64,000 nt of DNA from Caldilineaceae bacterium (GTDB lineage Bacteria > Chloroflexota > Anaerolineae > Caldilineales > Caldilineaceae): NCBI GenBank assembly GCA_019637645.1, contig JAHBVH010000005.1:1-64000 (forward strand), written 5' to 3'. This document shows, in pieces, positions 1-64,000 of the stretch. Position 1 is the first letter of the stretch, and every line of letters starts with the position of its first letter. The notes under the pieces were generated by a model that ran no database searches, was not told where the DNA came from, and saw only the letters and a program-made list of their open reading frames with translations. The position numbers and the translations under genes are program-made.

Positions 1-46
1 CTACAATATCCGGGAATCCAGCTATTCGATCTATACTTCGCTCTGT

Positions 47-102
47 ATGAAAACCGGAGTTTCGATCTTGCGTAATACCACTTGGTAAACTCCGGTTTTC
101 AT
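47..102. repeat. Palindromic intergenic element
   Basis: A perfect 16-bp inverted repeat (47-62 with 87-102) encloses a 24-nt loop that contains GCGTAATACCACTTGG. The GCGTAA core and the ACCGG-containing arms resemble the dispersed palindromes found elsewhere in the window (14.1, 28.3, 34.2, 48.4 and 53.1 kb). It lies directly upstream of a headless PIN gene, so its insertion or recombination there may have removed the 5' part of that gene. Confidence 0.7.
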
Positions 103-123
103 CACAACCGCAGTATAACACCC

Positions 124-303
124 AGAATCGCTGTGGAATCGACGCAACTCCCAGGTACATTTCACCGTGATCCCGCTGATCAAATCATCGTTGCAACGGC
201 GCGAGTACATGGCCTTGCCCTGTTGACAGCCGATGGAAAAATTCGCGATTATCCTCATATAGATCTTGCCACTCGCATCAGAAATGATGCCACTGAAAAG
301 TAA
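124..303 (+). pseudogene. VapC-type PIN toxin, C-terminal fragment
   Basis: The readable frame encodes the C-terminal half of a PIN-domain ribonuclease: the LPGTFHRDPADQIIVATAR motif, with its acidic active-site residues, followed by LLTADGKIRDYP. A complete VapC is about 125-135 residues and starts with a hydrophobic strand plus the first catalytic Asp. Both are missing here, and no antitoxin is seen upstream. The fragment begins right after the palindrome at 47-102. It is read as a decayed toxin gene; a small possibility is that the gene was complete before that repeat inserted. No function is expected. Confidence 0.6.
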
Positions 304-329
304 ATGATGTAGGGAAAATATGGGTGGGA

Positions 330-473
330 TGTCGAGCCAATGAGATCGCGCCAGTGACATTCGTCGCCAAAGAGCGCAACGGCCCCGGCGAGATCGGATT
401 GGGCTAGTGCGCGTTCCAGTTGGGCCAGCTACTGCGTGGCCTGGGTGGTGGTAGGATCGTTGATGGCGTTCAT
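330..473 (-). pseudogene. Flavin monooxygenase N-terminal relic
   Basis: On the minus strand an ATG at 473 has an AGGG just upstream and opens a frame that hits an in-frame TAG after 14 codons. It then continues as LERALAQSDLAGAVALF and ECHWRDLI before homology is lost. This resembles the N-terminal segment of the NAD(P)/FAD flavoprotein monooxygenases that begin with a SnoaL-like stretch ending in HWRDL. Nothing of the Rossmann domains follows. It is taken as a short relic. The remainder of 303-768 holds only this relic and the hsd promoter. Confidence 0.35.
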
Positions 474-639
474 GTGGATACCCTTTGTAAGGGTTTGTGA
501 TTTGTGATTGGCGAGCACCAAAATCCGTCGCGAGTGGTGGGCACCCACCCTTTTGGTGGAGTATAAAAGAGATCGGCCGATCTGCCAACCGGCGTATATT
601 GCCAGTGGATCTAGGTGATGGGACGCAAGTGATCGGGGA

Positions 640-669
640 TTGACAACGGTTGCGGGGCTTGGGTATACT
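640..669 (+). promoter_or_regulatory. Sigma-70 promoter for the hsd operon
   Basis: TTGACA (640-645) and TATACT (664-669) are separated by 18 bp, about 100 bp before hsdM. The spacer, ACGGTTGCGGGGCTTGGG, is almost the same as that of the promoter at 10372-10400, so the two promoters are duplicates flanking the defence island. Confidence 0.65.
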
Positions 670-768
670 GGAGTTCTCCGGCGAGCTTGCGTCATCGTAA
701 AGTGTCTTGGCGATCTGCGCGCACTGACCGCGGCAATATCTTAAACATCTTGAAACAGGAATTAGATA

Positions 769-2325
769 ATGACAAGTACCCAACAACGGGCCGAACTGCA
801 ACGCCAAATCTGGCAAATCGCGAATGATGTGCGCGGCTCAGTCGATGGCTGGGATTTTAAACAATATGTCTTAGGCACGTTGTTCTATCGGTTTATTAGC
901 GAAAACTTTGCCAGTTACATTGAAGGGGGGGATGAAAGCATTGAGTATGCCAAGCTCCCCGATGAGGTTATCACCCCAGCCATCAAAGACGATGCCATTA
1001 AAACCAAGGGATATTTCATCTACCCCAGCCAGCTCTTTGCCAACCTTGCCGCTAACGCCAACAACAACCCCAACCTAAACACCGACTTAGCCGCGATCTT
1101 TGCCGCCATTGAAAGCTCGGCCAATGGCTACCCCTCCGAGCGAGATATTAAAGGGCTGTTTGCTGATTTTGATACCACCAGCAACCGCCTGGGCAACACA
1201 GTGATCGACAAAAACAGCCGTCTGGCCGCCGTGTTGAAAGGGGTGGCGGGGCTGCGTTTTGGCAAATTCCAAGATAACCACATCGACCTCTTTGGTGATG
1301 CCTACGAGTTTTTGATCTCGAACTATGCCGCTAACGCGGGTAAATCGGGGGGCGAATTTTTCACCCCGCAAGCGGTCTCCCGGCTGATTGCCCAACTGGC
1401 GCTGCACCAGCAAACCACCGTCAATAAAATTTACGACCCCGCGGCCGGCTCCGGCTCGCTCTTGTTACAAGCGAAAAAACAGTTTGACGCCCATCTCATC
1501 GAAGAGGGCTTTTTTGGTCAGGAAATTAACCACACCACCTATAACCTGGCCCGCATGAACATGTTTTTGCACAACATTAACTACGACAAGTTCAACATCG
1601 CGCTGGGCAACACCCTGCTCGATCCCCAATTTGGTGCGGAAAAACCCTTTGATGCGATTGTCTCGAACCCGCCCTATTCGGTGACCTGGATTGGCAGCGA
1701 CGACCCCACCCTGATCAACGACGAACGCTTTGCCCCCGCCGGCGTGTTAGCGCCCAAGTCCAAAGCCGACTTTGCCTTTGTGCTCCATGCGCTGAGCTAT
1801 TTGTCGAGCAAAGGACGGGCCGCGATTGTCTGCTTCCCCGGTATTTTTTACCGTGGTGGGGCCGAGCAGAAAATTCGCCAATATTTGGTCGATAACAACT
1901 ATGTGGAAACGGTGATTGCGTTGGCCCCCAACCTCTTTTACGGCACCTCGATTGCCGTCAATATCCTGGTGCTTTCCAAACACAAAGCCGACACCCAAAC
2001 CCAGTTTATGGATGCCAGCGGCCTCTTTAAGAAGGAGACCAATAACAACACGCTCACCGACCAGCACATCGCGCAAATGATGCAGGCGTTTGCGGATAAA
2101 GCCAATGTTGCCCATTTTGCCCAATCGGTGGCCTACGACGCCATCGTCGCCAACGCCTATAACCTATCGGTCAGTTCCTATGTGGAAGCCGAAGACACCC
2201 GCGAACAGATTGATATTACCAAGCTCAATGCCGAGCTGAAAACCACGGTGGCGAAAATTGACCAACTCCGCACTGCGATTGATGCCATTGTGGCCGAGCT
2301 TGAAGGCGAGGAGATTGAGGCATGA
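769..2325 (+). CDS. hsdM: Type I restriction-modification DNA methyltransferase subunit M
   Basis: Adenine-N6 methyltransferase subunit of a Type I system; with HsdS it forms the M2S methylase and with HsdR the full restriction complex. The 518-aa length is typical. An N-terminal HsdM helical domain (about 5-160) precedes the N6_Mtase domain. The SAM-binding motif DPAAGSGS is at 223-230, preceded by GGEFFTP at 194-200, and the catalytic NPPY is at 300-303. The ATG at 769 has a weak ACAGGA before it. Its stop overlaps the start of hsdS by four bases (ATGA), which indicates translational coupling. The resemblance to the Type IC family fits the TAEL repeats in hsdS and the prr-like gene order. 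Confidence 0.95.
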
Positions 2326-3566
2326 GTTATTTGAGCTTTATGGAGAAGCTGCTGGATGGGGGGGCCGTAGAGTGGAAGACACTAGGGGAAGTAACGGAGT
2401 ACGAACAACCAACAAAATATCTCGTCAAATCGCCTAATTATAGCGATGGATTTGCTATTCCAGTTTTAACGGCAGGTAAAACTTTTATCTTAGGACACAC
2501 TGACGAAACTGAAGGTGTTTACAAAGCATCAGAGTATCCCGTTATTATTTTTGATGATTTTACAACCGCAAACAAATGGGTTGATTTTGATTTCAAAGCC
2601 AAATCATCGGCAATGAAGATGATTACATCAAAAGATGAATCTGAGGTTTTGTTGAAATATGTTTATTATTGGCTAAATACATTACCTAATGAACTGAGTG
2701 AGGGTGACCATAAACGTCACTGGATAAGTAATTTTTCCAATAAGCAAATCCCCATCCCACCTCCTGTCATCCAAGCGGAAATCGTCCGCATTTTGGACAC
2801 GTTCACAGCGCTCACAGCCGAACTCACAGCCGAACTCACAGCGCGCGAAAAGCAATACACCTACTATCGCGACCAACTCTTAACCTTTGCCGAAGGGGAA
2901 GTGGAGTGGAAGACGTTGGGGGAGGTTGGCGAGTTTATTCGCGGAAAACGTTTTACAAAAGCTGATTATGTGGATAACGGTGTCAGCGTCATCCACTATG
3001 GCGAAATTTACACACAATATGGAGTATCAACCAACCATGCAATTTCACAGGTTCGTGCGGATATGGCATCCTCGTTGCGTTATGCAGAACCTGGAGACGT
3101 TATATTCACAGATGTTGGAGAGACTGTCGATGAAGTTGGTAAGGCTGTGGCATGGCTAGGAAGTGAAAAAGTAGCTATTCACGATCACTGTTATGCCTTC
3201 CGTCATCCGATGAATCCGAAATATATTTCCTATTACATGCAAACAACTGTATTCATTGCCGAAAAAGCAAAATATGTAGCCCGAACGAAAGTTAACACAC
3301 TGTTAATTAAAGGTTTTTCACAAATCCGTATTCCAATTCCATCCCCTGCCGAGCAAGCCCGCATCGTTGCCATCCTCGATAAATTCGACACCTTAGCCAA
3401 CTCCATCAGCGCAGGCCTGCCCCGTGAAATTGCATTGCGCCAACAGCAATATGAATATTACCGCGAGCAGTTGTTAAGCTTTCCTCTATTCCCCTCCCCC
3501 GGAGGGGTGCCCGAAGGGCGGGGTGGTGCGGGTGGTGCGGGTGGTGCGAAAGGGGTATCGGTGTAA
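2322..3566 (+). CDS. hsdS: Type I restriction specificity subunit S, altered C-terminus
   Basis: DNA-recognition subunit with two target-recognition domains (about 15-145 and 200-340), each followed by a conserved helical region. The central one contains TAEL repeats and ends in [11 protein letters not shown]; the distal one ends in [11 protein letters not shown]. The TRDs are AT-rich compared with hsdM, as is usual for swapped recognition domains. After residue ~386 the frame runs into a GC-rich repeat and gains a foreign Gly/Pro-rich tail of about 27 residues before stopping at 3566. The expected natural end ([11 protein letters not shown], stop at 3817) is still present downstream at 3746-3817. 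The conserved core is intact, so the protein may still work. Confidence 0.9.
2811..2834 (+). repeat. TAEL-encoding 12-bp repeats in hsdS
   Basis: Two perfect tandem copies of CTCACAGCCGAA are flanked by degenerate partial copies and encode the series [15 protein letters not shown] in the central spacer. In the Type IC enzymes EcoR124I and EcoDXXI/EcoR124II, two versus three TAEL copies change the spacing between the half-sites. The same switch is inferred to be possible here. Confidence 0.8.
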
Positions 3567-3700
3567 TGATGCGGGCAATTAAAAAACACCACCCCGGCAG
3601 GCTGCGCCTGCCACCCCTCCGGAGGAGGGGAATAGGTATACGATTCCGACTCAGCCATTCCCCGCCCTTGGAGGGGTGCCCGAAGGGCGGGGTGGTTCTT
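3487..3700. repeat. DUF559-associated GC-rich palindromic repeats
   Basis: Three related blocks read CCCCTCC-GGAGGGG, GGTGCCCGAAGGGCGGGG and ACCACCCCGGCAGGC in both orientations (about 3487-3545, 3586-3633 and 3657-3699). The first also carries GGGTGGTGC triplications. The same family surrounds the complete DUF559 gene at 5013-5161 and 5517-5580. These blocks supply the foreign tail of hsdS and separate it from its original 3' end. Confidence 0.75.
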
Positions 3701-3817
3701 GTGCGTAATACAAAAAAATACAAATCCTTATCCTACAATCCAGCCTTGCGCCAACAGCAATACGAGTATTATCGCGAGCAGCTGTTAAGCTTTCCCAAAG
3801 TAGCGGGGGAGGCATAG
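3701..3817 (+). pseudogene. DUF559 head fused to a duplicated hsdS tail
   Basis: Positions 3701-3750 match the first ~17 codons of the DUF559 gene at 5162 (RNTKKYKSLSYNPALR). The frame then switches, at a shared TTGCGC, into a second copy of the hsdS distal region ([16 protein letters not shown]) followed by PKVAGEA and a stop. Compared with 3435-3484, the hsdS copy differs at four positions, all synonymous. It therefore did not arise from a simple recent duplication; recombination with a second hsdS allele is a better explanation. No obvious start serves it, so it is a recombination scar and not a working gene. Confidence 0.7.
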
Positions 3818-3818
3818 T

Positions 3819-4982
3819 ATGGGGCAATCGTTAACTGAAGTTGCACAGCAACTAAAAAATGCTGAACATAGAACCAGGGCAGCAACTGCAACAACTTCCG
3901 AGGTAAAAGTACAGCTTATCTATGCGTTTAATGGCAGCGGTAAAACCCGACTATCACGTGAATTCAAACAGTTAATCGCCCCAAAGACGTATGACGATGA
4001 AGAGGCTGAAGACATCGAGTTAGCGCGCACAAAAATCCTCTATTACAATGCCTTTACGGAAGATTTGTTCTACTGGGACAATGATTTAGCGCGTGATACC
4101 GAGCCGAAGTTAAAAATTCAGCCGAACTCGTTTACGCCGTGGGTGCTGCAAGAGCAAGGTCAAGACCAAAACATTATTACCCATTTTCAGCGCTACACCG
4201 ATGAAAAATTAATGCCCCGCTTTAGTCCAGATTTCTCTGCCGTCACCTTCTCCTTTGAACGGGGTAATGCCGAACAAACCGCCAACATAAAAATTTCAAA
4301 AGGTGAAGAAAGTAACTTTATTTGGAGCATCTTTTACAGTCTGCTTGTGCAAGTCATCGATGTGCTAAATGTCGCCGAACCAAGCGAACGTGAAACCGAT
4401 CAGTTCAATCAGTTGGAATATGTCTTTGTGGATGACCCTGTTAGCTCCTTAGATGAAAACCATTTGATGCAACTGGCGGTAGATTTGGCGCAACTGATTA
4501 GAGCTAGTCGCTCAGACCTTAAATTTATTATCACGACCCATAACCCGCTTTTTTATAATGTGCTACACAATGAGTTCAAGGACGCTATAAGTAAAAAATA
4601 TCTTCTGAAAAAACGGGACAATGGGAAATTTGATTTAGTCGCCCAATCCAATGATTCACCATTTTCGTATCATCTTTATCTCAAAGCAGAACTTGAAAAA
4701 GCGATAGCGACGGGCCAGTTGCACAAGTACCACTTTAATTTTCTCAGAAATATTTTAGAAAAAACCTGCACATTTCTAGGTCATGAAAATTGGGGAAACC
4801 TATTACCGCCAGCGGGTGATGGGAGGCAGAATCCTTATGAGACACGAATCATTAATATCTCTAGCCACTCTAAGCATGCTGGTGAAGAAGTGACTGAGCT
4901 GACAGACGATGATAAGCGTGTTTTGGGCTACTTGGTAAAGCAGATGAATGAAATGTATCGCTTCAGGTCGAGTGCTCGCTGA
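3819..4982 (+). CDS. prrC: PrrC-type anticodon nuclease (restriction-linked tRNA ribonuclease)
   Basis: 387 aa, close to the 396 aa of E. coli PrrC and very similar to it throughout as I recall that sequence. The N-terminal ABC-like ATPase has Walker A AFNGSGKT (36-43), the motif [16 protein letters not shown] (75-90), signature-like SKGEESNF (160-167), Walker [15 protein letters not shown] (202-215) and H-loop His241. The C-terminal ACNase domain keeps the catalytic arrangement Arg310-x3-Glu314 ... His350 (R320, E324 and H356 in E. coli). In E. coli the protein is held silent by the Type Ic enzyme EcoprrI and cleaves the tRNA-Lys anticodon loop when phage T4 Stp inhibits that enzyme. GGGGGAGG precedes the ATG. 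The original hsdS stop is one base away, so hsdM-hsdS-prrC-hsdR was a single operon. Confidence 0.9.
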
Positions 4983-5012
4983 ATACAGAGATTAATTAAT
5001 TTACCACAGAGA

Positions 5013-5161
5013 CCACCCCGCCCTAGCGGGCACCCCTCCAGAGGAGGGGAATGGGGACGGATCTATTCCCCTCCTCTGGAGGGGTGGCAGGCGTAGCCTG
5101 CCGGGGTGGTTGTGGTGTGGAAGAAGTGGTAAAGCAGGCTACGCCTGCCGGGGTGGTTCTT
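5013..5161. repeat. DUF559-associated GC-rich repeats, upstream block
   Basis: Successive palindromic blocks are GACCACCCCGCCCTAGCGGG...GAGGAGGGGAATGG (5013-5053), TTCCCCTCCTCTGGAGGGG...CCGGGGTGGTTG (5065-5111) and GGCTACGCCTGCCGGGGTGGTTCTT (about 5133-5160). The last ends exactly at the DUF559 start, just as the block at 3657-3700 ends at the truncated DUF559 copy. Repeat and gene therefore appear to move as one unit. Confidence 0.75.
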
Positions 5162-5587
5162 ATGCGTAACACAAAAAAATACAAATCCTTACCCTATAAC
5201 CCAGCCTTGCGCGACAGAGCCAAGGCGCTCCGCAAGGCAGGTATCCTTCATGAAGCCCTGCTCTGGCTTCAGTTAAAAAGCAACAAGCTCAACGGTCTCG
5301 ACTTCGATCGCCAAAAAATTATTGGCAACTATATCGTCGATTTTTATTGTGCCGAAAAAGATGTGGTGATTGAAGTGGACGGCAGTTCCCACGATAGCAA
5401 ACAGCTAGAAGATGCCGAGCGAGATCAGTATTTGAATCACTTGGGGCTAACGGTGATCCGGCTGTCGGCAAAGGATGTGTTGCAGAATATGGAAGGTATT
5501 GTTGGTTATTTGAGAGACCACCCCGCCCTAGCGGGCACGCCTCCGGAGGAGGGGTGGCAGGCGCAGCCTGACGGGGTGGTAACGTAA
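5162..5587 (+). CDS. DUF559 (Vsr-like PD-(D/E)xK) nuclease
   Basis: 141 aa from the ATG at 5162, where conservation with the truncated copy at 3701 begins. The fold is that of DUF559/Vsr-like endonucleases: the RAKALRKAGILHEALLW helix, then DFDRQKIIGNYIVDFYC with its catalytic Asp, then VVIEVDGSSH with the E-x-D pair, and VIRLSAKDVL. The homologous part ends near YLRD; the last ~22 residues (HPALAGTPPEEGWQAQPDG) are read through a flanking repeat. It sits in the same direction between prrC and hsdR. The family's role is not established; a homing-like or repair nuclease is possible. The prrC-hsdR spacing suggests it was inserted into an existing operon. Confidence 0.8.
   Translation: MRNTKKYKSLPYNPALRDRAKALRKAGILHEALLWLQLKSNKLNGLDFDRQKIIGNYIVDFYCAEKDVVIEVDGSSHDSKQLEDAERDQYLNHLGLTVIRLSAKDVLQNMEGIVGYLRDHPALAGTPPEEGWQAQPDGVVT
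5517..5580. repeat. DUF559-associated GC-rich repeat, downstream block
   Basis: GACCACCCCGCCCTAGCGGG ... GGAGGAGGGGTGGCAGGC ... GACGGGGTGGT repeats the upstream block at 5013-5053 almost base for base in its first half. It forms the 3' end of the DUF559 reading frame, so the gene is bracketed by copies of one repeat family. Confidence 0.7.
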
Positions 5588-5622
5588 CGTGAAAAACTGC
5601 TGTAAAAAAGGGATGCTGAGGA

Positions 5623-8600
5623 ATGATTGAATACAAAGCCATTGCCGAATCAAACAGCTTTATCGTTCTAGATAAATACAACAAAGTGCTGCAACTCAAG
5701 GAATCCTATCAAAGCGAATATGCGCTTGAGGCTGAGTTCATCCGCGATCTGCAAAACCAGGCCTATGAATATCGGCCCGATTTAAACACCGCCGACAAAA
5801 TGCTGGCCAACGTGCGGGTGCAGTTGCAAGTGCTGAATCAGATGGCGTTTCTAGATGGGGAATGGCAACGCTTTGTGGAGAGCTATTTAGACAAACCCAG
5901 CGACAACAGCACCGAAAAAACGCGCAAAATTCACGACGACTATATCCACGATTTTGTCTTTGATGATGGGCATATCCAAAACATCTATCTATTGGATAAG
6001 CAAAACCTTGCCCGCAATAAAGTGCAGGTCATTAAACAGTTTGAGCAAAAAGGAACGCAGGCCAATCGCTACGATGTCACCATTTTGGTTAATGGGTTGC
6101 CCTTGGTGCAAATCGAGCTCAAAAAACGAGGGGTCGCCATTCGCGAAGCCTTTAACCAGGTCCACCGCTACAGTAAAGAAAGTTATAATGCCGACAACTC
6201 ACTGTTTAAGTATATCCAGCTTTTTGTGATTTCAAACGGCACCGATACCCGTTACTTTGCCAACACCACCAAGCGAGACAAAAATAGCTTTGATTTCACC
6301 ATGAATTGGGCAAGAGCCGATAACAGCCTGATCAAAGACTTAAAAGATTTTACCGCTACCTTCTTTCAAAAAAACACCTTGTTGCATGTGCTGATCAACT
6401 ATGCCGTCTTTGACGTTAGCGACACCTTGTTGATCATGCGCCCCTACCAAATTGCCGCCACCGAGCGCATTTTGTGGAAGATCAAAAGTGCGTATCACGC
6501 CAAAAATTGGAGCACCCCCGAAGGGGGGGGCTATATTTGGCATACCACCGGTTCGGGTAAAACCTTAACCAGCTTTAAAGCGGCGCGCCTGGCGACTGAG
6601 CTCGATTTTATTGATAAAGTCTTTTTTGTGGTTGACCGCAAAGATCTCGACTATCAAACGATGAAAGAGTACCAACGCTTTTCACCCGATAGCGTCAACG
6701 GCTACGACAGCACCGCCGGGCTCAAGCGTAACCTGGCGAAAGATGACAACAAAATCATCGTTACCACGATTCAAAAGTTGAACAACTTGATGAAAAGTGA
6801 AGGCGACTTGCCCATCTACACTAAGCAAGTGGTCTTTATTTTTGATGAGGCGCACCGTTCCCAGTTTGGTGAAGCCCAAAAAAATTTACAGAAAAAATTC
6901 AAAAAGTTCTATCAGTTTGGCTTCACGGGGACACCGATTTTCCCCCAAAATGCCCTGGGCGCAGAAACCACCGCCAGCGTCTTTGGCCGTGAGTTGCATT
7001 CGTATGTGATTACCGACGCCATTCGCGATGAAAAAGTGTTGAAATTCAAAGTCGATTACAACGATGTCCGCCCCCACTTTAAGGCGCTTGAAACCGAACA
7101 AGACGCGCAAAAACTGACCGCAGCCGAAAATCGACAAGCGTTATTGCATCCCGAGCGGATTCGCGAAATTGCCCAGTACATCCTACACGCCTTCAGGCAA
7201 AAAACCCATCGGCTCCAAGCGGGCGCGAAAGGCTTTAATGCCATGTTTGCGGTGAACAGTGTGGATGCCGCCAAACTGTACTATGAAGCGTTTAAGCGTT
7301 TACAGCAAGCGCATGACAAGCCGCTGCGGATTGCCACGATCTTCTCGTTCGCGGCCAATGAAGAACAAGACGCCATCGGGGAAATTCCTGATGAAAGCTT
7401 TGAACCTACGGCAATGGAGAGCAGCGCGAAAGAGTTTTTGAGCGCTGCCATTGCTGACTATAACGCAATGTTCAAGACCAATTACGGTGTTGATAGCCAA
7501 GCGTTTCAAAACTATTACCGCGACCTTGCCCAGCGGGTAATCAATCAAGACGTTGATTTGCTGATTGTGGTGGGCATGTTTTTAACCGGCTTTGATGCCC
7601 CCACGTTGAACACCTTATTCGTCGATAAAAACCTGCGCTACCACGGCTTGATGCAAGCCTATTCACGCACCAACCGCATTTATGACGCCACTAAGACCTT
7701 TGGCAATATCGTCACCTTCCGCGATTTAGAACAAGCGACCATTGATGCCATTACGTTATTTGGTGACAAGAACACCAAAAATGTGGTGCTGGAAAAGAGT
7801 TACAAAGAGTACATGGAAGGCTTTACCGATGTGGCGACGGGTGAAGCACGGCGTGGTTATTTAGAGGTGGTGGCGGAGTTACAACAACGCTTCCCCAACC
7901 CGGATGAAATTATTAGAGAAAATGATAAAAAAGCGTTCGCTAAATTATTTGGCGAATATTTGCGGGTCGAGAACGTACTGCAAAACTACGACGAATTTGC
8001 TGGCTTAAAAGCCCTGCAAAGCGTCGATCTCGCTGACTCAGAAGCGGTCGAAGCGTTTAAAGTAAAATACTATTTGACCGATGATGACCTAGCCGCCATG
8101 CAAGCGATTCCGGTACCAACCGAGCGCACAATTCAAGATTATCGCTCCACCTATAACGATATTCGTGATTGGCTGCGCCGCGAAAAAGCGGGCAACGAAA
8201 CCGACAGCGCTACGATTGACTGGGATGATGTGGTCTTTGAGGTGGATCTCCTCAAATCACAAGAGATTAACCTGGATTACATTCTGGAGTTGATCTTTGA
8301 ACACAATAAGAAAACGAAGGATAAGGCTGCTTTGGTGGAGGAGGTCCGCCGGTTAATTCGTGCCAGCCTGGGCAACCGCGCCAAAGAAAGTTTGATGGTA
8401 GATTTTATTAACCAAACCAACTTGGACAACATTCCCGACAAAGCGAGCATTATTGAGGCTTTCTTTACCTTTGCGCAAGTTGAGCAACACCGTGAAGCAG
8501 CGGAATTGATTAGCGCTGAGCAGCTGAATGTAGAAGCCGCTAAACGTTATATCACGGCATCGTTAAAACGTGAATATGCCAGCGAAAACGGCACAGAACT

Positions 8601-8721
8601 CAATGCAGTTCTGCCCAAAATGAGTCCGCTTAATCCGCAATACTTAAGCAAAAAACAGACTGTTTTCCAAAAAATTTCCGCTTTTGTTGAGAAGTTTAAA
8701 GGCGTGGGCGGGCAGGTTTAA
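5623..8721 (+). CDS. hsdR: Type I restriction endonuclease and translocase subunit R
   Basis: 1032 aa, the usual HsdR length. The N-terminal PD-(D/E)xK nuclease has [19 protein letters not shown] (about 146-166, with the E-x-K pair). The SF2 motor has Walker A TTGSGKT (about 308-314), DEAH (about 407-410) and motif III GFTGTP, followed by a second RecA domain with [14 protein letters not shown] and YSRTNR. The C-terminal helical region (GLKALQSV onwards) binds the methylase. The ATG at 5623 follows a GAGGA. It lies 35 bp after DUF559 and is probably still co-transcribed from the hsd promoter. It converges on the HigA-like gene with a 28-bp gap. Confidence 0.95.
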
Positions 8722-8749
8722 TCCATGTATTGTTGCGCGATTCTCCATC

Positions 8750-9868
8750 CTATCCTATTGTTAACAAATTCGCCCACACAAACTTAACTTTCAGCTCGTT
8801 ACAATGAGAAAACGGCAAAACTTTATCGTGCTGGAGCCGCCCCACAACGATGCCTGGTGCGATATTCTGGTCTGTGGCAAACTGACGGATATCGGCCTTG
8901 CTAAAGGTTTTCCGGGTCGAAACAAATTTTTGGTAAGCCGTAGGATCGATCAACAAGTTCGCGGCAAATTGATTCGCTTCGCGTTCTTTCTGTTCGCTAC
9001 GTTCAGGATCGGCTGTATTCTCATCCTCAATAAAAACATCTTTTTTGCCATGGCGCAGAATATGGCCGGCTTCGTGGAAGAACGAAAACCAAAATTGACC
9101 ATCTTCTTTATCGCGTAGACTTAGTTGGAGCAAGGCCTTTTCGGCTGTAATCCAGCGGGTTGCACCGCTGACCTTGGTTTGCTTGAGCTGTGGCACTAAC
9201 ACGAGTGCAACCCCTGAAGCCGCGCAAAGCTCGGTTGCTCTATCAACAAAGACAGCAGGAGACGCAACAGTCAACTTGCGAATTTCGATCAGTGCGGCCT
9301 GAAAGTGCTGCGCATCAAAGGGGTGGCAATAGAGATGCTGCGCCTCTAATTCGCCTTTGCGTAACCACGCGGCCAGGGCTTCGGGTGTGCTGGAATAGGC
9401 GAGCGACTTGCGGAAAGCCACTTGGGGATTTAGCCAAACTTCATTCCACTGCTTGGGCGATGCAACCCCGAAAAAGTTGAGTAGCTCCTCGATTTGTGCG
9501 ATACTGTCGCTCATCTTGCGAATCCAGCCACGCTTGACCATTTCCGCAACGGGCATGCGTGCCAGCCAATCCGTACTTCCTTCTAAGCGCGTGCGTTCTG
9601 TGGAACGGGCCAACGCTTCACGGTACTGCTGTTCGCGATTCATCCAAAAGCGCGCGGGAACGCCCAGAACTCGCTCTAGCTGGAGGGCTGTTTCCGGCGT
9701 AATGGCTGCCTTGCCGTTAATAATTTCGTTCACGGTTTTCTTGGGGCGTCCCATCCGTTCTGCCAGCTCGGCTTGGCTCATCCCATAAGATTCTATCGTT
9801 TCCAACACGGTCTCGCCGGGGTATGAGACCATATCTGGCATGTAGCTATTTTTGATCTGACTATTCAT
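8750..9868 (-). CDS. HigA-like antitoxin fused to ImmA/IrrE metallopeptidase
   Basis: 372 aa. An N-terminal XRE/HigA-type helix-turn-helix (about 18-75: YPGETVLETIESYGMSQAEL ... ARFWMNRE) is joined to an ImmA/IrrE-type zinc peptidase domain with the HEAGH metal motif and a downstream glutamate in KEREANQFAANLL. It follows the HigB-like gene with an 8-bp overlap, so translation is coupled. By analogy it should bind and repress its own promoter and neutralise the toxin; the peptidase may cleave a partner under stress. The ATG at 9868 is the first in frame. Fusions of HigA with a peptidase domain are common among host-inhibition antitoxins. Confidence 0.85.
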   Translation of the reverse strand: MNSQIKNSYMPDMVSYPGETVLETIESYGMSQAELAERMGRPKKTVNEIINGKAAITPETALQLERVLGVPARFWMNREQQYREALARSTERTRLEGSTDWLARMPVAEMVKRGWIRKMSDSIAQIEELLNFFGVASPKQWNEVWLNPQVAFRKSLAYSSTPEALAAWLRKGELEAQHLYCHPFDAQHFQAALIEIRKLTVASPAVFVDRATELCAASGVALVLVPQLKQTKVSGATRWITAEKALLQLSLRDKEDGQFWFSFFHEAGHILRHGKKDVFIEDENTADPERSEQKEREANQFAANLLIDPTAYQKFVSTRKTFSKADIRQFATDQNIAPGIVVGRLQHDKVLPFSHCNELKVKFVWANLLTIG

Positions 9869-10196
9869 GGGTATCCTCTATGCCCAGTACGATAATTGCG
9901 GTGATGCGCGTCCAATCTAAGCCGCCATCTTCCTTGGTTGGTACGGGCTCCGTCGGCGCGAAAAGTAAGCGGTAGGGATGATCCAGATCAACCGAAAGTT
10001 GACCGGCGCGGTCGCCTCTCAACTCATGACAGCGCGGACCCGGCAAATTTCGCATATCTTCCAACGTCACCGCGGCATGAAGTTCATCCAATCGACGCCG
10101 AATCAGCCTTGCCCGTCTATCACCATGCCGCCGGACTAAGAGTGTGGAACTGTTGACTTCTTTTTCGAATTTCCTGGCGTCGAACGCTATATCCAC
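9861..10196 (-). CDS. HigB/RelE-superfamily killer toxin
   Basis: 111 aa, the size of a RelE/HigB-type ribosome-dependent mRNase. Recognisable are RRLDELHAAVTLEDMRNLPG and the core strand CHELRGDRAGQLSVDLDHPYRLLF, typical of the plasmid-maintenance killer family. It is first in a two-gene operon with the HigA-like peptidase fusion, which is the usual toxin-first HigBA order. A closing catalytic residue cannot be assigned with confidence. No clear Shine-Dalgarno is seen upstream of the ATG at 10196. Confidence 0.8.
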   Translation of the reverse strand: MDIAFDARKFEKEVNSSTLLVRRHGDRRARLIRRRLDELHAAVTLEDMRNLPGPRCHELRGDRAGQLSVDLDHPYRLLFAPTEPVPTKEDGGLDWTRITAIIVLGIEDTHE

Positions 10197-10371
10197 AGGT
10201 TACCAAATATGAGAAAGATTAACGTTAAGGGTTAATGAGAATTGTATCAGGTGGTTCGATAGTAGTCAAGAGGGCGATATGGTTGAATGGATTCTTTGCG
10301 ATCAGTAGATTCTTGCCTTGGAATGCCGCATTTGCCGTTTATCTGGGCGCTGGGATGCAAATGATATGAGA

Positions 10372-10400
10372 TTGACAACGGTCGCGGGGGTGGGTATACT
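10372..10400 (+). promoter_or_regulatory. Sigma-70 promoter of the amphi-Trp gene
   Basis: TTGACA (10372-10377) and TATACT (10395-10400) are separated by exactly 17 bp, about 100 bp upstream of the coding start. It is near-identical over the spacer to the hsd promoter at 640-669. The sequence 10197-10371 shows no other gene. Confidence 0.75.
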
Positions 10401-10501
10401 GGCGTTTGACTTCGGTGCTCGGTTTAGCTGTTGGACTAGTGGCGATGATAGAGGCTGCGCAATTACGTATCTATCCCGCCACCACAAGGAGATTTGTGAT
10501 C

Positions 10502-10726
10502 ATGACTAATTTACCGCATCGTGATGTCGAGAAGGTCTATTCTGTAGCAGATTTCGTGGCCAAGCTGCGCCGCTTGGCGGATGCGCTGGAACAGCAACAG
10601 CCCTTTACTATCCAAGTTGCTGGGGAACGCTTTACCGTTCCGACCAATGCGACGATCAGCATTGAGCATGAGCGTGCGGAGGATGGCGAAGAACTTGAAT
10701 TCCAACTCAAGTGGCAACGGCGGTAA
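10502..10726 (+). CDS. amphi-Trp domain protein
   Basis: 74 aa. The start at 10502 is chosen for the AAGGAG nine bases upstream. The sequence fits the short amphi-Trp family: an N-terminal helix (SVADFVAKLRRLADALEQ), a FTIQVAGERFTVP strand pair, and the ending ELEFQLKW with the amphipathic strand and terminal Trp that give the family its name. Members are small acidic proteins of unknown function, frequent in Archaea and several bacterial phyla. It is monocistronic between its own promoter and a strong hairpin. Confidence 0.75.
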   Translation: MTNLPHRDVEKVYSVADFVAKLRRLADALEQQQPFTIQVAGERFTVPTNATISIEHERAEDGEELEFQLKWQRR

Positions 10727-10765
10727 CGAGTCCACGCTCTTCTTGAAGGCCATCGCAAAATTTAA

Positions 10766-10822
10766 CGCCGCCACAAAGCCACCCGAAGCAGAAGATTCGC
10801 TTCGGGTGGCTTTGTGGCGGCG
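10766..10822. terminator. Perfect 24-bp stem, bidirectional terminator candidate
   Basis: CGCCGCCACAAAGCCACCCG... (10766-10789) pairs perfectly with 10799-10822 around a 9-nt loop. It lies between the convergent amphi-Trp and M81 genes. The T-rich side (TTAAATTTTG) follows the hairpin only on the minus strand, so it best terminates the M81 gene. Confidence 0.7.
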
Positions 10823-10867
10823 TACAATCCACTTCGTGAAAAGCGGTTGTTTAACTCTCAACACTCG

Positions 10868-12322
10868 CTAGCTTGTAAAGGGATTTTCTACCCACGGGAA
10901 TTTATGCAAATCCACGCGTGTGTAGGGAATTTCGGTAAAGCGGGGCGCGACCGAACCGGGCGAGGCCATATAGAGGATCTCAGAGGCCACCGGTTCAAAG
11001 CCCGCATAGAAGTGCTGATTGGATTTGACGACGAGCAAGCGTTTCTGGCTGATGTCAATGCCAAAGTTGGTGAAGACCATGGGGCCAAAGACCTGGACGC
11101 GCTTGGTGTTGACAATAATGTCGATGCCATGACAGTGGAGGCAAACGGCGGTGCCACACGGAATGCGCATGGGCTCCCCCTGCTGCGGCCACTCTTGAAT
11201 CATATTTTCCACAATGCCGGTCACGGTGACACGCAGATCGAGGGGATCGCCCGAGACTGGCCCCATCTTGCCCCCTAAGCGCAGATCGAGCGTTGCGCCT
11301 ACGCCGCCCGCCATGGCTACACTGACGGCAATGGGGTCCCACATAAGCGCGAGGGCGGCGTTGTCGATCCCCCGCTCCAACAGTCGCCGCAAGACAAAGG
11401 TCGAATCACTGGGCGCGCCACCACCAGGATTGTCGGCCCGATCCGCGGCCACGACGGGCCATGCCGCGATCGCCAGCGCCTGATCCAGCACCTCATCAAT
11501 CGTATAGTTCTTAATCGCTAGTTCGTGACGTAGGCTAAAGAACTGCTGGCCGACCTCCGCCGCCACTGCCGCGGCCTTCGCCGGATCGTTGTCGGTAATC
11601 GCCAAAGCTGTCGCCCCGCAAGTCGGCACGTTGGACCAAGGAAAGCAGTGGGCCAGCGATACCGAAAGTACGCCATCCTTGCCCTCCCTGGCGATCATCG
11701 CATCGACTAGGCTGCGCATGGGCTCAAAGGGGGTGGCAAAGAGCCCAATCATCTTGCAGTCATAGAGCGCCATCGTCGGCTTGGTCTTGCCCTCCGCGGC
11801 ATCGGCAATGATCGTAAAGAGATCATCGGCTCGGTTGACTACATCAATGTGAGGATATTCTTTGAAGATCACAATGGCGTCGGCCTGGGTGATCATCTCC
11901 TCGGTCACATCACAATGGAGATCCAACTCCACCCCGATCTTGGTCGCTGGCCCCACCACGGCCCGCACTCGGTTGATCATATCCGTCTCGCAGTCGTCAT
12001 AGCCATCGGCTACCATCGCGCCATGTAGGGAAAGTAGCACAATGTCCACGGGGAGCGCCGCTTGTAGACGGGTTAGCAGCTCGTCGCGCAGACTTTCATA
12101 GGTACTGCGCGTGGTGTTTCCTGCTGGCTGCGCACCGGCAGAGAGCCCAAAGACAAAGTCCCACCCCCGTTCGAGCGTACGTTTTTGGAAGTGGTCGATC
12201 TCAGGGGAAATGCCTTCCGCTGGAATGGCGTCCGGTCGGACAACGGTGAAGTCCGCCATGCCGGTGGGCATGGGCGAGAAGGTGTTGGTTTCGGTGGCGA
12301 TGCCGCCGGCAAATACTTTCAT
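10868..12322 (-). CDS. M81 family metallopeptidase (MlrC-like)
   Basis: 484 aa from the ATG at 12322, which has AAGGAAG upstream. It belongs to the M81/MlrC family, named for the enzyme that completes linear microcystin and nodularin breakdown. Family marks are the opening GGIATETNTFSP, LHGAMVADGYDDCETDMI, VELDLHCDVTEEM and the strongly conserved DNPGGGAPSDST, in the N-terminal DUF1485 catalytic domain, with an MlrC C-terminal domain after it. His and Asp residues in these motifs are the probable metal ligands. It is divergent from a second M81 gene with a 260-bp shared upstream region. The physiological substrate is unknown; peptide-like amides are likely. Confidence 0.85.
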   Translation of the reverse strand: MKVFAGGIATETNTFSPMPTGMADFTVVRPDAIPAEGISPEIDHFQKRTLERGWDFVFGLSAGAQPAGNTTRSTYESLRDELLTRLQAALPVDIVLLSLHGAMVADGYDDCETDMINRVRAVVGPATKIGVELDLHCDVTEEMITQADAIVIFKEYPHIDVVNRADDLFTIIADAAEGKTKPTMALYDCKMIGLFATPFEPMRSLVDAMIAREGKDGVLSVSLAHCFPWSNVPTCGATALAITDNDPAKAAAVAAEVGQQFFSLRHELAIKNYTIDEVLDQALAIAAWPVVAADRADNPGGGAPSDSTFVLRRLLERGIDNAALALMWDPIAVSVAMAGGVGATLDLRLGGKMGPVSGDPLDLRVTVTGIVENMIQEWPQQGEPMRIPCGTAVCLHCHGIDIIVNTKRVQVFGPMVFTNFGIDISQKRLLVVKSNQHFYAGFEPVASEILYMASPGSVAPRFTEIPYTRVDLHKFPWVENPFTS

Positions 12323-12582
12323 CGAGGCTTCCTTTGCTCTGTTGAACGTCAATCCGCAGGGGGCAGATCGCACAAGTGGAAAATAACGCGAGGTCGCGTT
12401 TATTATACTGCCTCTTCACAGAGATGGAAAGTATGGGCAGAACCATGCCAGGAGAGGCGCGAACTGTGTAACTTCGCAAGCAATGGTTATGCGCTTATTT
12501 CCGGCAATCCTACTCCTCACCCTATACTTACAGTGATTCCTGTTACTATCAATTGCCACGTGTAAAGGAGTAAGCGTGTACT

Positions 12583-14049
12583 ATGAAGACTGCTCAAGAT
12601 CCACAAGCCACCGCAACCTTCCACATTGGCGTGGCGGGGCTCAGCTGTGAATGCTGTACCTTTTCGCCGCTACTTTCGGGGGAACGGGACTTTATCGTTA
12701 CAGCGGGCGCAGACTTGACCGCCAATTATGGCTTTTTTGCCGATTATCCTGAGATCCAGGTGACGGGCCTGCGCCGGGCGCGGGCCTTGCCCGGTGGCTC
12801 GATTGAACCAGCTTTCTATGATGCTTTTAAGGAGCAACTGCTGGCCGATCTGGCTGCGCATGCTCCTTATGACGGCATCTATCTAGACATGCACGGCGCG
12901 GCCAATGTCGCTGGTCGCGATGATGTGGAAGGCGATATGATCGCGGCGATTCGGGCCGTGGTTGGCCCTGATTGTGTCATCGCGGCTAGCTATGATCTGC
13001 ATGGCAATGTCTCGCCGCGGGTGATTGCCAGCCTGAATTTGCTGACTGCCTATCGCACCGCGCCCCACTTGGATTGGTATGAAACCCAGCAACGCACCTT
13101 CGCTTTGCTGATGCGTACCTTGCGCGAGGGGAGTAAGCCGACCCTGGCTTTTCGCACCGTGCCGATCCTGGTGCCTGGCGAGCAAAGCAGCACCGAATTT
13201 GAACCCGCGGCCAGCCTCTATGCCACCATTCCCCCGGTGATCAGCGACTATGCGTTGTGGGATGCCTCGATCTTGATCGGCTATGTCTGGGCCGACGAAC
13301 CACGCGCCACGGGGTCGGTGGTCACGATTGGGACAGACGCGGCCCAAGCCCAGGCCGCGGTCAGCGATCTGGCTCAGAAGTTCTGGGCCGTGCGTGAGCA
13401 ATTCCGTTTCGGCGTCACCGCGGGCACGGTCGATGAGTGTATTCAACTGGCGTTGCAGGAGACGGTCAAACCGGTGGTGATTAGCGATTCGGGCGACAAT
13501 CCGACGGCGGGTGGGGCGAGTGATATTCCCTTTGTCCTGGCGCGCCTACTTGCCTTAGCCGCCACCAATGCCTTAGTCGCTGGGATTACCGATCCTGCCG
13601 CGGTGGCAGCCTGTGAACAAGCCGGGGTGGGCGCGACCGTGGCCTTGGTGTTGGGTGGCAAGCTAGACCCCCTTCATGGTCGGCCTTTGCCCATTACGGG
13701 CATGGTGGTATCGCTCCATACGGTACCCTGGCCCGCCAATGCCAAAGCCGGCGCGACCGTTCTCGCCAATCGCATTGCCGTGGTCAACGTGCAGGGGGTT
13801 GATGTGGTGATTACCGAGCGCCGGACGCCCTTCCATCATCTCAGTGATTTCACGAAGCTCGCTCTTGATCCCATTCAATATCAAATTGTGGTGGTGAAGA
13901 TGGGCTATCTGGTGCCGGAAGTCGATCAACTGGCCCGCCGCGCCCTGTTGGCGCTCAGCCCTGGCGCCGTCAACCAGGATATTGAAAACCTCCCCTATCA
14001 ACGGATCCAGCGGCCTATGTTCCCGATGGACAGGGCAATCATGGGCTAG
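12583..14049 (+). CDS. M81 family metallopeptidase, second copy
   Basis: 488 aa and clearly paralogous to the divergent neighbour. It has GLSCECCTFSPLLSG at the N-terminus, LDMHGAANVAGRDDVEGDMI, YDLHGNVSPRV and the signature DSGDNPTAGGASDIPF. AAAGGAG lies upstream of the ATG at 12583. The amino-terminal TETNTFSP of the first copy is SCECCTFSP here, so the two probably differ in substrate. The next gene, the PhyH-HEAT fusion, starts about 140 bp downstream beyond a palindromic element, so co-transcription is possible but not evident. Confidence 0.85.
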   Translation: MKTAQDPQATATFHIGVAGLSCECCTFSPLLSGERDFIVTAGADLTANYGFFADYPEIQVTGLRRARALPGGSIEPAFYDAFKEQLLADLAAHAPYDGIYLDMHGAANVAGRDDVEGDMIAAIRAVVGPDCVIAASYDLHGNVSPRVIASLNLLTAYRTAPHLDWYETQQRTFALLMRTLREGSKPTLAFRTVPILVPGEQSSTEFEPAASLYATIPPVISDYALWDASILIGYVWADEPRATGSVVTIGTDAAQAQAAVSDLAQKFWAVREQFRFGVTAGTVDECIQLALQETVKPVVISDSGDNPTAGGASDIPFVLARLLALAATNALVAGITDPAAVAACEQAGVGATVALVLGGKLDPLHGRPLPITGMVVSLHTVPWPANAKAGATVLANRIAVVNVQGVDVVITERRTPFHHLSDFTKLALDPIQYQIVVVKMGYLVPEVDQLARRALLALSPGAVNQDIENLPYQRIQRPMFPMDRAIMG

Positions 14050-14076
14050 CCGCAGGAACCAATAACGAAAACTTTT

Positions 14077-14143
14077 TAGAAGTTACGCACTTGGACAAAA
14101 CCTGTCAGGTCTCTGGTCGTACCACCCAACTGCGTAAGTCCTA
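14077..14143. repeat. MITE-like palindromic element
   Basis: Outer arms TAGAAGTTACGCACTTGG (14077-14094) and CCAACTGCGTAAGTCCTA (14126-14143) form an imperfect inverted repeat. The inside holds ACCTGTCAGGTCTCTGG, half of the CCTGACAGG palindrome seen at 28.3 and 53.1 kb. The left arm matches the terminal repeat of the best copy at 34181-34276. Confidence 0.7.
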
Positions 14144-14186
14144 ACTTTTATTGGATTGCTCCAACCAACAAGAAAAGGTGAATCCA

Positions 14187-16103
14187 TTGGATACCCATAA
14201 TCCAGACATATCGCTTCCCCTGAACTACACTACGCCCGAACGGCTGCTGCTGGACTTTGCCATCCGTGGGCTCGTTGTCCTATCGCCAGAAAGCCTAGGC
14301 ATCCCTGCCGAGGTTCATACGCAGGTTTATAAGCAGGAAAAGGCGGTGCATGACACCGGCGTGCGGGTGACGCCAGCCAACGTTCCTGCTGTGCTTGATC
14401 TCCTTAATGCGCCTGGCTTGGTGGCCGCGTGTAACCAACTTGTCGGCAAAAATTGGGCGATTGTGCCCTTCACCCACAATGCCTCCTTTACCAGCGGCGC
14501 ACGCGATCAACATTGGCACAAAGATGACAACGGCCCCTATAACAGCCGCAAACAGCGTCACCACCAGGCTGTGCAGATTGAGATGCTCTACTACCCGCAA
14601 GCCGTGACGCCGGAGATGGGGCCAACGGCGACTGTCCCCTATTCCCAATATTGGACCTTCAACCACGAAGAGAATCACGACAACTTCGCCGGTGCTGATC
14701 ATCTGGACTTTGCCTATGTCCTGGCCGGGATGGAGCGGGAGCCCGTCAGCGGGCCGGATTCAAAATATGCGTTGGATGACATCATCCACGCACGCACGGC
14801 CCACGATATTCGGATGCGCGAGGCAGTCACCAAGACCGGTTGGCCGCTCGTCTACTCCTTTGCCGCCGCGCCCCTCCGGGCTGGCAGTGTGGTTCTCTAT
14901 TCGCATAATACCTTTCACCGGGGCAACCATCGCCGCGATGATTGGCGCACTTGGCAGGACAATCCCCGCTTTATGTGGCGCTTCTGGCTCTATCGCACCA
15001 CCGACCCGGATGCGACGGACGAAGAGCTAGCCACCGATCCAGCTGTCACCAAAATCAGTTGGCACAACCTGGGCGTGGACCCAATGACCAACCTGGATCT
15101 CTCCCAGGTGAGCGATGACGTTACCACCGTCTGGCGCTATCACTATCATTGGCTCAAGAGCGGCCAAACCCCACCGCCCCGCCCAGAAGCTGTAGACCTT
15201 GCACCGGACGCCCTCGCCCAGGAGGCCGAGCAGCTCTTTGCACAGATGCACGCCAAAGAAGAAGCGGCTGAACCACTTCGCATCGGTGCCGCCTATAAGT
15301 TGGCGTCGCTGGGTGATCCAGCCGTCGCCATACCATTGCTAGAGAAGGCCCTCTACACCGACCGCGAGAGTGTGCGTCGGGCGGCTACCTATGGTCTGAT
15401 TGCGGTGGGGGCGGCGGCCACCGATACTTTTCTGCGGGCGGCCAACTCGCCGATCAAATGGGTGCGTAAAGCGGGGGTCTATGGGCTAGGCGATGCTAGC
15501 CCGCTGACGGAAACTGTTTTGCGAACCGTGGTGGCCCGTCTTCAGGAAGATTCCTCTGTCTACATCCGTTCGGTCGCGGCTGGTACGCTGGGCTGTTTGG
15601 GGCGGCGGGCCAGCGCCACGGGCATTGGCCGCGACTTGATTCCCCACTGTTTAGCGGCATTGGTGAAAAGCCTCGCCGGCGAGGAAAATCGCTTGGCGAT
15701 GAGCAAGGCCCAAGGGCGCTCGATCAAATTTGTGCGCCCCACCGATGAATGTGATGTGTGTGAAGGGGACGGTGTCGATTTTGGGTTGGCACGCTATGCG
15801 CCGGTGCGCTCGGCGGTACGCGAGAATGTGCTGTGGTCGATCGTGATCCTCTGTTCACATGGGCCGGAACACCTTGGCACGGCGCTCGAATCAACTGTCA
15901 CTGCCTTGCAAGAAGTAATTCGTGCGGATAAGAACGTCATTGCCGTCGGCTTTGCCATGGACGCGCTGGCCCGGCTTGCCAACCTACAGGCCACCGCGGA
16001 CGAACCGCAACTTACTGCGCTACAAACCGACTTACGTGCCATCCTCGGCGAGTCGCCCATGCAATGTTGGGAATCCCTTGTCCGCGCCGCTGTGACGCCG
16101 TAG
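14187..16103 (+). CDS. PhyH-type Fe(II)/2-oxoglutarate dioxygenase fused to HEAT repeats
   Basis: About 638 aa. The start is taken as the TTG at 14187 because AAAAGG lies eight bases upstream; GTG at 14178 and TTG at 14151 are alternatives. Residues ~20-300 form a phytanoyl-CoA-dioxygenase-like domain with the iron facial triad QHWHKDD (His-x-Asp) and a distal His in HNTFHRGNHR. Residues ~345-640 form HEAT-type helical repeats (IPLLEKAL...VRRAATYGLIAVG...VRKAGVYGLGD...IRSVAAGTLG). A CDVCEGDG motif sits between repeats. The combination suggests a dioxygenase that carries its own protein-docking scaffold. The substrate is unknown. Confidence 0.8.
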   Translation: MDTHNPDISLPLNYTTPERLLLDFAIRGLVVLSPESLGIPAEVHTQVYKQEKAVHDTGVRVTPANVPAVLDLLNAPGLVAACNQLVGKNWAIVPFTHNASFTSGARDQHWHKDDNGPYNSRKQRHHQAVQIEMLYYPQAVTPEMGPTATVPYSQYWTFNHEENHDNFAGADHLDFAYVLAGMEREPVSGPDSKYALDDIIHARTAHDIRMREAVTKTGWPLVYSFAAAPLRAGSVVLYSHNTFHRGNHRRDDWRTWQDNPRFMWRFWLYRTTDPDATDEELATDPAVTKISWHNLGVDPMTNLDLSQVSDDVTTVWRYHYHWLKSGQTPPPRPEAVDLAPDALAQEAEQLFAQMHAKEEAAEPLRIGAAYKLASLGDPAVAIPLLEKALYTDRESVRRAATYGLIAVGAAATDTFLRAANSPIKWVRKAGVYGLGDASPLTETVLRTVVARLQEDSSVYIRSVAAGTLGCLGRRASATGIGRDLIPHCLAALVKSLAGEENRLAMSKAQGRSIKFVRPTDECDVCEGDGVDFGLARYAPVRSAVRENVLWSIVILCSHGPEHLGTALESTVTALQEVIRADKNVIAVGFAMDALARLANLQATADEPQLTALQTDLRAILGESPMQCWESLVRAAVTP

Positions 16104-16129
16104 CCGCAAGCGCCGACTGGTGGGAAAAT

Positions 16130-16199
16130 CGGACGCGGCGTGCCGCGGATTGTCGCAGATGAAAACAAATCCGTGTCACTCCGCGCAAATCCGCGTCCG
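16130..16199. repeat. Intergenic inverted repeat
   Basis: CGGACGCGG (16130-16138) pairs with CCGCGTCCG (16191-16199). The interior has echoing AAATCCGTGTCACTCCGCG units. It lies just downstream of the PhyH-HEAT stop and may end its transcript. The remaining 16200-16348 shows no gene. Confidence 0.5.
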
Positions 16200-16348
16200 A
16201 AAAGTTTTCATCGGTATCGGTGTATCCACTGCCTGTTGCTTATGGATATTTTCAAGCGTCGCCGGTCGTCAAAGAACTTTCTTCGTCCAAGTGGGACTAT
16301 CTTATAGAGGCCAATTGATAAGCATCATGAGCTAAATCTGGATAATGT

Positions 16349-17881
16349 ATGGGTGACCTAACGTCGTTGATTCTGCAAGCAAAAGAGGGAGATGTGGCGG
16401 CCTATAGTGCGATCGTGCGGCGCTTTCAGGATACCGCGGTTGGCTACGCCTATGGTATCTTGGGCAATCATGACGCTGCCAAGGATGCCGCCCAAGAAGC
16501 CTTTCTTGAAGCGTATGCCTGTTTGAGTGAGCTACGCGAGCCAAGAGCCTTTTCCGCGTGGTTGCGCCGTATCATTTTCAAACAATGTGACCGCATCACG
16601 CGCCGGCGTACGCTGACCCAAGTGCCGTTAGAAGTCGCCGAGGGAGTGCCAACTAGTGCGCCTGGACCAGTAGAAATCTATGAACAGCGCGAATTGCAAC
16701 TCTTTGTCGCCAATGCCCTGCAACAACTGCCCACCGAACAACGCCTTGCCATTACCCTTTTCTATCTCAGCGGATATTCTCACCAAGAGGTAGCCGACTT
16801 CCTGAACCTCACGAAGTCACAAGTCAATAATCGCCTCTACCATGCCCGCAACACGCTGAAAGAAAGGATCTTTGCCATGACCAAAGCAACGCTAAGCGAA
16901 CAACGCCCGTCTAATGACGAGCGCTTTACCAATCAGGTCATCGACCGCATTCGCCTAGCCAACCCAATGGAGGATTTTCCGCGGATCGCCCAACTGCTCT
17001 CGGCGGATGCCCTGGAGACGACCAGTGCCCAGGATCTACTCGACGAACACAAGGTTGATATGCCCGAACGGATTCTGCGGCACGCGGTGGCGATCAACCA
17101 TCAAGGTATAGTAGTTGGGTTTAACTTTGCCGGTCACTATCCCAGTATGAAACCTGGGCAATATTCCGTCAACGTCGTCGTTGATGCCGCCCACCGGCAA
17201 CAGGGCATCGGCAATCAACTCTGGCAGGATCTGCTCAAGTATCTGCAGGCACAAGGGGCAAACGCCCTCCTTGCTGAAGTACAGGAAGGCGATCCAATCC
17301 CCTATCAGTTTGCTGAAAAACGTGGCTTCACTCCGCGTACTCATCAGCTGCGGGCAATCCTCGATCTACAGCACTTTGATGAAGGCAAATTTGCGGCTAT
17401 CACGCCCCAGGTCGAAGCTATGGGCATTCGCCTCGCGGCCTTTGCCGACGTAGTGCAGAGCGAAGAAAATATTCGCAAACTTTACGATATCAACGGGGTG
17501 GCTGCGCTTGATGACCCAGCTTCGGATGGGGCTTATATCAACTATGAGAACTGGAAGAAAGTGATCTGGGGGGCATCGTGGTTTCAGCCAGCTGGGCAGA
17601 TGGTTGCGTTGGACGGCCACAAGTTTGTAGGGCTGTCGGCCATTAGCTACAACGCAGAGGAACAAACTGGATATATCTTGATCTCCGGTGTGGACGCTGC
17701 CTACCGCAACCGAAAGATCATGCAGGCGCTCAAATTGCGAGCTATTACTTATGCGCGGACGCAGGGCGCGACTCGCATCGTGACCAATGTCGAAACGGTC
17801 AACGCCCCCATGCGCGCCATCAACCAAAAGTTTGGTTTCCTGGAAGAACCAGGGAAATATGAGATGGAAAGAAAATTGTGA
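16349..17881 (+). CDS. Sigma-70 (ECF-like) factor fused to tandem GNAT domains
   Basis: 510 aa in one frame. Residues ~10-85 are sigma region 2 (YSAIVRRFQDTAVGYAYGIL ... DAAKDAAQEAFLEAY). Residues ~115-172 are region 4 (LPTEQRLAITLFYLSGYSHQ, SQVNNRLYHARNTLKERI). From ~190 onward come two acetyltransferase-like domains: one with VNVVVDAAHRQQGIGNQLW (the acetyl-CoA loop QQGIG) and a second, weaker one with ISGVDAAYRNRKIMQALK and TNVETVNAPMRAINQKFGF. The layout recalls tandem-GNAT enzymes such as mycothiol synthase. No anti-sigma gene is adjacent. An internal ATG at 16877, with GAAAGGAT upstream, could also give a separate GNAT protein. The fusion itself is visible in the sequence; coupling of acetylation to promoter choice is inference. 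Confidence 0.85.
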   Translation: MGDLTSLILQAKEGDVAAYSAIVRRFQDTAVGYAYGILGNHDAAKDAAQEAFLEAYACLSELREPRAFSAWLRRIIFKQCDRITRRRTLTQVPLEVAEGVPTSAPGPVEIYEQRELQLFVANALQQLPTEQRLAITLFYLSGYSHQEVADFLNLTKSQVNNRLYHARNTLKERIFAMTKATLSEQRPSNDERFTNQVIDRIRLANPMEDFPRIAQLLSADALETTSAQDLLDEHKVDMPERILRHAVAINHQGIVVGFNFAGHYPSMKPGQYSVNVVVDAAHRQQGIGNQLWQDLLKYLQAQGANALLAEVQEGDPIPYQFAEKRGFTPRTHQLRAILDLQHFDEGKFAAITPQVEAMGIRLAAFADVVQSEENIRKLYDINGVAALDDPASDGAYINYENWKKVIWGASWFQPAGQMVALDGHKFVGLSAISYNAEEQTGYILISGVDAAYRNRKIMQALKLRAITYARTQGATRIVTNVETVNAPMRAINQKFGFLEEPGKYEMERKL

Positions 17882-17921
17882 GTTTGGGCCGTGGTGCTGC
17901 TCTTTGCGCTCTATCGGGATT

Positions 17922-17950
17922 TTGTCAAATCCCCACCATTGTGGTACAGT
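17922..17950 (+). promoter_or_regulatory. Promoter of the tet-like leader transcript
   Basis: TTGTCA (17922-17927) and TACAGT (17945-17950) are separated by 17 bp. A perfect tandem 16-bp direct repeat, CAATTTACTGATTCAA, follows at 17966-17997, just before the leader ORF, and would lie in the 5' end of the RNA. Confidence 0.5.
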
Positions 17951-18024
17951 TCTTGACTATTAACGCAATTTACTGATTCAACAATTTACTGATTCAATCA
18001 GTGCTAACGAAAGGAGGTGCAGGC

Positions 18025-18117
18025 ATGACGAACCAATGCTATCTATCCCAGTCAGGGAGCTTGGGTTTTGTGACTTCTTTGAATGCACCACCGTTCGTTG
18101 GTGATCACTGCGCTTAG
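18025..18117 (+). CDS. Leader peptide of the ribosomal-protection gene
   Basis: A 30-codon ORF preceded by AAAGGAGGTG, a near-perfect Shine-Dalgarno seven bases from the ATG and stronger than that of most genes here. It begins MTNQCYLSQSGS. No homologue is recognised. Its place, in front of two intrinsic terminators and a TetM-type gene, is that of a regulatory upstream ORF whose translation is sensed. The ABC-exporter leader on the other strand (30510-30593) has the same design and a similar start (MTTWHYLSRLQGS). Confidence 0.7.
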   Translation: MTNQCYLSQSGSLGFVTSLNAPPFVGDHCA

Positions 18118-18165
18118 CCGTTGGCTTTGGCAGATGGTACGACTGTCAGGTATGGGTGATCTTCA

Positions 18166-18197
18166 AGTCATAGGGCTTTTGCTCTGTGACTTTTTTA
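18166..18197 (+). terminator. First attenuator terminator before the tet-like gene
   Basis: AGTCATAGGGC-TTTT-GCTCTGTGACT forms an 11-bp stem with two wobble pairs, followed by a T-run (TTTTTTATTT). It lies 48 bp after the leader ORF stop and 180 bp before the main gene. Confidence 0.75.
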
Positions 18198-18258
18198 TTT
18201 CGCACTGGTTACTGGACTACCCACACGCTTGGGTAGCTGTGTAAGCAGGGTGATTGGC

Positions 18259-18317
18259 TCACGGGATAGATATGGGTGCCCGTGACAGATAGGATTGGCT
18301 GGAAAGAGCCACGGGCA
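18259..18317 (+). promoter_or_regulatory. Alternative antiterminator pairing
   Basis: Four segments can pair in two exclusive ways. TCACGGG (18259-18265) pairs with CCCGTGA (18279-18285). Alternatively TGCCCGTG (18277-18284) pairs with CACGGGCA (18310-18317), which takes the left arm of the second terminator. The first state allows termination and the second prevents it. Another small hairpin, CTACCCA-CACGCT-TGGGTAG, lies upstream. Confidence 0.55.
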
Positions 18318-18340
18318 TATTTGTCCGTGGCTCTTTTTTT
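18303..18340 (+). terminator. Second attenuator terminator before the tet-like gene
   Basis: AAAGAGCCACGG and CCGTGGCTCTTT form a perfect 12-bp stem with a 10-nt loop, running into seven or more T. It ends only about 40 bp before the coding start, so transcription of the gene requires read-through. Confidence 0.85.
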
Positions 18341-18379
18341 GTTGCTCAACTGATGTACGAGTCGAAAGGGAGAGATTCG

Positions 18380-20311
18380 TTGAACGTGACAATCAAAAAT
18401 ATCGGCATCTTTGCCCACGTCGATGCGGGCAAGACGACCTTAACGGAACAATTGCTCTACCAAACGGGGGCTATCCGTCACTTGGGCCGCGTCGATCATG
18501 GCACCACCCAAACCGACAGTCTGGCCTTGGAGCGGGAGCGCGGCATCTCGATCATTTCCATGCCCACCTCCTATACCTATCAGGGGCAGAAGGTGAACAT
18601 TATTGACACGCCAGGCCACGTAGATTTTATCGCCGAGGTCGAGCGCTCCATGTTGGTCCTCGATGGCGCAATCTTGGTGATCTCGGCCAAGGAAGGGGTG
18701 CAGTCCCACACCAAGCTGCTCTTTAATGCGCTCAAGCGCATGGCCGTACCAACGTTATTGTTTGTCAACAAGGTTGACCGCATGGGGGTGGAGGTTGCCA
18801 AGGTCTTGGCCGAGATTCACAAACATCTAACCCCTGCGCTCTGTGTACTGCAAACGGTCTATGGGGAAGGCTCGAAACAGGCCCAAGTGCAAGCTGTGCC
18901 GCTGGAACCAACCGATGCATTGCTCGAACTCCTGGCCCAAGTGGATGAGGCAATCTTGGTCGATTATCTGGAAGGAGCCGCACTTTCCCAAGCGCGTCTG
19001 GGGCAGACGTTACAACAAGCCGTGGCCGCGCGCGTGCTCTACCCAGTCTTGTTTGGCAGCGCGCTCAATGGGATTGGCATTCCAGAAATGTTGGCTGGCA
19101 TCCAGCAATGGTTGCCAGCCTTTGAACCACTGGCGACCGACGAACCGAGTGGTGTTGTCTTCAAAATTATGCACCAACATGGCAAAAAAGGGCGCACCTG
19201 TGTGATCAAGCTCACGGCAGGGCAGGTGTTCTTGCGTGGCTTCATTGGGGCCGACCGCGTGACCGGTCTCTCGCGCTGGCAGCATGGTCAAGTGGAGGCT
19301 GTTCCTGTGTTGCAAGCTGGGGACATTGGCATGGTGATCGGCCTGCATCAGCTCAAGGTTGGTAACACCTTTGGGCAAGGCACGCATCACAAAGGCTTTG
19401 CGCTGGGTAAGCCTACGCTCAAGGTGAAGATCCAGGCGGAGCGTTTGCTGCAACGGCCAGAACTGCTCGAAGCGCTGACCGTGATGGCGGACAATGATCC
19501 CTATCTCTCCTATCAGCTTAACGAGTTCAACGACGACATCTATATCACTCTCTTTGGCTATGTGCAGATGGAGATTGTGCAGGAGATGCTCAAGCGTGAT
19601 TATGGCATCGAGAGCCACATGACGGACCCGATGACCATCTATATGGAGACGCCGTGCCAGATGGCCGAGGCCGCGGTGACCATGCACCAGGATGGGTTGC
19701 CCTATCATGCCGCGGTGGGGTTTCGCGTGGAGCCGCTGCCCAAAGGCAGTGGCATTGTCTATCGTTCGGCAGTGCCGACCGGCCACCTGCAACAGACCTT
19801 CCAGAATGCCGTCGCGGATGGGGTCTATGCCTATTTGGACCAGGGGCTCTATGGGTGGGAGCTGACCGACATGCAGATTACGCTGAACAGCTATGAATAT
19901 GACAGCGTCACGAGCACGCCCCGCGATTATCGCGAACTGAGCCCGTTGGTGCTTTTTGAGGCGTTGAAGAAAGCGGGGACCAAACTCCTCTGGCCGCTGG
20001 GTGACTATCGGCTTGTGGTCCCGACCCTGCATATGGGACGGGCGATGGCCGATCTACGGCAGATGAAGGCGACCATGGAAGAGCCTGTGCTAGAAGGCGA
20101 CCTCTGTACGCTGACGGGGATCATCCCTGTGGATCTTTGTCCTAACTACCAAATGGCGGTCCATCAATACACCAGTGGCATCGGCTACTTTGAGAGCAAG
20201 GTCACTGGCTATGCCGACGCCCCTGCTGAGATCACCAAAGAACGACCCCGCTTCAAGCGGGACCCAGCCAACCGCGGCACTTATTTATTAGGACTCGTGA
20301 AAACACCTTGA
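18380..20311 (+). CDS. TetM/TetO-type ribosomal protection GTPase
   Basis: 643 aa, close to the ~640 aa of TetM. This EF-G-like GTPase family dislodges tetracycline from the 30S A site. G1 is AHVDAGKT, G3 DTPGHVDF and G4 NKVDR, with the DHGTTQTDSLALERERGISI switch region, then domains II-V, including PYHAAVGFRVEPLPKGSG in domain IV and the GIGYFESKVTGY end. The start is TTG 18380, since GGGAG precedes it and TetM proteins begin at the equivalent point; an ATG at 18353 is possible. The gene sits behind a leader ORF and two terminators, as known for tet(M). Related chromosomal RPP-like factors exist, so actual tetracycline protection is unproven. Confidence 0.85.
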   Translation: MNVTIKNIGIFAHVDAGKTTLTEQLLYQTGAIRHLGRVDHGTTQTDSLALERERGISIISMPTSYTYQGQKVNIIDTPGHVDFIAEVERSMLVLDGAILVISAKEGVQSHTKLLFNALKRMAVPTLLFVNKVDRMGVEVAKVLAEIHKHLTPALCVLQTVYGEGSKQAQVQAVPLEPTDALLELLAQVDEAILVDYLEGAALSQARLGQTLQQAVAARVLYPVLFGSALNGIGIPEMLAGIQQWLPAFEPLATDEPSGVVFKIMHQHGKKGRTCVIKLTAGQVFLRGFIGADRVTGLSRWQHGQVEAVPVLQAGDIGMVIGLHQLKVGNTFGQGTHHKGFALGKPTLKVKIQAERLLQRPELLEALTVMADNDPYLSYQLNEFNDDIYITLFGYVQMEIVQEMLKRDYGIESHMTDPMTIYMETPCQMAEAAVTMHQDGLPYHAAVGFRVEPLPKGSGIVYRSAVPTGHLQQTFQNAVADGVYAYLDQGLYGWELTDMQITLNSYEYDSVTSTPRDYRELSPLVLFEALKKAGTKLLWPLGDYRLVVPTLHMGRAMADLRQMKATMEEPVLEGDLCTLTGIIPVDLCPNYQMAVHQYTSGIGYFESKVTGYADAPAEITKERPRFKRDPANRGTYLLGLVKTP

Positions 20312-20327
20312 ATAGCTAGGTGTGCCA

Positions 20328-20364
20328 CCATCGCTGCCAGTCTTTGCAACTGGTCAGCGATGGT
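20328..20364 (+). terminator. Terminator-like hairpin after the tet-like gene
   Basis: ACCATCGCTG (20328-20337) pairs with CAGCGATGGT (20355-20364), extended inward by CCAG/CTGG. No strong T-run follows. It also lies beyond the end of the convergent VapC-like gene. Confidence 0.55.
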
Positions 20365-20375
20365 TGGTTGCGTCT

Positions 20376-20798
20376 CTACTCTACACCCGCTATATCACCT
20401 ACAATAACGCTGAGGCCATCCGTGCGATACTGTTCAATTTTTCTATCTTGGGTAACGAAGGTATAGCCGTTTGCAATGGCTTGCCAAATGAGTAGGCGGT
20501 CAAAAGGATCTTTGTGGTCCGCTTTCTTGGGAAGTTGATAATAGGTGGCTAATAAATGATTCTCTAAAGCCGCAACTTCATAACCCGCTTCTAACAATTG
20601 TGCAAAGAGCTCATGTGGATTTGTATCGCCAAGTTCTAGCTTCCCTAAAGAATATTTGAGCGAAATTTCCCATAAATTGATGCCTGATATCAGTTTGGTA
20701 TCATGTTCGTTTTCCAAGAGTCCACGAACAAGTTCGTTGATTTTCTCTGGTTCAAAGAGCGACCAAAGAAGGTAGTGCGTATCAAGCAAATAGATCAT
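20376..20798 (-). CDS. PIN-domain toxin (VapC family)
   Basis: 140 aa. It starts with YLLDTHYLLWSL (first catalytic Asp), then NLWEISLKYSLGKL with the second acidic residue, KKADHKDPFDRLLIWQA with the DPFDRLL motif, and TFVTQDRKI with the last Asp. This subgroup usually cleaves tRNA or rRNA. Its ATG overlaps the antitoxin stop by four bases (ATGA). Both genes are AT-richer than their neighbours, as is common for acquired modules. Confidence 0.9.
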   Translation of the reverse strand: MIYLLDTHYLLWSLFEPEKINELVRGLLENEHDTKLISGINLWEISLKYSLGKLELGDTNPHELFAQLLEAGYEVAALENHLLATYYQLPKKADHKDPFDRLLIWQAIANGYTFVTQDRKIEQYRTDGLSVIVGDIAGVE

Positions 20799-21028
20799 AA
20801 ATCCAATAACTCTTCCTCTGTCATTTTGAAATCATCGTGAATTTTTAGGGCTTTATTTTGCAAAAGCCCAAGTCGAATCTTTTTGCTTTTATAAGATGCG
20901 TAAGGGATGAGGACAGCAATATTCTCTTTGCGCTTGCCATAGGTAATCAGTATCTCTTCTCCCGCGCGCACTTGCTCGATGATTTCTGAGAAATGAGTCT
21001 TGAACTCGCCAACCGGAAATGTTTTCAT
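20795..21028 (-). CDS. Phd/YefM-type antitoxin
   Basis: 77 aa from the ATG at 21028. The N-terminal MKTFPVGEFKTHFSEIIEQV and the EEILITYGKRKENIAVLIPY block are those of the Phd/YefM DNA-binding fold; the acidic, flexible C-terminus (DDFKMTEEELLDL) would wrap the toxin. It is the first gene of the pair. A perfect palindrome overlapping the promoter fits autoregulation. Confidence 0.85.
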   Translation of the reverse strand: MKTFPVGEFKTHFSEIIEQVRAGEEILITYGKRKENIAVLIPYASYKSKKIRLGLLQNKALKIHDDFKMTEEELLDL

Positions 21029-21034
21029 AGCGAT

Positions 21035-21067
21035 AGTATAAAACAATTCTTGACAACTTGTCAAGAA
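21035..21067 (-). promoter_or_regulatory. Toxin-antitoxin promoter and operator
   Basis: On the minus strand TTGACA (21064-21059) and TATACT (21040-21035) are separated by 18 bp. The perfect palindrome TTCTTGACAA-C-TTGTCAAGAA (21047-21067) covers the -35 box, the position expected for repression by the antitoxin complex. Confidence 0.75.
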
Positions 21068-21119
21068 AATCGTCGATCGTATACATACAGACTACACGGC
21101 TTTTCCTGGCTAGCGATGA

Positions 21120-21125
21120 TATAAT
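21120..21125 (+). promoter_or_regulatory. -10 box of the MalT-like gene (leaderless)
   Basis: TATAAT ends six bases before the ATG at 21132, with no Shine-Dalgarno between. Transcription would begin at or next to the start codon. No convincing -35 box is seen 17 bp upstream. Confidence 0.5.
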
Positions 21126-21131
21126 AGCGCT

Positions 21132-23903
21132 ATGCCCACACCCATTCTCGCTACCAAGCTCTATCGTCCACCGCTGCGGCCAACACTCGTGCGCCGACCG
21201 CGCCTTTTGGCGCGCTTGAACACGGGCCTCCCGCGCAAATTGACCCTGATCTCGGCCCCTGCTGGCTTTGGCAAAACGACCCTCGTGAGCGAATGGATCA
21301 CTCAAGCGGCAGAAGCCACGAAGCCGCTTCCGCCTCCCCGTGTTGCCTGGCTCTCCCTCGACGAAGGGGATAGCGATCCCGTCCGCTTCTTGGTCTATTG
21401 GGTGGCGGCTCTCCAAAGTGTGCTGCCCAGCGTTGGTCAAGGAGTGGCGAATGCACTCCAGTCACCGCCGCCGCCGCCGCCATCCACCCTTTTGACCACG
21501 CTCCTCAATGAGATCACAACCGCAGTGGCACCCAGCACCGGCGAGCGGATCATCTTGGTATTGGATGACTATCATCGCCTAGAGGATGGGGCAGTGGACC
21601 CACTTTTAACCTTCCTGCTGGACTATTTACCGCCACAGTTGCACTTGGTCATCGCCACTCGCGAGGATCCCCCGTTGCCCCTGGCTCGCCTACGGGCGCG
21701 CGGCCAGTTAACCGAAGTGCGCGCCGCCGATCTGCGCTTTACCCCTGCCGAAGCGGCGGATTTTCTCAACCAAGCCATGGGCTTAGCGCTTACAACGGCG
21801 GAAGTGACAGCCTTGGAAGCCCGCACCGAAGGCTGGATTGCCGGTCTCCAATTAGCCGCACTCTCGTTACAAGGCCAAGAGCCACGCACCGTTGCTAGTT
21901 TTATCCAATCGTTTAGCGGCAGCCACCGTTTTGTCATGGACTATTTGGTGGAAGAAGTGCTCCAGCAGCAACCAACTGCTGTGCAACATTTTCTCTTGCG
22001 CACCGCCATCCTCGAGCGCTTCTGTGGCCCCCTTTGTGACGCGGTCCTTAACATGGGGGAAAAATGGGGGATGAACACGGCGTCCTCTGATTCCGTGTTC
22101 GTCCCCCATCCTTCCTCCCCCATCCTTGCCTACCTGGAACAGGCCAACCTTTTCATCATTCCCTTGGACAACGAGCGGCGTTGGTATCGGTACCATCATC
22201 TCTTTGCCGAGCTGTTGCGTCAGCGCCTCCAGCAAAGTATTACCAATGGGACGAGCAGAGAAAGCGTTGCTGAATACCATTTGCGTGCGAGTGATTGGTA
22301 TGCGGCCAACGGGTTTGCCATCGATGCCTTTCAGCATGCTGTGGCGGCCCAGGATGTGGATCGCGCGGCGCGGTTGGTAGAAGGTGACGGGATGCCCTTG
22401 CATTTTCGCGGGGCGCAATTGCCGATCCTCAAGTGGTTAGCATCACTGCCTACAACGGTATTGGATGCTAAGCCAGCCCTCTGGGTCATCTATGCGTCGG
22501 CCCTGCTCTTTGCCGGTAAAAACAGTGATATTGAACAGAAGTTGCAAGCGGCTGAAGCGGCACTGAGTCATTTTCCCGCCGATCCCGTTCACCGTGATCT
22601 GCGCGGCCATGTGGCTTCGATCCGCGCTTTTCTGGCAATTGCCCAAAATCAGGCGGAGGTCATTGCCGCCCAATCCCAGCGCGCACTGGACTACTTACTG
22701 CCAGAGAATCTGGCCGTGCGCACCGCGGCTACTTGGTCACTTGGCTATGCCTACCAACTTCAAGGCCAGTGGGCAGCGGCCAAGCAGACCCATCGCGCCG
22801 CGATTGCCATTAGCCAGTCGATTGGGCATACCATTATTCAGCTTTCTGCTTCAATCGGCTTAGGGCAGATCCAGGAAGCCGAAAATCAACTGGCCGCGGC
22901 GGCGGCGGCCTATCAAAGCGCGATTCAGGTCGCTGGTGATCCACCTCTGCTGGTGGCCTGTGAAGCCTATTTAGGGCTAGGCCGCGTTCTCTATGCCTGG
23001 AACGACCTGGCTGCGGCACAGCAAGCTATTCAACAGGCACTTCAACTGGCCAGCCAAATTGAGCTGATCAGCACTTGGGCGGCTTGCCAAGTCTGGCTGG
23101 CCCGCCTACAGCTAGCCGCTGGGAATCTAACCGGCGCGCTGGCACTCCTTGCCGAGGCGGAAACCTTTGTCCAGCAACATCACTTTATAGAACAACGCCG
23201 GGCGATTATCACCACACAAGTACGTGTTCTTCTGCAACAGGGCAAGGTGAATGAAGCTGCTCAACGGGTGCAAGCGCAAGATCTGCCGTTGAGTCAGGCG
23301 CGTGTCGCGTTAGCCCAAGGCGATCCAACCACCGCACTGGCTCTGCTTGTTGCCCAACGCCAAGCACCCCTGCCCGCTCAACCCTTTGCCGAAGCGCTCG
23401 AAGCCATGCTGCTCCAAGTGCTTGCCTATCAGCGGCAAGGTCTAACGCAAATGGCCTTGGATCTGCTCAACAACGCGCTGACGCAGGCTGTGCCAAGCGG
23501 CATCATCCGCCCCTTTGTGGACGAGGGCCAACCTATGCATATCCTGTGCCGAAGGATGCAAGAGGAAGGCGGAGGGATGAAGGATTACCTGGAGCAAATC
23601 CTCGCCGCCTTTGCGTCATGTCCAGATGCTCACGCTGCTGTCGCCGTGGAACAGTCACCCGCTACCCTGCAGCCTGCCGCTTTCATCCCACAGCCATCCC
23701 TCGACCCCCTCAGTGAGCGGGAACTTGAAGTTCTCCACCTCATTGCTCAGGGGCTCTCCAATCAAGCGATTGGTGATCGCCTTTTCCTCGCCCTGGATAC
23801 AGTCAAAGGGCACAACCGCCGGATCTTTGCCAAACTCCAAGTACAACGGCGTACTGAAGCGGTCGCCAAAGCTAGGGAGCTGAAGCTGATTCGTGAAGCG
23901 TGA
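21132..23903 (+). CDS. MalT-like LuxR-family STAND ATPase regulator
   Basis: 923 aa. It opens with TKLYRPPLRPTLVRRPRLL, the usual start of MalT-like regulators. The NTPase has Walker A SAPAGFGKTTLV (about 39-50) and Walker B IILVLDDYHRL (about 140-150), then a winged-helix part. TPR-like helices (about 400-800) form the sensing arm. A C-terminal LuxR helix-turn-helix (LSERELEVLHLIAQGLSNQA ... VKGHNRRIFAKLQ) binds DNA. In MalT, ATP and inducer binding cause assembly and activation. There are no obvious target genes other than the oxidoreductase group downstream, which is separated by tandem repeats. Confidence 0.9.
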   Translation: MPTPILATKLYRPPLRPTLVRRPRLLARLNTGLPRKLTLISAPAGFGKTTLVSEWITQAAEATKPLPPPRVAWLSLDEGDSDPVRFLVYWVAALQSVLPSVGQGVANALQSPPPPPPSTLLTTLLNEITTAVAPSTGERIILVLDDYHRLEDGAVDPLLTFLLDYLPPQLHLVIATREDPPLPLARLRARGQLTEVRAADLRFTPAEAADFLNQAMGLALTTAEVTALEARTEGWIAGLQLAALSLQGQEPRTVASFIQSFSGSHRFVMDYLVEEVLQQQPTAVQHFLLRTAILERFCGPLCDAVLNMGEKWGMNTASSDSVFVPHPSSPILAYLEQANLFIIPLDNERRWYRYHHLFAELLRQRLQQSITNGTSRESVAEYHLRASDWYAANGFAIDAFQHAVAAQDVDRAARLVEGDGMPLHFRGAQLPILKWLASLPTTVLDAKPALWVIYASALLFAGKNSDIEQKLQAAEAALSHFPADPVHRDLRGHVASIRAFLAIAQNQAEVIAAQSQRALDYLLPENLAVRTAATWSLGYAYQLQGQWAAAKQTHRAAIAISQSIGHTIIQLSASIGLGQIQEAENQLAAAAAAYQSAIQVAGDPPLLVACEAYLGLGRVLYAWNDLAAAQQAIQQALQLASQIELISTWAACQVWLARLQLAAGNLTGALALLAEAETFVQQHHFIEQRRAIITTQVRVLLQQGKVNEAAQRVQAQDLPLSQARVALAQGDPTTALALLVAQRQAPLPAQPFAEALEAMLLQVLAYQRQGLTQMALDLLNNALTQAVPSGIIRPFVDEGQPMHILCRRMQEEGGGMKDYLEQILAAFASCPDAHAAVAVEQSPATLQPAAFIPQPSLDPLSERELEVLHLIAQGLSNQAIGDRLFLALDTVKGHNRRIFAKLQVQRRTEAVAKARELKLIREA

Positions 23904-23954
23904 TGCGGGCTTGCGCACTAGGCTGCATGGGCCATAGAACAACATCACACGCCA

Positions 23955-24028
23955 AATAACACCCTACAATAACACCCTACAATAACACCCTACAATAACA
24001 CCCTACAATAACACCCTACAATAACACC
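23955..24028. repeat. 13-bp tandem repeat array
   Basis: Five perfect copies of AATAACACCCTAC (23955-24019) and a 9-base partial copy lie between the MalT-like gene and the small ORF at 24117. The unit is 13 bp, so it shifts helical phase. Copy number may vary between strains. Only short flanks (23904-23954 and 24029-24116) remain, without a gene. Confidence 0.9.
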
Positions 24029-24116
24029 AAAGTGTCTATACAGCACCCCTGCCTTACCTCTATACTGTTGCTATCGTATGCAAGGGCGTCAAACGCCATA
24101 TGGATAGGGGGACACA

Positions 24117-24368
24117 ATGACCGACCAAGCCGCCACCGACCGGGAGCCACCGCGCACCTATCAACTGCGTCTCCAAGGGCAGTTAGGGGTCCAATGGGCG
24201 ACCTGGTTTGATGGTCTCGCTATTAGCCACACGGCCACTGGCGATACCCTGCTCACCGGCTTGGTTGCGGATCAAGCCGCGCTCTATGGTTTATTGCGCA
24301 AAGTACGCGATCTGGGTCTGCCCTTGCTGGCCTGTATCTGTTTAGATCTCAATGGAGAAGCCAAATGA
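24117..24368 (+). CDS. Small conserved-looking protein upstream of a dehydrogenase
   Basis: 83 aa, no named domain recognised. It has the pattern YQLRLQGQLGVQWATWFDGL followed by GDTLLTGLVADQAALYGLLRK and a hydrophobic end, resembling small proteins found beside MDR oxidoreductases in related genomes (recollection, not checked). Its stop overlaps the start of the next gene (ATGA), so the two are translationally coupled, which supports its being real. GGGGG precedes the ATG. Confidence 0.65.
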   Translation: MTDQAATDREPPRTYQLRLQGQLGVQWATWFDGLAISHTATGDTLLTGLVADQAALYGLLRKVRDLGLPLLACICLDLNGEAK

Positions 24369-25333
24369 AAGCAATTCTCTTTCCTTCTTATGGTCCACCA
24401 GAGCGATTGGTGCTCCAAACCGTGGCAAAGCCCGCGCCGACCGCCGAGCAAGTGCTGGTCAAAATTGTGGCAGCGGCGGCCAATCCCGCGGATTGGCACC
24501 GAATGCGCGCCGATCCCTGGGTTGTGCGTTTGAGCGATGGCCTGCGCAAGCCCAAAGATCCCCGGCTTGGCGCGGATATTGCCGGGCGGGTTGAGGCAGT
24601 GGGCGCGGCGGTCACTCGCTTCAAGCCAGGGGATGAAGTCTTTGGTGAGGTGGGTGCTGGCGGGTTTGCCGAGTATCTCTGTGTCAAAGAAAGTGCCTTG
24701 GCACCGAAACCGGCTTCGCTCTCCTTTGCCGAAGTGGCCGCGGTGCCAGTGGCGGGCTTGACGGCCCTCCAGGGACTGCGCGACCATGGCAAGATCCAGC
24801 CCGGTCAGCAGGTGTTGATCAATGGCGCATCGGGCGGGGTGGGGACCTATGCCGTCCAATTGGCGAAATACTTTGGTGCAACAGTGACCGCCGTGTGCAG
24901 CACGCGCAATCTGGAACTGGTGCGTACGCTGGGGGCTGATCAGGTGGTCGATTATACCCAAACCGATTTTACCCGCGCCGGTCAACGCTACGATTTGATC
25001 TTGGATGCGATTGGCAACTATGGCGTAGCCGACTATCGCCGAGCCTTAACCCCGCAAGGTCGCTGTGCAATTGCCGGTTTTACTTCGTTGACCCGCCTGA
25101 TCAGCGTGGCGCTGTTGGGGACCTGGGGCGGCCAGCCCGCCGCGAATTTTCTAGCCCAGCCCACTCAGGCCGATCTGCTAGTGCTCAAAGATCTGCTCGA
25201 AACCGGCAAGATTATCTCCGTCATTGACCGCACCTATTCGCTAGCCCAAACTGCTGAGGCGATCCGTTATCTGGAGACTGGGCGAGCGCGTGGCAAAGTG
25301 ATTATCAACGTCACTGCAAGTGAGCCAGCCTAA
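24365..25333 (+). CDS. NAD(P)-dependent medium-chain alcohol dehydrogenase / quinone reductase
   Basis: 322 aa, zinc-free MDR. GroES-like N-terminal domain (ILFPSYGPPERLVLQ ... GADIAGRVEAVG) and Rossmann domain with the NADPH loop INGASGGVGTYAVQLAK (about 157-173), then LGADQVVDYT. The structural-zinc cysteine cluster is absent, as in QOR-type quinone or enone reductases. It ends in VIDRTYSLAQTAEAIRY, a family feature. The next gene is a close paralogue and a third copy has decayed, so the cluster grew by duplication. Confidence 0.85.
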   Translation: MKAILFPSYGPPERLVLQTVAKPAPTAEQVLVKIVAAAANPADWHRMRADPWVVRLSDGLRKPKDPRLGADIAGRVEAVGAAVTRFKPGDEVFGEVGAGGFAEYLCVKESALAPKPASLSFAEVAAVPVAGLTALQGLRDHGKIQPGQQVLINGASGGVGTYAVQLAKYFGATVTAVCSTRNLELVRTLGADQVVDYTQTDFTRAGQRYDLILDAIGNYGVADYRRALTPQGRCAIAGFTSLTRLISVALLGTWGGQPAANFLAQPTQADLLVLKDLLETGKIISVIDRTYSLAQTAEAIRYLETGRARGKVIINVTASEPA

Positions 25334-25369
25334 GCATGCCTGTAGTGTAGTCATCCAGGAGGAGAAACT

Positions 25370-26365
25370 ATGAAAGCCATTGTCTACACCGAATATGGGC
25401 CGCCAGAGGTGTTGCACTTGGCCGAGGTTGCCAAGCCGACGCCCAAGGAAAATGAAATTCTGATCCGTGTCCACGCGGCACCAGTCAACTATGGTGATAC
25501 CCTTGCCCGGAACTTTGCCAATGTCACTGCTCGCGACTTTAACATGCCTGCTCCCCTGTGGCTGCTGGCCCGGCTAGCCTTTGGCTTCCGCCAACCGAAA
25601 AAGCCGATCTTGGGCAGCGAGTTAGCTGGCGAAATTGAAGCGGTCGGCAAGGCCGTGACCCAATTTAGGCCCGGCGACCAAGTCTTTGCCTACAGCGGTA
25701 TGAACATGGGGGCCTATGCCGAGTATCTCTGCCTGCCTGCCACTGGGATGGTGGCCCACAAACCGGCAAACTTGAGCTATGCCGAAGCCGCTGCGTTGCC
25801 CTATGGTGGGATCATGGCGCTAGCTCTGTTGCGCAAGGCCAATCTGCAACCAGGGCAAAAGGTGTTGATCAATGGCGCATCGGGGGGGATTGGGGTGTTG
25901 GCGGTGCAAATTGCCAAACATTGGGGTGCCCATGTGACGGGCGTCTGTAGCACGCTGCGCGTCGATTATGTCAAAACATTGGGGGCCGACCAGGTGCTGG
26001 ATTACACCCAAACCGATTTTACCCAAAGCCAGGAACGGTATGATCTGGTTTTTGATATTCTAGGGCGTAGCTCCTTTGCGCGCTGCCGCCGCGTGCTCCA
26101 GCCCAATGGGATCTATCTGCTGGCGAGCTTCAAAAGTGACAAACTATTGCAGATGCTGGCGACTGCGTGGCGTGGCGGGCAGAAGGTTATCTGTGCCTTT
26201 GCCAACGAGCAGGTGGCTGATCTCGTCTGCTTGAAAGAACTCGCTGAAGCCGGTCAAGTCAGAACGATCGTGGACCGCTGCTATCCCCTCGCCGCGGCCG
26301 CTGCTGCCCATCGCTATTATGCAACTGGTCAGAAAGCTGGTCATGTGCTGATCACCATGACATAA
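25370..26365 (+). CDS. NAD(P)-dependent medium-chain dehydrogenase, second copy
   Basis: 331 aa and clearly paralogous to the gene before it: start IVYTEYGPPEVLHLAEV, the identical coenzyme loop INGASGGIGVLAVQIAK, and the same LGADQVLDYTQTDFTQ. Zinc-binding cysteines are again absent. AGGAGGAG stands eight bases before the ATG. It lies 36 bp downstream of the first copy, probably in the same transcript. The substrate is probably an enone, quinone or aldehyde; nothing in the sequence decides. Confidence 0.85.
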   Translation: MKAIVYTEYGPPEVLHLAEVAKPTPKENEILIRVHAAPVNYGDTLARNFANVTARDFNMPAPLWLLARLAFGFRQPKKPILGSELAGEIEAVGKAVTQFRPGDQVFAYSGMNMGAYAEYLCLPATGMVAHKPANLSYAEAAALPYGGIMALALLRKANLQPGQKVLINGASGGIGVLAVQIAKHWGAHVTGVCSTLRVDYVKTLGADQVLDYTQTDFTQSQERYDLVFDILGRSSFARCRRVLQPNGIYLLASFKSDKLLQMLATAWRGGQKVICAFANEQVADLVCLKELAEAGQVRTIVDRCYPLAAAAAAHRYYATGQKAGHVLITMT

Positions 26366-26396
26366 CCAGGAAAAATCTAAGGAGAAAGCCTTGCTC

Positions 26397-26747
26397 ATGA
26401 GCCAGATGAACGTCGTTATGTGGACCCAATATGGTCCGCCTGCTGTGCTCTAATGGGGTACCGTGCCCAAACCGTTGAAAGCCAAGGGGCGTTACATCTT
26501 GGGCAACCCCAATTTGTGGGCGATGCTGAGGGCAACCTGGGCCAACTGAACGACGGACAAGCAAGTTTGTTTTAACATGGCCGATTATCAACTCGACGAC
26601 CTGCACTTTCTCCGCGCCCAAGCCGAAGCGGGCACGATCAAAGCCGTGATTGACCGTACCTATCCGTTGGCCCAAACAGCAGATGCGCACCGCTATGTGG
26701 CGACAGGGCAGAAAATGGGCAACGTGATCATCAGCGTACAAGATTAA
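26397..26747 (+). pseudogene. Third medium-chain dehydrogenase copy, internally deleted
   Basis: An AAGGAGA-preceded ATG at 26397 starts MNVVMWTQYGPPAVL, matching the N-termini of the two upstream dehydrogenases, and then stops at a TAA. About 100 bp later, in another frame, come LHFLRAQAEAG and VIDRTYPLAQTADAHRY ... NVIISVQD, the C-terminus of the same family, ending at 26747. The Rossmann core, some 650 bp, is gone. This is a tandem duplicate lost by internal deletion. The rest of 26366-26839 holds nothing else. Confidence 0.85.
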
Positions 26748-26839
26748 ACACCAGATCATGCGCCCAAACCTCATTACAATGGGACCGACACGCCAACATG
26801 CCGGTCCCATGCTTATCATCTCCCATTACCCGACTGGTT

Positions 26840-27724
26840 TTATGCCCCAACCAGCGCGGCTTGGTTGGCCGTCAAAAAGTCGCGTACACTTTGCGGCGCG
26901 CTGCCGGTGAGATCGGTGACCGCCGACGAAACTTCACTGAGAAAGCCTTGGGCGGTTGCTGTTTCAAAGGAGACTAGCAGATTCGCCACGAAGGGTGGGA
27001 GCCCCGCGCCGACCAAGGCATTGCTTTTCTCCTCGGCACTAACCAAGTTGACCTGCAGCGGTTTTCCCGTGATTTCACTAGCGATTTGGGCAATTTCGGC
27101 ATCGCTAAGGGCTTGGGGACCGGTCAGCGTAAGGATCTGACGGCCTGTTGTCGTGGCCGCGAGAGCTGCCGCAGCGGCACGCGCACAATCCTCACGTGTT
27201 ATATAGGCCGTTTTGTTGCCATTGCCTGCCGAGAACCATTGGCCTCTGCCCAGCGTGGCAGGCAAACTCCCTAACAAAAGCTCCATATAAAGATTATCGC
27301 GTAAGATGGTCCAGTCGAGGGCCGTGGCGGCCAGCGCCTGTTCGGTGGCATAGTGGTCAGGCGCGACGGCGGCGGGGTTACCCGGCTCCGGGTTGGGGAG
27401 AGAAGTATAGAGCACATGCTTCACCCCGGCGGCGGCGGCGGCGGCAATCGCAGCATGCTGTTGCGTCTGTCGTTGCTCGCCGATCACATCTAAGCTAATC
27501 AAGAGCAGCCGATCGACCCCAGCAAAAGCCGTCGTCAAAGTGCTGGGATCACCAAAATCAGCCTTGCGCACGTCAACGCCGCGGGCGGCGAGGTCGGCTA
27601 ACTTTTCTGGCGTGCGTGTCGTCGTAACGAGCTTGCCAGCCTTGGCGTCGAGGAGGAGTTCGAGCACACGCCGGCCTAAGTGGCCGGAACCGCCAGTAAC
27701 CAGTAAGGTTTGGGTTGTCATCAT
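26840..27724 (-). CDS. NmrA/QorB-like NAD(P)H-binding oxidoreductase
   Basis: 294 aa atypical SDR. LLVTGGSGHLGRRVLELLL carries the GxxGxxG loop. ILRDNLYMELLLGSLPATLG and ITREDCARAAAAAL are typical of the NmrA-like QorB/YtfG quinone oxidoreductases. The Tyr-x3-Lys catalytic pair of classical SDRs is not seen, as in this subgroup. TAGGAAC precedes the ATG pair at 27724/27721. A 27-bp palindrome lies ~30 bp upstream and matches the operator in front of the adjacent Rrf2 gene, so control by that regulator is likely. Confidence 0.85.
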   Translation of the reverse strand: MMTTQTLLVTGGSGHLGRRVLELLLDAKAGKLVTTTRTPEKLADLAARGVDVRKADFGDPSTLTTAFAGVDRLLLISLDVIGEQRQTQQHAAIAAAAAAGVKHVLYTSLPNPEPGNPAAVAPDHYATEQALAATALDWTILRDNLYMELLLGSLPATLGRGQWFSAGNGNKTAYITREDCARAAAAALAATTTGRQILTLTGPQALSDAEIAQIASEITGKPLQVNLVSAEEKSNALVGAGLPPFVANLLVSFETATAQGFLSEVSSAVTDLTGSAPQSVRDFLTANQAALVGA

Positions 27725-27754
27725 CTAGTTCCTATCAATGATTGAGTTAGCTAC

Positions 27755-27781
27755 TTGTTGTAACAATATTGATTACAACAA
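27755..27781. promoter_or_regulatory. Rrf2 operator in front of the QorB-like gene
   Basis: TTGTTGTAA-N9-TTACAACAA, a perfect inverted repeat with 9-bp arms. Its core GTTGTAA-N9-TTACAAC is the same, with the same spacing, at 28257-28279 before the Rrf2 gene. Confidence 0.75.
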
Positions 27782-27805
27782 AAAATAAAAAAATTCGCTC
27801 TGGGA

Positions 27806-28255
27806 TTAGATCGAACTTTTTGACAAAATGGTTGCTTGGCGTTGGGCCAAGCCTTGGACGATACCCGCCATGCTCTGTTGCGCCAAAACCTGCTCCATGG
27901 CCCGTTGCGCGGTCGCAAAGCTTTCTTCCAGGATGGCCTGGATGTTGGCCCCAACCGGGCAGGCTGGGTGGGGATGTTCATGGATGGCAAAAAGCCGGTT
28001 GGCGTCGGCATTTTCGACGGCGCGATAGACATCGAGCAGGCGAATTTCGGCCAACGGCTTGCGCAATTCCGAGCCGCCCACCCCCGCGTGAATCTCGATC
28101 AGCCCAGCATTTTCCAATAGCTTGGCAATCCGGCGTACGACGACGGCATTCGTGCCAATGCTTTGGGCTAGAAACTCCGAGGTTGTATGCATCTCTTGGC
28201 TGGCATCCAGCAGTGCAAGGATATGAATGGCGACGGCAAAACGACTGTTAACCAT
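27806..28255 (-). CDS. Rrf2-family transcriptional regulator
   Basis: 149 aa from the ATG at 28255. The N-terminal winged helix starts MVNSRFAVAIHILALLDASQ and continues with SIGTNAVVVRRIAKLLENAG and GGSELRKPLAEIRLLDVYRA. A HPHPACPVGANI segment has a single Cys, the region where thiol-sensing members such as HypR and YwnA-like proteins act; no Fe-S cysteine triad is present. The start is set by a promoter whose -10 box lies 10 bp before this ATG, with no Shine-Dalgarno, so the message is probably leaderless. It should repress itself and the QorB-like gene until electrophile or quinone stress. Confidence 0.85.
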   Translation of the reverse strand: MVNSRFAVAIHILALLDASQEMHTTSEFLAQSIGTNAVVVRRIAKLLENAGLIEIHAGVGGSELRKPLAEIRLLDVYRAVENADANRLFAIHEHPHPACPVGANIQAILEESFATAQRAMEQVLAQQSMAGIVQGLAQRQATILSKSSI

Positions 28256-28256
28256 A

Positions 28257-28294
28257 GTTGTAATCATTGTAGTTACAACGGATTGGTTTGTCAA
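28257..28294 (-). promoter_or_regulatory. Promoter with overlapping Rrf2 operator
   Basis: On the minus strand TTGACA (28294-28289), 17 bp, TACAAT (28271-28266), then the ATG at 28255. The operator GTTGTAA-N9-TTACAAC (28257-28279) covers the -10 box and expected transcription start, a position suited to repression. Confidence 0.75.
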
Positions 28295-28345
28295 GCCCCC
28301 AACATGGAATTTTTCAAAAGGTCTTTGCCAAAACGCTGATCTGGT

Positions 28346-28398
28346 AGAGACCTGACAGGTTTGGATAACCTGTCGGGCCTCTGTCCCAATGCGTAACT
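28346..28398. repeat. Dispersed palindrome, CCTGACAGG type
   Basis: AGAGACCTGACAGGTT (28346-28361) pairs with AACCTGTCGGGCCTCT (28367-28382) with two mismatches, followed by TCCCAATGCGTAACTCC, which recalls the terminal arm of the MITE-like family. It lies between the Rrf2 promoter and the end of the ABC exporter. Confidence 0.65.
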
Positions 28399-28409
28399 CC
28401 TTCGGCTAT

Positions 28410-30146
28410 CTAGATCCGTAGCTGCATGTTATAGAGATTGGCATAGGTGCCTTGGCGTGCCATCAGTTCGTCATGGGTGCCTTGTTCATCGATGCCATTG
28501 TCGGTCAAGACGAGGATGCGTTGGGCGTTGCGGACGGTCGATAGGCGATGGGCAATGACCAAGGTGGTGCGGTTATTGCTTAGCCGTTCTAGCGATGCCT
28601 GTACTGCTTTTTCACTTTCGTTGTCTAGTGAACTGGTCGCCTCGTCAAAAATGAGAATCGGCGGATCTTTGAGAAAGACACGGGCAATGCTCAGTCGTTG
28701 CTTTTGCCCGCCTGATAATTTCACGCCGCGTTGCCCAATATCGCTGTCATAGCCTTGTGGTAGTGCCATAATAAAGTCATGGGCATTGGCCTGTTTGGCC
28801 GCGGCCACAATCTCGGCCCGGCTCGCATCGCGCTTGCCATAGCTAATATTGTCGGCGACCGTGCCCGCAAAGAGATAGACATCTTGTTGGACGATGCCGA
28901 TCTGCTGGCGCAGCGAGCGCAGTGAAAGCTGCTTGAGAGGCATCCCATCCAGCCGAATTTCGCCCGCGGTGACATCGTAGAAGCGCGGAATGAGCGAACA
29001 GAGGGTGGTTTTCCCCACGCCTGAGGCACCCACCAAGGCAATATATTCGCCCACCTGAATATCTAGCGAGATATTTTTGAGAACATAGGCTTGATCCGTG
29101 TTGTACTTGAAGCTCACCTTATCAAATTCAATGTGGCCTTGGGCTGCGGATATGGTCATTGCTCCAGGGCTATCTTGGATATCGGGCTCCACCTCTAGCA
29201 TTTCCATAAAGCGTTCAAAGCCAGCCATCCCCATTTGATAGAGCCGCGTAAAATTGGCAAAGCGCTGAATGGGCTCAATGAGAATGCCGATGTAGAGCAA
29301 GAAGGTGAGCAGATCGGGCAAGTCTAACGTGGCATTGACAATGCTGATGCCGCCAAAGACAATCACCGCGATGCTCATCAGTTGGGTAAAGGCCACCAGT
29401 CCACTATAAAAGAAGCCTTCGCTCCGGTACCCATCGCGACGACTATCGACAAAATTTTGATTGGCTTTGGCAAACTTTTCCTGCTCAACTGCTTCGTTGG
29501 TAAAAGATTTAACGACCCTGATCCCTGCTAGCGTATCTTCTACCTGAGTATTTATGTCGCCAATGCGGTCTGCGCTGCGGCGCAGGGCGCGTTTCATCTT
29601 TTTGTTAAAATAGATGGCATAGAGCGCCATCACGGGCAGAAAGAGGAAGACAATCACCGCAAGCTTCACGTTGATCGTCAGTAGAATGATAAAGGCCCCG
29701 ACGAAATTCAGCGTCGCGATAATGATATCCTCGGGACCATGGTGGTAAAGTTCCGAAAGGTCAAAGGAATCATTGGTCAGCCGCGTCATGAGTTGACCAG
29801 TTTTCTGCTCATCATAGAAGCGGAAGGAGAGCTTTTGGTAATGCGCAAAGAGTTCGTGGCGCATGTCGCTCTCCATCCACGCGCCCATCATATGCCCCTG
29901 GTAGTCCACAAACAGGTGGCACAAAGTATAGATAATCACCAACCCCACCATGACCGCACCCATGAAATAGATTTGGGAAAGGGCATGGGGATTGTTCTCC
30001 TCCAGTAGATTCTTGGTGATATACCTGGCACACAGCGGCAGCACCAACGTGATCGCCGACACCAGAAAGGCACAGGCGAGATCGGCCAAAAAGAGCCCGC
30101 GGTAGGGCTTATAATAAGACAAAAATTTCTTGCTGCGCGAATTCAC
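28410..30146 (-). CDS. ABC exporter, fused permease and ATPase
   Basis: 578 aa half-transporter. The start is GTG 30146, with AAGGAG nine bases upstream. Six membrane helices occupy about 1-300 (LFLADLACAFLVSAITLVL ... VFLFLPVMALYAIYF). The ATPase follows with Walker A GASGVGKTTL, the Q-loop, signature LSGGQKQR, Walker B ILIFDEATSSLD and H-loop IAHRLS. The class is MsbA/BmrA-like multidrug or lipid export; it would act as a homodimer since no second half-gene is adjacent. Three terminators and a leader ORF precede it, much as in the B. subtilis bmrB-bmrCD system. Confidence 0.9.
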   Translation of the reverse strand: MNSRSKKFLSYYKPYRGLFLADLACAFLVSAITLVLPLCARYITKNLLEENNPHALSQIYFMGAVMVGLVIIYTLCHLFVDYQGHMMGAWMESDMRHELFAHYQKLSFRFYDEQKTGQLMTRLTNDSFDLSELYHHGPEDIIIATLNFVGAFIILLTINVKLAVIVFLFLPVMALYAIYFNKKMKRALRRSADRIGDINTQVEDTLAGIRVVKSFTNEAVEQEKFAKANQNFVDSRRDGYRSEGFFYSGLVAFTQLMSIAVIVFGGISIVNATLDLPDLLTFLLYIGILIEPIQRFANFTRLYQMGMAGFERFMEMLEVEPDIQDSPGAMTISAAQGHIEFDKVSFKYNTDQAYVLKNISLDIQVGEYIALVGASGVGKTTLCSLIPRFYDVTAGEIRLDGMPLKQLSLRSLRQQIGIVQQDVYLFAGTVADNISYGKRDASRAEIVAAAKQANAHDFIMALPQGYDSDIGQRGVKLSGGQKQRLSIARVFLKDPPILIFDEATSSLDNESEKAVQASLERLSNNRTTLVIAHRLSTVRNAQRILVLTDNGIDEQGTHDELMARQGTYANLYNMQLRI

Positions 30147-30190
30147 AAACTTTCTCCTTGCATGGATTGCATTAAACTTGTTACCAACAC

Positions 30191-30227
30191 AAAAAGGGCC
30201 ACGGGTTGCCGACACCGTGGCCCTTTT
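30191..30227 (-). terminator. Third terminator of the ABC-exporter leader
   Basis: Minus-strand AAAAAGGGCCACGG and CCGTGGCCCTTTTT form a 14-bp stem, 44 bp before the GTG start of the exporter. The GCCACGG/CCGTGGC core is the same as that of the terminator before the tet-like gene. Confidence 0.85.
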
Positions 30228-30270
30228 TGTCGCTCGCGCTCTGTAGGAGACACCGCATCGCGCTAGTGTA

Positions 30271-30309
30271 AAAAGAAAAGTCACGGGGTAGCCGAAGCCT
30301 ATCCCGTGA
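30271..30309 (-). terminator. Second terminator of the ABC-exporter leader
   Basis: Minus-strand GTCACGGGATAGGC-TTCG-GCTACCCCGTGAC, with nearly all bases paired and a stable UUCG loop, followed by TTTTCTTTTT. Confidence 0.85.
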
Positions 30310-30425
30310 CCCAATCAACCTTGTTGGCGACACCCTGTGGTATGGGCGATATACATCATTCCTCAGTCTTGCCTAAGGAAGTTGTCCACGCCTTGCCCCC
30401 GTTGTCGCTAAACAAAGTTGCTGCT

Positions 30426-30459
30426 AAACAAAAAGTCACAGGGCAGATGCGCCTGTGAC
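30426..30459 (-). terminator. First terminator of the ABC-exporter leader
   Basis: Minus-strand GTCACAGGCGCATCTGCCC...TGTGAC (30459-30435) with a T-rich tail (TTTTTGTTT). It lies 51 bp after the leader ORF stop, about the distance (48 bp) of the first terminator in the tet-like leader. Confidence 0.8.
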
Positions 30460-30509
30460 CATTGTCTCACTTTTGATACTCTCTCGCGGTTTGTAAAGCC
30501 AGCGTGGCT

Positions 30510-30593
30510 TTAGTCATTCTGCCGTAACGGTATGTGAAGACAAGCATGGGGCGCGCTACCCTGGAGTCGGGATAGATAGTGCCATGTTGTCAT
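30510..30593 (-). CDS. Leader peptide of the ABC exporter
   Basis: A 27-codon ORF with AAAGGAGG placed seven bases before the ATG at 30593, as in the tet-like leader. It begins MTTWHYLSRLQGS and includes Trp and several His. A small perfect hairpin, TAAAGCCA-CGC-TGGCTTTA (30494-30512), begins at its stop codon, so a ribosome at the end of the ORF would block that structure. It shares M-T-x3-Y-L-S and a following G-S with the other leader. No function is recognised beyond a sensor of translation. Confidence 0.7.
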   Translation of the reverse strand: MTTWHYLSRLQGSAPHACLHIPLRQND

Positions 30594-30653
30594 CTCCATA
30601 CCTCCTTTCTTATCAGCAGAAATCAAATCAAGTAAAGTGTAACGATAGGCTCT

Positions 30654-30682
30654 ATCGTAGCGAATTTTATCCGGGCTGTCAA
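30654..30682 (-). promoter_or_regulatory. Promoter of the ABC-exporter leader transcript
   Basis: Minus-strand TTGACA (30682-30677) and TACGAT (30659-30654) with a 17-bp spacer, about 60 bp upstream of the leader ORF. The remaining sequence up to 30833 shows no gene. Confidence 0.7.
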
Positions 30683-30833
30683 GAAAGCGATGGCAAAATG
30701 CAACAATCATGCCAACCAAGGTCCGTTTGACGCCTGCGCGGAAGGCGTATGGGGCTTATCAAAGCGACGCTGATCTACTTGTCCCGTTCTGGCGGATTTG
30801 TCATTGCCCATCAAAGAACAAAATCGCATTTAT

Positions 30834-30862
30834 TTGACACTCTACTGACGCTTTGTTATACT
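30834..30862 (+). promoter_or_regulatory. Consensus promoter of the expansin gene
   Basis: TTGACA (30834-30839) and TATACT (30857-30862) with exactly 17 bp between, 74 bp before the expansin start. Confidence 0.75.
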
Positions 30863-30935
30863 CCCTGGCCCCTCTTTGATGGCGGTTTGCGTCTCCACCC
30901 GCGCGTGTATTTGCCCTAGGCTGAAAGAGTATATA

Positions 30936-31691
30936 ATGTTACATTCTCTCGCTACCCGTCTCCTGCTTGCGCTCATCGCTGGGCTTTGTGGCGTTTCTCT
31001 CTCCCTGCTGCCCCTGCTTGCCCAAAGCCCGGCGGACACTACCATCTGGCTGCCGCTTGTCACTACCGCGCCCACCGCTACGCGCCCGGCGAATCCCATC
31101 CACCAAGGTATTGCCACCTACTATGGCGCAACCGGGGCGGGTGCCTGTTTATTTGATCCATCCCCAGAAGATTTATTGGTGGCGGCCATGAACGCCGAAG
31201 AATATGAAACCGCGGCGCTCTGTGGCGCGTATCTCCATGTGACAGGACCCTTGGGCGAAGTGACTGTGCGGATTGTTGATCTCTGCCCCGAGTGCGCGGC
31301 TGGTCATCTGGATCTGAGCCAAGCGGCTTTTGCCCAAATCGCTGAGCCCATCCAAGGGCGGGTTGCCATCACTTGGCAGCTCGTCAGCCCGGCATTGACA
31401 GGGCCGCTTCAATACCACTTTAAGGAGGGGAGTAACCAGTGGTGGACAGCCATCCAGCTGCGCAACCACCGTAACCCGATTGCCAAGTTGGAATATCAGG
31501 TCGATGGTCAATGGGTCGCCGTCCCGCGTACGGAGTACAACTACTTTGTCCAGACCAATCCGGGGATGGGGCCAGGTCCCTATACCTTGCGCGTGACTGA
31601 TCTCTATGGCAACGTGCTGATCGACAGTGGCATTCCGCATCGGGAAAATGGGCTTGTGGCTGGGCAGGCGCAGTTCCCGGTTGGCCCCTAA
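30936..31691 (+). CDS. Bacterial expansin (EXLX family)
   Basis: 251 aa, exported: the N-terminus SLATRLLLALIAGLCGVSLS is a signal peptide, ending near AQS. The double-psi beta-barrel domain runs from GIATYYG with CLFDPSPEDLLVAAMN to IVDLCPECAAGHLDLSQAAF; the two Asp of VDL and HLDLS match the essential pair of B. subtilis YoaJ. The CBM63 domain has the cellulose-binding aromatic residues in QWWTAIQLRNH and EYNYFV. Expansins loosen cellulose or plant cell wall without hydrolysis, and also bind peptidoglycan. Start ATG 30936 is chosen for the signal peptide. It is a single-gene unit, likely acquired, since the family is scattered among bacteria. Confidence 0.85.
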   Translation: MLHSLATRLLLALIAGLCGVSLSLLPLLAQSPADTTIWLPLVTTAPTATRPANPIHQGIATYYGATGAGACLFDPSPEDLLVAAMNAEEYETAALCGAYLHVTGPLGEVTVRIVDLCPECAAGHLDLSQAAFAQIAEPIQGRVAITWQLVSPALTGPLQYHFKEGSNQWWTAIQLRNHRNPIAKLEYQVDGQWVAVPRTEYNYFVQTNPGMGPGPYTLRVTDLYGNVLIDSGIPHRENGLVAGQAQFPVGP

Positions 31692-31830
31692 TACCACCCT
31701 TGTTCTAGGGGCGTCCCTGGCTCTGGGCGTAGTGGCGTACTGCTTTTTGCTGCGCTAATTTTTCTTTTATGCGGCTGGTGCTATAATGCCCTGGTGTGTT
31801 TGAACCAGAGAACAACAGAGGAGCCTTTGC

Positions 31831-33000
31831 ATGACGAAGTACCGTACCGCCATTATTGCTTGTGGTGTCATCGCCCGTGTCCATGCCCGTGGTTGGCTTG
31901 GCGTCCCCGGCCAGCCCACCCAGATCGGCGCTTTGGCGGACACGAACCCCGATGCCCGGCGCGAGTTTGGCGACTTTTTTCAGGTCGGTGTGGAGCAGCG
32001 CTATGCCGACTATCGGGAGATGTTGGATAAAGAACGGCCCGACTTTGTGGATGTCTGCTCTTGGCACCAGCAACATGCCGAAATGGTGATTGCCGCGGCA
32101 GCTCGCCGCCCCAAGGCCATTATTTGCCAGAAGCCCATGGCTGTGGATTTGGGTGAGGCCGATGCGATGCTGACGGCCTGTGCGCGCAATGATGTGAAGT
32201 TGATCATCGCCTATCAGCGCCCTCACCATGCCACTTGGCTAAAAGCCCGCGACCTGATCCGCCAAGGCGTGATCGGCAAGGTGACGCAGATCCAGCTGGA
32301 TGATGGTGGGAATCTGTTAAATACGAATTCCCATAATATTCGCTTAGCGCTTTTCCTCATGGATGAGCCCAAGGCTGAATGGGTCTTAGGCACAGTCGAG
32401 CGTACGACCGATCTCGTCGAGCGAGGGTTGCCCGCGGAAGATGCCTGTATGGGCTTGGTTGGCTGTGCCAATGGCGCAACCATTCTGATCCAGGGCAACC
32501 TCGTGCGTGGGCTGGGCCAAGGTTGCCGCGTGATTGGCACCGATGGCATTATGGAGTTTGATACCACCCACCATCCGGATGAGATGATCCCGTCGGATGC
32601 GCCCATGTACACGCCGGAAATCCCTTCGGCGCGCTATAACTATGAGATTGGTACCGTCCGCTATCTCAACGCCACGACCGCAGGCTGGCAACAGGTGGAA
32701 GCACCTTGGCACGACTGTTGGAGCCACCAATGTCAAGAGGCCATTGATTGGGTGGAAGGCCGGATCGAACAGCCCATTAGCCGTGCCGAACGGGCGCGGG
32801 CCGTCCAAGAGATCATGATGGCTTTGTTTGAATCGGCCCGCAAACGCCAACGGATCTATCTGCCGCTGAAGACCAAGGTCAATCCGCTCAAGCTTATGGT
32901 CGAGCATGGGGATCTGCCGGTCGAGTGGCCTGGCCGCTATGAGTCGCGCGCAAAGCTCGTGCGTGGGGAAGCTATGTCCTGGCAACAAGCGGGCGGCTGA
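31831..33000 (+). CDS. Gfo/Idh/MocA family oxidoreductase
   Basis: 389 aa. N-terminal NAD(P) Rossmann fold (TAIIACGVIARVHARGWLGV, with a Cys in place of one loop Gly), DFVDVCSWHQQHAEMVIAA, and the family's EKP-type motif here as IICQKPMAVDLGEADAML, followed by the alpha/beta substrate domain (RPHHATWLKARDLIRQGVIG; DGGNLLNTNSHNIRLALFLM). Typical substrates are sugars or inositols; none can be named. AGAGGAG precedes the ATG at 31831, and a TATAAT at 31782-31787 could be its -10 box. The next small gene follows after 5 bp, probably in one operon. Confidence 0.9.
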   Translation: MTKYRTAIIACGVIARVHARGWLGVPGQPTQIGALADTNPDARREFGDFFQVGVEQRYADYREMLDKERPDFVDVCSWHQQHAEMVIAAAARRPKAIICQKPMAVDLGEADAMLTACARNDVKLIIAYQRPHHATWLKARDLIRQGVIGKVTQIQLDDGGNLLNTNSHNIRLALFLMDEPKAEWVLGTVERTTDLVERGLPAEDACMGLVGCANGATILIQGNLVRGLGQGCRVIGTDGIMEFDTTHHPDEMIPSDAPMYTPEIPSARYNYEIGTVRYLNATTAGWQQVEAPWHDCWSHQCQEAIDWVEGRIEQPISRAERARAVQEIMMALFESARKRQRIYLPLKTKVNPLKLMVEHGDLPVEWPGRYESRAKLVRGEAMSWQQAGG

Positions 33001-33005
33001 GCAAG

Positions 33006-33494
33006 ATGACGCAAGCGATGACAAGCTACCAAGTTACCTTCCCCAACCAACAGACTTTGCTCCTGCCAGCAACGACGGCGACAGCAATTCTGGCGGCCAA
33101 GGCCAAGTATCCGACCCCGCTATGGCAATACCGCGCCGAGCGGACCCTCAAACTAGGGGGGCATCAATGGATCTACCCCACCGATGTCGCAGCCGCACAG
33201 CGCATCAATGCGTTGCATGACACGGGGATCATTGGCACGGCCTGGAAGCTCTTTAACCGGGGGTGGGCCGCCGCGGCGGAAGCCTATTGGTTGGACACCG
33301 CAACCTACCCCGATCACCCGCGCCATTTTGGTGCTGGTGTGATTCCATTGGTGGATGAAGATCAAGCCGCGCAACAGATTGGCTGGGTGCGCATTCTCCA
33401 AGCGACGACCGCGGATGAACACTTTGCGATCTTTGTGCAATTTGCTCTGCTGGCGCTCTTTCCACCGCGTCCCTTGCCTGCTGCCTATCAGTAG
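33006..33494 (+). CDS. Hypothetical protein in operon with the Gfo/Idh oxidoreductase
   Basis: 162 aa with no family recognised. It has an alternating hydrophobic, alanine- and tryptophan-rich sequence (PLWQYRAERTLKLGGHQWIY, GTAWKLFNRGWAAAAEAYWL) and no signal peptide or membrane helix. Translation could start at ATG 33006 or 33018. It lies 5 bp after the Gfo/Idh gene on the same strand, which is the best support for its being a gene. Confidence 0.6.
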   Translation: MTQAMTSYQVTFPNQQTLLLPATTATAILAAKAKYPTPLWQYRAERTLKLGGHQWIYPTDVAAAQRINALHDTGIIGTAWKLFNRGWAAAAEAYWLDTATYPDHPRHFGAGVIPLVDEDQAAQQIGWVRILQATTADEHFAIFVQFALLALFPPRPLPAAYQ

Positions 33495-33551
33495 CCGCGA
33501 AAGAGCTGATAGCGTCTTTCGTTGGCGGTTGTGGGAACCACAGAGCCAACC

Positions 33552-33583
33552 AGATGACAAGGTTTTCTAAACCGGTCAGTTCT
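33552..33583. repeat. Degenerate dispersed palindrome
   Basis: AGATGACAAGGTTTTCTAAA followed by CCGGTCAGTTCT is a decayed form of the AGAGCTGACCGGTTTT...AAAACCGGTCAGCTCT palindrome found complete at 34217-34249 and 48457-48489. Confidence 0.45.
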
Positions 33584-33611
33584 CGTGTTTCTCTAACTAG
33601 GAGGGAGTTTC

Positions 33612-34178
33612 ATGACCACAATCACGCATCTAACGACCGCTGAACTGGAAGCCGGCCTGGCGCTGATCCGCCAATCACCGAAAGAGAACGGTACACTTTC
33701 CTTGATCGTGCGGCGTCCCGTCGCGGAAGCCCGCGAAGTGCTACAAGAAGGCCAACTCGACGCAACCGAGGGATTGGTTGGGGACAACTGGCGTACGCGC
33801 GGCAGTTCGCGTACGGCGGATGGCTCTGCCCATCCTGAAATGCAACTCAATCTCATGAATACGCGGGCGATTGATCTCATCGCCCAAGATAAGGCGCGTT
33901 GGCCGTTGGCCGGTGATCAACTCTTTGTCGATCTAGATCTTAGTGTAGAAAACCTGCCGCCGGGGACTCGCTTGGCTATTGGCTCTGCCATCATCGCAGT
34001 GACACCTGTTCCCCATACTGGCTGCAAAAAATTTGTTGCCCGTTTTGGGCTGGATGCCATGCTCTTTGTCAACTCGCCTGTCGGCAAAGAGTTGCATCTG
34101 CGCGGCATCAATGCCAAGGTCGTTCAAGCCGGCACCATCCGGGTCGGCGATCTAGTGAAGAAATTGACCATTACCTAG
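33612..34178 (+). CDS. MOSC domain protein
   Basis: 188 aa, a stand-alone MOSC domain (molybdenum cofactor sulfurase C-terminal type). The key block is PHTGCKKFVARFG, with the Cys thought to carry sulfur, then NSPVGKELHLRGINAKVVQAG and IRVGDLV at the end. Stand-alone MOSC proteins are associated with sulfur transfer to metal or molybdopterin centres, and some act in detoxification. AGGGAG stands before the ATG. No molybdenum gene is nearby, so its partner is unknown. Confidence 0.8.
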   Translation: MTTITHLTTAELEAGLALIRQSPKENGTLSLIVRRPVAEAREVLQEGQLDATEGLVGDNWRTRGSSRTADGSAHPEMQLNLMNTRAIDLIAQDKARWPLAGDQLFVDLDLSVENLPPGTRLAIGSAIIAVTPVPHTGCKKFVARFGLDAMLFVNSPVGKELHLRGINAKVVQAGTIRVGDLVKKLTIT

Positions 34179-34180
34179 GA

Positions 34181-34276
34181 CACAGTTAGAAGTTACGCCG
34201 TTGGCTGGGTAACTAGAGAGCTGACCAGTTTTCCAAACCGGTCAGCTCTGGTCTAAGGGCGTAACTTCTAACTGTG
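34181..34276. mobile_element. MITE-like element, 96 bp with 19-bp perfect terminal repeats
   Basis: CACAGTTAGAAGTTACGCC (34181-34199) and GGCGTAACTTCTAACTGTG (34258-34276) are a perfect inverted repeat. Inside is a second hairpin, AGAGCTGACCAGTTT/AAACCGGTCAGCTCT (34217-34249). No ORF is contained. It is the best preserved member of a family with copies at 14077-14143 and 39911-40004 and hairpin-only forms at 28346, 48457 and 53097. No target-site duplication longer than 2-3 bases is evident. Confidence 0.75.
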
Positions 34277-34309
34277 ATGGAAATGCGGGTCTTACTTGAG
34301 AATAACGGT

Positions 34310-35146
34310 ATGAACCTAGTGACACCACTGAATACTGTTGAACTTTTCCCCGAACTGAGCCAACAATTATTGAGTATTCTCACGCCTTTGCCGCGCGCTG
34401 CTTGGGCCAAAGAGACGGCTTGTGCTGGCTGGTCTGTCCACGATGTCACCGCCCATCTGTTAGGCGGCAATCTATCGCGCCTTTCCTTTGGCCGTGATCG
34501 CCTTGTGTTTGCTAATCGGAGCCCCTTCCCAGCGGACTATCGGGAACAAGTGGCCTATATTGACCAGCGTAATGCGGAGTGGGTGAATGCCGCGCGCCAG
34601 ATCAGTCCACCGTTGTTGCTCGAATTTTTGGCGAGCACCGATGTACAACTCTATCACTATTTCCAAAGCCTGCCGCTGGATGATAATGGGATTGGTGTCA
34701 CTTGGGCTGGCGAACAGCAGTCACCTAACTGGTTTGACATTGCGCGTGAGTACACCGAAAAATGGCTACATCAGCAACACATCCGTGAAGCCGTAGGGCA
34801 ACCGCTGCTCACCCAACGTCAGTGGCTTTTTCCCGTTTTAGATACCTTTATGCGCGCCTTGCCCCATGCCTACCGCGCGGTGACCGCGCCGAGTGGGACA
34901 ACGATTGGCTTTCATATCACCGGCGCGGCTGGTGGCACGTGGGTGCTGCTCCGCCAGGCCGAGCAGTGGCACCTGGGCTATGGCACCACGTCCGCCGCCG
35001 CGGCGATGGTCCAGCTCGATCAAGACTTGGCGTGGCGTTTATTCACCAAAGGGATCGCGCCAGCGGTGGCGCGCGAGCAACTCCAAGTGGAGGGCGATGC
35101 GACCCTGGGCTGGCCGATTTTAACGATGGTATCGATCATGGCATAG
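34310..35146 (+). CDS. DinB/MDMPI-like (maleylpyruvate isomerase N-terminal) protein
   Basis: About 278 aa. It has the N-terminal four-helix metal-binding fold of the mycothiol-dependent maleylpyruvate isomerase superfamily: WAKETACAGWSVHDVTAHLL with a conserved His, then EKWLHQQHIREAV with the second and third His. The C-terminal part (TTIGFHITGAAGGTWVL) resembles the SCP2-like or MDMPI C-terminal domain. The start is uncertain: ATG 34310 is preferred because the upstream ATG 34277 touches the MITE-like repeat. The role may be a thiol-dependent detoxification step; this is inference. Confidence 0.7.
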   Translation: MNLVTPLNTVELFPELSQQLLSILTPLPRAAWAKETACAGWSVHDVTAHLLGGNLSRLSFGRDRLVFANRSPFPADYREQVAYIDQRNAEWVNAARQISPPLLLEFLASTDVQLYHYFQSLPLDDNGIGVTWAGEQQSPNWFDIAREYTEKWLHQQHIREAVGQPLLTQRQWLFPVLDTFMRALPHAYRAVTAPSGTTIGFHITGAAGGTWVLLRQAEQWHLGYGTTSAAAAMVQLDQDLAWRLFTKGIAPAVAREQLQVEGDATLGWPILTMVSIMA

Positions 35147-35201
35147 CGCGCCGATGTAGCCGTGGTTGATGAAGATTACCCATTACATTCGGTAAACCAA
35201 C

Positions 35202-35310
35202 GCTGATTGAAATCAGCATCTGCTCGGTCAAGTTGCGCTCAAGCGCACTTCGGTTGTAGCCCGCTTGAGCGGGGCTTCCGCTACCAGCCACAGGGCTTCA
35301 GCCTGTGGCT
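35202..35310. repeat. Cluster of REP-like hairpins
   Basis: Successive small palindromes: GCTGATT/AATCAGC (35202-35217), a GCGCTCAAGCGC region (about 35236-35247), a CCCGCTTGAGCGGGG region (about 35260-35274) and AGCCACAGG/CCTGTGGCT (35287-35310). The last is a common repetitive extragenic palindrome type. It lies between the DinB-like and DUF5946 genes. Confidence 0.65.
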
Positions 35311-35333
35311 TCTGGGCCAGAGGATGAACGTAG

Positions 35334-35777
35334 ATGGATAGTACAACAACGTTGGAAACACACTGCCCAGAGTGCGGCGCACCCTTGGTCGATCGGCTGA
35401 CCTGTTGGGAACAACTGGGTGCGCTGATCGCCTGGGAGTGGCAAGATCCAGAACTATTGGCCGAACATTTTTTGACCGTCGCTTCGTATAACCTCCAACA
35501 TCCGGCTCAATTTACGGATGAGGCCATTGCCGGTCTACGCACCGTCTTTTGTGAGCGGTTGGATCAAAATCTCTCCATCGCCGCTGTGCGGCAGCGGGTG
35601 GGCGCACTGGCGGCGGGCAAGAAGCGCGTCTTGAAGGCTGAAGCTGAACGACAACCAGTCTTGCGCTCCTGGTCGATGACCATTGCCGATGTCTACCTGC
35701 CTGATCAACCCGTGGGTGCGGCTGCCCGGGTTCGTGCTTGGGCCGCGGCCATCCGGCAAGAACTGGGTGCAAAATAG
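35334..35777 (+). CDS. DUF5946 family protein
   Basis: 147 aa. It starts with a zinc-ribbon-like CPECGA motif followed by CWEQLGALIAWEWQDPELLA and EHFLTVASYNLQHPAQFTDE, the recognisable core of the DUF5946 family, which is frequent in Chloroflexota. A helical C-terminus follows. Function unknown; a single Cys pair plus nearby Cys and His could bind a metal. AGAGGATG lies upstream of the ATG. Confidence 0.75.
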   Translation: MDSTTTLETHCPECGAPLVDRLTCWEQLGALIAWEWQDPELLAEHFLTVASYNLQHPAQFTDEAIAGLRTVFCERLDQNLSIAAVRQRVGALAAGKKRVLKAEAERQPVLRSWSMTIADVYLPDQPVGAAARVRAWAAAIRQELGAK

Positions 35778-35997
35778 CTGATTGCTCGAGCGTCCTACCC
35801 CCTCATTGGGCTGATCCCCACCTTGCGATAATTCTTCTGCCCCACTTGCGCATTGTTCCTATCGATTAGCTTAATGGCATAATAGCGAAGGTCCATTGTC
35901 CCATTGGCGTATCGGGCGGATCAGTAAATGCGGGAATCCCCTGTGCATCATGACAGGTGTGAATTGTTGAGTAGAAAGATGAAATGGATTTCTGAGT

Positions 35998-36801
35998 ATG
36001 ATTGAAGCAATTATTTTGGGGCTTGTGGAAGGTCTAACCGAATTTATTCCTGTTTCCTCGACCGGACATCTGATCCTTGTCCAGAATTGGCTCAACTTTA
36101 CTGGTGAGAAAGAGAATGCCTTCCTCATCTTTATTCAGTTGGGTGCGATCTTAGCCGTGCTTTGGCTCTACCGGGTTAAATTGTTTCGCGTCGCCGTCAC
36201 TTGGCCCCATGATGAACCGGCGCGGCGCTTAATTATCAATCTGATTTTGGGGACATTGCCTGCTGTGCTCATTGGCTTGCCCACCGAAGAATGGATTGAG
36301 GCCAATCTCTTTAGGCCCTTTCCCGTGGCCTTGGCGCTTCTTGTGGGTGGTATTGCCATTTTGCTGATTGAAACCATGCGCAAGCGTGTTACGGTCGCGA
36401 CCGTTGATGATATCTCGATCAAAAAAGCGTTGGGGGTAGGCTTGATTCAGGTCCTAGCTATTCTTTTCCCTGGCGTTTCCCGTTCCGGCGCGACCATTAT
36501 GGGGGGGCTTGTCTTAGGGCTCTCGCGGACCGCGGCCACTGAGTTTTCGTTTTTCCTTGCCATCCCAGCGATGATCGGCGCTTCGATCATTAAATTGGCT
36601 GGCGTCAGCGATCTGATTACGACAGCCGATCTGCCCATCTTTGCCGTCGGTTTTCTTGTGGCATTCCTATCGGCATTAGTGGTGATCCGGGGCTTGTTGC
36701 GTTTTGTTACCCAACGCTCCTTTGTGCCCTTTGCTTGGTATCGCATTCTCTTTGGTTTGATTCTCATTGCCATGTATTGGAATAGCAACGTTGGCTTCTA
36801 A
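35998..36801 (+). CDS. uppP: Undecaprenyl-diphosphatase
   Basis: 267 aa integral membrane enzyme (UppP/BacA) that dephosphorylates undecaprenyl diphosphate to recycle the lipid carrier for cell-wall synthesis; it gives bacitracin resistance when overproduced. The signature is at the N-terminus, ILGLVEGLTEFIPVSSTGHL (E-x-x-E-F-x-P-V-S-S-T-G-H), with the second motif FPGVSRSGATIMGGL. Eight or so hydrophobic segments follow. No strong Shine-Dalgarno is seen before ATG 35998. It is monocistronic. Confidence 0.95.
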   Translation: MIEAIILGLVEGLTEFIPVSSTGHLILVQNWLNFTGEKENAFLIFIQLGAILAVLWLYRVKLFRVAVTWPHDEPARRLIINLILGTLPAVLIGLPTEEWIEANLFRPFPVALALLVGGIAILLIETMRKRVTVATVDDISIKKALGVGLIQVLAILFPGVSRSGATIMGGLVLGLSRTAATEFSFFLAIPAMIGASIIKLAGVSDLITTADLPIFAVGFLVAFLSALVVIRGLLRFVTQRSFVPFAWYRILFGLILIAMYWNSNVGF

Positions 36802-36910
36802 TAGATAAAACCCATCAAAGTCGCACAAATAGATGGGTATGTCTCTGGGTGCGCATGGGCGACTTTTCTATGGTTTGTGGATAAGAAGCGACTGCCGGTA
36901 AAATCGATTA

Positions 36911-36939
36911 TTGACAATTGGCTAGTGTCGTTTGATAAT
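36911..36939 (+). promoter_or_regulatory. Promoter upstream of the TSUP gene
   Basis: TTGACA (36911-36916), 17 bp, GATAAT (36934-36939). The RNA would start near 36946, only a few bases before the terminator at 36954. Confidence 0.7.
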
Positions 36940-36953
36940 GCTTAGCAAAGCCC

Positions 36954-36993
36954 GACGCTGCATGTTGACTCAACAACATGCAGCGTCCTTTTT
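36954..36993 (+). terminator. Perfect terminator in the TSUP leader
   Basis: GACGCTGCATGTTG (36954-36967) and CAACATGCAGCGTC (36974-36987) form a perfect 14-bp stem followed by CTTTTT. It is placed between a consensus promoter and the TSUP gene, so it either attenuates that gene or ends a ~45-nt RNA. Confidence 0.85.
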
Positions 36994-37035
36994 CATCAGT
37001 TACCCTGCTACCTTCAAAGAGAAAGCGCAATCATT

Positions 37036-37803
37036 GTGACACTTGATATGATGGATCTGATTTTCATTGCCTTGGCCGCGGTAGCCGCTGGTGCGATCAA
37101 TGCCCTGGCGGGCGGCGGCACATTGATCACCTTTCCTGTGCTCGTGGCCGTGGGCATTCCAGCAGTGGCGGCGAATATAACGAATACGGTCGCCCTCTGC
37201 CCTGGCTATTTGGGCGCGACTTTTGCCCAGATGAAAGATCTGCGCGGGCAAGAAAACCGCCTCCGCTTGTTGTTGTGGGTCAGTGTTTTGGGGGGCATTG
37301 TGGGCGGTGTTTTGCTGCTCAACACCGGCGAACGACTTTTCCGAAATTTGGTGCCCTATTTGATTTTGTTGGCAGCTGGCCTGCTGGCCGTCCAAGGGCC
37401 GGTCCGAGCCTGGATTGTCAAACGGTCGGCAAGCACAGGGGCAGATAACCATTCCGAAGCCTGGGCCATGTTACCGGTTGGGCTGGCGGCCATCTATGGC
37501 GGCTATTTTGGGGCAGGGCTGAGTGTCATCGTGTTGGCCGTGTTGGGATTGGTGTTGGAAGATTCCTTAACGCGGCTCAATGCCTTGAAACAGGCGATTT
37601 CGTTCAGTGTGAATATTGCTGCTGCTATCTTTTTTCTCTTCTCCGGCCAAGTCGTTTGGCTGGCCGCGGGAGTCATGGCTGTCGGTGCTTTAGTTGGGGG
37701 CGTTTTGGGCGGGCGGCTCGCGGGCCGAATTCAACCCTCGGTCCTCCGGTGGCTGGTGGTGACCATTGGTGTCGTAGTCGCCATTATTTATCTCGTCCGC
37801 TAA
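37036..37803 (+). CDS. TauE/SafE (TSUP) family membrane transporter
   Basis: About 255 aa, with 7-8 hydrophobic helices in two similar halves: [20 protein letters not shown] with the GGG motif of the first half, and [20 protein letters not shown] with the GGYFGAG motif of the second. Family members export sulfite, sulfoacetate or other organosulfur anions. The frame opens at GTG 37036; ATG 37048 or 37051 are alternatives, and no clear Shine-Dalgarno decides. A terminator lies in its leader. Confidence 0.85.
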
Positions 37804-37883
37804 CGCAAAGCGCTGCGGCTTCGGGTATTACGTTCTGAGAAACGGTTTGATAAACGGTATGGAAAAGAGCGAGAAGCATAGTG

Positions 37884-38618
37884 ATGCATGACTATAATCA
37901 GCTCAGAAATCAGCTCGGACAGCCGATCGGTTTTGCAGTACCCGCGTGGATGCCGCCGCCGGTGCCCTCCCGGCTTCCATTAGGGGGGCGTTTCTGCCGC
38001 GTGGAACCCCTGGTGGCGGAGCAACATGCCGCGGATCTCTATGCCGCTAATCAACTTGATTCCACCGGGCAGATGTGGACTTATTTAGCCTATGGCCCTT
38101 TTGCCACGCTCGACGAATATTTGGCCTGGATGGCGCGTACCTGCCAGGGTAGTGATCCGCTTTTCTATGCCATCATTGACGTGGTGACGAACAAAGCGGT
38201 GGGCGTTGCCAGTTATCTACGCATCGATCCTGGCAACGGGGCTATCGAAGTGGGGCATTTGGCCTATTCGCCAGCCTTACAACGGACTCCTGCTGCTACC
38301 GAAGCCATGTACCTCCTGATGGAACAGGCGTTTCGTTTGGGCTATCGCCGCTATGAATGGAAGTGTGATGCCTTGAATGCCCCTTCGCGGGTAGCCGCGC
38401 AACGGTTGGGCTTCTCTTTTGAAGGGCTCTTCCGGCAGGCAGTGATCTATAAAGGGCGGAACCGCGATACGGCTTGGTACTCGATCATCGACCGCGATTG
38501 GCCTGCCTTACAAGCGGCCTTTCTGCAATGGCTTGCTCCCACGAATTTCGATGAACAGGGTCAACAGCAGGTACGCTTGACCGAACTCACGCAACCTTTG
38601 CTCAAACCGCTCTGCTGA
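37884..38618 (+). CDS. GNAT acetyltransferase (RimJ/RimL type)
   Basis: 244 aa. This is the RimJ/RimL-like subclass: RLPLGGRFCRVEPLVAEQHA, then WTYLAYGPFATLDEYLAWM, FYAIIDVVTNKAVGVASYLR, IEVGHLAYSPALQRTPAATE at the acetyl-CoA region, and YEWKCDALNAPSRVAAQRLG with the RLGF motif. Many close relatives are annotated as GNAT family N-acetyltransferases that act on small molecules or N-termini. ATG 37884 is chosen. It precedes the phosphoesterase by 33 bp. Confidence 0.85.
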   Translation: MHDYNQLRNQLGQPIGFAVPAWMPPPVPSRLPLGGRFCRVEPLVAEQHAADLYAANQLDSTGQMWTYLAYGPFATLDEYLAWMARTCQGSDPLFYAIIDVVTNKAVGVASYLRIDPGNGAIEVGHLAYSPALQRTPAATEAMYLLMEQAFRLGYRRYEWKCDALNAPSRVAAQRLGFSFEGLFRQAVIYKGRNRDTAWYSIIDRDWPALQAAFLQWLAPTNFDEQGQQQVRLTELTQPLLKPLC

Positions 38619-38651
38619 TCAAGGGGTCGGTAGAAAAGAAAAGGATCAAAG

Positions 38652-39407
38652 ATGGATCAAATTGCGCTGATCTCGGATCTTCATGGGAATCTGCCAGCGC
38701 TTGAGGTTACGCTTGCTGATATCCAACGGCGCAAGATCGATCAGATCTTCTGTTTGGGTGATTTGGTAGGCAAGGGGCCCCATTCTGATACGGTAGTGGA
38801 TATTTGCCAACAGGTCTGTACGCGGGTCGTAAAAGGCAATTGGGATGATTTCATCGTTGCCGAAACAGACAAGCCGACGATGGCTTGGCATCGGCAACGG
38901 CTGGGGCAAGCCCGGCTTAATTATCTCAAAACCTTGCCGGGAACGATTGATTTTGTGATGAGCGGCAAGCAGGTACGCCTTTTTCATGCCTCACCCACCA
39001 GTGTGTATCACCGTGTACGCATGGAAGATCCGCGTGAAAAGCATTTAGAAATGTTTGCCAACACGGACTTCACCGGCTATGACGTAGTGCCAGATGTGGT
39101 GGGCTACGGCGATATTCACGCCGCCTATCTGAAAAGCTTTCAACACCGGATTCTGTTCAACGTTGGGAGTGTGGGCAACCCCTTGGATTTAACGCTAGCG
39201 GCCTATGCCATCCTAGAAGGCCACTACGATAGCGCAAAGCCTGGGCCATTTTCCGTGCAAATGATGCGCCTCCCCTATGATATCGATCTTGCCATTCAAC
39301 AAGCTGCCGATGAAGCGATGCCCGAACTTGATTTGTATGCCAATGAATTACGGACGGCGCGCTATCGCGGCCTTTCCTCCCCACCACCCAGCGAGGTTAC
39401 CACATGA
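38652..39407 (+). CDS. Calcineurin-like metallophosphoesterase (YfcE type)
   Basis: 251 aa. The metal-binding motifs appear in order: ISDLHGNLPAL (D-x-H), CLGDLVGKGP (GD), VVKGNWDDF (GN-x-D, the usual GNHD changed to GNWDD), and late His residues in LFHASP and GYGDIHAAY (G-D-x-H). This subgroup includes phosphodiesterases and YfcE-like hydrolases; the natural substrate is not known. AAAGGA precedes the ATG. The stop overlaps the VOC gene start (ATGA). Confidence 0.9.
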   Translation: MDQIALISDLHGNLPALEVTLADIQRRKIDQIFCLGDLVGKGPHSDTVVDICQQVCTRVVKGNWDDFIVAETDKPTMAWHRQRLGQARLNYLKTLPGTIDFVMSGKQVRLFHASPTSVYHRVRMEDPREKHLEMFANTDFTGYDVVPDVVGYGDIHAAYLKSFQHRILFNVGSVGNPLDLTLAAYAILEGHYDSAKPGPFSVQMMRLPYDIDLAIQQAADEAMPELDLYANELRTARYRGLSSPPPSEVTT

Positions 39408-39793
39408 GAATAGGCCATCTTGCGCTGTGGGCCAGCGATATTGAAGCCCTGAAAATCTTCTATGAACGCTATTTCAATGCCCGCGCCAATGCCAAATATA
39501 GTAATGAGCGGAAGCACTTTCACTCCTATTTCCTGCACTTTGCTGAGGGTGCAACTCTAGAGATTATGCAACGACCTGATATTACCGCCGTGCCCAATGC
39601 CGGAAACCAAGAATTTCTCGGCTATGCCCATCTTGCCATGGCCCTTGGCTCAGTGGAAGCAGTGGACAGCCTGACGGCGCGATTGGTTGCAGATGGCTAT
39701 TCACGGCTCGATGGCCCGCGTTGGACGGGCGATGGCTACTATGAGAGTGTGATCCTCGACCCCGAGGGTAATCGGATTGAGCTGACCGTTTGA
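39404..39793 (+). CDS. VOC family (glyoxalase-like) protein
   Basis: 129 aa, one vicinal-oxygen-chelate unit pair: MRIGHLALWASDIEALKIFY with the first metal His, YAHLAMALGSVEAVDSLTAR with the second, and SVILDPEGNRIELTV with the closing Glu. Such proteins are lyases, isomerases or dioxygenases, or bind drugs. Translationally coupled to the phosphoesterase by a 4-base overlap, which suggests a joint task that cannot be named. Confidence 0.85.
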   Translation: MRIGHLALWASDIEALKIFYERYFNARANAKYSNERKHFHSYFLHFAEGATLEIMQRPDITAVPNAGNQEFLGYAHLAMALGSVEAVDSLTARLVADGYSRLDGPRWTGDGYYESVILDPEGNRIELTV

Positions 39794-39910
39794 TCTGTTT
39801 CGCTACGCTGCTCTTGGGTGTGTTGTGACGCCGATAATAGACCATAGATAAGTCCCGCAATTTTTACCGCGCGCCTTTTGGTGTATAATTTCACTGTGTC
39901 GCAAAGTCGT

Positions 39911-40004
39911 GGGACTTACGCATCCAAGGTGCTCCGCCACTAGAAAGATAGCTCATAGCTCACTCTTGTGGCATGAACTGTGGGCGTGCCTCTTGGATAA
40001 GCCC
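39911..40004. repeat. MITE-like element, degenerate copy
   Basis: GGGACTTACGCATCCAAG (39911-39928) and CTTGGATAAGCCC (39992-40004) form an imperfect terminal repeat; the length (94 bp) is close to the 96-bp copy at 34181-34276. Short GCTCAT/GCTCAC repeats lie inside. Outside it, 39794-40032 holds only the leader of the small basic ORF. Confidence 0.55.
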
Positions 40005-40032
40005 TACCATAGATCATTGAGGAGGAATCGAT

Positions 40033-40143
40033 ATGGCGAATAAAGATGAAAAAGATAAAGGCAGTCGCGAACAGAAGAAGAAACCCAAATTAACCCTCAA
40101 GGAGAAACGAAAGCAGAAGAAGGAAAAAGAGAAAACGAAGTGA
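40033..40143 (+). CDS. 36-aa lysine-rich small protein
   Basis: An ORF of 36 codons with a strong GAGGAGG eight bases before the ATG. The product begins MANKDEKDKGSREQKKKPKL and is more than 40% Lys, with alternating Lys and Glu and no hydrophobic core. It is probably disordered or one long helix, fit to bind nucleic acid or acidic surfaces. No homologue can be named; small charged proteins of this kind occur in many genomes. The Shine-Dalgarno and codon usage support it. Confidence 0.6.
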   Translation: MANKDEKDKGSREQKKKPKLTLKEKRKQKKEKEKTK

Positions 40144-40214
40144 TCTACCCTTGCCTGTTGCCAGAAACCGTCCTTTCCGCAACGGTGAAGGGTCGCTTCA
40201 CCCGTAATACCGCT

Positions 40215-40263
40215 GTGGGAATGGTAGGTAGTCGCCGTTGCGTTCGGCTGCCATCATTCCCAC
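40215..40263. repeat. Short intergenic inverted repeat
   Basis: GTGGGAATG (40215-40223) pairs with CATTCCCAC (40255-40263). No T-run follows. It is the only structure noticed in 40144-40421, which carries no other gene. Confidence 0.45.
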
Positions 40264-40421
40264 GCCGGTTCAGCTTGCATGGTCGCACTTTCCACGCTGC
40301 CCCCTCCTTTTTGCTCGGCAATCTTCATCGTTTATCCCACGGCTAAAAAACAATCCCCCTCAATTCGATTCACTAGGCGCTCGATCACGATATATCGTTA
40401 TGCACAAAAGGAGAAACCGTC

Positions 40422-42908
40422 ATGGGTCGGTCCTACTCACGCATTCTGATTTACCTCTTGGTTTGTGCTCTGTGCTACACACCCATGGCTGACCTTCAGG
40501 CCAACTCCCCTATAATTCGTGTAGCCTATGCTCAAAGTGCTACTGCCACCCCGACACCTACCCCAACACCTATCCCGACACCTAGCTCGCTGACCACCGA
40601 CCCGCTCGCTCAACTGATCACGAAGCTACCCACGCTGAAACGCTTGGTCGAACGAATCCAACGCCAATTGGATCGTAGCCAAGTGGATCTCGACGATCTT
40701 GCCCTCAGCCTGGGTGGGGATGGCGATGCCTTGGTCGAGTGGGTGCGGACGAACATTGCCTTTGAACAATACCCCGGGCTGTTACGTGGCACGCGTGGCA
40801 CCTTGATCGGTCGTGCTGGGAATGCGTTGGATACCGCTTTCCTCTTGGCCCACCTCTTGGCGGACGCCGGCTACGAAGTGCGGATTGCCCGTGGCAGCTT
40901 GTCACCAACTGTCGCGCGTACGCTGATTGACCAAATGCTTGCTCCCCGTGCCGCCGCCGCCCCAACTGGTGATGAAGCGGCCTTGATTGCATTACTGGTC
41001 GAACTCGGTGAAACATTGGGGCTCAGCGCCAGTGCCAGCCGTGCCCAAGTCGAAGCCGCACTCGCTCCCGATCTAACGGAGGATGTGGGATTTGTTGCTG
41101 CCCAAGAAGACACTGCCTTTATTTTGGATGCGCTTGACGATGCTGGCATCGTACTCGGTGATGAGGCCGCCGTGGATGACCTCGTGACCGAAGCGGAAGA
41201 TTACTTCTGGGTTCAATATCGCCTCAGTGTGGGGCAACCTTGGCAGGCGGCCCACCCAGCCTTTAAGGATCCCGCGGCGGCACCTACCCAGCTAAAGGCT
41301 AGCACAACCTTTCTGGATGAAGTACCACCAGAATTACTGCACCGGATTCGTATCCAGGTATCGATTGAGCAAAAGGTGGATGATGAACTGGCGACCGCTG
41401 TGATCATGCCTGCTTGGGAAAGTCCAGTGGCGGCCTTGGTGGGGCAACCGCTCATCTATCGTAACAATCCCGTCTCGCTGGAAAATCTGGAACAGTTGTT
41501 GGATGTTGAAAGCTTCCTGGCGAAGCCAGTGACCTTTGTGCCTAGTTTTAATAATGAACTTGTCCTCAATGGGCTGGGTTTTGATCTCAACGGTGCCACC
41601 TACGATGTCGGCCTGCTGGGGGGTGACACCTTGGCCGTGACCCAAATGGGGCAAACTATTGGCAATATCCTCGAAGAAGCCACCGGCGCACTCGACGGGG
41701 CAGAACCAGAACCCGGCGCAACGCCCGAAGCAGCCAGCGACCTGATCACCCTCACCGGCCAATGGATTGACTACACCCTGATCGCACCCGGCGGCGTGGA
41801 ACGGACCTTCCGCCGCACGATCCTGGATCGGATTGGCGCTGAGAATCGCGCGGCCGGTTTGGTGAAAATTGCTGTGGGTGAAGAACTACCAGCCGCGGCC
41901 ACCACGCTCCTGACCCAACATACCATTTTGGTGCTGCCGAGCACCTACAGCCAAGCGTATGTGGCGCAGCGCTTTCTTAGCCAATTGAAGAGCGCCATCG
42001 ATCTGGTAGACTATCTTCAAAAACAGCGCCCCTTTACCGATGCGCTAGTAGCGCCACCGCTGCCCCTTTTGATGGCCGCGAGCTCCTTTGATGACGTTCT
42101 GCTCAACACGCTCTTTGCTCGGAACCCACCCGCCGATGCCAATCTAATCTCCTATCGACCAGAGCCCTACCTGGTCGTTTTGGAGGATGGCTTGCTGCTC
42201 AACCGCACCCAACCAACCGGCTTTCTGCGGGTGGATGTGATCAACAATACGCGCCGCACCTTTACCACAACTGGGGGTGAACTCCAGGTCGATGCTACCA
42301 CCAATGTCTTAGCGGGTGCCTGGGAGACGCGCGCCGAGCAATCCCCCTTTGCCCATGTTCAGGGCCAACGTTTTAGCACCTTCACTGCTTTTCTCGCCGC
42401 CGCGGAAGCCGGTGTCCCTACCCAAGTCATCACCGCACCCGATCCGGCCTTGCTGGCTGACCTTGCCTTGCCTGCTATGGCACAACAGGCGATTGCGCGC
42501 GATCTGGAAAATGGCTATATCGTCCTCGTCCCCGAAGCGATTGCCTCTGGCGATGGCGCTGCCGGTTGGTGGCGGGTCAACCCCCGCACCGGTGAGACCC
42601 TGGGCCTAGCGGGCGATGGCCGCGGGACAGATACCGTGGAATATTCATTCCTGCTGGCTCTGAAAGAGAATCTGATCCTGGGCGCGCCGAGCACCATGGC
42701 CGGTTTTGCCATTTGTATGGCTGGCGCGTCGGGTAGTGCCGGTTGCTGTGCTGCCGACGCGGCTGCCGCCTATGGTGCCGGTGCGGTCTTGGGCGCGCTC
42801 GTGGCGGCCCGCTCAGCCTCGGCAGCCATTCTCCTCGGCGAAGCGCTCAAATTTGGGGGAATCATGGGCGGTGCTGCTGGCGCAACACCCAGTTTCTGCA
42901 ATTTGTAA
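40422..42908 (+). CDS. Exported transglutaminase-like protein
   Basis: 828 aa with a signal peptide (RILIYLLVCALCYTPMADLQ), then a TPTPTPTP linker. Residues ~70-170 resemble a transglutaminase-like cysteine-protease fold: LVEWVRTNIAFEQYPGLLRG ... GRAGNALDTAFLLAHLLADA. The position where the catalytic Cys is expected holds Ala (GNALD), so the domain may be inactive and serve binding. The long middle part is unassigned; the C-terminus is glycine/alanine-rich and hydrophobic (GAVLGALVAARSASAAILLG), with several Cys. AAAGGAG precedes the ATG. The next gene starts 50 bp downstream and is also exported, so the two probably form one surface system. Confidence 0.65.
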   Translation: MGRSYSRILIYLLVCALCYTPMADLQANSPIIRVAYAQSATATPTPTPTPIPTPSSLTTDPLAQLITKLPTLKRLVERIQRQLDRSQVDLDDLALSLGGDGDALVEWVRTNIAFEQYPGLLRGTRGTLIGRAGNALDTAFLLAHLLADAGYEVRIARGSLSPTVARTLIDQMLAPRAAAAPTGDEAALIALLVELGETLGLSASASRAQVEAALAPDLTEDVGFVAAQEDTAFILDALDDAGIVLGDEAAVDDLVTEAEDYFWVQYRLSVGQPWQAAHPAFKDPAAAPTQLKASTTFLDEVPPELLHRIRIQVSIEQKVDDELATAVIMPAWESPVAALVGQPLIYRNNPVSLENLEQLLDVESFLAKPVTFVPSFNNELVLNGLGFDLNGATYDVGLLGGDTLAVTQMGQTIGNILEEATGALDGAEPEPGATPEAASDLITLTGQWIDYTLIAPGGVERTFRRTILDRIGAENRAAGLVKIAVGEELPAAATTLLTQHTILVLPSTYSQAYVAQRFLSQLKSAIDLVDYLQKQRPFTDALVAPPLPLLMAASSFDDVLLNTLFARNPPADANLISYRPEPYLVVLEDGLLLNRTQPTGFLRVDVINNTRRTFTTTGGELQVDATTNVLAGAWETRAEQSPFAHVQGQRFSTFTAFLAAAEAGVPTQVITAPDPALLADLALPAMAQQAIARDLENGYIVLVPEAIASGDGAAGWWRVNPRTGETLGLAGDGRGTDTVEYSFLLALKENLILGAPSTMAGFAICMAGASGSAGCCAADAAAAYGAGAVLGALVAARSASAAILLGEALKFGGIMGGAAGATPSFCNL

Positions 42909-42958
42909 ATCAAATCCAACGCTTCGGCACCTTGGCCGCGGTGTTGGGTAGATGGGAT

Positions 42959-45900
42959 ATGCTTATGCTGTTTTTGATAAGGATTCGCCTCATCCGTGCT
43001 CTGCTCAGTTGCCTACTCTTGTTGATCCTCGGGGTGACAGCCATCGCTCCGCTGCGCGCCCAAAGTTGTCGCACCGAGCAGGAGCCCAATGACCAACCGG
43101 CACAGGCAACTGCCATCAGCGGTGCGGAATGTATCAACGCTGCTATCACCGAAGGCGATCAAGATATATACGAGTGGACGGTAGGTGAAAACGCCGCGCG
43201 CACGCTGTGGACCTTTACCCTCCAAGGGATGCCAACCGGCTTGACCACCCTGCAACTTCTGCGGATCACCCTGGCCGAGAATGGCACCGATGTCGCCCAA
43301 TCGGAGAAGCTCTACGAAATTTCTGCGCAGCGCGGCGCGACGGTCACCACGCCCCCCGTACTCTTGTTACCCGGCACCTACTATCTGGGCATTGCCGCGG
43401 CAGGCGGGCTTGGGGACTATCGTATTGACCTCAACGCGGCGGCTGCCTTGCCCGTGGCTGTCGATCCGGCCTCTACCCGCGATGTCCCCGCACCGTTACC
43501 CGCAGCGCAAGCGGATAGCATCACGTTGGTGGGCGACTTGCAAGGCGAAGATGATTATTTTGCATGGACCCTTACCGAAGCGCAGACCAGCCAGCGTTGG
43601 CGGCTGACTGTTCAGTTGCCCCTCGCCGCCGGTGGCTATCTCTATCTGGATGATAGCCAGGGTAATCAGGTGGCTTACCGCGAGGTCAGTCCGCTTGGTT
43701 GGATCGATCTACCGGCACTGGGCCTCGCTGCCGGTGACTATCGCCTGCGCCTAAGCCCGGGGCGCGAACAACCGACCCCTTATCAGCTACAGATTCAGCC
43801 CGATGGTGAACGCCGCCCGAACTTGGAAGAAGAGCCCAATGACGATTCGCAGCATGCTTGGCCTTTTGATCCAGCCGTGCCGATGGAAGGTGCTTTCCCG
43901 GCGGACCACTATGACATGGATTTTTATCGCTTCAGCGTGGATGAGACGCTAGCCGCCACCCAATGGCAACTGACGGCCACGCCCGCGGCCCCTGGCGACT
44001 ATGAACTCTGCCTCCTGGACGAACAGGGTGGGACCATTCAATGTCGCAGTGGTGATGGGGTAGATCTGCTCCCGACCCTAAGTGACCTTGCCTTGCCTCT
44101 CGGTAATTATTATCTGACCTTACGCAATAAGCGCTCAACCGCGGCCACCTACACGCTGGCTCTCGAAGCGATCGGCGAACCGTTGGCGCAGCAGGAACGC
44201 GAGCCCAACGACACGCTGCTCTATGCCACTCCACTTGACGAATCCTTGACCATCCAAGGGCGTTTTGTCGGCACCGAAGATGACTACTTCCGCTTCAGCG
44301 TCCCTGCCCCGGCCCAATTGTGGCGTGTACAGGCGACTGGTGAAGGCATGGAGGTACTCGCTTTGGCCGAGTTGGATGGCGGCGAACTTGTGCGGATCAA
44401 CAACAGTGGCCGCACGCGGCTGCGCATGGACGATCTCTATCTCCTGCCCGGCGACCATTTTGTACGGCTGCGCGGTACGGATGGCGCGTACACGCTGCGG
44501 GTGCTGCCCCTCGGCCCACCGGTGGAGACGGTGACGATGCCGCTCTTGACAGCCGACGGGCTGATTGACACCGACGCACCACCAGCACCGGGCAGCCTAG
44601 GGGTGACCGAACGCGAGCCTAATAACAGCGCGGATCGGGCCGAGCGCCTGCGCTTTGACACGCCTCGCAGCGGGCGCTTGAGCAGCCTTGACGACCGGGA
44701 TCTCTACCGCATCTCCCTTGCTGGCCGTGAGCATATCCGTTTGACCATCGTGCAACCGTCCGATGGTCGGCTTCGGGTGAATTTGAGTGATTCTATGAGC
44801 AACGCCCAGCGGGACAATGGCGCAGCGGTGGTCTATGAGACGCTGTTGGAGCCAGGGGATTATGTCATTGCCCTGGACGCCCTCCAACCCAGCGAGGATC
44901 TCTATTATCTCTTGCTAGAACGCTTGGACCCGCTGGACTTGCCCGCGGATCTGGAACCATTCAACGGCGACCCAACGACTGCCGCGCCGTTACCCCCTAC
45001 GCTGACGGTACAAGGCCGGGTCAACCGCAGCGAAGATTTTGTGGATTGGTATGCGCTGCCAACTCCAACCGACGCGACCGCGATCACGTTTACTGTAATT
45101 GCGAATCTCTCTGCTGGCTTTTCTCTAGAAGCGCGGGCCGATGATGCCCCGCTCTATCCCCTGGCGACTGACGATATGCGCACTGTCTATACCTATACCC
45201 TGCCAACGCTGACACCCCTTCTCTTTGGCGTAAGTGGCGACGGTGCCTATACCCTGACGCTAGCAACGGCACCCCCGTTGGCCCAACCCGCACCGGAACC
45301 GCTACCGCTCACCTTGACCCTCACCGCGCCAGCCGCCGCGGTCGCTGGCTTCTGGCAAGCAGGGCAACAGTTGGCGCTGGCCGTCGCCCTAACCAACACC
45401 GGGAATACCCCGCTTGACCTGACGTTGGCCGCGGTGAGTACTGATTTTGCGTGGCAACTGCACAACTTGGTTGACCAACCGGAAATGGTACTGACGCTCG
45501 CCCCTGGGCAGAGCCATACCGTGCCGCTGCCGGTGATGATTCTCCCCGACGTGGGTACAAATCTATCGACGCGCTTTAGTGTACGCGCTACGGCGGCGAC
45601 GGGCGCATTTGTGACAGCCACCCTCGATCTACCCGCGATCTGTGGTGTGCCGCCCGTGAACCCGACCGGCGCGTGGACCACGGCGGGGGCCTTGCGCGGC
45701 GGCTTAAATGTCGCTTGGCTGGGCTTGGGTAGCCAACCGGTTAACGATCAGGCCAATGACCGTGTCTTTGATCTCTTTGATGAACTAGTCAGCCCTGCCA
45801 ATGGCTGGGTCGGCCAACCCGAAGATCGACTAACGGTCGCCTTAGCTGGTGAACGCCCAATACCGGTTGCTGGCTTGATCCTGAATCCCTTTGGCCGCAC

Positions 45901-48436
45901 GGACACATCCGAAGGGCTACGCCATTTTGAGTTTCTCCTTTCCGAAGACGGCCAAGAATTTACCGTGGCGTATAGGGGCGAGCTAGCCCAAGTGCCCATA
46001 GACCAAAGCTTTGTCCTCACCCAACCCGTGACGGCGCGCTTTGCTCAACTGCGCCTGCTCGATAATTGGCGGGGCAACGAGCGGATTGGCGTGGGCGAGT
46101 TCAAGGTGCTTGCTCTCAGTGACTATCAGCCGCCGACCCCCTTTAATCTACTCAGCCAGACCTTGGGCGGCCATGTCGTCGCTAGTGAACCACTCCTCTC
46201 TAACTTGCAGGATCTAGTCTCCGCGGCTGACGAAGAACCGCGTCTCTACCCGGAAACCGCTGGTCAGCCCGCCGAATGGATCGTGGCCTTTCATCACAAT
46301 CGGGCGGCCCAAATCACGGCGCTCCATTGGCGGAATTGGGCCAACGGCATGCCGGAGCAACGCTTCCGCACGGTCGAAATCCAGGTGAGCACCACTAGCC
46401 CGGTTGGGCCATGGCTGCCCTTGGCGACTTGGGAACTCGACCCAACCGCGACCACCACCCAAACCCTGACATTGGCAACCCCAACGTGGGCGCGCTTTGT
46501 GCGTTATGTGGCGCAGGCGCCGCCCGACGCCCAGTGGTATGAATATCCCGACACACTTGCCATTGACGAGCGTCCGTTGGGAAATAGCTACCGTTCCATC
46601 TTGGCCGAATGGGGGGGCAATCAGCCCGTTGCCATCTATGAAGAGATGCAGGCGATCCATGCCCTCGGCAGCCAACTGAATGAAGTGGAGCCTAATAATG
46701 AGCAGGCCCAAGCCCAGCCCTTGGCTGATGGTCAACCGGTCAATGGCACCACGTTGGTCGGGGCAGACGAGGATTGGTTCAAGGTGGTGGTGCCTGCAGC
46801 GGTGAACACCCTCTATGCCACCTTGAGCGGTGATCCGGTGGTCCGGGTGGACGCCGAACTAATCGACAGCCAAGGTGCGCCCATCAGCTATACACGGGCC
46901 ATAACCGGTGGTCAATTGCAACTCAAGGCCGCGGTGACACCCGGTGAATATTACCTACGGGTGCTTGATCCCCAACGGTCAATCGTCTTCACCTGGGATA
47001 CCAGTGGCAGTGTTGGCCCTTACTTAGCGACCATCTACCAGAGCATGGCAACCTTCACCCGCGATATCGACCCTCGGTATGAGCGGGTGAATCTGCTGCC
47101 CTTTGGCGATCCCGGGCAATTGCTCCTGCCGACCTTTAGCGGTGATCCCCCAGCGGTGCAGCAAGCCTTTACCAACTATCCACGCCAAGAAAGCTCGAGT
47201 AGCGCCGAAACCAATCTGCTGGCCGCGACTGAGGCATTAGCTCCCCAGCCGGGCGTCCGCGCCGTGGTCTTGATGACCGATGCCGAAAGCGGCAGCTATG
47301 GCGAGACAGCCAAGCTGTGGCGGGCGTTGACGGCTGTGCGCCCCCAGATCTTCAGCTTTGAAATCAGCAGTGGTGGCTCGGCCTATAGTCAAGATCTAAT
47401 GCAAGATTGGGCCGCGGTCAGCGATGGGTATTATGCCAACATGGCTACCTTGCGTGCGTTTGAACAGGGCTTTGCGCGTGCCAGTTGCTTGTTGCGCCGA
47501 CCAGCGGAGTATGGCGTAACCGTAGCCCTGCGCCAGGAAGCACCACCACCCACGCCAACACCGCCGCCCACCGCCACCCCGCTCCCCACCGCGACGCCAC
47601 TGCCTACGGCTACCCCAGTCCCGTCACCCACGCCGTCGCTACCGGGCGCGCTCGCGGTGGTAGGCGCCACCGTGGCCCAAGGCGAAGCCGCGCCGGTCAT
47701 TGGCGGCGGCGCGGCGGAACTGATCCTAGATGCTTCGGGGAGTATGCTACAGCAGTTGGACGGCCAAACGCGTATTCAGATCGCGCGCGAAACCCTGCTC
47801 AATCTGACCAGCAATGTCTTGCCTCCCGATACCCCCATTGCCCTGCGCGTCTTTGGTCATCTGGAGGCGGACTCGTGTCGCACTGATTTAGTTTTGCCCT
47901 TGCAGCCCCTTGATCCAACCGCGGTCAATGCCACTATCGCCGGGATCAACGCCAAGAATCTGGCCCGGACGCCTATTGCCGCTTCCCTGCGCTTGGTCGC
48001 GGAGGATTTAGCCGCGGCGACGGGGCAGCAGGTTGTCGTGCTGGTGACGGATGGCGAAGAGACCTGTGATGGTGATCCCGCCGCGGAGATCGCCAATCTG
48101 CGTGCCCAAGGGATTGACGTGCGGGTTAACATCGTTGGCTTTGCCATTGATGATCCCACCCTACAAGCGACCTTTGCGGAGTGGGCCACCCTTGGTGGTG
48201 GGGCCTACTTTAACGCTACCAACGCTGGCGAGCTGGATGCCGCGGTTAGCCAAGCACTCGCGGCCCCTTTCCAGGTGCTCGATGAAAATGGGGCAGTTGT
48301 TGCCACGGGCGTTGTCAATCGCGACCCGATCACTCTCCCCGCGGGCCGCTATACAGTTGAGGTGCTCACCGCGCCAGCCCAACAGTTCCCCGTGACGATT
48401 GGCGGTGGCGAAACCGTGACGGTGACGGTCGAATAG
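42959..48436 (+). CDS. Giant exported protein with PPC repeats and two VWA domains
   Basis: 1825 aa. The signal peptide (LIRALLSCLLLLILGVTAIA) fixes the start near ATG 42959; ATG 42965 is an alternative. At least five pre-peptidase-C-like units begin with an E-P-N-(D/N) motif (near 40, 292, 416, 550 and 1242), each with a DxDxYxF-type strand. Residues ~920-1180 resemble a discoidin-like fold (FLLSEDGQEFTVAYRG). A first VWA has DTSGS (about 1346), and a second, after a TPTP-rich linker, has the full MIDAS set LDASGSM and LVTDGEETCDGD. The C-terminus is PEGA-like. It is probably an adhesive or sensing surface protein working with the transglutaminase-like gene upstream. Confidence 0.8.
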   Translation: MLMLFLIRIRLIRALLSCLLLLILGVTAIAPLRAQSCRTEQEPNDQPAQATAISGAECINAAITEGDQDIYEWTVGENAARTLWTFTLQGMPTGLTTLQLLRITLAENGTDVAQSEKLYEISAQRGATVTTPPVLLLPGTYYLGIAAAGGLGDYRIDLNAAAALPVAVDPASTRDVPAPLPAAQADSITLVGDLQGEDDYFAWTLTEAQTSQRWRLTVQLPLAAGGYLYLDDSQGNQVAYREVSPLGWIDLPALGLAAGDYRLRLSPGREQPTPYQLQIQPDGERRPNLEEEPNDDSQHAWPFDPAVPMEGAFPADHYDMDFYRFSVDETLAATQWQLTATPAAPGDYELCLLDEQGGTIQCRSGDGVDLLPTLSDLALPLGNYYLTLRNKRSTAATYTLALEAIGEPLAQQEREPNDTLLYATPLDESLTIQGRFVGTEDDYFRFSVPAPAQLWRVQATGEGMEVLALAELDGGELVRINNSGRTRLRMDDLYLLPGDHFVRLRGTDGAYTLRVLPLGPPVETVTMPLLTADGLIDTDAPPAPGSLGVTEREPNNSADRAERLRFDTPRSGRLSSLDDRDLYRISLAGREHIRLTIVQPSDGRLRVNLSDSMSNAQRDNGAAVVYETLLEPGDYVIALDALQPSEDLYYLLLERLDPLDLPADLEPFNGDPTTAAPLPPTLTVQGRVNRSEDFVDWYALPTPTDATAITFTVIANLSAGFSLEARADDAPLYPLATDDMRTVYTYTLPTLTPLLFGVSGDGAYTLTLATAPPLAQPAPEPLPLTLTLTAPAAAVAGFWQAGQQLALAVALTNTGNTPLDLTLAAVSTDFAWQLHNLVDQPEMVLTLAPGQSHTVPLPVMILPDVGTNLSTRFSVRATAATGAFVTATLDLPAICGVPPVNPTGAWTTAGALRGGLNVAWLGLGSQPVNDQANDRVFDLFDELVSPANGWVGQPEDRLTVALAGERPIPVAGLILNPFGRTDTSEGLRHFEFLLSEDGQEFTVAYRGELAQVPIDQSFVLTQPVTARFAQLRLLDNWRGNERIGVGEFKVLALSDYQPPTPFNLLSQTLGGHVVASEPLLSNLQDLVSAADEEPRLYPETAGQPAEWIVAFHHNRAAQITALHWRNWANGMPEQRFRTVEIQVSTTSPVGPWLPLATWELDPTATTTQTLTLATPTWARFVRYVAQAPPDAQWYEYPDTLAIDERPLGNSYRSILAEWGGNQPVAIYEEMQAIHALGSQLNEVEPNNEQAQAQPLADGQPVNGTTLVGADEDWFKVVVPAAVNTLYATLSGDPVVRVDAELIDSQGAPISYTRAITGGQLQLKAAVTPGEYYLRVLDPQRSIVFTWDTSGSVGPYLATIYQSMATFTRDIDPRYERVNLLPFGDPGQLLLPTFSGDPPAVQQAFTNYPRQESSSSAETNLLAATEALAPQPGVRAVVLMTDAESGSYGETAKLWRALTAVRPQIFSFEISSGGSAYSQDLMQDWAAVSDGYYANMATLRAFEQGFARASCLLRRPAEYGVTVALRQEAPPPTPTPPPTATPLPTATPLPTATPVPSPTPSLPGALAVVGATVAQGEAAPVIGGGAAELILDASGSMLQQLDGQTRIQIARETLLNLTSNVLPPDTPIALRVFGHLEADSCRTDLVLPLQPLDPTAVNATIAGINAKNLARTPIAASLRLVAEDLAAATGQQVVVLVTDGEETCDGDPAAEIANLRAQGIDVRVNIVGFAIDDPTLQATFAEWATLGGGAYFNATNAGELDAAVSQALAAPFQVLDENGAVVATGVVNRDPITLPAGRYTVEVLTAPAQQFPVTIGGGETVTVTVE

Positions 48437-48456
48437 CATCCTGCCAGTTTATCGCC

Positions 48457-48489
48457 AGAGCTGACCGGTTTTCAAAACCGGCCAGCTCT
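48457..48489. repeat. Dispersed palindrome, CTGACCGG type
   Basis: AGAGCTGACCGGTTTT-C-AAAACCGGCCAGCTCT, 16-bp arms with one G-T pair. It follows the stop of the giant VWA gene and could end its transcript, but its sequence matches the inner hairpin of the element at 34181-34276. Confidence 0.75.
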
Positions 48490-48524
48490 TTCGCAGAAAC
48501 CCCAACAGAAATGGATGCAGCTCC

Positions 48525-49109
48525 ATGAGCGAACATGAAAGCGAACTTCAATTACAGATGGTTTGGCCGGAGCATCGATTGGCCGTGCCACCATCGATCA
48601 GCGTGCCAGCGGGTTATACATTGCACACCTACCAGCATGGCGATGAGCCGGGGTTTTATCAGGTGATGGAACGCGCGGGCTGGCCGGGCTGGCATGCGGA
48701 AAAATTGTCCCCTTGGTTGGCGCGGATTCCACCGGGCTCCTGGTTTATGATCAGCCATGGCGCCAGCCAGACCATCGTCGCCACGGCCATGGGCTTGCAT
48801 GATCATTCCGCCGATCATCCCTTTGGCGGGGAACTGGGTTGGGTGGCGGTCGATCCAGCCCACGGGGGCAAAGGGCTGGGCACTGCGGTCTGCGCCGCGG
48901 TCACGGCTCGTCTGATCGCGGCTGGCTATGAGAATATCCATCTCTATACCGAGCATTGGCGGCTAGCAGCCCTAAAGCTCTATCTGCGGCTGGGCTATGT
49001 GCCTTTTCTCTACACCCCCGCGATGGCCGAACGCTGGCAGAGCCTTTGTACACAACTAGAGTGGCCCTTTACCCCGGAACAATGGCGGGGCGCAACGGTG
49101 GCTTCGTAA
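48525..49109 (+). CDS. GNAT family N-acetyltransferase
   Basis: 194 aa. The acetyl-CoA motif is GELGWVAVDPAHGGKGLGTA (V-x-P-x4-GxGxG/A), with IHLYTEHWRLAALKLYLRLG at the C-terminal side. The long N-terminal part (FYQVMERAGWPGWHAEKLSP) is typical of a subgroup found with various metabolic genes. Substrate unknown. It stands alone between the VWA gene and the sarcosine-oxidase-like operon. Confidence 0.85.
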   Translation: MSEHESELQLQMVWPEHRLAVPPSISVPAGYTLHTYQHGDEPGFYQVMERAGWPGWHAEKLSPWLARIPPGSWFMISHGASQTIVATAMGLHDHSADHPFGGELGWVAVDPAHGGKGLGTAVCAAVTARLIAAGYENIHLYTEHWRLAALKLYLRLGYVPFLYTPAMAERWQSLCTQLEWPFTPEQWRGATVAS

Positions 49110-49200
49110 CTATTGGGGCTCAGCAAGTCATGGACTCGCCTAGCGTGATACCGATGTCAACCAAGCTCGCGCTGGCCCTGTCGTAACTATTCTACAAGCT

Positions 49201-49228
49201 TTGTCGGTATTGGCTCACATGATATAAT
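49201..49228 (+). promoter_or_regulatory. Promoter of the sarcosine-oxidase-like operon
   Basis: TTGTCG (49201-49206), 16 bp, TATAAT (49223-49228), 58 bp before the alpha-subunit ATG. Confidence 0.5.
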
Positions 49229-49285
49229 CCGCAAGGGGTTGTACTATATCCAACTCAGCGATGCCAACCAAGCCTTTTATCAACG

Positions 49286-51514
49286 ATGCTTATGACCACT
49301 GAAAATCCACAATTGATTGTCGATGGGACGCCCATTGAATTTACCCCAGGTGACAGCCTGTTGGTTGCTCTCCTGCGGGCCGATCGCCACCCAACGGGTG
49401 GTGGTTGTCTTTGTCTAGCCGGAGATTGCCCTCACTGTTTGACAACAGTCGATGGTGTCTCCTATGTGCGCGCTTGCCAAACCCCGGCCCGTCCCGGCCT
49501 GATCGTAGAACGCCACCACGCGGCTGGTTATCCACCCTTGCCGCTGGATGCCAAACCCAATCAACCTGACATTCCCGCGCATAACCACCACTGTGATGTA
49601 GTGGTGATTGGTCAGGGCGAAGCTGGCCAAGCCGCGGCCACGGCGGCCCAACAGGCCGGCCACGCGGTGATTACCTTGGATGCCGGCGCGGGCCAGGAGG
49701 TGATCGGGATCTATCCTGGGCCGTTGGTGGTGGCGCGCACGAATGCCGGAATGCTCCATATCCATCCCCGTGGCGAGATTGTGATCGCCACGGGCGCGAC
49801 GGAACTCCAGCCCATTGCGCCGGGAAATCAGTTGGCGGGCATTGTGACGGCGCGGGCCGCCACCCAACTAGCCGCGGCGGGTGTCGCCTTGGGGCGGGTG
49901 GTGGCGGTAGGCGCGGCCCCGGTTGGCTTGGACGCCCAACCTGTCACTGGCGAAATTGTCCGCTTTGAAGGGAACACCAAAGTAGAAGCGGTGGTTGTGG
50001 CCGATAGCGACGGCCAAGAGCAGCGCTATCCTTGTGACACTGTGGTCGTTGGGCTGGGGCTCCAGCCGCGTGATGGCTTGGCACGCATGGCGAATGGACT
50101 GCCCGGCATTGCGATCCGCACGGTTGGCGAGGCTGCCGTGGCTAGCCCGCTCCCGCCTTGTCCCAAGGCTGGTGTGGTCTGTGCGTGCGCGGGCGTGACC
50201 ATAGCCGATCTTGAATTTATCTGGGGACGCGGCTTTCATGAGCTGGAATTAGTCAAACGCGCCACCCTCTTTGGCACAGGCACCTGCCAAGGTGCGGGCT
50301 GTATGCCCTATGTGCGCAGCTTTCTGACCCAACAAGGCGAAACGCTTCCCGCACCCTTTACCGCGCGCCCGGTTACACGCCAACTCACCCTAGGCGAAGT
50401 GGCGGCGGGTTCCTATCATCAGGCCACGCCCCGCACGGCATTAGATGGTGAACATCGGCGGCTAGGCGCGCAGATGGAGCGGGTCGGCGGTTGGTGGCGA
50501 CCATGGCACTATGGGAATGGGCTTGAGGAATATTGGGCAGTGCGCACCGCGGTATCGGTAGGGGATGTGAGCACGCTGGGCAAATTGCAGGTGGCTGGCC
50601 CCGATGCGCTGGAATTCTTGGAGCGGCTCTACCCCACCAAGGTCGCGACCATCAAGCCGGGGCGCGCCCGCTATGTGCTGTTGCTGGATGACCGGGGCTA
50701 TGTGCTGGACGATGGGCTGATCGCCCGCGACGGGGATAGCCGCTTTACCTTGACCTTTACCAGCGGGGGCGCGACGACCGCCGAGCTGTGGCTGCGTGAT
50801 TGGGCCGACGCTTGGGCTTTGGATGTACGGATCTTGAACCAGACCATGGCGTTGGGCGCGATCAATGTGACAGGCCCCTTTGCCACAGCCTTGCTCCGTC
50901 GCGCCGGGCTGACCAATCCGCCGCCCTACATGGGCCATCTGACGGCCACCGTCGCCAATGTACCCTGTAAGATCTTCCGCTTGAGCTTTACCGGTGAACT
51001 CTCCTATGAATTACACCACCCCGCGGCGGATTCGGTGCGCCTCTGGCGGCGTTTGTTGGTGCTTGGCCGCGAATGGGGCATCAAACCGCATGGGATTGAC
51101 ACCTTGCTCAAATTGCGTCTGGAAAAAGGACACTTGATCGTCGGGCAAGATACCGATTTTGATTCGACCCCGCGGCGGCTGCAACACGAGTGGGCTGTGC
51201 GCATGGAGAAGCCGGACTTTGTGGGCAAGGCGGCCCTTGTACGCACCAATAAGCTGCCGCTCGACCGGCAATTGGTGGGCTTTACCATGGCGACGCCTGC
51301 CCCGCTGGAAGGCTCGGTTATCTCTTATAATGATGAGTACGCGGGCTATGTAACCTCTAGCTTTGCCTCGCCCCGGTTGGGCAAGACTGTACTGCTCGGG
51401 TGGCTTCGCTTTTTCCAAGGGGAACTGCCCACCACAGTGACCATTGAGGGGCGACCGGCTCAACGCGTCGCTCCCCCATTCTATGATCCGGAGGGAACCC
51501 GTGCCCGTGCTTGA
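49286..51514 (+). CDS. Compact sarcosine oxidase alpha-like subunit
   Basis: 742 aa; canonical SoxA is about 960-1000. Order: plant-type [2Fe-2S] ferredoxin domain (CLCLAGDCPHC plus a later Cys in VRACQT, about 50-75), a shortened FAD/NAD Rossmann region (VVVIGQGEAGQAA, about 105), a BFD-like [2Fe-2S] Cys set (VCACAGVTIADLEF ... GTCQGAGCMPY, about 298-342), and a GcvT/aminomethyltransferase domain (about 370-742, with GKLQVAGPDALEFLERLYP). Such proteins oxidise N-methyl or secondary amines and hand the one-carbon unit to tetrahydrofolate. The compact central part resembles the alpha subunits of HcnB/opine-oxidase-like complexes. No clear Shine-Dalgarno is seen. Confidence 0.8.
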   Translation: MLMTTENPQLIVDGTPIEFTPGDSLLVALLRADRHPTGGGCLCLAGDCPHCLTTVDGVSYVRACQTPARPGLIVERHHAAGYPPLPLDAKPNQPDIPAHNHHCDVVVIGQGEAGQAAATAAQQAGHAVITLDAGAGQEVIGIYPGPLVVARTNAGMLHIHPRGEIVIATGATELQPIAPGNQLAGIVTARAATQLAAAGVALGRVVAVGAAPVGLDAQPVTGEIVRFEGNTKVEAVVVADSDGQEQRYPCDTVVVGLGLQPRDGLARMANGLPGIAIRTVGEAAVASPLPPCPKAGVVCACAGVTIADLEFIWGRGFHELELVKRATLFGTGTCQGAGCMPYVRSFLTQQGETLPAPFTARPVTRQLTLGEVAAGSYHQATPRTALDGEHRRLGAQMERVGGWWRPWHYGNGLEEYWAVRTAVSVGDVSTLGKLQVAGPDALEFLERLYPTKVATIKPGRARYVLLLDDRGYVLDDGLIARDGDSRFTLTFTSGGATTAELWLRDWADAWALDVRILNQTMALGAINVTGPFATALLRRAGLTNPPPYMGHLTATVANVPCKIFRLSFTGELSYELHHPAADSVRLWRRLLVLGREWGIKPHGIDTLLKLRLEKGHLIVGQDTDFDSTPRRLQHEWAVRMEKPDFVGKAALVRTNKLPLDRQLVGFTMATPAPLEGSVISYNDEYAGYVTSSFASPRLGKTVLLGWLRFFQGELPTTVTIEGRPAQRVAPPFYDPEGTRARA

Positions 51515-51884
51515 GCGAATCCAAGGAACACGTATTGTGGCGACGCCCGCCGCGCTCGATGCGGCTCGCTGGCCGGATGAGGCCCTGGTCTTGCGCTTGG
51601 CCGCGGACGAAGCCTTTGTCACCGCGGCGGTCAAGGCGGACGCGGTCGCTGATCCCCATGCCATTGTGGTGCCAGATGGTGGCTTTGCTGGCGTTTGGCT
51701 ACCGGCCACCACTGCCCTAGACTTTCTTGCCCGCACCTGTGAATGGGAAGTGCCAGCCAGCCGTCCCACCTTTGCCCAAGGCATGGTCGCGGGTTTGCCC
51801 GTCAAGCTTTGGTTGGAAACCGAGCGGGTACTTTTGCTGGTGCCCGCGCCCTATGCCACGGATCTTCAGGAGCGCCTCGCATGA
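51501..51884 (+). CDS. Sarcosine oxidase gamma-like subunit
   Basis: 127 aa from GTG 51501, with GGAGGG five bases upstream; it overlaps the alpha gene by 14 bases and the beta gene by four. It has the GcvT-like pattern of SoxG only in outline (RIVATPAALDAARWPDEALV ... LPVKLWLETERVLLLVPA) and is shorter than the usual ~190 aa. Identification relies on its place between alpha and beta subunits with overlapping frames. It could equally be a stabilising partner specific to compact complexes. Confidence 0.55.
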   Translation: MPVLERIQGTRIVATPAALDAARWPDEALVLRLAADEAFVTAAVKADAVADPHAIVVPDGGFAGVWLPATTALDFLARTCEWEVPASRPTFAQGMVAGLPVKLWLETERVLLLVPAPYATDLQERLA

Positions 51885-53089
51885 ACGAATTTATGGAAAA
51901 GAAAGTTCAACTCCAGTGGCATGCGCCCAAGCCCAGCTACGACGTGGTGATTATCGGCGGCGGCGGCCATGGTTTGGCGACTGCCTATTACCTGGCGACG
52001 CGCCACGGGATCACCAATGTGGCCGTGTTAGAACGGCGCTATATTGGCTCCGGCAACTCCGGGCGCAATACGACCATCATCCGTTCCAACTATGGCATTC
52101 CCGAAGCCGTCCGCTTCTATCAGCATAGCGTCGATCTCTATAAGTCGCTCGAACAAGAGACCGACCGCTGGATTATGCACAAGCAAAAGGGTCTGCTTTG
52201 GCTGGCGCACACCGAGGCGGGCATCCGGGGCGAACGCGCGCGTGCCGCGGTCAATACGGCCTTTGGTGCCAAGACGGACTATGTTGGGCCCGCGGAGATC
52301 AAAGAGATCTGCCCCCAATTGGACATGACCGGCGCAGGGCTCTGGCCGGTTGTCGGCGGTTCCTATCACCACGAAGGGGCGACCGCGCGTCATGATCGGG
52401 TGGTTTGGGCCTTTGCCGAAGGGGCCATGCAGCGGGGCGTGCATATCCATCAACGCACCGCGGTGACGGGCTTGCTGAAAGCGGGCGACCGCGTGGTTGG
52501 TGTTGAAACCGATCAGGGGCCGATTGCCGCGGGGATTGTCCTTTCGGCGGTGGGCGGCCATGTGACGACCTTAGGCGCGATGGCTGGGCTACGACTGCCC
52601 ATCCGCACGCATCCCTTGCAAGCTTATGTGACCAACCACTATGCCCTGCAATTTGATGCCATTGTGGCCTCGACCTCCTTGCTCTTCTATGCCTCGCAGA
52701 CCGCCCGCGGGGAGATGTTGATCGGCGCGGAGATCGACCGCCAGCCCAGCTATGCCTACCGCTCGGGCCACCACCTATTGCAGAGCTGTTCCCATCACGC
52801 CATCACCCTTTTGCCCTTCCTGCGCGATCTGCGTATCCTGCGCCAATGGACCGGTGTCTGCGACATGAGTCCTGACTACTCGCCGATTATGGGCAAGACG
52901 GGCGTAGATGGCTTCTACATCACCACCGGTTGGGGTACTTGGGGCTTTAAGGCCATCCCCGCCAGCGGTGAACAGATGGCCGAATTGATTGCCACCGGCA
53001 CAACGCCACCCCTGATCGCCCCCTTTAGCCTCGACCGCTTTGCCAACGACCGTACCTTGGCCGACCGCGGTTCGGCAGGGACGCATTGA
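51881..53089 (+). CDS. soxB: Sarcosine oxidase beta-like FAD subunit
   Basis: 402 aa DadA/GlyOx-type flavoprotein. The FAD-binding loop is VVIIGGGGHGLATAYYLA (G-x-G-x-x-G, about 20-37), followed by VAVLERRYIGSGNSGRNTTI, the arginine-asparagine stretch of SoxB. YSPIMGKTGVDGFYITTGWG near the C-terminus completes the FAD site. It holds the amine oxidation site in the heterotetramer. The start is ATG 51881, overlapping the preceding stop; the gene ends before a palindrome that separates it from soxD. Confidence 0.85.
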   Translation: MNEFMEKKVQLQWHAPKPSYDVVIIGGGGHGLATAYYLATRHGITNVAVLERRYIGSGNSGRNTTIIRSNYGIPEAVRFYQHSVDLYKSLEQETDRWIMHKQKGLLWLAHTEAGIRGERARAAVNTAFGAKTDYVGPAEIKEICPQLDMTGAGLWPVVGGSYHHEGATARHDRVVWAFAEGAMQRGVHIHQRTAVTGLLKAGDRVVGVETDQGPIAAGIVLSAVGGHVTTLGAMAGLRLPIRTHPLQAYVTNHYALQFDAIVASTSLLFYASQTARGEMLIGAEIDRQPSYAYRSGHHLLQSCSHHAITLLPFLRDLRILRQWTGVCDMSPDYSPIMGKTGVDGFYITTGWGTWGFKAIPASGEQMAELIATGTTPPLIAPFSLDRFANDRTLADRGSAGTH

Positions 53090-53096
53090 TGTGGTC

Positions 53097-53129
53097 AGAC
53101 CTGACAGGTTTTCCAAACCTGTCAGGTCT
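53097..53129. repeat. Dispersed palindrome between soxB and soxD
   Basis: AGACCTGACAGGTTT (53097-53111) and AAACCTGTCAGGTCT (53115-53129) are a perfect 15-bp inverted repeat. It lies inside the operon, 7 bp after the soxB stop and 40 bp before soxD, so it may reduce or separate soxD expression. Confidence 0.8.
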
Positions 53130-53168
53130 CTTGCGCTTCATCATCTATCAACGGGAGTCGTACAATCC

Positions 53169-53423
53169 ATGAACATCTCTATCCCTTGTCCCCACTGTGG
53201 CCCTCGTCCGCTTCAGGAATTTATCTATGGCGAGATCCCCGCAGTGCCGGAGACGATCACCGACCCCGATGCGCGGGACCTGGACCGCGCCTTTATGCGC
53301 AGCAACCCCGAAGGCCCTACCACCGAGCGCTGGTTTCATGCCTATGGCTGCCGCCGCTGGCTGACCCTCCGCCGCGATACGCGCACGGATGAGATCCTGA
53401 CCCCTGTTACTCACCAAGCCTAA
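53169..53423 (+). CDS. soxD: Sarcosine oxidase delta subunit
   Basis: 84 aa with the SoxD features: CPHCGPRPLQEFIYGE at the N-terminus (zinc-ligand Cys pair) and RWFHAYGCRRWLTLRRDTRT, which supplies the further His and Cys ligands. SoxD binds one zinc and joins the tetramer. In most operons the order is B-D-A-G; here D comes last, behind a palindromic element. The start is ATG 53169. The 3' end overlaps the convergent SH3b gene by 17 bases. Confidence 0.85.
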   Translation: MNISIPCPHCGPRPLQEFIYGEIPAVPETITDPDARDLDRAFMRSNPEGPTTERWFHAYGCRRWLTLRRDTRTDEILTPVTHQA

Positions 53424-54168
53424 GGGGCAACTGGTAGCGTTCGCCCGCCTTGATTGTGAGCGTTCCCTGGATCGCGCCAAGGGAACCAGGTGCTTGGAGC
53501 GTGTACTGATAGTCACCAGCGGGTGCACAATATTCGCGCTCGGCATTGGCGGCCAGGCTGAATGAAGCGCGCCAGCCGTCGGCACGGCTCAGGGTAATGG
53601 TGAGATCAAACCCTAGCTGATTGCTCAATACATAGCAGCCATCGGCGGCTGCTACGACAGGGGTGGCTGGTGCTGCTGTTGGCGTGGGGGGTGGTGGCGC
53701 GTTGGGCGCGGTTTGGGCCAGGGCCGAGCAAGGAACCGTCATGGTGACATATTGGGCACTGCCCGAGATCCAGCCCAGCTCCTGCCCCGCCGCTTGCACT
53801 TGAATCCAGCTACAGTTGGCCGCGCTGCCGAGAATTGTCAGGATCTGCCCCGCATTGACACTTGCCACCACCGGATAGGTAGTGCCTGGGCCACTCCGTA
53901 CATTGAGGCCACGCACGTTGATCGTCACCGTTGCCGACGTGGCTGCTGTCGTTGCACTTTGCGCACTTGATACTGCTTGGGTGACCGGTGTGCGCGTCAG
54001 GAGCACGAGGATGGCCTCGCGCGTTTGGACCAAGGCCGTGACTGTCGCCGCGGCGTCAAACGCCTGCTGCCCCCATGCGCTGTTGGCCGCCGGTGGTAGA
54101 TAGAGTACATAGAAACCAAGCACGCCGCTGATGAGCCATAGGCTGCAGCCTAGCCATCGCTTTTTCAT
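53407..54168 (-). CDS. Exported SH3b domain protein
   Basis: 253 aa. N-terminal hydrophobic signal or anchor (WLGCSLWLISGVLGFYVLYL), a linker, then a bacterial SH3 domain (about 78-150: INVRGLNVRSGPGTTYPVVA ... ILGSAANCSWIQV, LGWISGSAQYV). A proline-rich TPTAAP linker and a beta-rich C-terminal domain follow (TITLSRADGWRASFSLAANA). It may bind cell-wall peptides or a surface polymer. It is the last gene of the minus-strand signalling block, 38 bp after the second kinase, and probably transcribed with it. Confidence 0.75.
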   Translation of the reverse strand: MKKRWLGCSLWLISGVLGFYVLYLPPAANSAWGQQAFDAAATVTALVQTREAILVLLTRTPVTQAVSSAQSATTAATSATVTINVRGLNVRSGPGTTYPVVASVNAGQILTILGSAANCSWIQVQAAGQELGWISGSAQYVTMTVPCSALAQTAPNAPPPPTPTAAPATPVVAAADGCYVLSNQLGFDLTITLSRADGWRASFSLAANAEREYCAPAGDYQYTLQAPGSLGAIQGTLTIKAGERYQLPLRLGE

Positions 54169-54206
54169 GGTTTACTCCCCATTGCTCACCAACCTATACG
54201 TAACGC

Positions 54207-57200
54207 CTAGGGTCCCCAACTGAGCCGTTCTTGGTACCATTCATAATTTCCACTGCCGTAGCTGCCGTTGAGGTCAAAGAGCTTCTGTTGGTTGCTGCCG
54301 TCCAGGTTCATGACATAGACGGCCCAAGTGCCCTCGCGATCACTGACAAAGGCGATATGTTGGAAATCTGGCGAGGCCGTTGCCAAGCCATCGCGGCCCG
54401 GGTGGTTGGTCAGTTGGGTCAGCGCGCTACCATCGCCATTGACCACATAGACATCCCAATTGCCATTGCGGTTAGCCGTAAAGAGGATCTGGTTGACAAG
54501 GCTATCGCTGGGAATATCTGCGGTTTGATCGGTGGCTCGGCTGGGCTGGCCGCCATTGGTATCGGTGGTGTAGATGCCACAGGCACTGCCGCCTGCCCAG
54601 AAGTTACAGCCCTGGTAGGCAATGCGCCAATTATCGAGATAGACGGGGTAGTTGCCAAAGAGTTCGCGCCCGCTATAGACCAGGGGCGGTGCGTCGAAGC
54701 GCCCACTGGCATCCTGTTGCCAATAGATGCGTGGTTTGCCATCGCCCTGGTGTGTGGACGCATAGACAATACTTTGGCTCGACTTGGACCACTGTGGATA
54801 ACTGTCTTCGGGGTGCATCGTCACCCCCTCTTCCCCGTTTTGGGTAATGCGGACAATGTCATTGACATCGCCACCATCGCCATTGACGATGAGTGTTCCC
54901 CCGCGGCTGAAATCAGGCTGCCGCCGGTTGGCTAGCCGCCATCGGTTGCCGTTGGCGAGGTTATAGACAAAAACATCCATGCTCTGGCCGTTGAAGACCG
55001 AGTAGGCAATCCGCCCAGCCAAGGCACTGGTGTTGATGACGGGTGCGCTGGCCGCTGTGTTGCTCTCTGTGTCCGATGGGGGTGCTTCGGCTGGCGGGCT
55101 CGCTTCATTCGTAGTGCCGCTACCCGTTGCGGTTGCCACGGTAGCCGGTGCGGCAGGTACTGCGGTTTGCGGGATCGTTACGGTTGCCTCTTCGCTGGCG
55201 CGCAGTGCATCGAGATAAATAACGCCGCTACTCGCTACGCCATCCGGGACGCCATCCAACACCAGCGCTTTGATGGCGAGTGGGGGTGTTAGTTGCGTGG
55301 TTTCACCGCCACTGATCGCACCGACCGGCCAAGGCTGGCTCAACGCCAACGGGGCTGTCAAGGTGGCCCAGCCGCTGTGTCGGATCTGGCCAAAGGTGAA
55401 TTGCCAAGTATGATTAGCGGCATCGGCTACCCAGAGATTGAGGTAGTGGCCGCGGCCATCGCCATAGACATTGAGTTGGAGTGCCGCCGGGTTCCCGGCT
55501 ATGCGGAGGGCTGGCGCGGCCTGGAAGACGACATAGTTCCGGTTGCCCGCGGCCACGGGGAAATCGTATTGGAACGCGGCGGCAAAGGCTCCTTCACTGA
55601 CTTCTACTTTGGATTGGGTCAAGGTCCCGTAGGGTTCGTCGCCCCGTTGCCAGCTGCCAAAGGGCTCAAAGCCGGTAATCAAACCGGCTTGGACGGGCTG
55701 CGGAGACGTGGTGGGCGCTGCTGGCGCGCTGACAGGCGTCGCGGTCGCCGTTGGTAGGGTGACCAGCGGCGTGATGGTTGGTGTTGCTTCCGCGGGGGCA
55801 AGGAAGGGTGCGAGCGCGGTTAGCTGCCGATCAATGGCGGTGAGTGTGAGCAACAGATCCGGTGTTGGTGTAGCTGAATGGGCGGGTGCCGGCGTAGAGG
55901 TTGGTTGGGCCGTTGGTGTATCGGTTGCGCGCGCCGTTGCCGTCGCGCTTGGCAAGGGTGTTGCTGTCGCGCTTGGTTTGCGCGTGGCCGTGGGCAGGGC
56001 CGTTAAGGTCTGGGCCACGGAAGTCGCAACTAAAAGCGCTTGGGCGGTCGCGGTGGCGTTGCTATTGGTGGTGGCGGTGGGTGGTAAGGTTGGCCTGGGC
56101 GTAGAGGTTGGCGGCTTGGTGGCGGTGACGCTGGGGGCTGCGGCCTGGATCGCTGCTGATGCCGTGGCCGTTGGCACAGATGCTACCGTCGCGGTTGGGA
56201 TCAGCATGAGCGTGGCGGTGGCCGTCGCTGCTGGTGTAGCGGTTGCCTGTGGTGTATGGGTGGCCGTCGGCGCGGTGGTGGGCGTTGTGCTGGGGCTGGC
56301 CGTTGGTGTCGGGTCCGGCAATATAACTAGGCTGCGCAGGATTGATTCGTATAGCTGATCCATGGCTATTGCTTGGGTGGGCTCACTGCTCAAGCCAATG
56401 ACAAAGGCTTGGTCGTCGGTCAAGAGGCCAAGTAAGCGTATCGCAGCTTGGGCACCGCCAATCAGGGTTGCGCTGTAGTTTTGGCGATAGCCGGTATAGC
56501 CCCCAACTGAATGCTCTTCTTCGCGCAGCAGTGCTGTGGTGCGAAAGAGCGTGTCCTGACTGGCGAGGTAGTCAACCAAGAAGGCTTGCGCGGTCGTGCT
56601 GGTCGTCCTACGCGGCTGGCGATCAAGAAAAAGCCAGGCGAGCTGATCGGGCGCTTCAAAATAGAGTATCCCGTTGCGCTCGGTGCGCACCCATCCTTCG
56701 GGGAGATTGAGCTGCACGCCCAACGCCGGTTCGGTGATCGAGACGAGGATCATGGGCGTGGGTGCTACGGTGGGCGGCACGCTTGTCGCGCTGGCTTCCG
56801 GCGTTGGCGTGGCGGTTGCGGTTTCTGTGAGAGTTGGGGCCGCGCTGATTGTTTCGTTAGGCGTAGGTGGTATGGCCTCTGCGACGGGTGTTTCTGGTTG
56901 GAAGAACTGGTTCAAGACGCGCATAAAGGTGACGTCGCCACCTGGGCGTAAGAGGAGAAAAGCCGCCACCGTCACGGCAAGGATGCCAAAGAGCAAGAGG
57001 AGAAATCCCGTCCGGCCACGCGTTCCGCCTTGTGTCATCGGTGGGGCTGATAAGGTGAACGCACCTGTAGCCGAGGTGGTGCCACGCCCTGCTGTCAATG
57101 GGCTGGCGGGAGCGGGCTTGGTGAGGGCCGTCCACTCTTGGCGGCTGGGGGTCCAGGTGAGGCCGCGCTCGATTGCGTCAACAAAGTCACCCGCGGTGGC

Positions 57201-57983
57201 GTAGCGCTGTTGGGGGCTCTTCGCCAGCACACGTTGCAGGGCATAGATAACGCCCGGTGGCAGCGCAGCATTGACCTGTTCCGGCGGCATGGGGGCTTCG
57301 TCGATGATCTTGCGCAGGAGGACCAATTGGCTGTCGGCATCAAAGGGGAGGGCATGAGTCAACATGGCATAGGCCACCACGCCCAAGCTATAGATGTCGG
57401 AGCGCTGATCCAGATCATAGTCGCCGCGTGCTTGTTCGGGGGACATGTACGCTGGTGTGCCAACCGAGTAGCCGGCTAAGGTGACCACTGTTTGGTCGGT
57501 GGCCATGTGGCGGGCGACGCCAAAGTCCGAAAGCAGGATCTGACCACCGCTGCCGATGAGGACATTGCTTGGCTTAATATCGCGATGGAGGATACCGCGG
57601 TGGTGCGCATAGTCAAGCGCAGCCGCCACGCGGCGTAGAATCGGTACCGCGTCTTGCCCACTCATGGGGTGGGTCCGCTCTTTGAGCAAAGAAGCCACCG
57701 TGCCGCGGCTGGCGTACTCCATGCTAATGTAGTAGTAGCCGTCGCTACTCCCGGCTTCATGCACGCGCACAATGTTCGGGTGGATCAGCCGCCTGGCATT
57801 CTCTCCCTCTTGTTGGAAGCGCCGCAGCGTAATGGGGTCGTGGACCAGGTGCTCCAGCAGTATCTTAAGCGCTACCTCCTGCTGGTTGCGCGTGTCGATG
57901 GCATGGTAGATGATCGACATGCCACCCCGCCCGATTTCACGGTCGATCTGATAGGGTCCCAGTTGTTTGCCGGTTAGATCCAT
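54207..57983 (-). CDS. Membrane Ser/Thr kinase with PsbP-like, galactose-binding-like and beta-propeller domains
   Basis: 1258 aa from the ATG at 57983. The kinase is at about 10-275: glycine loop GRGGMS (18-23), Lys40, HRDIKPSN (133-140), DFG (153-155) and SPEQ (181-184). A membrane helix at ~326-346 (FLLLLFGILAVTVAAFLLL) puts the remainder outside. That part has a PsbP-like region (GVQLNLPEGWVRTERNGILY), a long Thr/Pro/Ala linker, a jelly-roll-like domain (YLNLWVADAANHTWQFTFGQ) and a TolB-type propeller (QILFTANRNGNWDVYVVNGD; IAFVSDREGTWAVYVMNLDG). It may sense an outside polymer. No close Shine-Dalgarno is seen. Confidence 0.85.
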   Translation of the reverse strand: MDLTGKQLGPYQIDREIGRGGMSIIYHAIDTRNQQEVALKILLEHLVHDPITLRRFQQEGENARRLIHPNIVRVHEAGSSDGYYYISMEYASRGTVASLLKERTHPMSGQDAVPILRRVAAALDYAHHRGILHRDIKPSNVLIGSGGQILLSDFGVARHMATDQTVVTLAGYSVGTPAYMSPEQARGDYDLDQRSDIYSLGVVAYAMLTHALPFDADSQLVLLRKIIDEAPMPPEQVNAALPPGVIYALQRVLAKSPQQRYATAGDFVDAIERGLTWTPSRQEWTALTKPAPASPLTAGRGTTSATGAFTLSAPPMTQGGTRGRTGFLLLLFGILAVTVAAFLLLRPGGDVTFMRVLNQFFQPETPVAEAIPPTPNETISAAPTLTETATATPTPEASATSVPPTVAPTPMILVSITEPALGVQLNLPEGWVRTERNGILYFEAPDQLAWLFLDRQPRRTTSTTAQAFLVDYLASQDTLFRTTALLREEEHSVGGYTGYRQNYSATLIGGAQAAIRLLGLLTDDQAFVIGLSSEPTQAIAMDQLYESILRSLVILPDPTPTASPSTTPTTAPTATHTPQATATPAATATATLMLIPTATVASVPTATASAAIQAAAPSVTATKPPTSTPRPTLPPTATTNSNATATAQALLVATSVAQTLTALPTATRKPSATATPLPSATATARATDTPTAQPTSTPAPAHSATPTPDLLLTLTAIDRQLTALAPFLAPAEATPTITPLVTLPTATATPVSAPAAPTTSPQPVQAGLITGFEPFGSWQRGDEPYGTLTQSKVEVSEGAFAAAFQYDFPVAAGNRNYVVFQAAPALRIAGNPAALQLNVYGDGRGHYLNLWVADAANHTWQFTFGQIRHSGWATLTAPLALSQPWPVGAISGGETTQLTPPLAIKALVLDGVPDGVASSGVIYLDALRASEEATVTIPQTAVPAAPATVATATGSGTTNEASPPAEAPPSDTESNTAASAPVINTSALAGRIAYSVFNGQSMDVFVYNLANGNRWRLANRRQPDFSRGGTLIVNGDGGDVNDIVRITQNGEEGVTMHPEDSYPQWSKSSQSIVYASTHQGDGKPRIYWQQDASGRFDAPPLVYSGRELFGNYPVYLDNWRIAYQGCNFWAGGSACGIYTTDTNGGQPSRATDQTADIPSDSLVNQILFTANRNGNWDVYVVNGDGSALTQLTNHPGRDGLATASPDFQHIAFVSDREGTWAVYVMNLDGSNQQKLFDLNGSYGSGNYEWYQERLSWGP

Positions 57984-58105
57984 GGTTATTGCTGGACTCG
58001 ATTCATAAAACTTCTTAGTGAAGAATGATTGGTGTGGGTGATAGTGGCTAGGCCGAAGCTCTGGTGCCACTGTACACCTGCACTCAATCGTAAGGGAATC
58101 ATTGA

Positions 58106-59353
58106 CTATCGTTTAACGGTGGGTAAATATAGATAGTGTGGTGGGTTACGTGTACTATTGCTCCGTTTTTGGTAGCGTTGACCGTTATAAGTCCAACTGA
58201 TGTCCATCCCATCATTGTAAATCGCTTCTTCTTCGGTAGGCACCTGTTCGCGCCTAGTGAGTACCGTGTCGGTAGTCGTTGCTGTGCGTACTATTTGATA
58301 CTGAACGTAGCCACTGCTATCTTCCCCTAGCGGCCTTTGCAATGTCCATGTGATGATACTATTTGGCGTATGTCCTGAATAGGTATAGGTCAAATCAGCG
58401 CTGGCGCTAATTGTATCAGTAACGAGTTGTGTATGTGCTGGAATAGTGTCTGTAATGATTACATCGGTGAATCGATAGCTACCAGAACTGTTTGTGGTAT
58501 AAGTAAGCGTGAACATAAGATGGTCATCAACATCTATTTCACCGGCTTTGCTTGTTTTGAGCTCGAAATCCTCCATGCCAGGTAGGGCAGTTGGCACTGG
58601 AGTAAGTGTGGGCGTAGGGGTTGGTGTGGCTGTGGATGTTGGAGTCGGTGTAGGAGTTGGTGTTTCGAATTGAATTGTGAGCATTGGGTACTTATCGGTC
58701 CCACATTCTTGTGGATTGCAATCTTTGGTCCAAAAACTACGTTCATGTTGACCAACGCTTTCATCGCCTTGGAGCATGATCCCTAAATAGGTAGTTTTCG
58801 GATTGCTGTTCAGCCAGTCTTGAACGAGATTGGTGATTTGCCATTCATAGCGGTTAAGAGTCGTAGAAACGGACGTCGATGCAGCATTAGCATCTGTTGT
58901 TTGAAATTGTGAGTGGCGTTGCCAGGTCATATCTTCGCTGCGGTTGTTCAGCCAATTGTTGGTATCAAGATCATTAATAATTCTTGAAGCTTTTATACTC
59001 ATCGCTGGCGTAGTAGAAGTTGCGCGTGCAAGATAAAGCGAAAGGGTAACAGACTTGACGATACTCCCTTGAGGAATGGAAGAAAGATCCAATTTTAACA
59101 AGGTGCGTTGTGCTTGATACCCGCCTGACCGATCATAGCCAACCCACATATATTTTAGCTGAGGTTCGTTCAAATTGGGACGTCCGGCGGCAACATAAGT
59201 ATCTGCTACAATGGTTGCTGAAGTAACTTTATCTACCACGTTTTGCCCCTGTACATCGGGGGCAATATAAAAGAAAATAGACGCTAACAATAAGCTTGCT
59301 AGCAATGCTTGCGTGAGTTTGGCCTGACAGGCTAAAAGTCTCATGAGTTTCAT
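58106..59353 (-). CDS. Exported DNRLRE/CBM96-like surface protein
   Basis: 415 aa. Signal peptide (LTQALLASLLLASIFFYIAP), then a DNRLRE/CBM96-like domain (about 40-230: ATIVADTYVAAGRPNLNEPQ ... TLLKLDLSSIPQGSIVKSVT ... WQITNLVQDWLNS), a TPTPTPT linker, and a DUF11-like domain (FTDVIITDTIPAHTQLVTDT). It ends in HYLYLPTVKR, which resembles short C-terminal motifs seen on other exported proteins of this phylum. GAGGAG precedes the ATG. Base composition is clearly AT-richer than its neighbours and the codon use differs, suggesting acquisition by transfer. Confidence 0.75.
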   Translation of the reverse strand: MKLMRLLACQAKLTQALLASLLLASIFFYIAPDVQGQNVVDKVTSATIVADTYVAAGRPNLNEPQLKYMWVGYDRSGGYQAQRTLLKLDLSSIPQGSIVKSVTLSLYLARATSTTPAMSIKASRIINDLDTNNWLNNRSEDMTWQRHSQFQTTDANAASTSVSTTLNRYEWQITNLVQDWLNSNPKTTYLGIMLQGDESVGQHERSFWTKDCNPQECGTDKYPMLTIQFETPTPTPTPTSTATPTPTPTLTPVPTALPGMEDFELKTSKAGEIDVDDHLMFTLTYTTNSSGSYRFTDVIITDTIPAHTQLVTDTISASADLTYTYSGHTPNSIITWTLQRPLGEDSSGYVQYQIVRTATTTDTVLTRREQVPTEEEAIYNDGMDISWTYNGQRYQKRSNSTRNPPHYLYLPTVKR

Positions 59354-59424
59354 AAAATTCTCCTCGTTAGGTTGAGAAGTCTGTTCGCTAAATCATCAGT
59401 TAGAATAAAGAAAGAGTTTATTGG

Positions 59425-61305
59425 CTACTTACAAGTCTGTTTATCAGGATTACATGATGGTCCGGAGGTTGACAACTTCACATGGAGTTGCCGCTGAGGA
59501 CCGAGATAGGTGACTCTTTGATAGGGTTCAGTCTTCACGAGAAGAACACCCCAGTAATATTCGCCTTCCCCAGCGGCCCGAAAAACTTCGGTCGTGACCG
59601 AAACGCTGGTGCCGGTGGTCGCGCCGCCGTAGCCACGGCCATCCCCTATTGGGTTTTGGCCAGCCCGCCAAAAAATGGGTTCGAACTGATAGCCGTCTGG
59701 CAGGGGGCCATTGGCTTCCCAACTAAAGGTGAGCTTGCTGTCGAGGGTGTCTCCTTCATTGGGGGTAAGCAGTTTTACCGTGGTAGGGAGGCCCGCGGTT
59801 GGATTGTTGATATTGCTGGCTGGCAATGGTGTATTCACCGCGGCTGGTGTGTTGACGGCTGCTGTTGCTGTCCGCGTCTGGTTCAGGGCCGGATTGGCGG
59901 TTGGGCTGGGCGTTACGGTTGGCGTCACCGTTGGTGTTTCGGTGGGGGTGGATGTTGGTGGTTCGGCGACGGGAGTTGAGGTGGGGGGGCGCAGACGGGT
60001 GGCGGTGGCGGCTTGCGTGATGCTGGCAACTGGTTGAGTTGCGTTCTCGATAGCTGGATCCTCGGTCAAGATATTGGTTACGCTTATGGCTGCGTTGGCG
60101 GCCAAGCTATCCGCCGTGGCTAGAGGATCGGCAGGACTTTTCGCCCCATTGCTGGTCGATACTGCTGCGCTCGTCGCCGTGGCTGAAGGTGCTACGGAAG
60201 CGGTTGCCGCTGGTTCGGTGGTGGGCGTGGCTGGGATGGGCGTTGCGGTGGGTGCGCTGGTGGCGGTGCTTTCAGCCGTGGCGGCTGCTGCCACCGCCAA
60301 GGCCGTGGGGGCTTCCGTCGCCACTGTGGTGGCTAGGCTTGGATTGGCGTTCTGATTGCCCAAGAAAAACCAGGCGGCGAGCGCGATGATAACAAGTAGC
60401 GCGCCCAAGGCTGTGGCCAAGAGGGGAGAACGCCTCTCCCCAGGCGCGACGGGCAGACGCGGCGTACCCCGCTGTAAGATCAAGACGGTGATATTGTCTG
60501 GCCCGCCAGCGCTGTTGGCAAGATCCACTAACTTGCGCGCCGCGTCTTGGGGCTGATGCCGCGCGACTGTCTGCTCAATCTGTTTGTCACTGACCACGTC
60601 GGTGAGGCCGTCGCTACAGAGCAGCAAGGTGTCATGCGGTTGCAGTTGGAGATGATCATTTTTGGGCCAACTTTGGCTTTGTTCGGGATCGAGCGGGCCG
60701 CGGTTGATATCTACGAGAGAGGAATCGATGTCAACCGTGGGGGCAATGCCCAAGTAGCGCTTGATCACATGGCGGTTCGGATGTTCACGGGCTTGGGCGG
60801 CTGTGAGGCGACCAGCTTCGATGGCCTCTTGGGCCCAGGTATGATCCAGGGTTAGTTGGTGGGCCTGACCATGGCGGATGATGTATGCGCGGCTGTCGCC
60901 AGCATGGGCCAGGTAGAGTCGATCTTGGACTAGGGCTGCCGCTACGACGGTGGTGCCCATGCCTTGTAGCTCCGGCTGCGCTTGGCTTTTCTGATAGATG
61001 GCCTGATTGGCGCTGTCGATTGCCGCGCTTAACCGCTGCTGTAACCGCTGCTGGCTATTGGCTGTAAACGTCTCGTAAAAAGTCTGTGCTGCCAGATGGC
61101 TAGCCATTTCCCCGGCGACATTGCCGCCAATGCCGTCGGCCACCATGAGCACTTGGACGGTCGTTTCACCAGCCAGTCCCTCTTCATGGCTTGTATGTGC
61201 TTCAAAGGCGACGAAATCATCTTCATTATTTTTGCCACTACGGCCAGCGTCAGTCAAGGCGGCTATACCAATCGTCGGGTCGCTGATTGTACCTAGAGAT
61301 CGCAT
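59425..61305 (-). CDS. Membrane PP2C-type Ser/Thr phosphatase with extracellular domain
   Basis: 626 aa. PPM/PP2C domain at 1-270: DAGRSGKNNEDDF (19-31) and VADGIGGNVAGEMAS (55-69) bring the metal-binding Asp residues, later DTLLLCSDGLTDVV and SAGGPDNITVLIL. A membrane helix follows at ~295-316 (ATALGALLVIIALAAWFFLG), then a Thr/Pro-rich linker and a C-terminal domain (about 525-620) with YQFEPIFWRAGQNP and YYWGVLLVKTEPYQRVTYLG. The same domain closes the kinase encoded 35 bp upstream, so phosphatase and kinase are likely opposing partners sensing one signal. Confidence 0.9.
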   Translation of the reverse strand: MRSLGTISDPTIGIAALTDAGRSGKNNEDDFVAFEAHTSHEEGLAGETTVQVLMVADGIGGNVAGEMASHLAAQTFYETFTANSQQRLQQRLSAAIDSANQAIYQKSQAQPELQGMGTTVVAAALVQDRLYLAHAGDSRAYIIRHGQAHQLTLDHTWAQEAIEAGRLTAAQAREHPNRHVIKRYLGIAPTVDIDSSLVDINRGPLDPEQSQSWPKNDHLQLQPHDTLLLCSDGLTDVVSDKQIEQTVARHQPQDAARKLVDLANSAGGPDNITVLILQRGTPRLPVAPGERRSPLLATALGALLVIIALAAWFFLGNQNANPSLATTVATEAPTALAVAAAATAESTATSAPTATPIPATPTTEPAATASVAPSATATSAAVSTSNGAKSPADPLATADSLAANAAISVTNILTEDPAIENATQPVASITQAATATRLRPPTSTPVAEPPTSTPTETPTVTPTVTPSPTANPALNQTRTATAAVNTPAAVNTPLPASNINNPTAGLPTTVKLLTPNEGDTLDSKLTFSWEANGPLPDGYQFEPIFWRAGQNPIGDGRGYGGATTGTSVSVTTEVFRAAGEGEYYWGVLLVKTEPYQRVTYLGPQRQLHVKLSTSGPSCNPDKQTCK

Positions 61306-61340
61306 TGTTTTCTGTCCCTCAACGGTTTCCTATTGCTTAC

Positions 61341-63251
61341 TTATCTGCTCGTAGAGTGGCTAGAGCCCTGCACCGTATAGCGCCAGCCGCCGCCTAGAAA
61401 TTCGACTCGTTCATAGGGATTGGTCTTTACCAAAAGGACACCCCACAAGTAGACATCCGGTGTGGCCGCGTCAAAGTCGATCACATGGCTGGTGGCTTGG
61501 CTCGTGCCTCCCCAGCCCAGGCCACTGACCAGCGGCTCCTGCCCTTGCCGCCAAAAGATGGGTTCAAAGGCTTGCCCGGCCTCCAGTGTGAAATTGGCTT
61601 GCCAGCGGAATTCCACCTTGCCTTGGCCGCTCGCCCCATCATCGGGGGTGATCAGCTGGACGGTTCGTGGGATTCTGGGCGTGGGGGTCGGTGGGCGCGG
61701 CGTTGGGGAGGACGCCGCCGGCGGTGGTGTTTGGGTATTGGTGGGCGCTGGCGTCGGCGTGGCCGCGGGGATCGCGGTGTGATCCGGCACTGGCGTTGAC
61801 ATGGTAAGCCCTGTGCGTGGGGGCGTTTGTATGCTGCTTACGCTGGTTGCCGTCGCGACCAAGGTGGCTTCCTTGACGGGCGTCGAGGTTGGGGCTCGTG
61901 CTGTCAAGGTGGCCGTGGGGCTGGGCAGCACCGTGGCGGTGGCTGGCGGTGGCAGTGGCGTTGGGGTTGTGGTAGAGGGCAAAGTTGGCGTGATGTTCAC
62001 TGCCAGGCTAATCGCTGATGGGGCTATGGCCACCACGGTGTTAGTTGGCGTGGCGCTTGGCGGCGCGGTGGGGGGCTCTGTTTTCGCACCAGCATCGCGC
62101 AAGGGCTGGATTAGCTTTTGGATGGTCTGTCTTAACTCTGGTTGGGAGGCTGGCCAGAGGCGCCCCGTTTGGGCATAGGAAACGGTCTCTAGGGCGATGA
62201 CAAATAAGCCGAGAAGTGCAAGGCCATTCAAGAAGGGCTGGAGGCGTTTCCGTAGTTTCCAGGTGCGGCTGGCCCCGATCTGCAGGGTGCCAGAAAGCTG
62301 TGGCTGAGGTGAGGCTCCTGTTTTGGCGATAATTGTTTCCAACTTCTGGACAAGTTCGCCCGCGGTCGGGCGATTGAGCGGTTGGCGGTCCATGGTTTGG
62401 AGAATTAACCCTTCCACCGGCTGTGAAACATCACCGCTGTAAAGCGAAGGTTTGGTCGGGTTACCAGCCAAGATCGCCGAACTGATCCCTTTGTCGGTGC
62501 GGCCATCAAAGGGGCGGCGACCGGTGAGCATTTGGTAGAGAACCACGCCCAGCGAGTAGACATCCATGGAAGGCTGCGGGCGGGGCATTCGCTCGGGTGC
62601 TACATTGCTGCGGTTGATCTGGACGCGTTCTGGCGGGGCATAGAAGAGGGTCCGCGCCTCTAGCCCTTCTTGGCCCGTGTTCCGCGCAATGCCAAAATCG
62701 ATCAAAACTGGCTCAATGCGTCCACTGCTTTCCAAGGGATGACGAAAAAGAATATTCTCTGGTTTGATATCCAGATGGACTTGGTCATTCCGGTGGATAT
62801 AGTCCAGCGTTTCGGCAAGGCTACGGGCGATTTGGATGGCTAGGGTCGGCTGCAAGTTGCCATGCTGCTGGATCAGATCGGTTAGAGAGCCGCCCGCGAG
62901 ATATTCCAGGACCAGAAACCAGGGATTGCCAGGGAGGAGATTGGCGCGGGCGGCATAGGGTAGCTGGCGCATGGGGTTATCGGTCTGAATCGGTAAAATA
63001 CGGACGATGCCAGGGTGGCGTAACTGGCGTAACCGTTCCGATTCGTTATAGATCGTATCCTTGAAAAAATCTTGGTGTTCGTTTTGGGCTTTGGAGATCT
63101 TGATGACAACCAAATCCGCTGGCACAACCGGTTCCGTTGCACTGGTTGTTGCCAGGTACACATCAGACATGTTCCCATAGCCATACCCAAGCGGCTTGAT
63201 GAGACGATAAGGGTAGGGCCCAATGCGACTACCGGCTTTTATTTTTGCCAT
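61341..63251 (-). CDS. Membrane Ser/Thr kinase paired with PP2C
   Basis: 636 aa. Kinase domain at ~10-310: glycine-rich LGYGYGNMSDVY (21-32), Lys51, HLDIKPEN (159-166, the usual HRD being HLD), DFG (185-187) and APPE. HLD in place of HRD groups it with non-RD-like kinases, which often lack activation-loop control. A membrane helix (about 345-365) is followed by a Thr/Pro linker and the C-terminal domain with QAFEPIFWRQGQEP and YLWGVLLVKTNPYERVEFLG, homologous to that of the PP2C protein. It is downstream of an FHA gene, so phosphorylated targets and a reader are encoded together. Confidence 0.9.
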   Translation of the reverse strand: MAKIKAGSRIGPYPYRLIKPLGYGYGNMSDVYLATTSATEPVVPADLVVIKISKAQNEHQDFFKDTIYNESERLRQLRHPGIVRILPIQTDNPMRQLPYAARANLLPGNPWFLVLEYLAGGSLTDLIQQHGNLQPTLAIQIARSLAETLDYIHRNDQVHLDIKPENILFRHPLESSGRIEPVLIDFGIARNTGQEGLEARTLFYAPPERVQINRSNVAPERMPRPQPSMDVYSLGVVLYQMLTGRRPFDGRTDKGISSAILAGNPTKPSLYSGDVSQPVEGLILQTMDRQPLNRPTAGELVQKLETIIAKTGASPQPQLSGTLQIGASRTWKLRKRLQPFLNGLALLGLFVIALETVSYAQTGRLWPASQPELRQTIQKLIQPLRDAGAKTEPPTAPPSATPTNTVVAIAPSAISLAVNITPTLPSTTTPTPLPPPATATVLPSPTATLTARAPTSTPVKEATLVATATSVSSIQTPPRTGLTMSTPVPDHTAIPAATPTPAPTNTQTPPPAASSPTPRPPTPTPRIPRTVQLITPDDGASGQGKVEFRWQANFTLEAGQAFEPIFWRQGQEPLVSGLGWGGTSQATSHVIDFDAATPDVYLWGVLLVKTNPYERVEFLGGGWRYTVQGSSHSTSR

Positions 63252-63273
63252 GCGCTCCTACTTCTGCTCTTTG

Positions 63274-63343
63274 GCCGCTGACTCTCTAAACATCTTACGG
63301 GCTTTGCTGAACGTGAGAATGTTTAGAGAGTCCTGCTCGCGGC
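63274..63343. repeat. Inverted repeat between FHA and kinase genes
   Basis: GACTCTCTAAACAT (63280-63293) pairs perfectly with ATGTTTAGAGAGTC (63319-63332) around 25 bases; GCCGC (63274) and GCGGC (63339) extend it. No T-run follows. It may be an mRNA processing or stability site in the operon leader, or an operator. Confidence 0.6.
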
Positions 63344-63430
63344 ACTCATTGGGGAATTGCGGCGTGATGGGTGGACAACGGCCAACGTTGACACCGCTGT
63401 TCACGGGCCGTCTTCTTGGCTGATGCGTGC

Positions 63431-64000
63431 CTACTCGTGACTTCCGATTTTGACTTCTGTCTGGCTAGCCGTGGTAGGAATGCGAACATAGGGCTCCGTG
63501 TTGTCTTCCCGGTCAAACGGGCGGCTTGGTTCGGCATTACCAGCCACTTGCAAGCCGACAATCTCAAAGCGGTAGATCAAGGGGCCAATGCCCACCACAT
63601 CGTTGGCCTGGAGCACTCGCCCATGGATATCGACCTCTTGATCATTGACATAGGTGCCGCTCGTGCTGCCTTCGTCCAGAATCCGATAGCCACTGGTGGG
63701 GCCATCTTCCACAATGCGACAATGGAGCTTGGAGACACGCCGGTCGGCCAAGGGGACATTGACGACGGCTGGATCGCGCCCGATCCGCACCCCAGCCCGT
63801 GCAAGGGGAATCACGGCTGGCATCCCCGGTGTGCCGCCATCATCTACCAATACCAGTTGGGCGCGTGGCTCTTGGCTAGCCCCTCCACGCCGTGGCCGAA
63901 AGGGCTCGGTTGCTGCAGCAATGGTGCCGGTGATGATTTGCGTGGCCTGCCGCCGTCGATCACGGCTGCTGAGGACATAAATGGCATAGGCCAAGGCGAT
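63431..64000 (-). CDS. FHA domain protein, 5' end beyond the window
   Basis: The frame is open to the window edge, so the gene is partial; at least 187 aa are seen. It begins, as far as visible, with the end of a hydrophobic helix (LAYAIYVLSS), then a basic juxtamembrane part and a forkhead-associated domain: VRIGRDPAVVNVPLADRRVS with the phosphothreonine-binding Arg, SKLHCRIV with the Ser and His, and GSTSGTYVNDQEV with the Asn. FHA domains read pThr marks of Ser/Thr kinases. It lies upstream of the kinase and phosphatase, most likely in the same transcript, and is a plausible substrate or scaffold. Confidence 0.85.
   Translation of the reverse strand: MALAYAIYVLSSRDRRRQATQIITGTIAAATEPFRPRRGGASQEPRAQLVLVDDGGTPGMPAVIPLARAGVRIGRDPAVVNVPLADRRVSKLHCRIVEDGPTSGYRILDEGSTSGTYVNDQEVDIHGRVLQANDVVGIGPLIYRFEIVGLQVAGNAEPSRPFDREDNTEPYVRIPTTASQTEVKIGSHE

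Follow-up and report, generated by a model that had tools for sequence, protein, structure and literature searches.

The window analysed here, a 64,000-nucleotide stretch of DNA from a Caldilineaceae bacterium, carries in front of a gene for an RPP-like translational GTPase a leader (17922-18379) that, judging from its modelled folding, is very probably a ribosome-mediated transcription attenuator. More specifically, the folding predictions favour an attenuator that senses the arrest of a ribosome at the start codon of a short leader ORF, a reading to which we assign a probability of roughly 0.7. Confidence in this start-codon rule is reduced because two related terminators, the first one of a paralogous leader in the same window (T1') and the first one of a leader termed L149, form in their complete state with a ribosome on codon 1. 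If the reading is correct, drug-sensing attenuation would be extended to a little-studied phylum, in a design where each arm of a terminator finds a pairing partner within the leader ORF, and a single leader would have been duplicated ahead of two unrelated genes. The predicted trigger is the position of the ribosome alone, so tetracyclines and start-site inhibitors should induce and inhibitors that arrest the ribosome later should not.

Organisation of the leader and of the gene behind it

The presumed regulated gene (18380..20311, plus strand), recognised from its ORF and from profile and structure matches, has candidate starts at ATG 18353, TTG 18380 and GTG 18386. Its product, 641 aa long when counted from GTG 18386, has the shape of EF-G with the domains GTP_EFTU, EFG_III, EFG_IV and EFG_C, and the closest solved structures are TetO and TetM. 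The NCBIfam model tet_protect (NF012153) is its top model, the best among the 25 matches listed, covering profile positions 2-614 of 614 with 657.4 bits, below the curated cut-off of 775. The YYSPVSTPADFR of TetO and TetM, located in the domain IV loop that we take to be the one that matters, aligns with EYDSVTSTPRDYR of the product, which is similar and not identical. The first-pass annotation had called the gene 'TetM-type'; the term is a loose label for a protein that scores 657 bits against 775 and is 36-37% identical to the TetM-family control loci. Among the homologues with 68-79% identity (P0002-P0030), three carry an organism name, two being from Caldilineaceae and one from Chloroflexota, in line with a probable Chloroflexota host.

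The upstream gene ends at 17881, before the promoter-like site and the leader ORF. It occupies 16349-17881 and is a single ORF in which an ECF sigma factor part is fused with two stretches of GNAT acetyltransferase. On the other side, convergent with the RPP-like gene, the minus strand encodes at 20376-21064 a PIN-domain protein (140 aa) with a Phd-family antitoxin-like protein upstream of it.

All parts of the leader lie on the plus strand. It begins with a promoter-like site, TTGTCA-17-TACAGT with a TG before the second hexamer (17922-17950), which is weak when taken alone, 4 such sites having been found in the consensus scan against 2.2 expected. A perfect 16-nt tandem repeat, CAATTTACTGATTCAA (17966-17997), has this site on one side and the leader ORF on the other. 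The predicted leader ORF of 30 codons (18025-18117, ATG at 18025) encodes MTNQCYLSQSGSLGFVTSLNAPPFVGDHCA and is preceded at 18010-18018 by the Shine-Dalgarno sequence AAAGGAGGT, a strong one, so that the 30-codon ORF of the first-pass annotation is borne out; the two intrinsic terminators named there were recovered within one or two bases by hairpin scan and folding. Both stand between the leader ORF and the RPP-like gene, and both have T-rich tails. Terminator T1 (18165-18199 with its tail) has 12 pairs at 18165-18192 (-17.2 kcal/mol), followed by TTTTATTT, and T2 (18301-18340 with its T run) has 17 pairs at 18301-18338 (-28.3 kcal/mol), the T run being located at 18334-18340. A middle hairpin of 21 bp (18200-18253), present in either predicted state, and a pre-T2 hairpin (18259-18285) are predicted between them. 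Terminator-like sites by themselves are near chance in the consensus scan of 17400-20700 (6 versus 3.5 expected). For the leader as a whole (17990-18345), the folding energy is -144.4 kcal/mol, whereas 100 dinucleotide shuffles average -112.3 (sd 5.3; z -6.06) and none of them is as stable.

Several features absent from the first-pass annotation connect the ORF with the terminators. A 31-nt direct repeat with 74% identity relates 18050-18080 of the ORF to 18166-18196 of T1, and the ORF copy is able to pair with both arms of T1 because T1 is a palindrome. The resulting antiterminator, in which the ORF segment 18050-18075 is predicted from the repeat search and folding to form 23 bp with 18166-18191, has a duplex energy of -32.7 kcal/mol against -17.2 for T1 alone. 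In the fold without a ribosome, a lock hairpin of 19 bp joins 18003-18025, which contains the Shine-Dalgarno, to 18080-18102 in the 3' half of the ORF, the stretches 18006-18021 and 18084-18099 being 88% complementary. The lock excludes a nested ORF:T1 pairing, and the leader therefore has the three classical parts, namely an anti-antiterminator (lock), an antiterminator (ORF:T1) and a terminator (T1). A further helix, H1, is predicted between 18041-18049 of the ORF and 18263-18271 in the left arm of the pre-T2 hairpin, whose right arm can alternatively pair with the left arm of T2 (18276-18283:18311-18318). Nor did the first-pass annotation include the paralogous leader that lies on the minus strand around 30600.

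Predicted response of the terminators to a ribosome

The ribosome was represented by a 30-nt stretch kept unpaired at each codon (P site), with a single ribosome per fold. In the RNA ending at 18197, the probability of T1 is 1.00 without a ribosome and 0.02, 0.03 and 0.11 with the P site at codons 1, 2 and 3, respectively, where the antiterminator is predicted at 0.94, 0.93 and 0.85; with the ribosome at codons 4-31 it is at least 0.95. A mutually exclusive antiterminator that depends on the position of the ribosome was found in silico for T1. In the RNA extended to 18341, the probability of T1 drops as low as 0.72 at codons 22-28, and shortly before T1 is complete a ribosome at codon 25 also opens it (0.09). 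The opening at codon 1 is robust to footprints of at least 12 nt on each side (at most 0.10) and to six different 5' ends, and is stable across 25, 37 and 50 C; a footprint of 10 nt on each side gives a weak switch (0.76), and wide footprints open T1 at codon 4 too (0.13-0.58). When a 30-nt block was slid along the leader, T1 was opened by blocks between -41 and +1 and between +55 and +61 relative to the ATG.

The T1 switch is rarely reproduced by randomised sequences. It was present in none of 500 dinucleotide shuffles of the ORF and in 4/500 shuffles of the full leader (flank, ORF and spacer), none of them as strong. Recodings of the ORF that preserve the peptide retained it in 8/500 cases, three as strong as observed, and in 11/400 of a second set; as the switch survives some of these recodings, the peptide itself carries part of it.

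Control of T2 appears only in partly made RNA. The pairing of segment 18277-18284 with the left arm of T2, pointed out by the first-pass annotation, was found as 18276-18283:18311-18318 (8 bp, hereafter AT2). In RNAs ending at 18318-18324, AT2 reaches 0.91-0.95 with a ribosome at codon 1 versus 0.08-0.14 without, and T2 ten nt short of its end is at 0.34 versus 0.85 without a ribosome. In the models, the earlier claim that this pairing opens T2 holds in partly made RNA (AT2 0.94 versus 0.14) but not at equilibrium, where T2 wins once its right arm is made and stands at 0.98-0.99 in every ribosome state. Helix H1 has a probability of 0.77 with the ribosome at codon 1, 0.31 at codon 16 and at most 0.21 elsewhere. 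The AT2 switch is unspecific, being seen in 59/500 shuffled and 198/500 recoded ORFs; the T1 and AT2 switches jointly occurred in 0/500 and 1/500, respectively. The ribosome-dependent control of T2 in these models is a plausible but weak and uncertain step. As to the mechanism proposed earlier, attenuation remains the best reading, but the strongest alternative pairing is that of the ORF with T1 and not that with T2, and the predicted trigger is a ribosome at codons 1-3.

The leader would accordingly be expected to work as follows. As long as no ribosome is present, or once it has reached codon 4 or beyond, T1 would form and transcription would stop; without a ribosome, the 3' half of the ORF would lock the Shine-Dalgarno of the ORF itself. 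A ribosome held on codons 1-3 would block the lock, and both T1 arms would be taken up by the middle of the ORF. If it is held on codon 1, H1 would form between codons 6-9 and 18263-18271, the hairpin 18259-18285 would open, and the freed 18276-18283 would capture the left arm of T2 before synthesis of T2 is complete. RNA polymerase would then presumably pass both T1 and T2. The natural signal may be a tetracycline-like drug, since tetracycline is reported to halt ribosomes at the start codon.

Three IMG/VR leaders (L053, L048 and L058), whose genes score as members of the TetM/TetW/TetO/TetS family in NCBIfam, were scanned identically as a control; L058 scores above the Tet(M) cut-off, and the solved structure nearest to L048 is TetO. 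Their complete terminators form at 0.95-0.97 irrespective of the ribosome. Eight nt before the end, a codon-1 ribosome on the leader ORF MRQGILK lowers the terminator from 0.94 to 0.07 in L053 and from 0.97 to 0.01 in L048, and in L058 an effect of codon 1 is seen only at twelve nt before the end (0.81 to 0.14). In the models, once a ribosome occupies the ORF, the terminator's left arm is able to pair with upstream sequence, any sampled codon being sufficient. As the control leaders switch only in partly made RNA, visibility of this kind is what the method gives for a class reported to attenuate. The ribosome-dependent switch seen in these three leaders by the same method lends support to the logic of ribosome-mediated attenuation proposed in the first-pass annotation. 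The seven-codon MRQGILK is present in 11 of 13 distinct TetM/TetO-family leaders, and this string had no match in the literature searched.

Related leaders and the competing explanations

A hairpin scan of the whole window (-12 kcal/mol or better, followed by a T run) gave 16 plus-strand and 11 minus-strand candidates. Among the latter, T1' (30460-30434), T2' (30311-30279) and T3' (30226-30193) follow one another and belong to a paralogous leader on the minus strand (30147..30682), about 12 kb from the RPP leader, which has by eye a promoter-like TTGACA-17-TACGAT and a predicted ORF of 27 codons (30593-30510, MTTWHYLSRLQGSAPHACLHIPLRQND). The gene behind it (28410..30146, minus strand) encodes an ABC exporter with MsbA_lipidA as the best NCBIfam match (504 bits, below the cut-off of 602). 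The two leaders have an identical Shine-Dalgarno, AAAGGAGGT, and share a block consisting of the Shine-Dalgarno, ATGAC and CTATCTATCCC, over which 27/40 nt agree without any difference in length; no other place on either strand of the window exceeds 24. The T1 and T1' blocks match and occur in the same order, a 23-nt pre-T2 block matches at 21/23 (BLAST E 0.002) and the right arms of T2 and T3' at 18/20 (E 0.08-0.10). The leader peptides have MT...YLS in common, a similarity that 50/2000 shuffles score equally high. A third CTATCTATCCC-like site in the window, at 10467, was set aside, as by eye it lies outside any such leader.

Folding of the ABC leader brings back the lock (30602-30582:30549-30529, 18 bp), the ORF:T1' pairing (30563-30550:30453-30439, 13 bp), H1 (30576-30568:30306-30298, 9 bp) and a long middle hairpin, all with partly altered sequence; a duplicated version of the device would thus precede the exporter gene. 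Four nt short of completion, T1' is at 0.95 without a ribosome and at 0.00 with one at codons 1-5; at later sampled codons it is at least 0.89, except at codon 21 (0.07), and 2/500 shuffles of the ABC leader behaved in the same way. With a ribosome at codons 1 to 5, complete T1' is at 0.94, 0.19, 0.88, 0.61 and 0.08, respectively. A sliding 30-nt block opened T1' from -44 to -2 and at +46 relative to the ATG. A codon-1 ribosome barely affects T2' six nt before its end (0.45 versus 0.54) and does not affect T3'.

Hairpins followed by T runs were also searched for in 43 loci, in which L002 and L046 are one place and L009, L010 and L047 are among those that are only EF-G-like. The layout of an ORF (18 codons), two strong terminators and an RPP gene was found in L149 alone, and nine other loci had a single weaker match. 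The RPP of L149 is 39% identical to P0001, and its genome (G340), reached through a window protein, appears to belong to Chloroflexota. Six nt short, its T1 has a probability of 0.99 in the absence of a ribosome; a ribosome at codons 1-4 lowers this to 0.09-0.20, whereas at codons 6, 9, 12, 15 and 19 it stays at 0.97-0.99. Its T2, at 0.48 in the absence of a ribosome, is reduced to 0.01-0.02 by one at codons 1-4 and is also low at codon 15 (0.08) and codons 9 and 19 (0.20). The switch of T1 was seen in 4/500 shuffles, two of them as strong, and a sliding 30-nt block opens T1 nowhere except between -17 and -5 relative to the ATG. Complete T1 of L149 is at 1.00 in every ribosome state; the impression of an unswitched leader came from complete hairpins only and was abandoned, since the partly made RNA shows a switch. 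Among the RPP, ABC and L149 leaders, opening of complete T1 at equilibrium is confined to the RPP leader.

These comparisons bear on where the ribosome would have to stop. Arrest within the ORF, caused by a drug-specific effect of the nascent peptide or by a shortage of a charged tRNA as in the leaders of erm and amino-acid operons, would be consistent with the MT...YLS common to the two paralogous peptides and with the opening of T1 and T1', shortly before completion, at codon 25 of the RPP leader and codon 21 of the ABC leader. Complete T1 of the RPP leader, however, is opened at codons 1-3 only, and T1 of L149, shortly before completion, by codons 1-4 only among those sampled; furthermore, the three peptides compared by eye have neither a common arrest motif nor a run of a single amino acid, and 492/500 peptide-preserving recodings abolish the T1 switch. 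Arrest inside the ORF is considered rather unlikely.

The ribosome might also have no part in the process. T1 and T2 could be conventional terminators that serve the upstream gene or a small RNA, the ORF being fortuitous; tandem terminators do occur, and the consensus scans alone are near chance. Such an origin is improbable to a greater degree, given an upstream gene that ends ahead of the promoter-like site and the ORF, an ORF that mirrors T1, the unusual stability of the leader fold and a paralogous leader in which these parts recur in unchanged order ahead of a different gene. It is very unlikely that a ligand, a protein or Rho reads the switch in place of the ribosome: in the models, covering the Shine-Dalgarno region with a 30-nt block opens T1 at most positions, and a bound protein could do so too, but a strong Shine-Dalgarno, a start codon and a reading frame are kept in both paralogues, and the search of the leader against Rfam returned no family at threshold and seven matches at E<=1, which is chance level.

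Known attenuators and leaders of other RPP genes

An attenuator that senses start-codon arrest would have functional counterparts among described systems. tetM is entered as a transcription attenuator in a table that credits Su 1992 (PMC5418344), and an attenuator of hflXr has been described (PMC6310831). Tetracycline serves to map start sites (PMC4909307). For vmlR of Bacillus subtilis, stalling by antibiotics takes place on a uORF inside an anti-antiterminator, retapamulin and lincomycin being reported to stall initiating ribosomes (PMC9226507). As predicted for the RPP leader, the uORF there lies in an anti-antiterminator hairpin that is blocked by the stalled initiating ribosome, and an antiterminator replaces an intrinsic terminator; unlike the RPP leader, vmlR has a uORF of only three codons (MIN), a single terminator hairpin and another hairpin that covers its own Shine-Dalgarno, whereas the RPP leader has a 30-codon ORF that itself supplies the partner for the two T1 arms, two terminators, a nested long-range helix and an RPP as the regulated gene. 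In toiL-topAI of E. coli, tetracycline and retapamulin are reported to act at the toiL start codon, with the arrest of ribosomes there by tetracycline as the signal (PMC12121999), much as proposed here, but the output does not involve intrinsic terminators and consists of topAI translation together with Rho. The DUF1127 leader of Sinorhizobium meliloti is presented as a tetracycline-relieved, presumably Rho-dependent attenuator (PMC12218461); impaired initiation at its uORF relieves attenuation and a predicted hairpin holds the RBS, as is also predicted for the RPP leader, but it would act by occlusion of an element rather than by antiterminator pairing. The TetM/TetO-family leaders likewise have a short ORF and a terminator before an RPP gene, but their ORF is MRQGILK, their hairpins differ, a single terminator is located near the RPP start and no sequence similarity was seen. 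The RPP leader would function like the vmlR and tet(M) leaders; at the level of sequence, it is a member of neither family. Among the papers listed for Chloroflexi or Chloroflexota with leader peptides, attenuation or ribosomal protection, no title or abstract opening names such a leader in that phylum.

A wider proposal, for which the odds are somewhat unfavourable, is that the genome has a small regulon of duplicated RNA sensors of start-codon arrest, responding to any drug and raising a ribosome-protection factor together with an exporter, and that this input might have been adopted independently for RPP genes in several bacterial groups, through uORF devices that use terminators in some cases and the pairing of two start codons in others.

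Searches for relatives covered several collections. The profile scan of genome contigs gave 45 loci, none with a Chloroflexota title. The RPP protein had matches in 21/100, 20/158 and 22/158 (same class) genomes of the sets searched, the best listed identity being 42%, and in 0/400 (E<=1e-150), 0/298, 0/110, 0/1 and 0/1 of the others, with only three or four first-look candidates scored per genome among those listed for the 400- and 298-genome sets. Other window proteins used as markers matched in 5/291, 4/201 and 2/161 genomes, among which a close relative was not found. An alignment search of viral contigs, with 80/100 loci kept, gave no full-length close relative, and the leader motifs had no match in viral contigs, the retrieved loci or plasmids.

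A different arrangement was observed in the RPP loci L146-L166 of one class, where 18/21 have a uORF beginning with ATGCG about 50-70 nt before the RPP start. In 12 aligned loci, a CGCAT at the start codon of the RPP gene offers a complementary partner for this ATGCG (59/60 cells over five pairs, mostly invariant). The arms of an inner hairpin covary, one pair being T-A in six, C-G in five and T-G in one, and another A-T in six and G-C in five with one mismatch; 106/120 cells are paired, versus 43-65 when the arms are slid. The arrangement looks like a translational leader. Accessibility of the RPP start was scored in 21 loci (19 of L146-L166 and two actinobacterial; L005, which lacks the start, was dropped), with mixed results: its mean is 0.31 without a ribosome and 0.44 with a ribosome on the overlapping uORF, the value rising by more than 0.1 in 11/21 and falling by more than 0.1 in one (L157). 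In the actinobacterial loci, a uORF beginning with ATGCG precedes the gene in four (L001, L004, L005 and L007) of the seven examined (L001 and L003-L008). The MRQGILK ORF of the TetM/TetO-family leaders also begins with ATGCGGCA.
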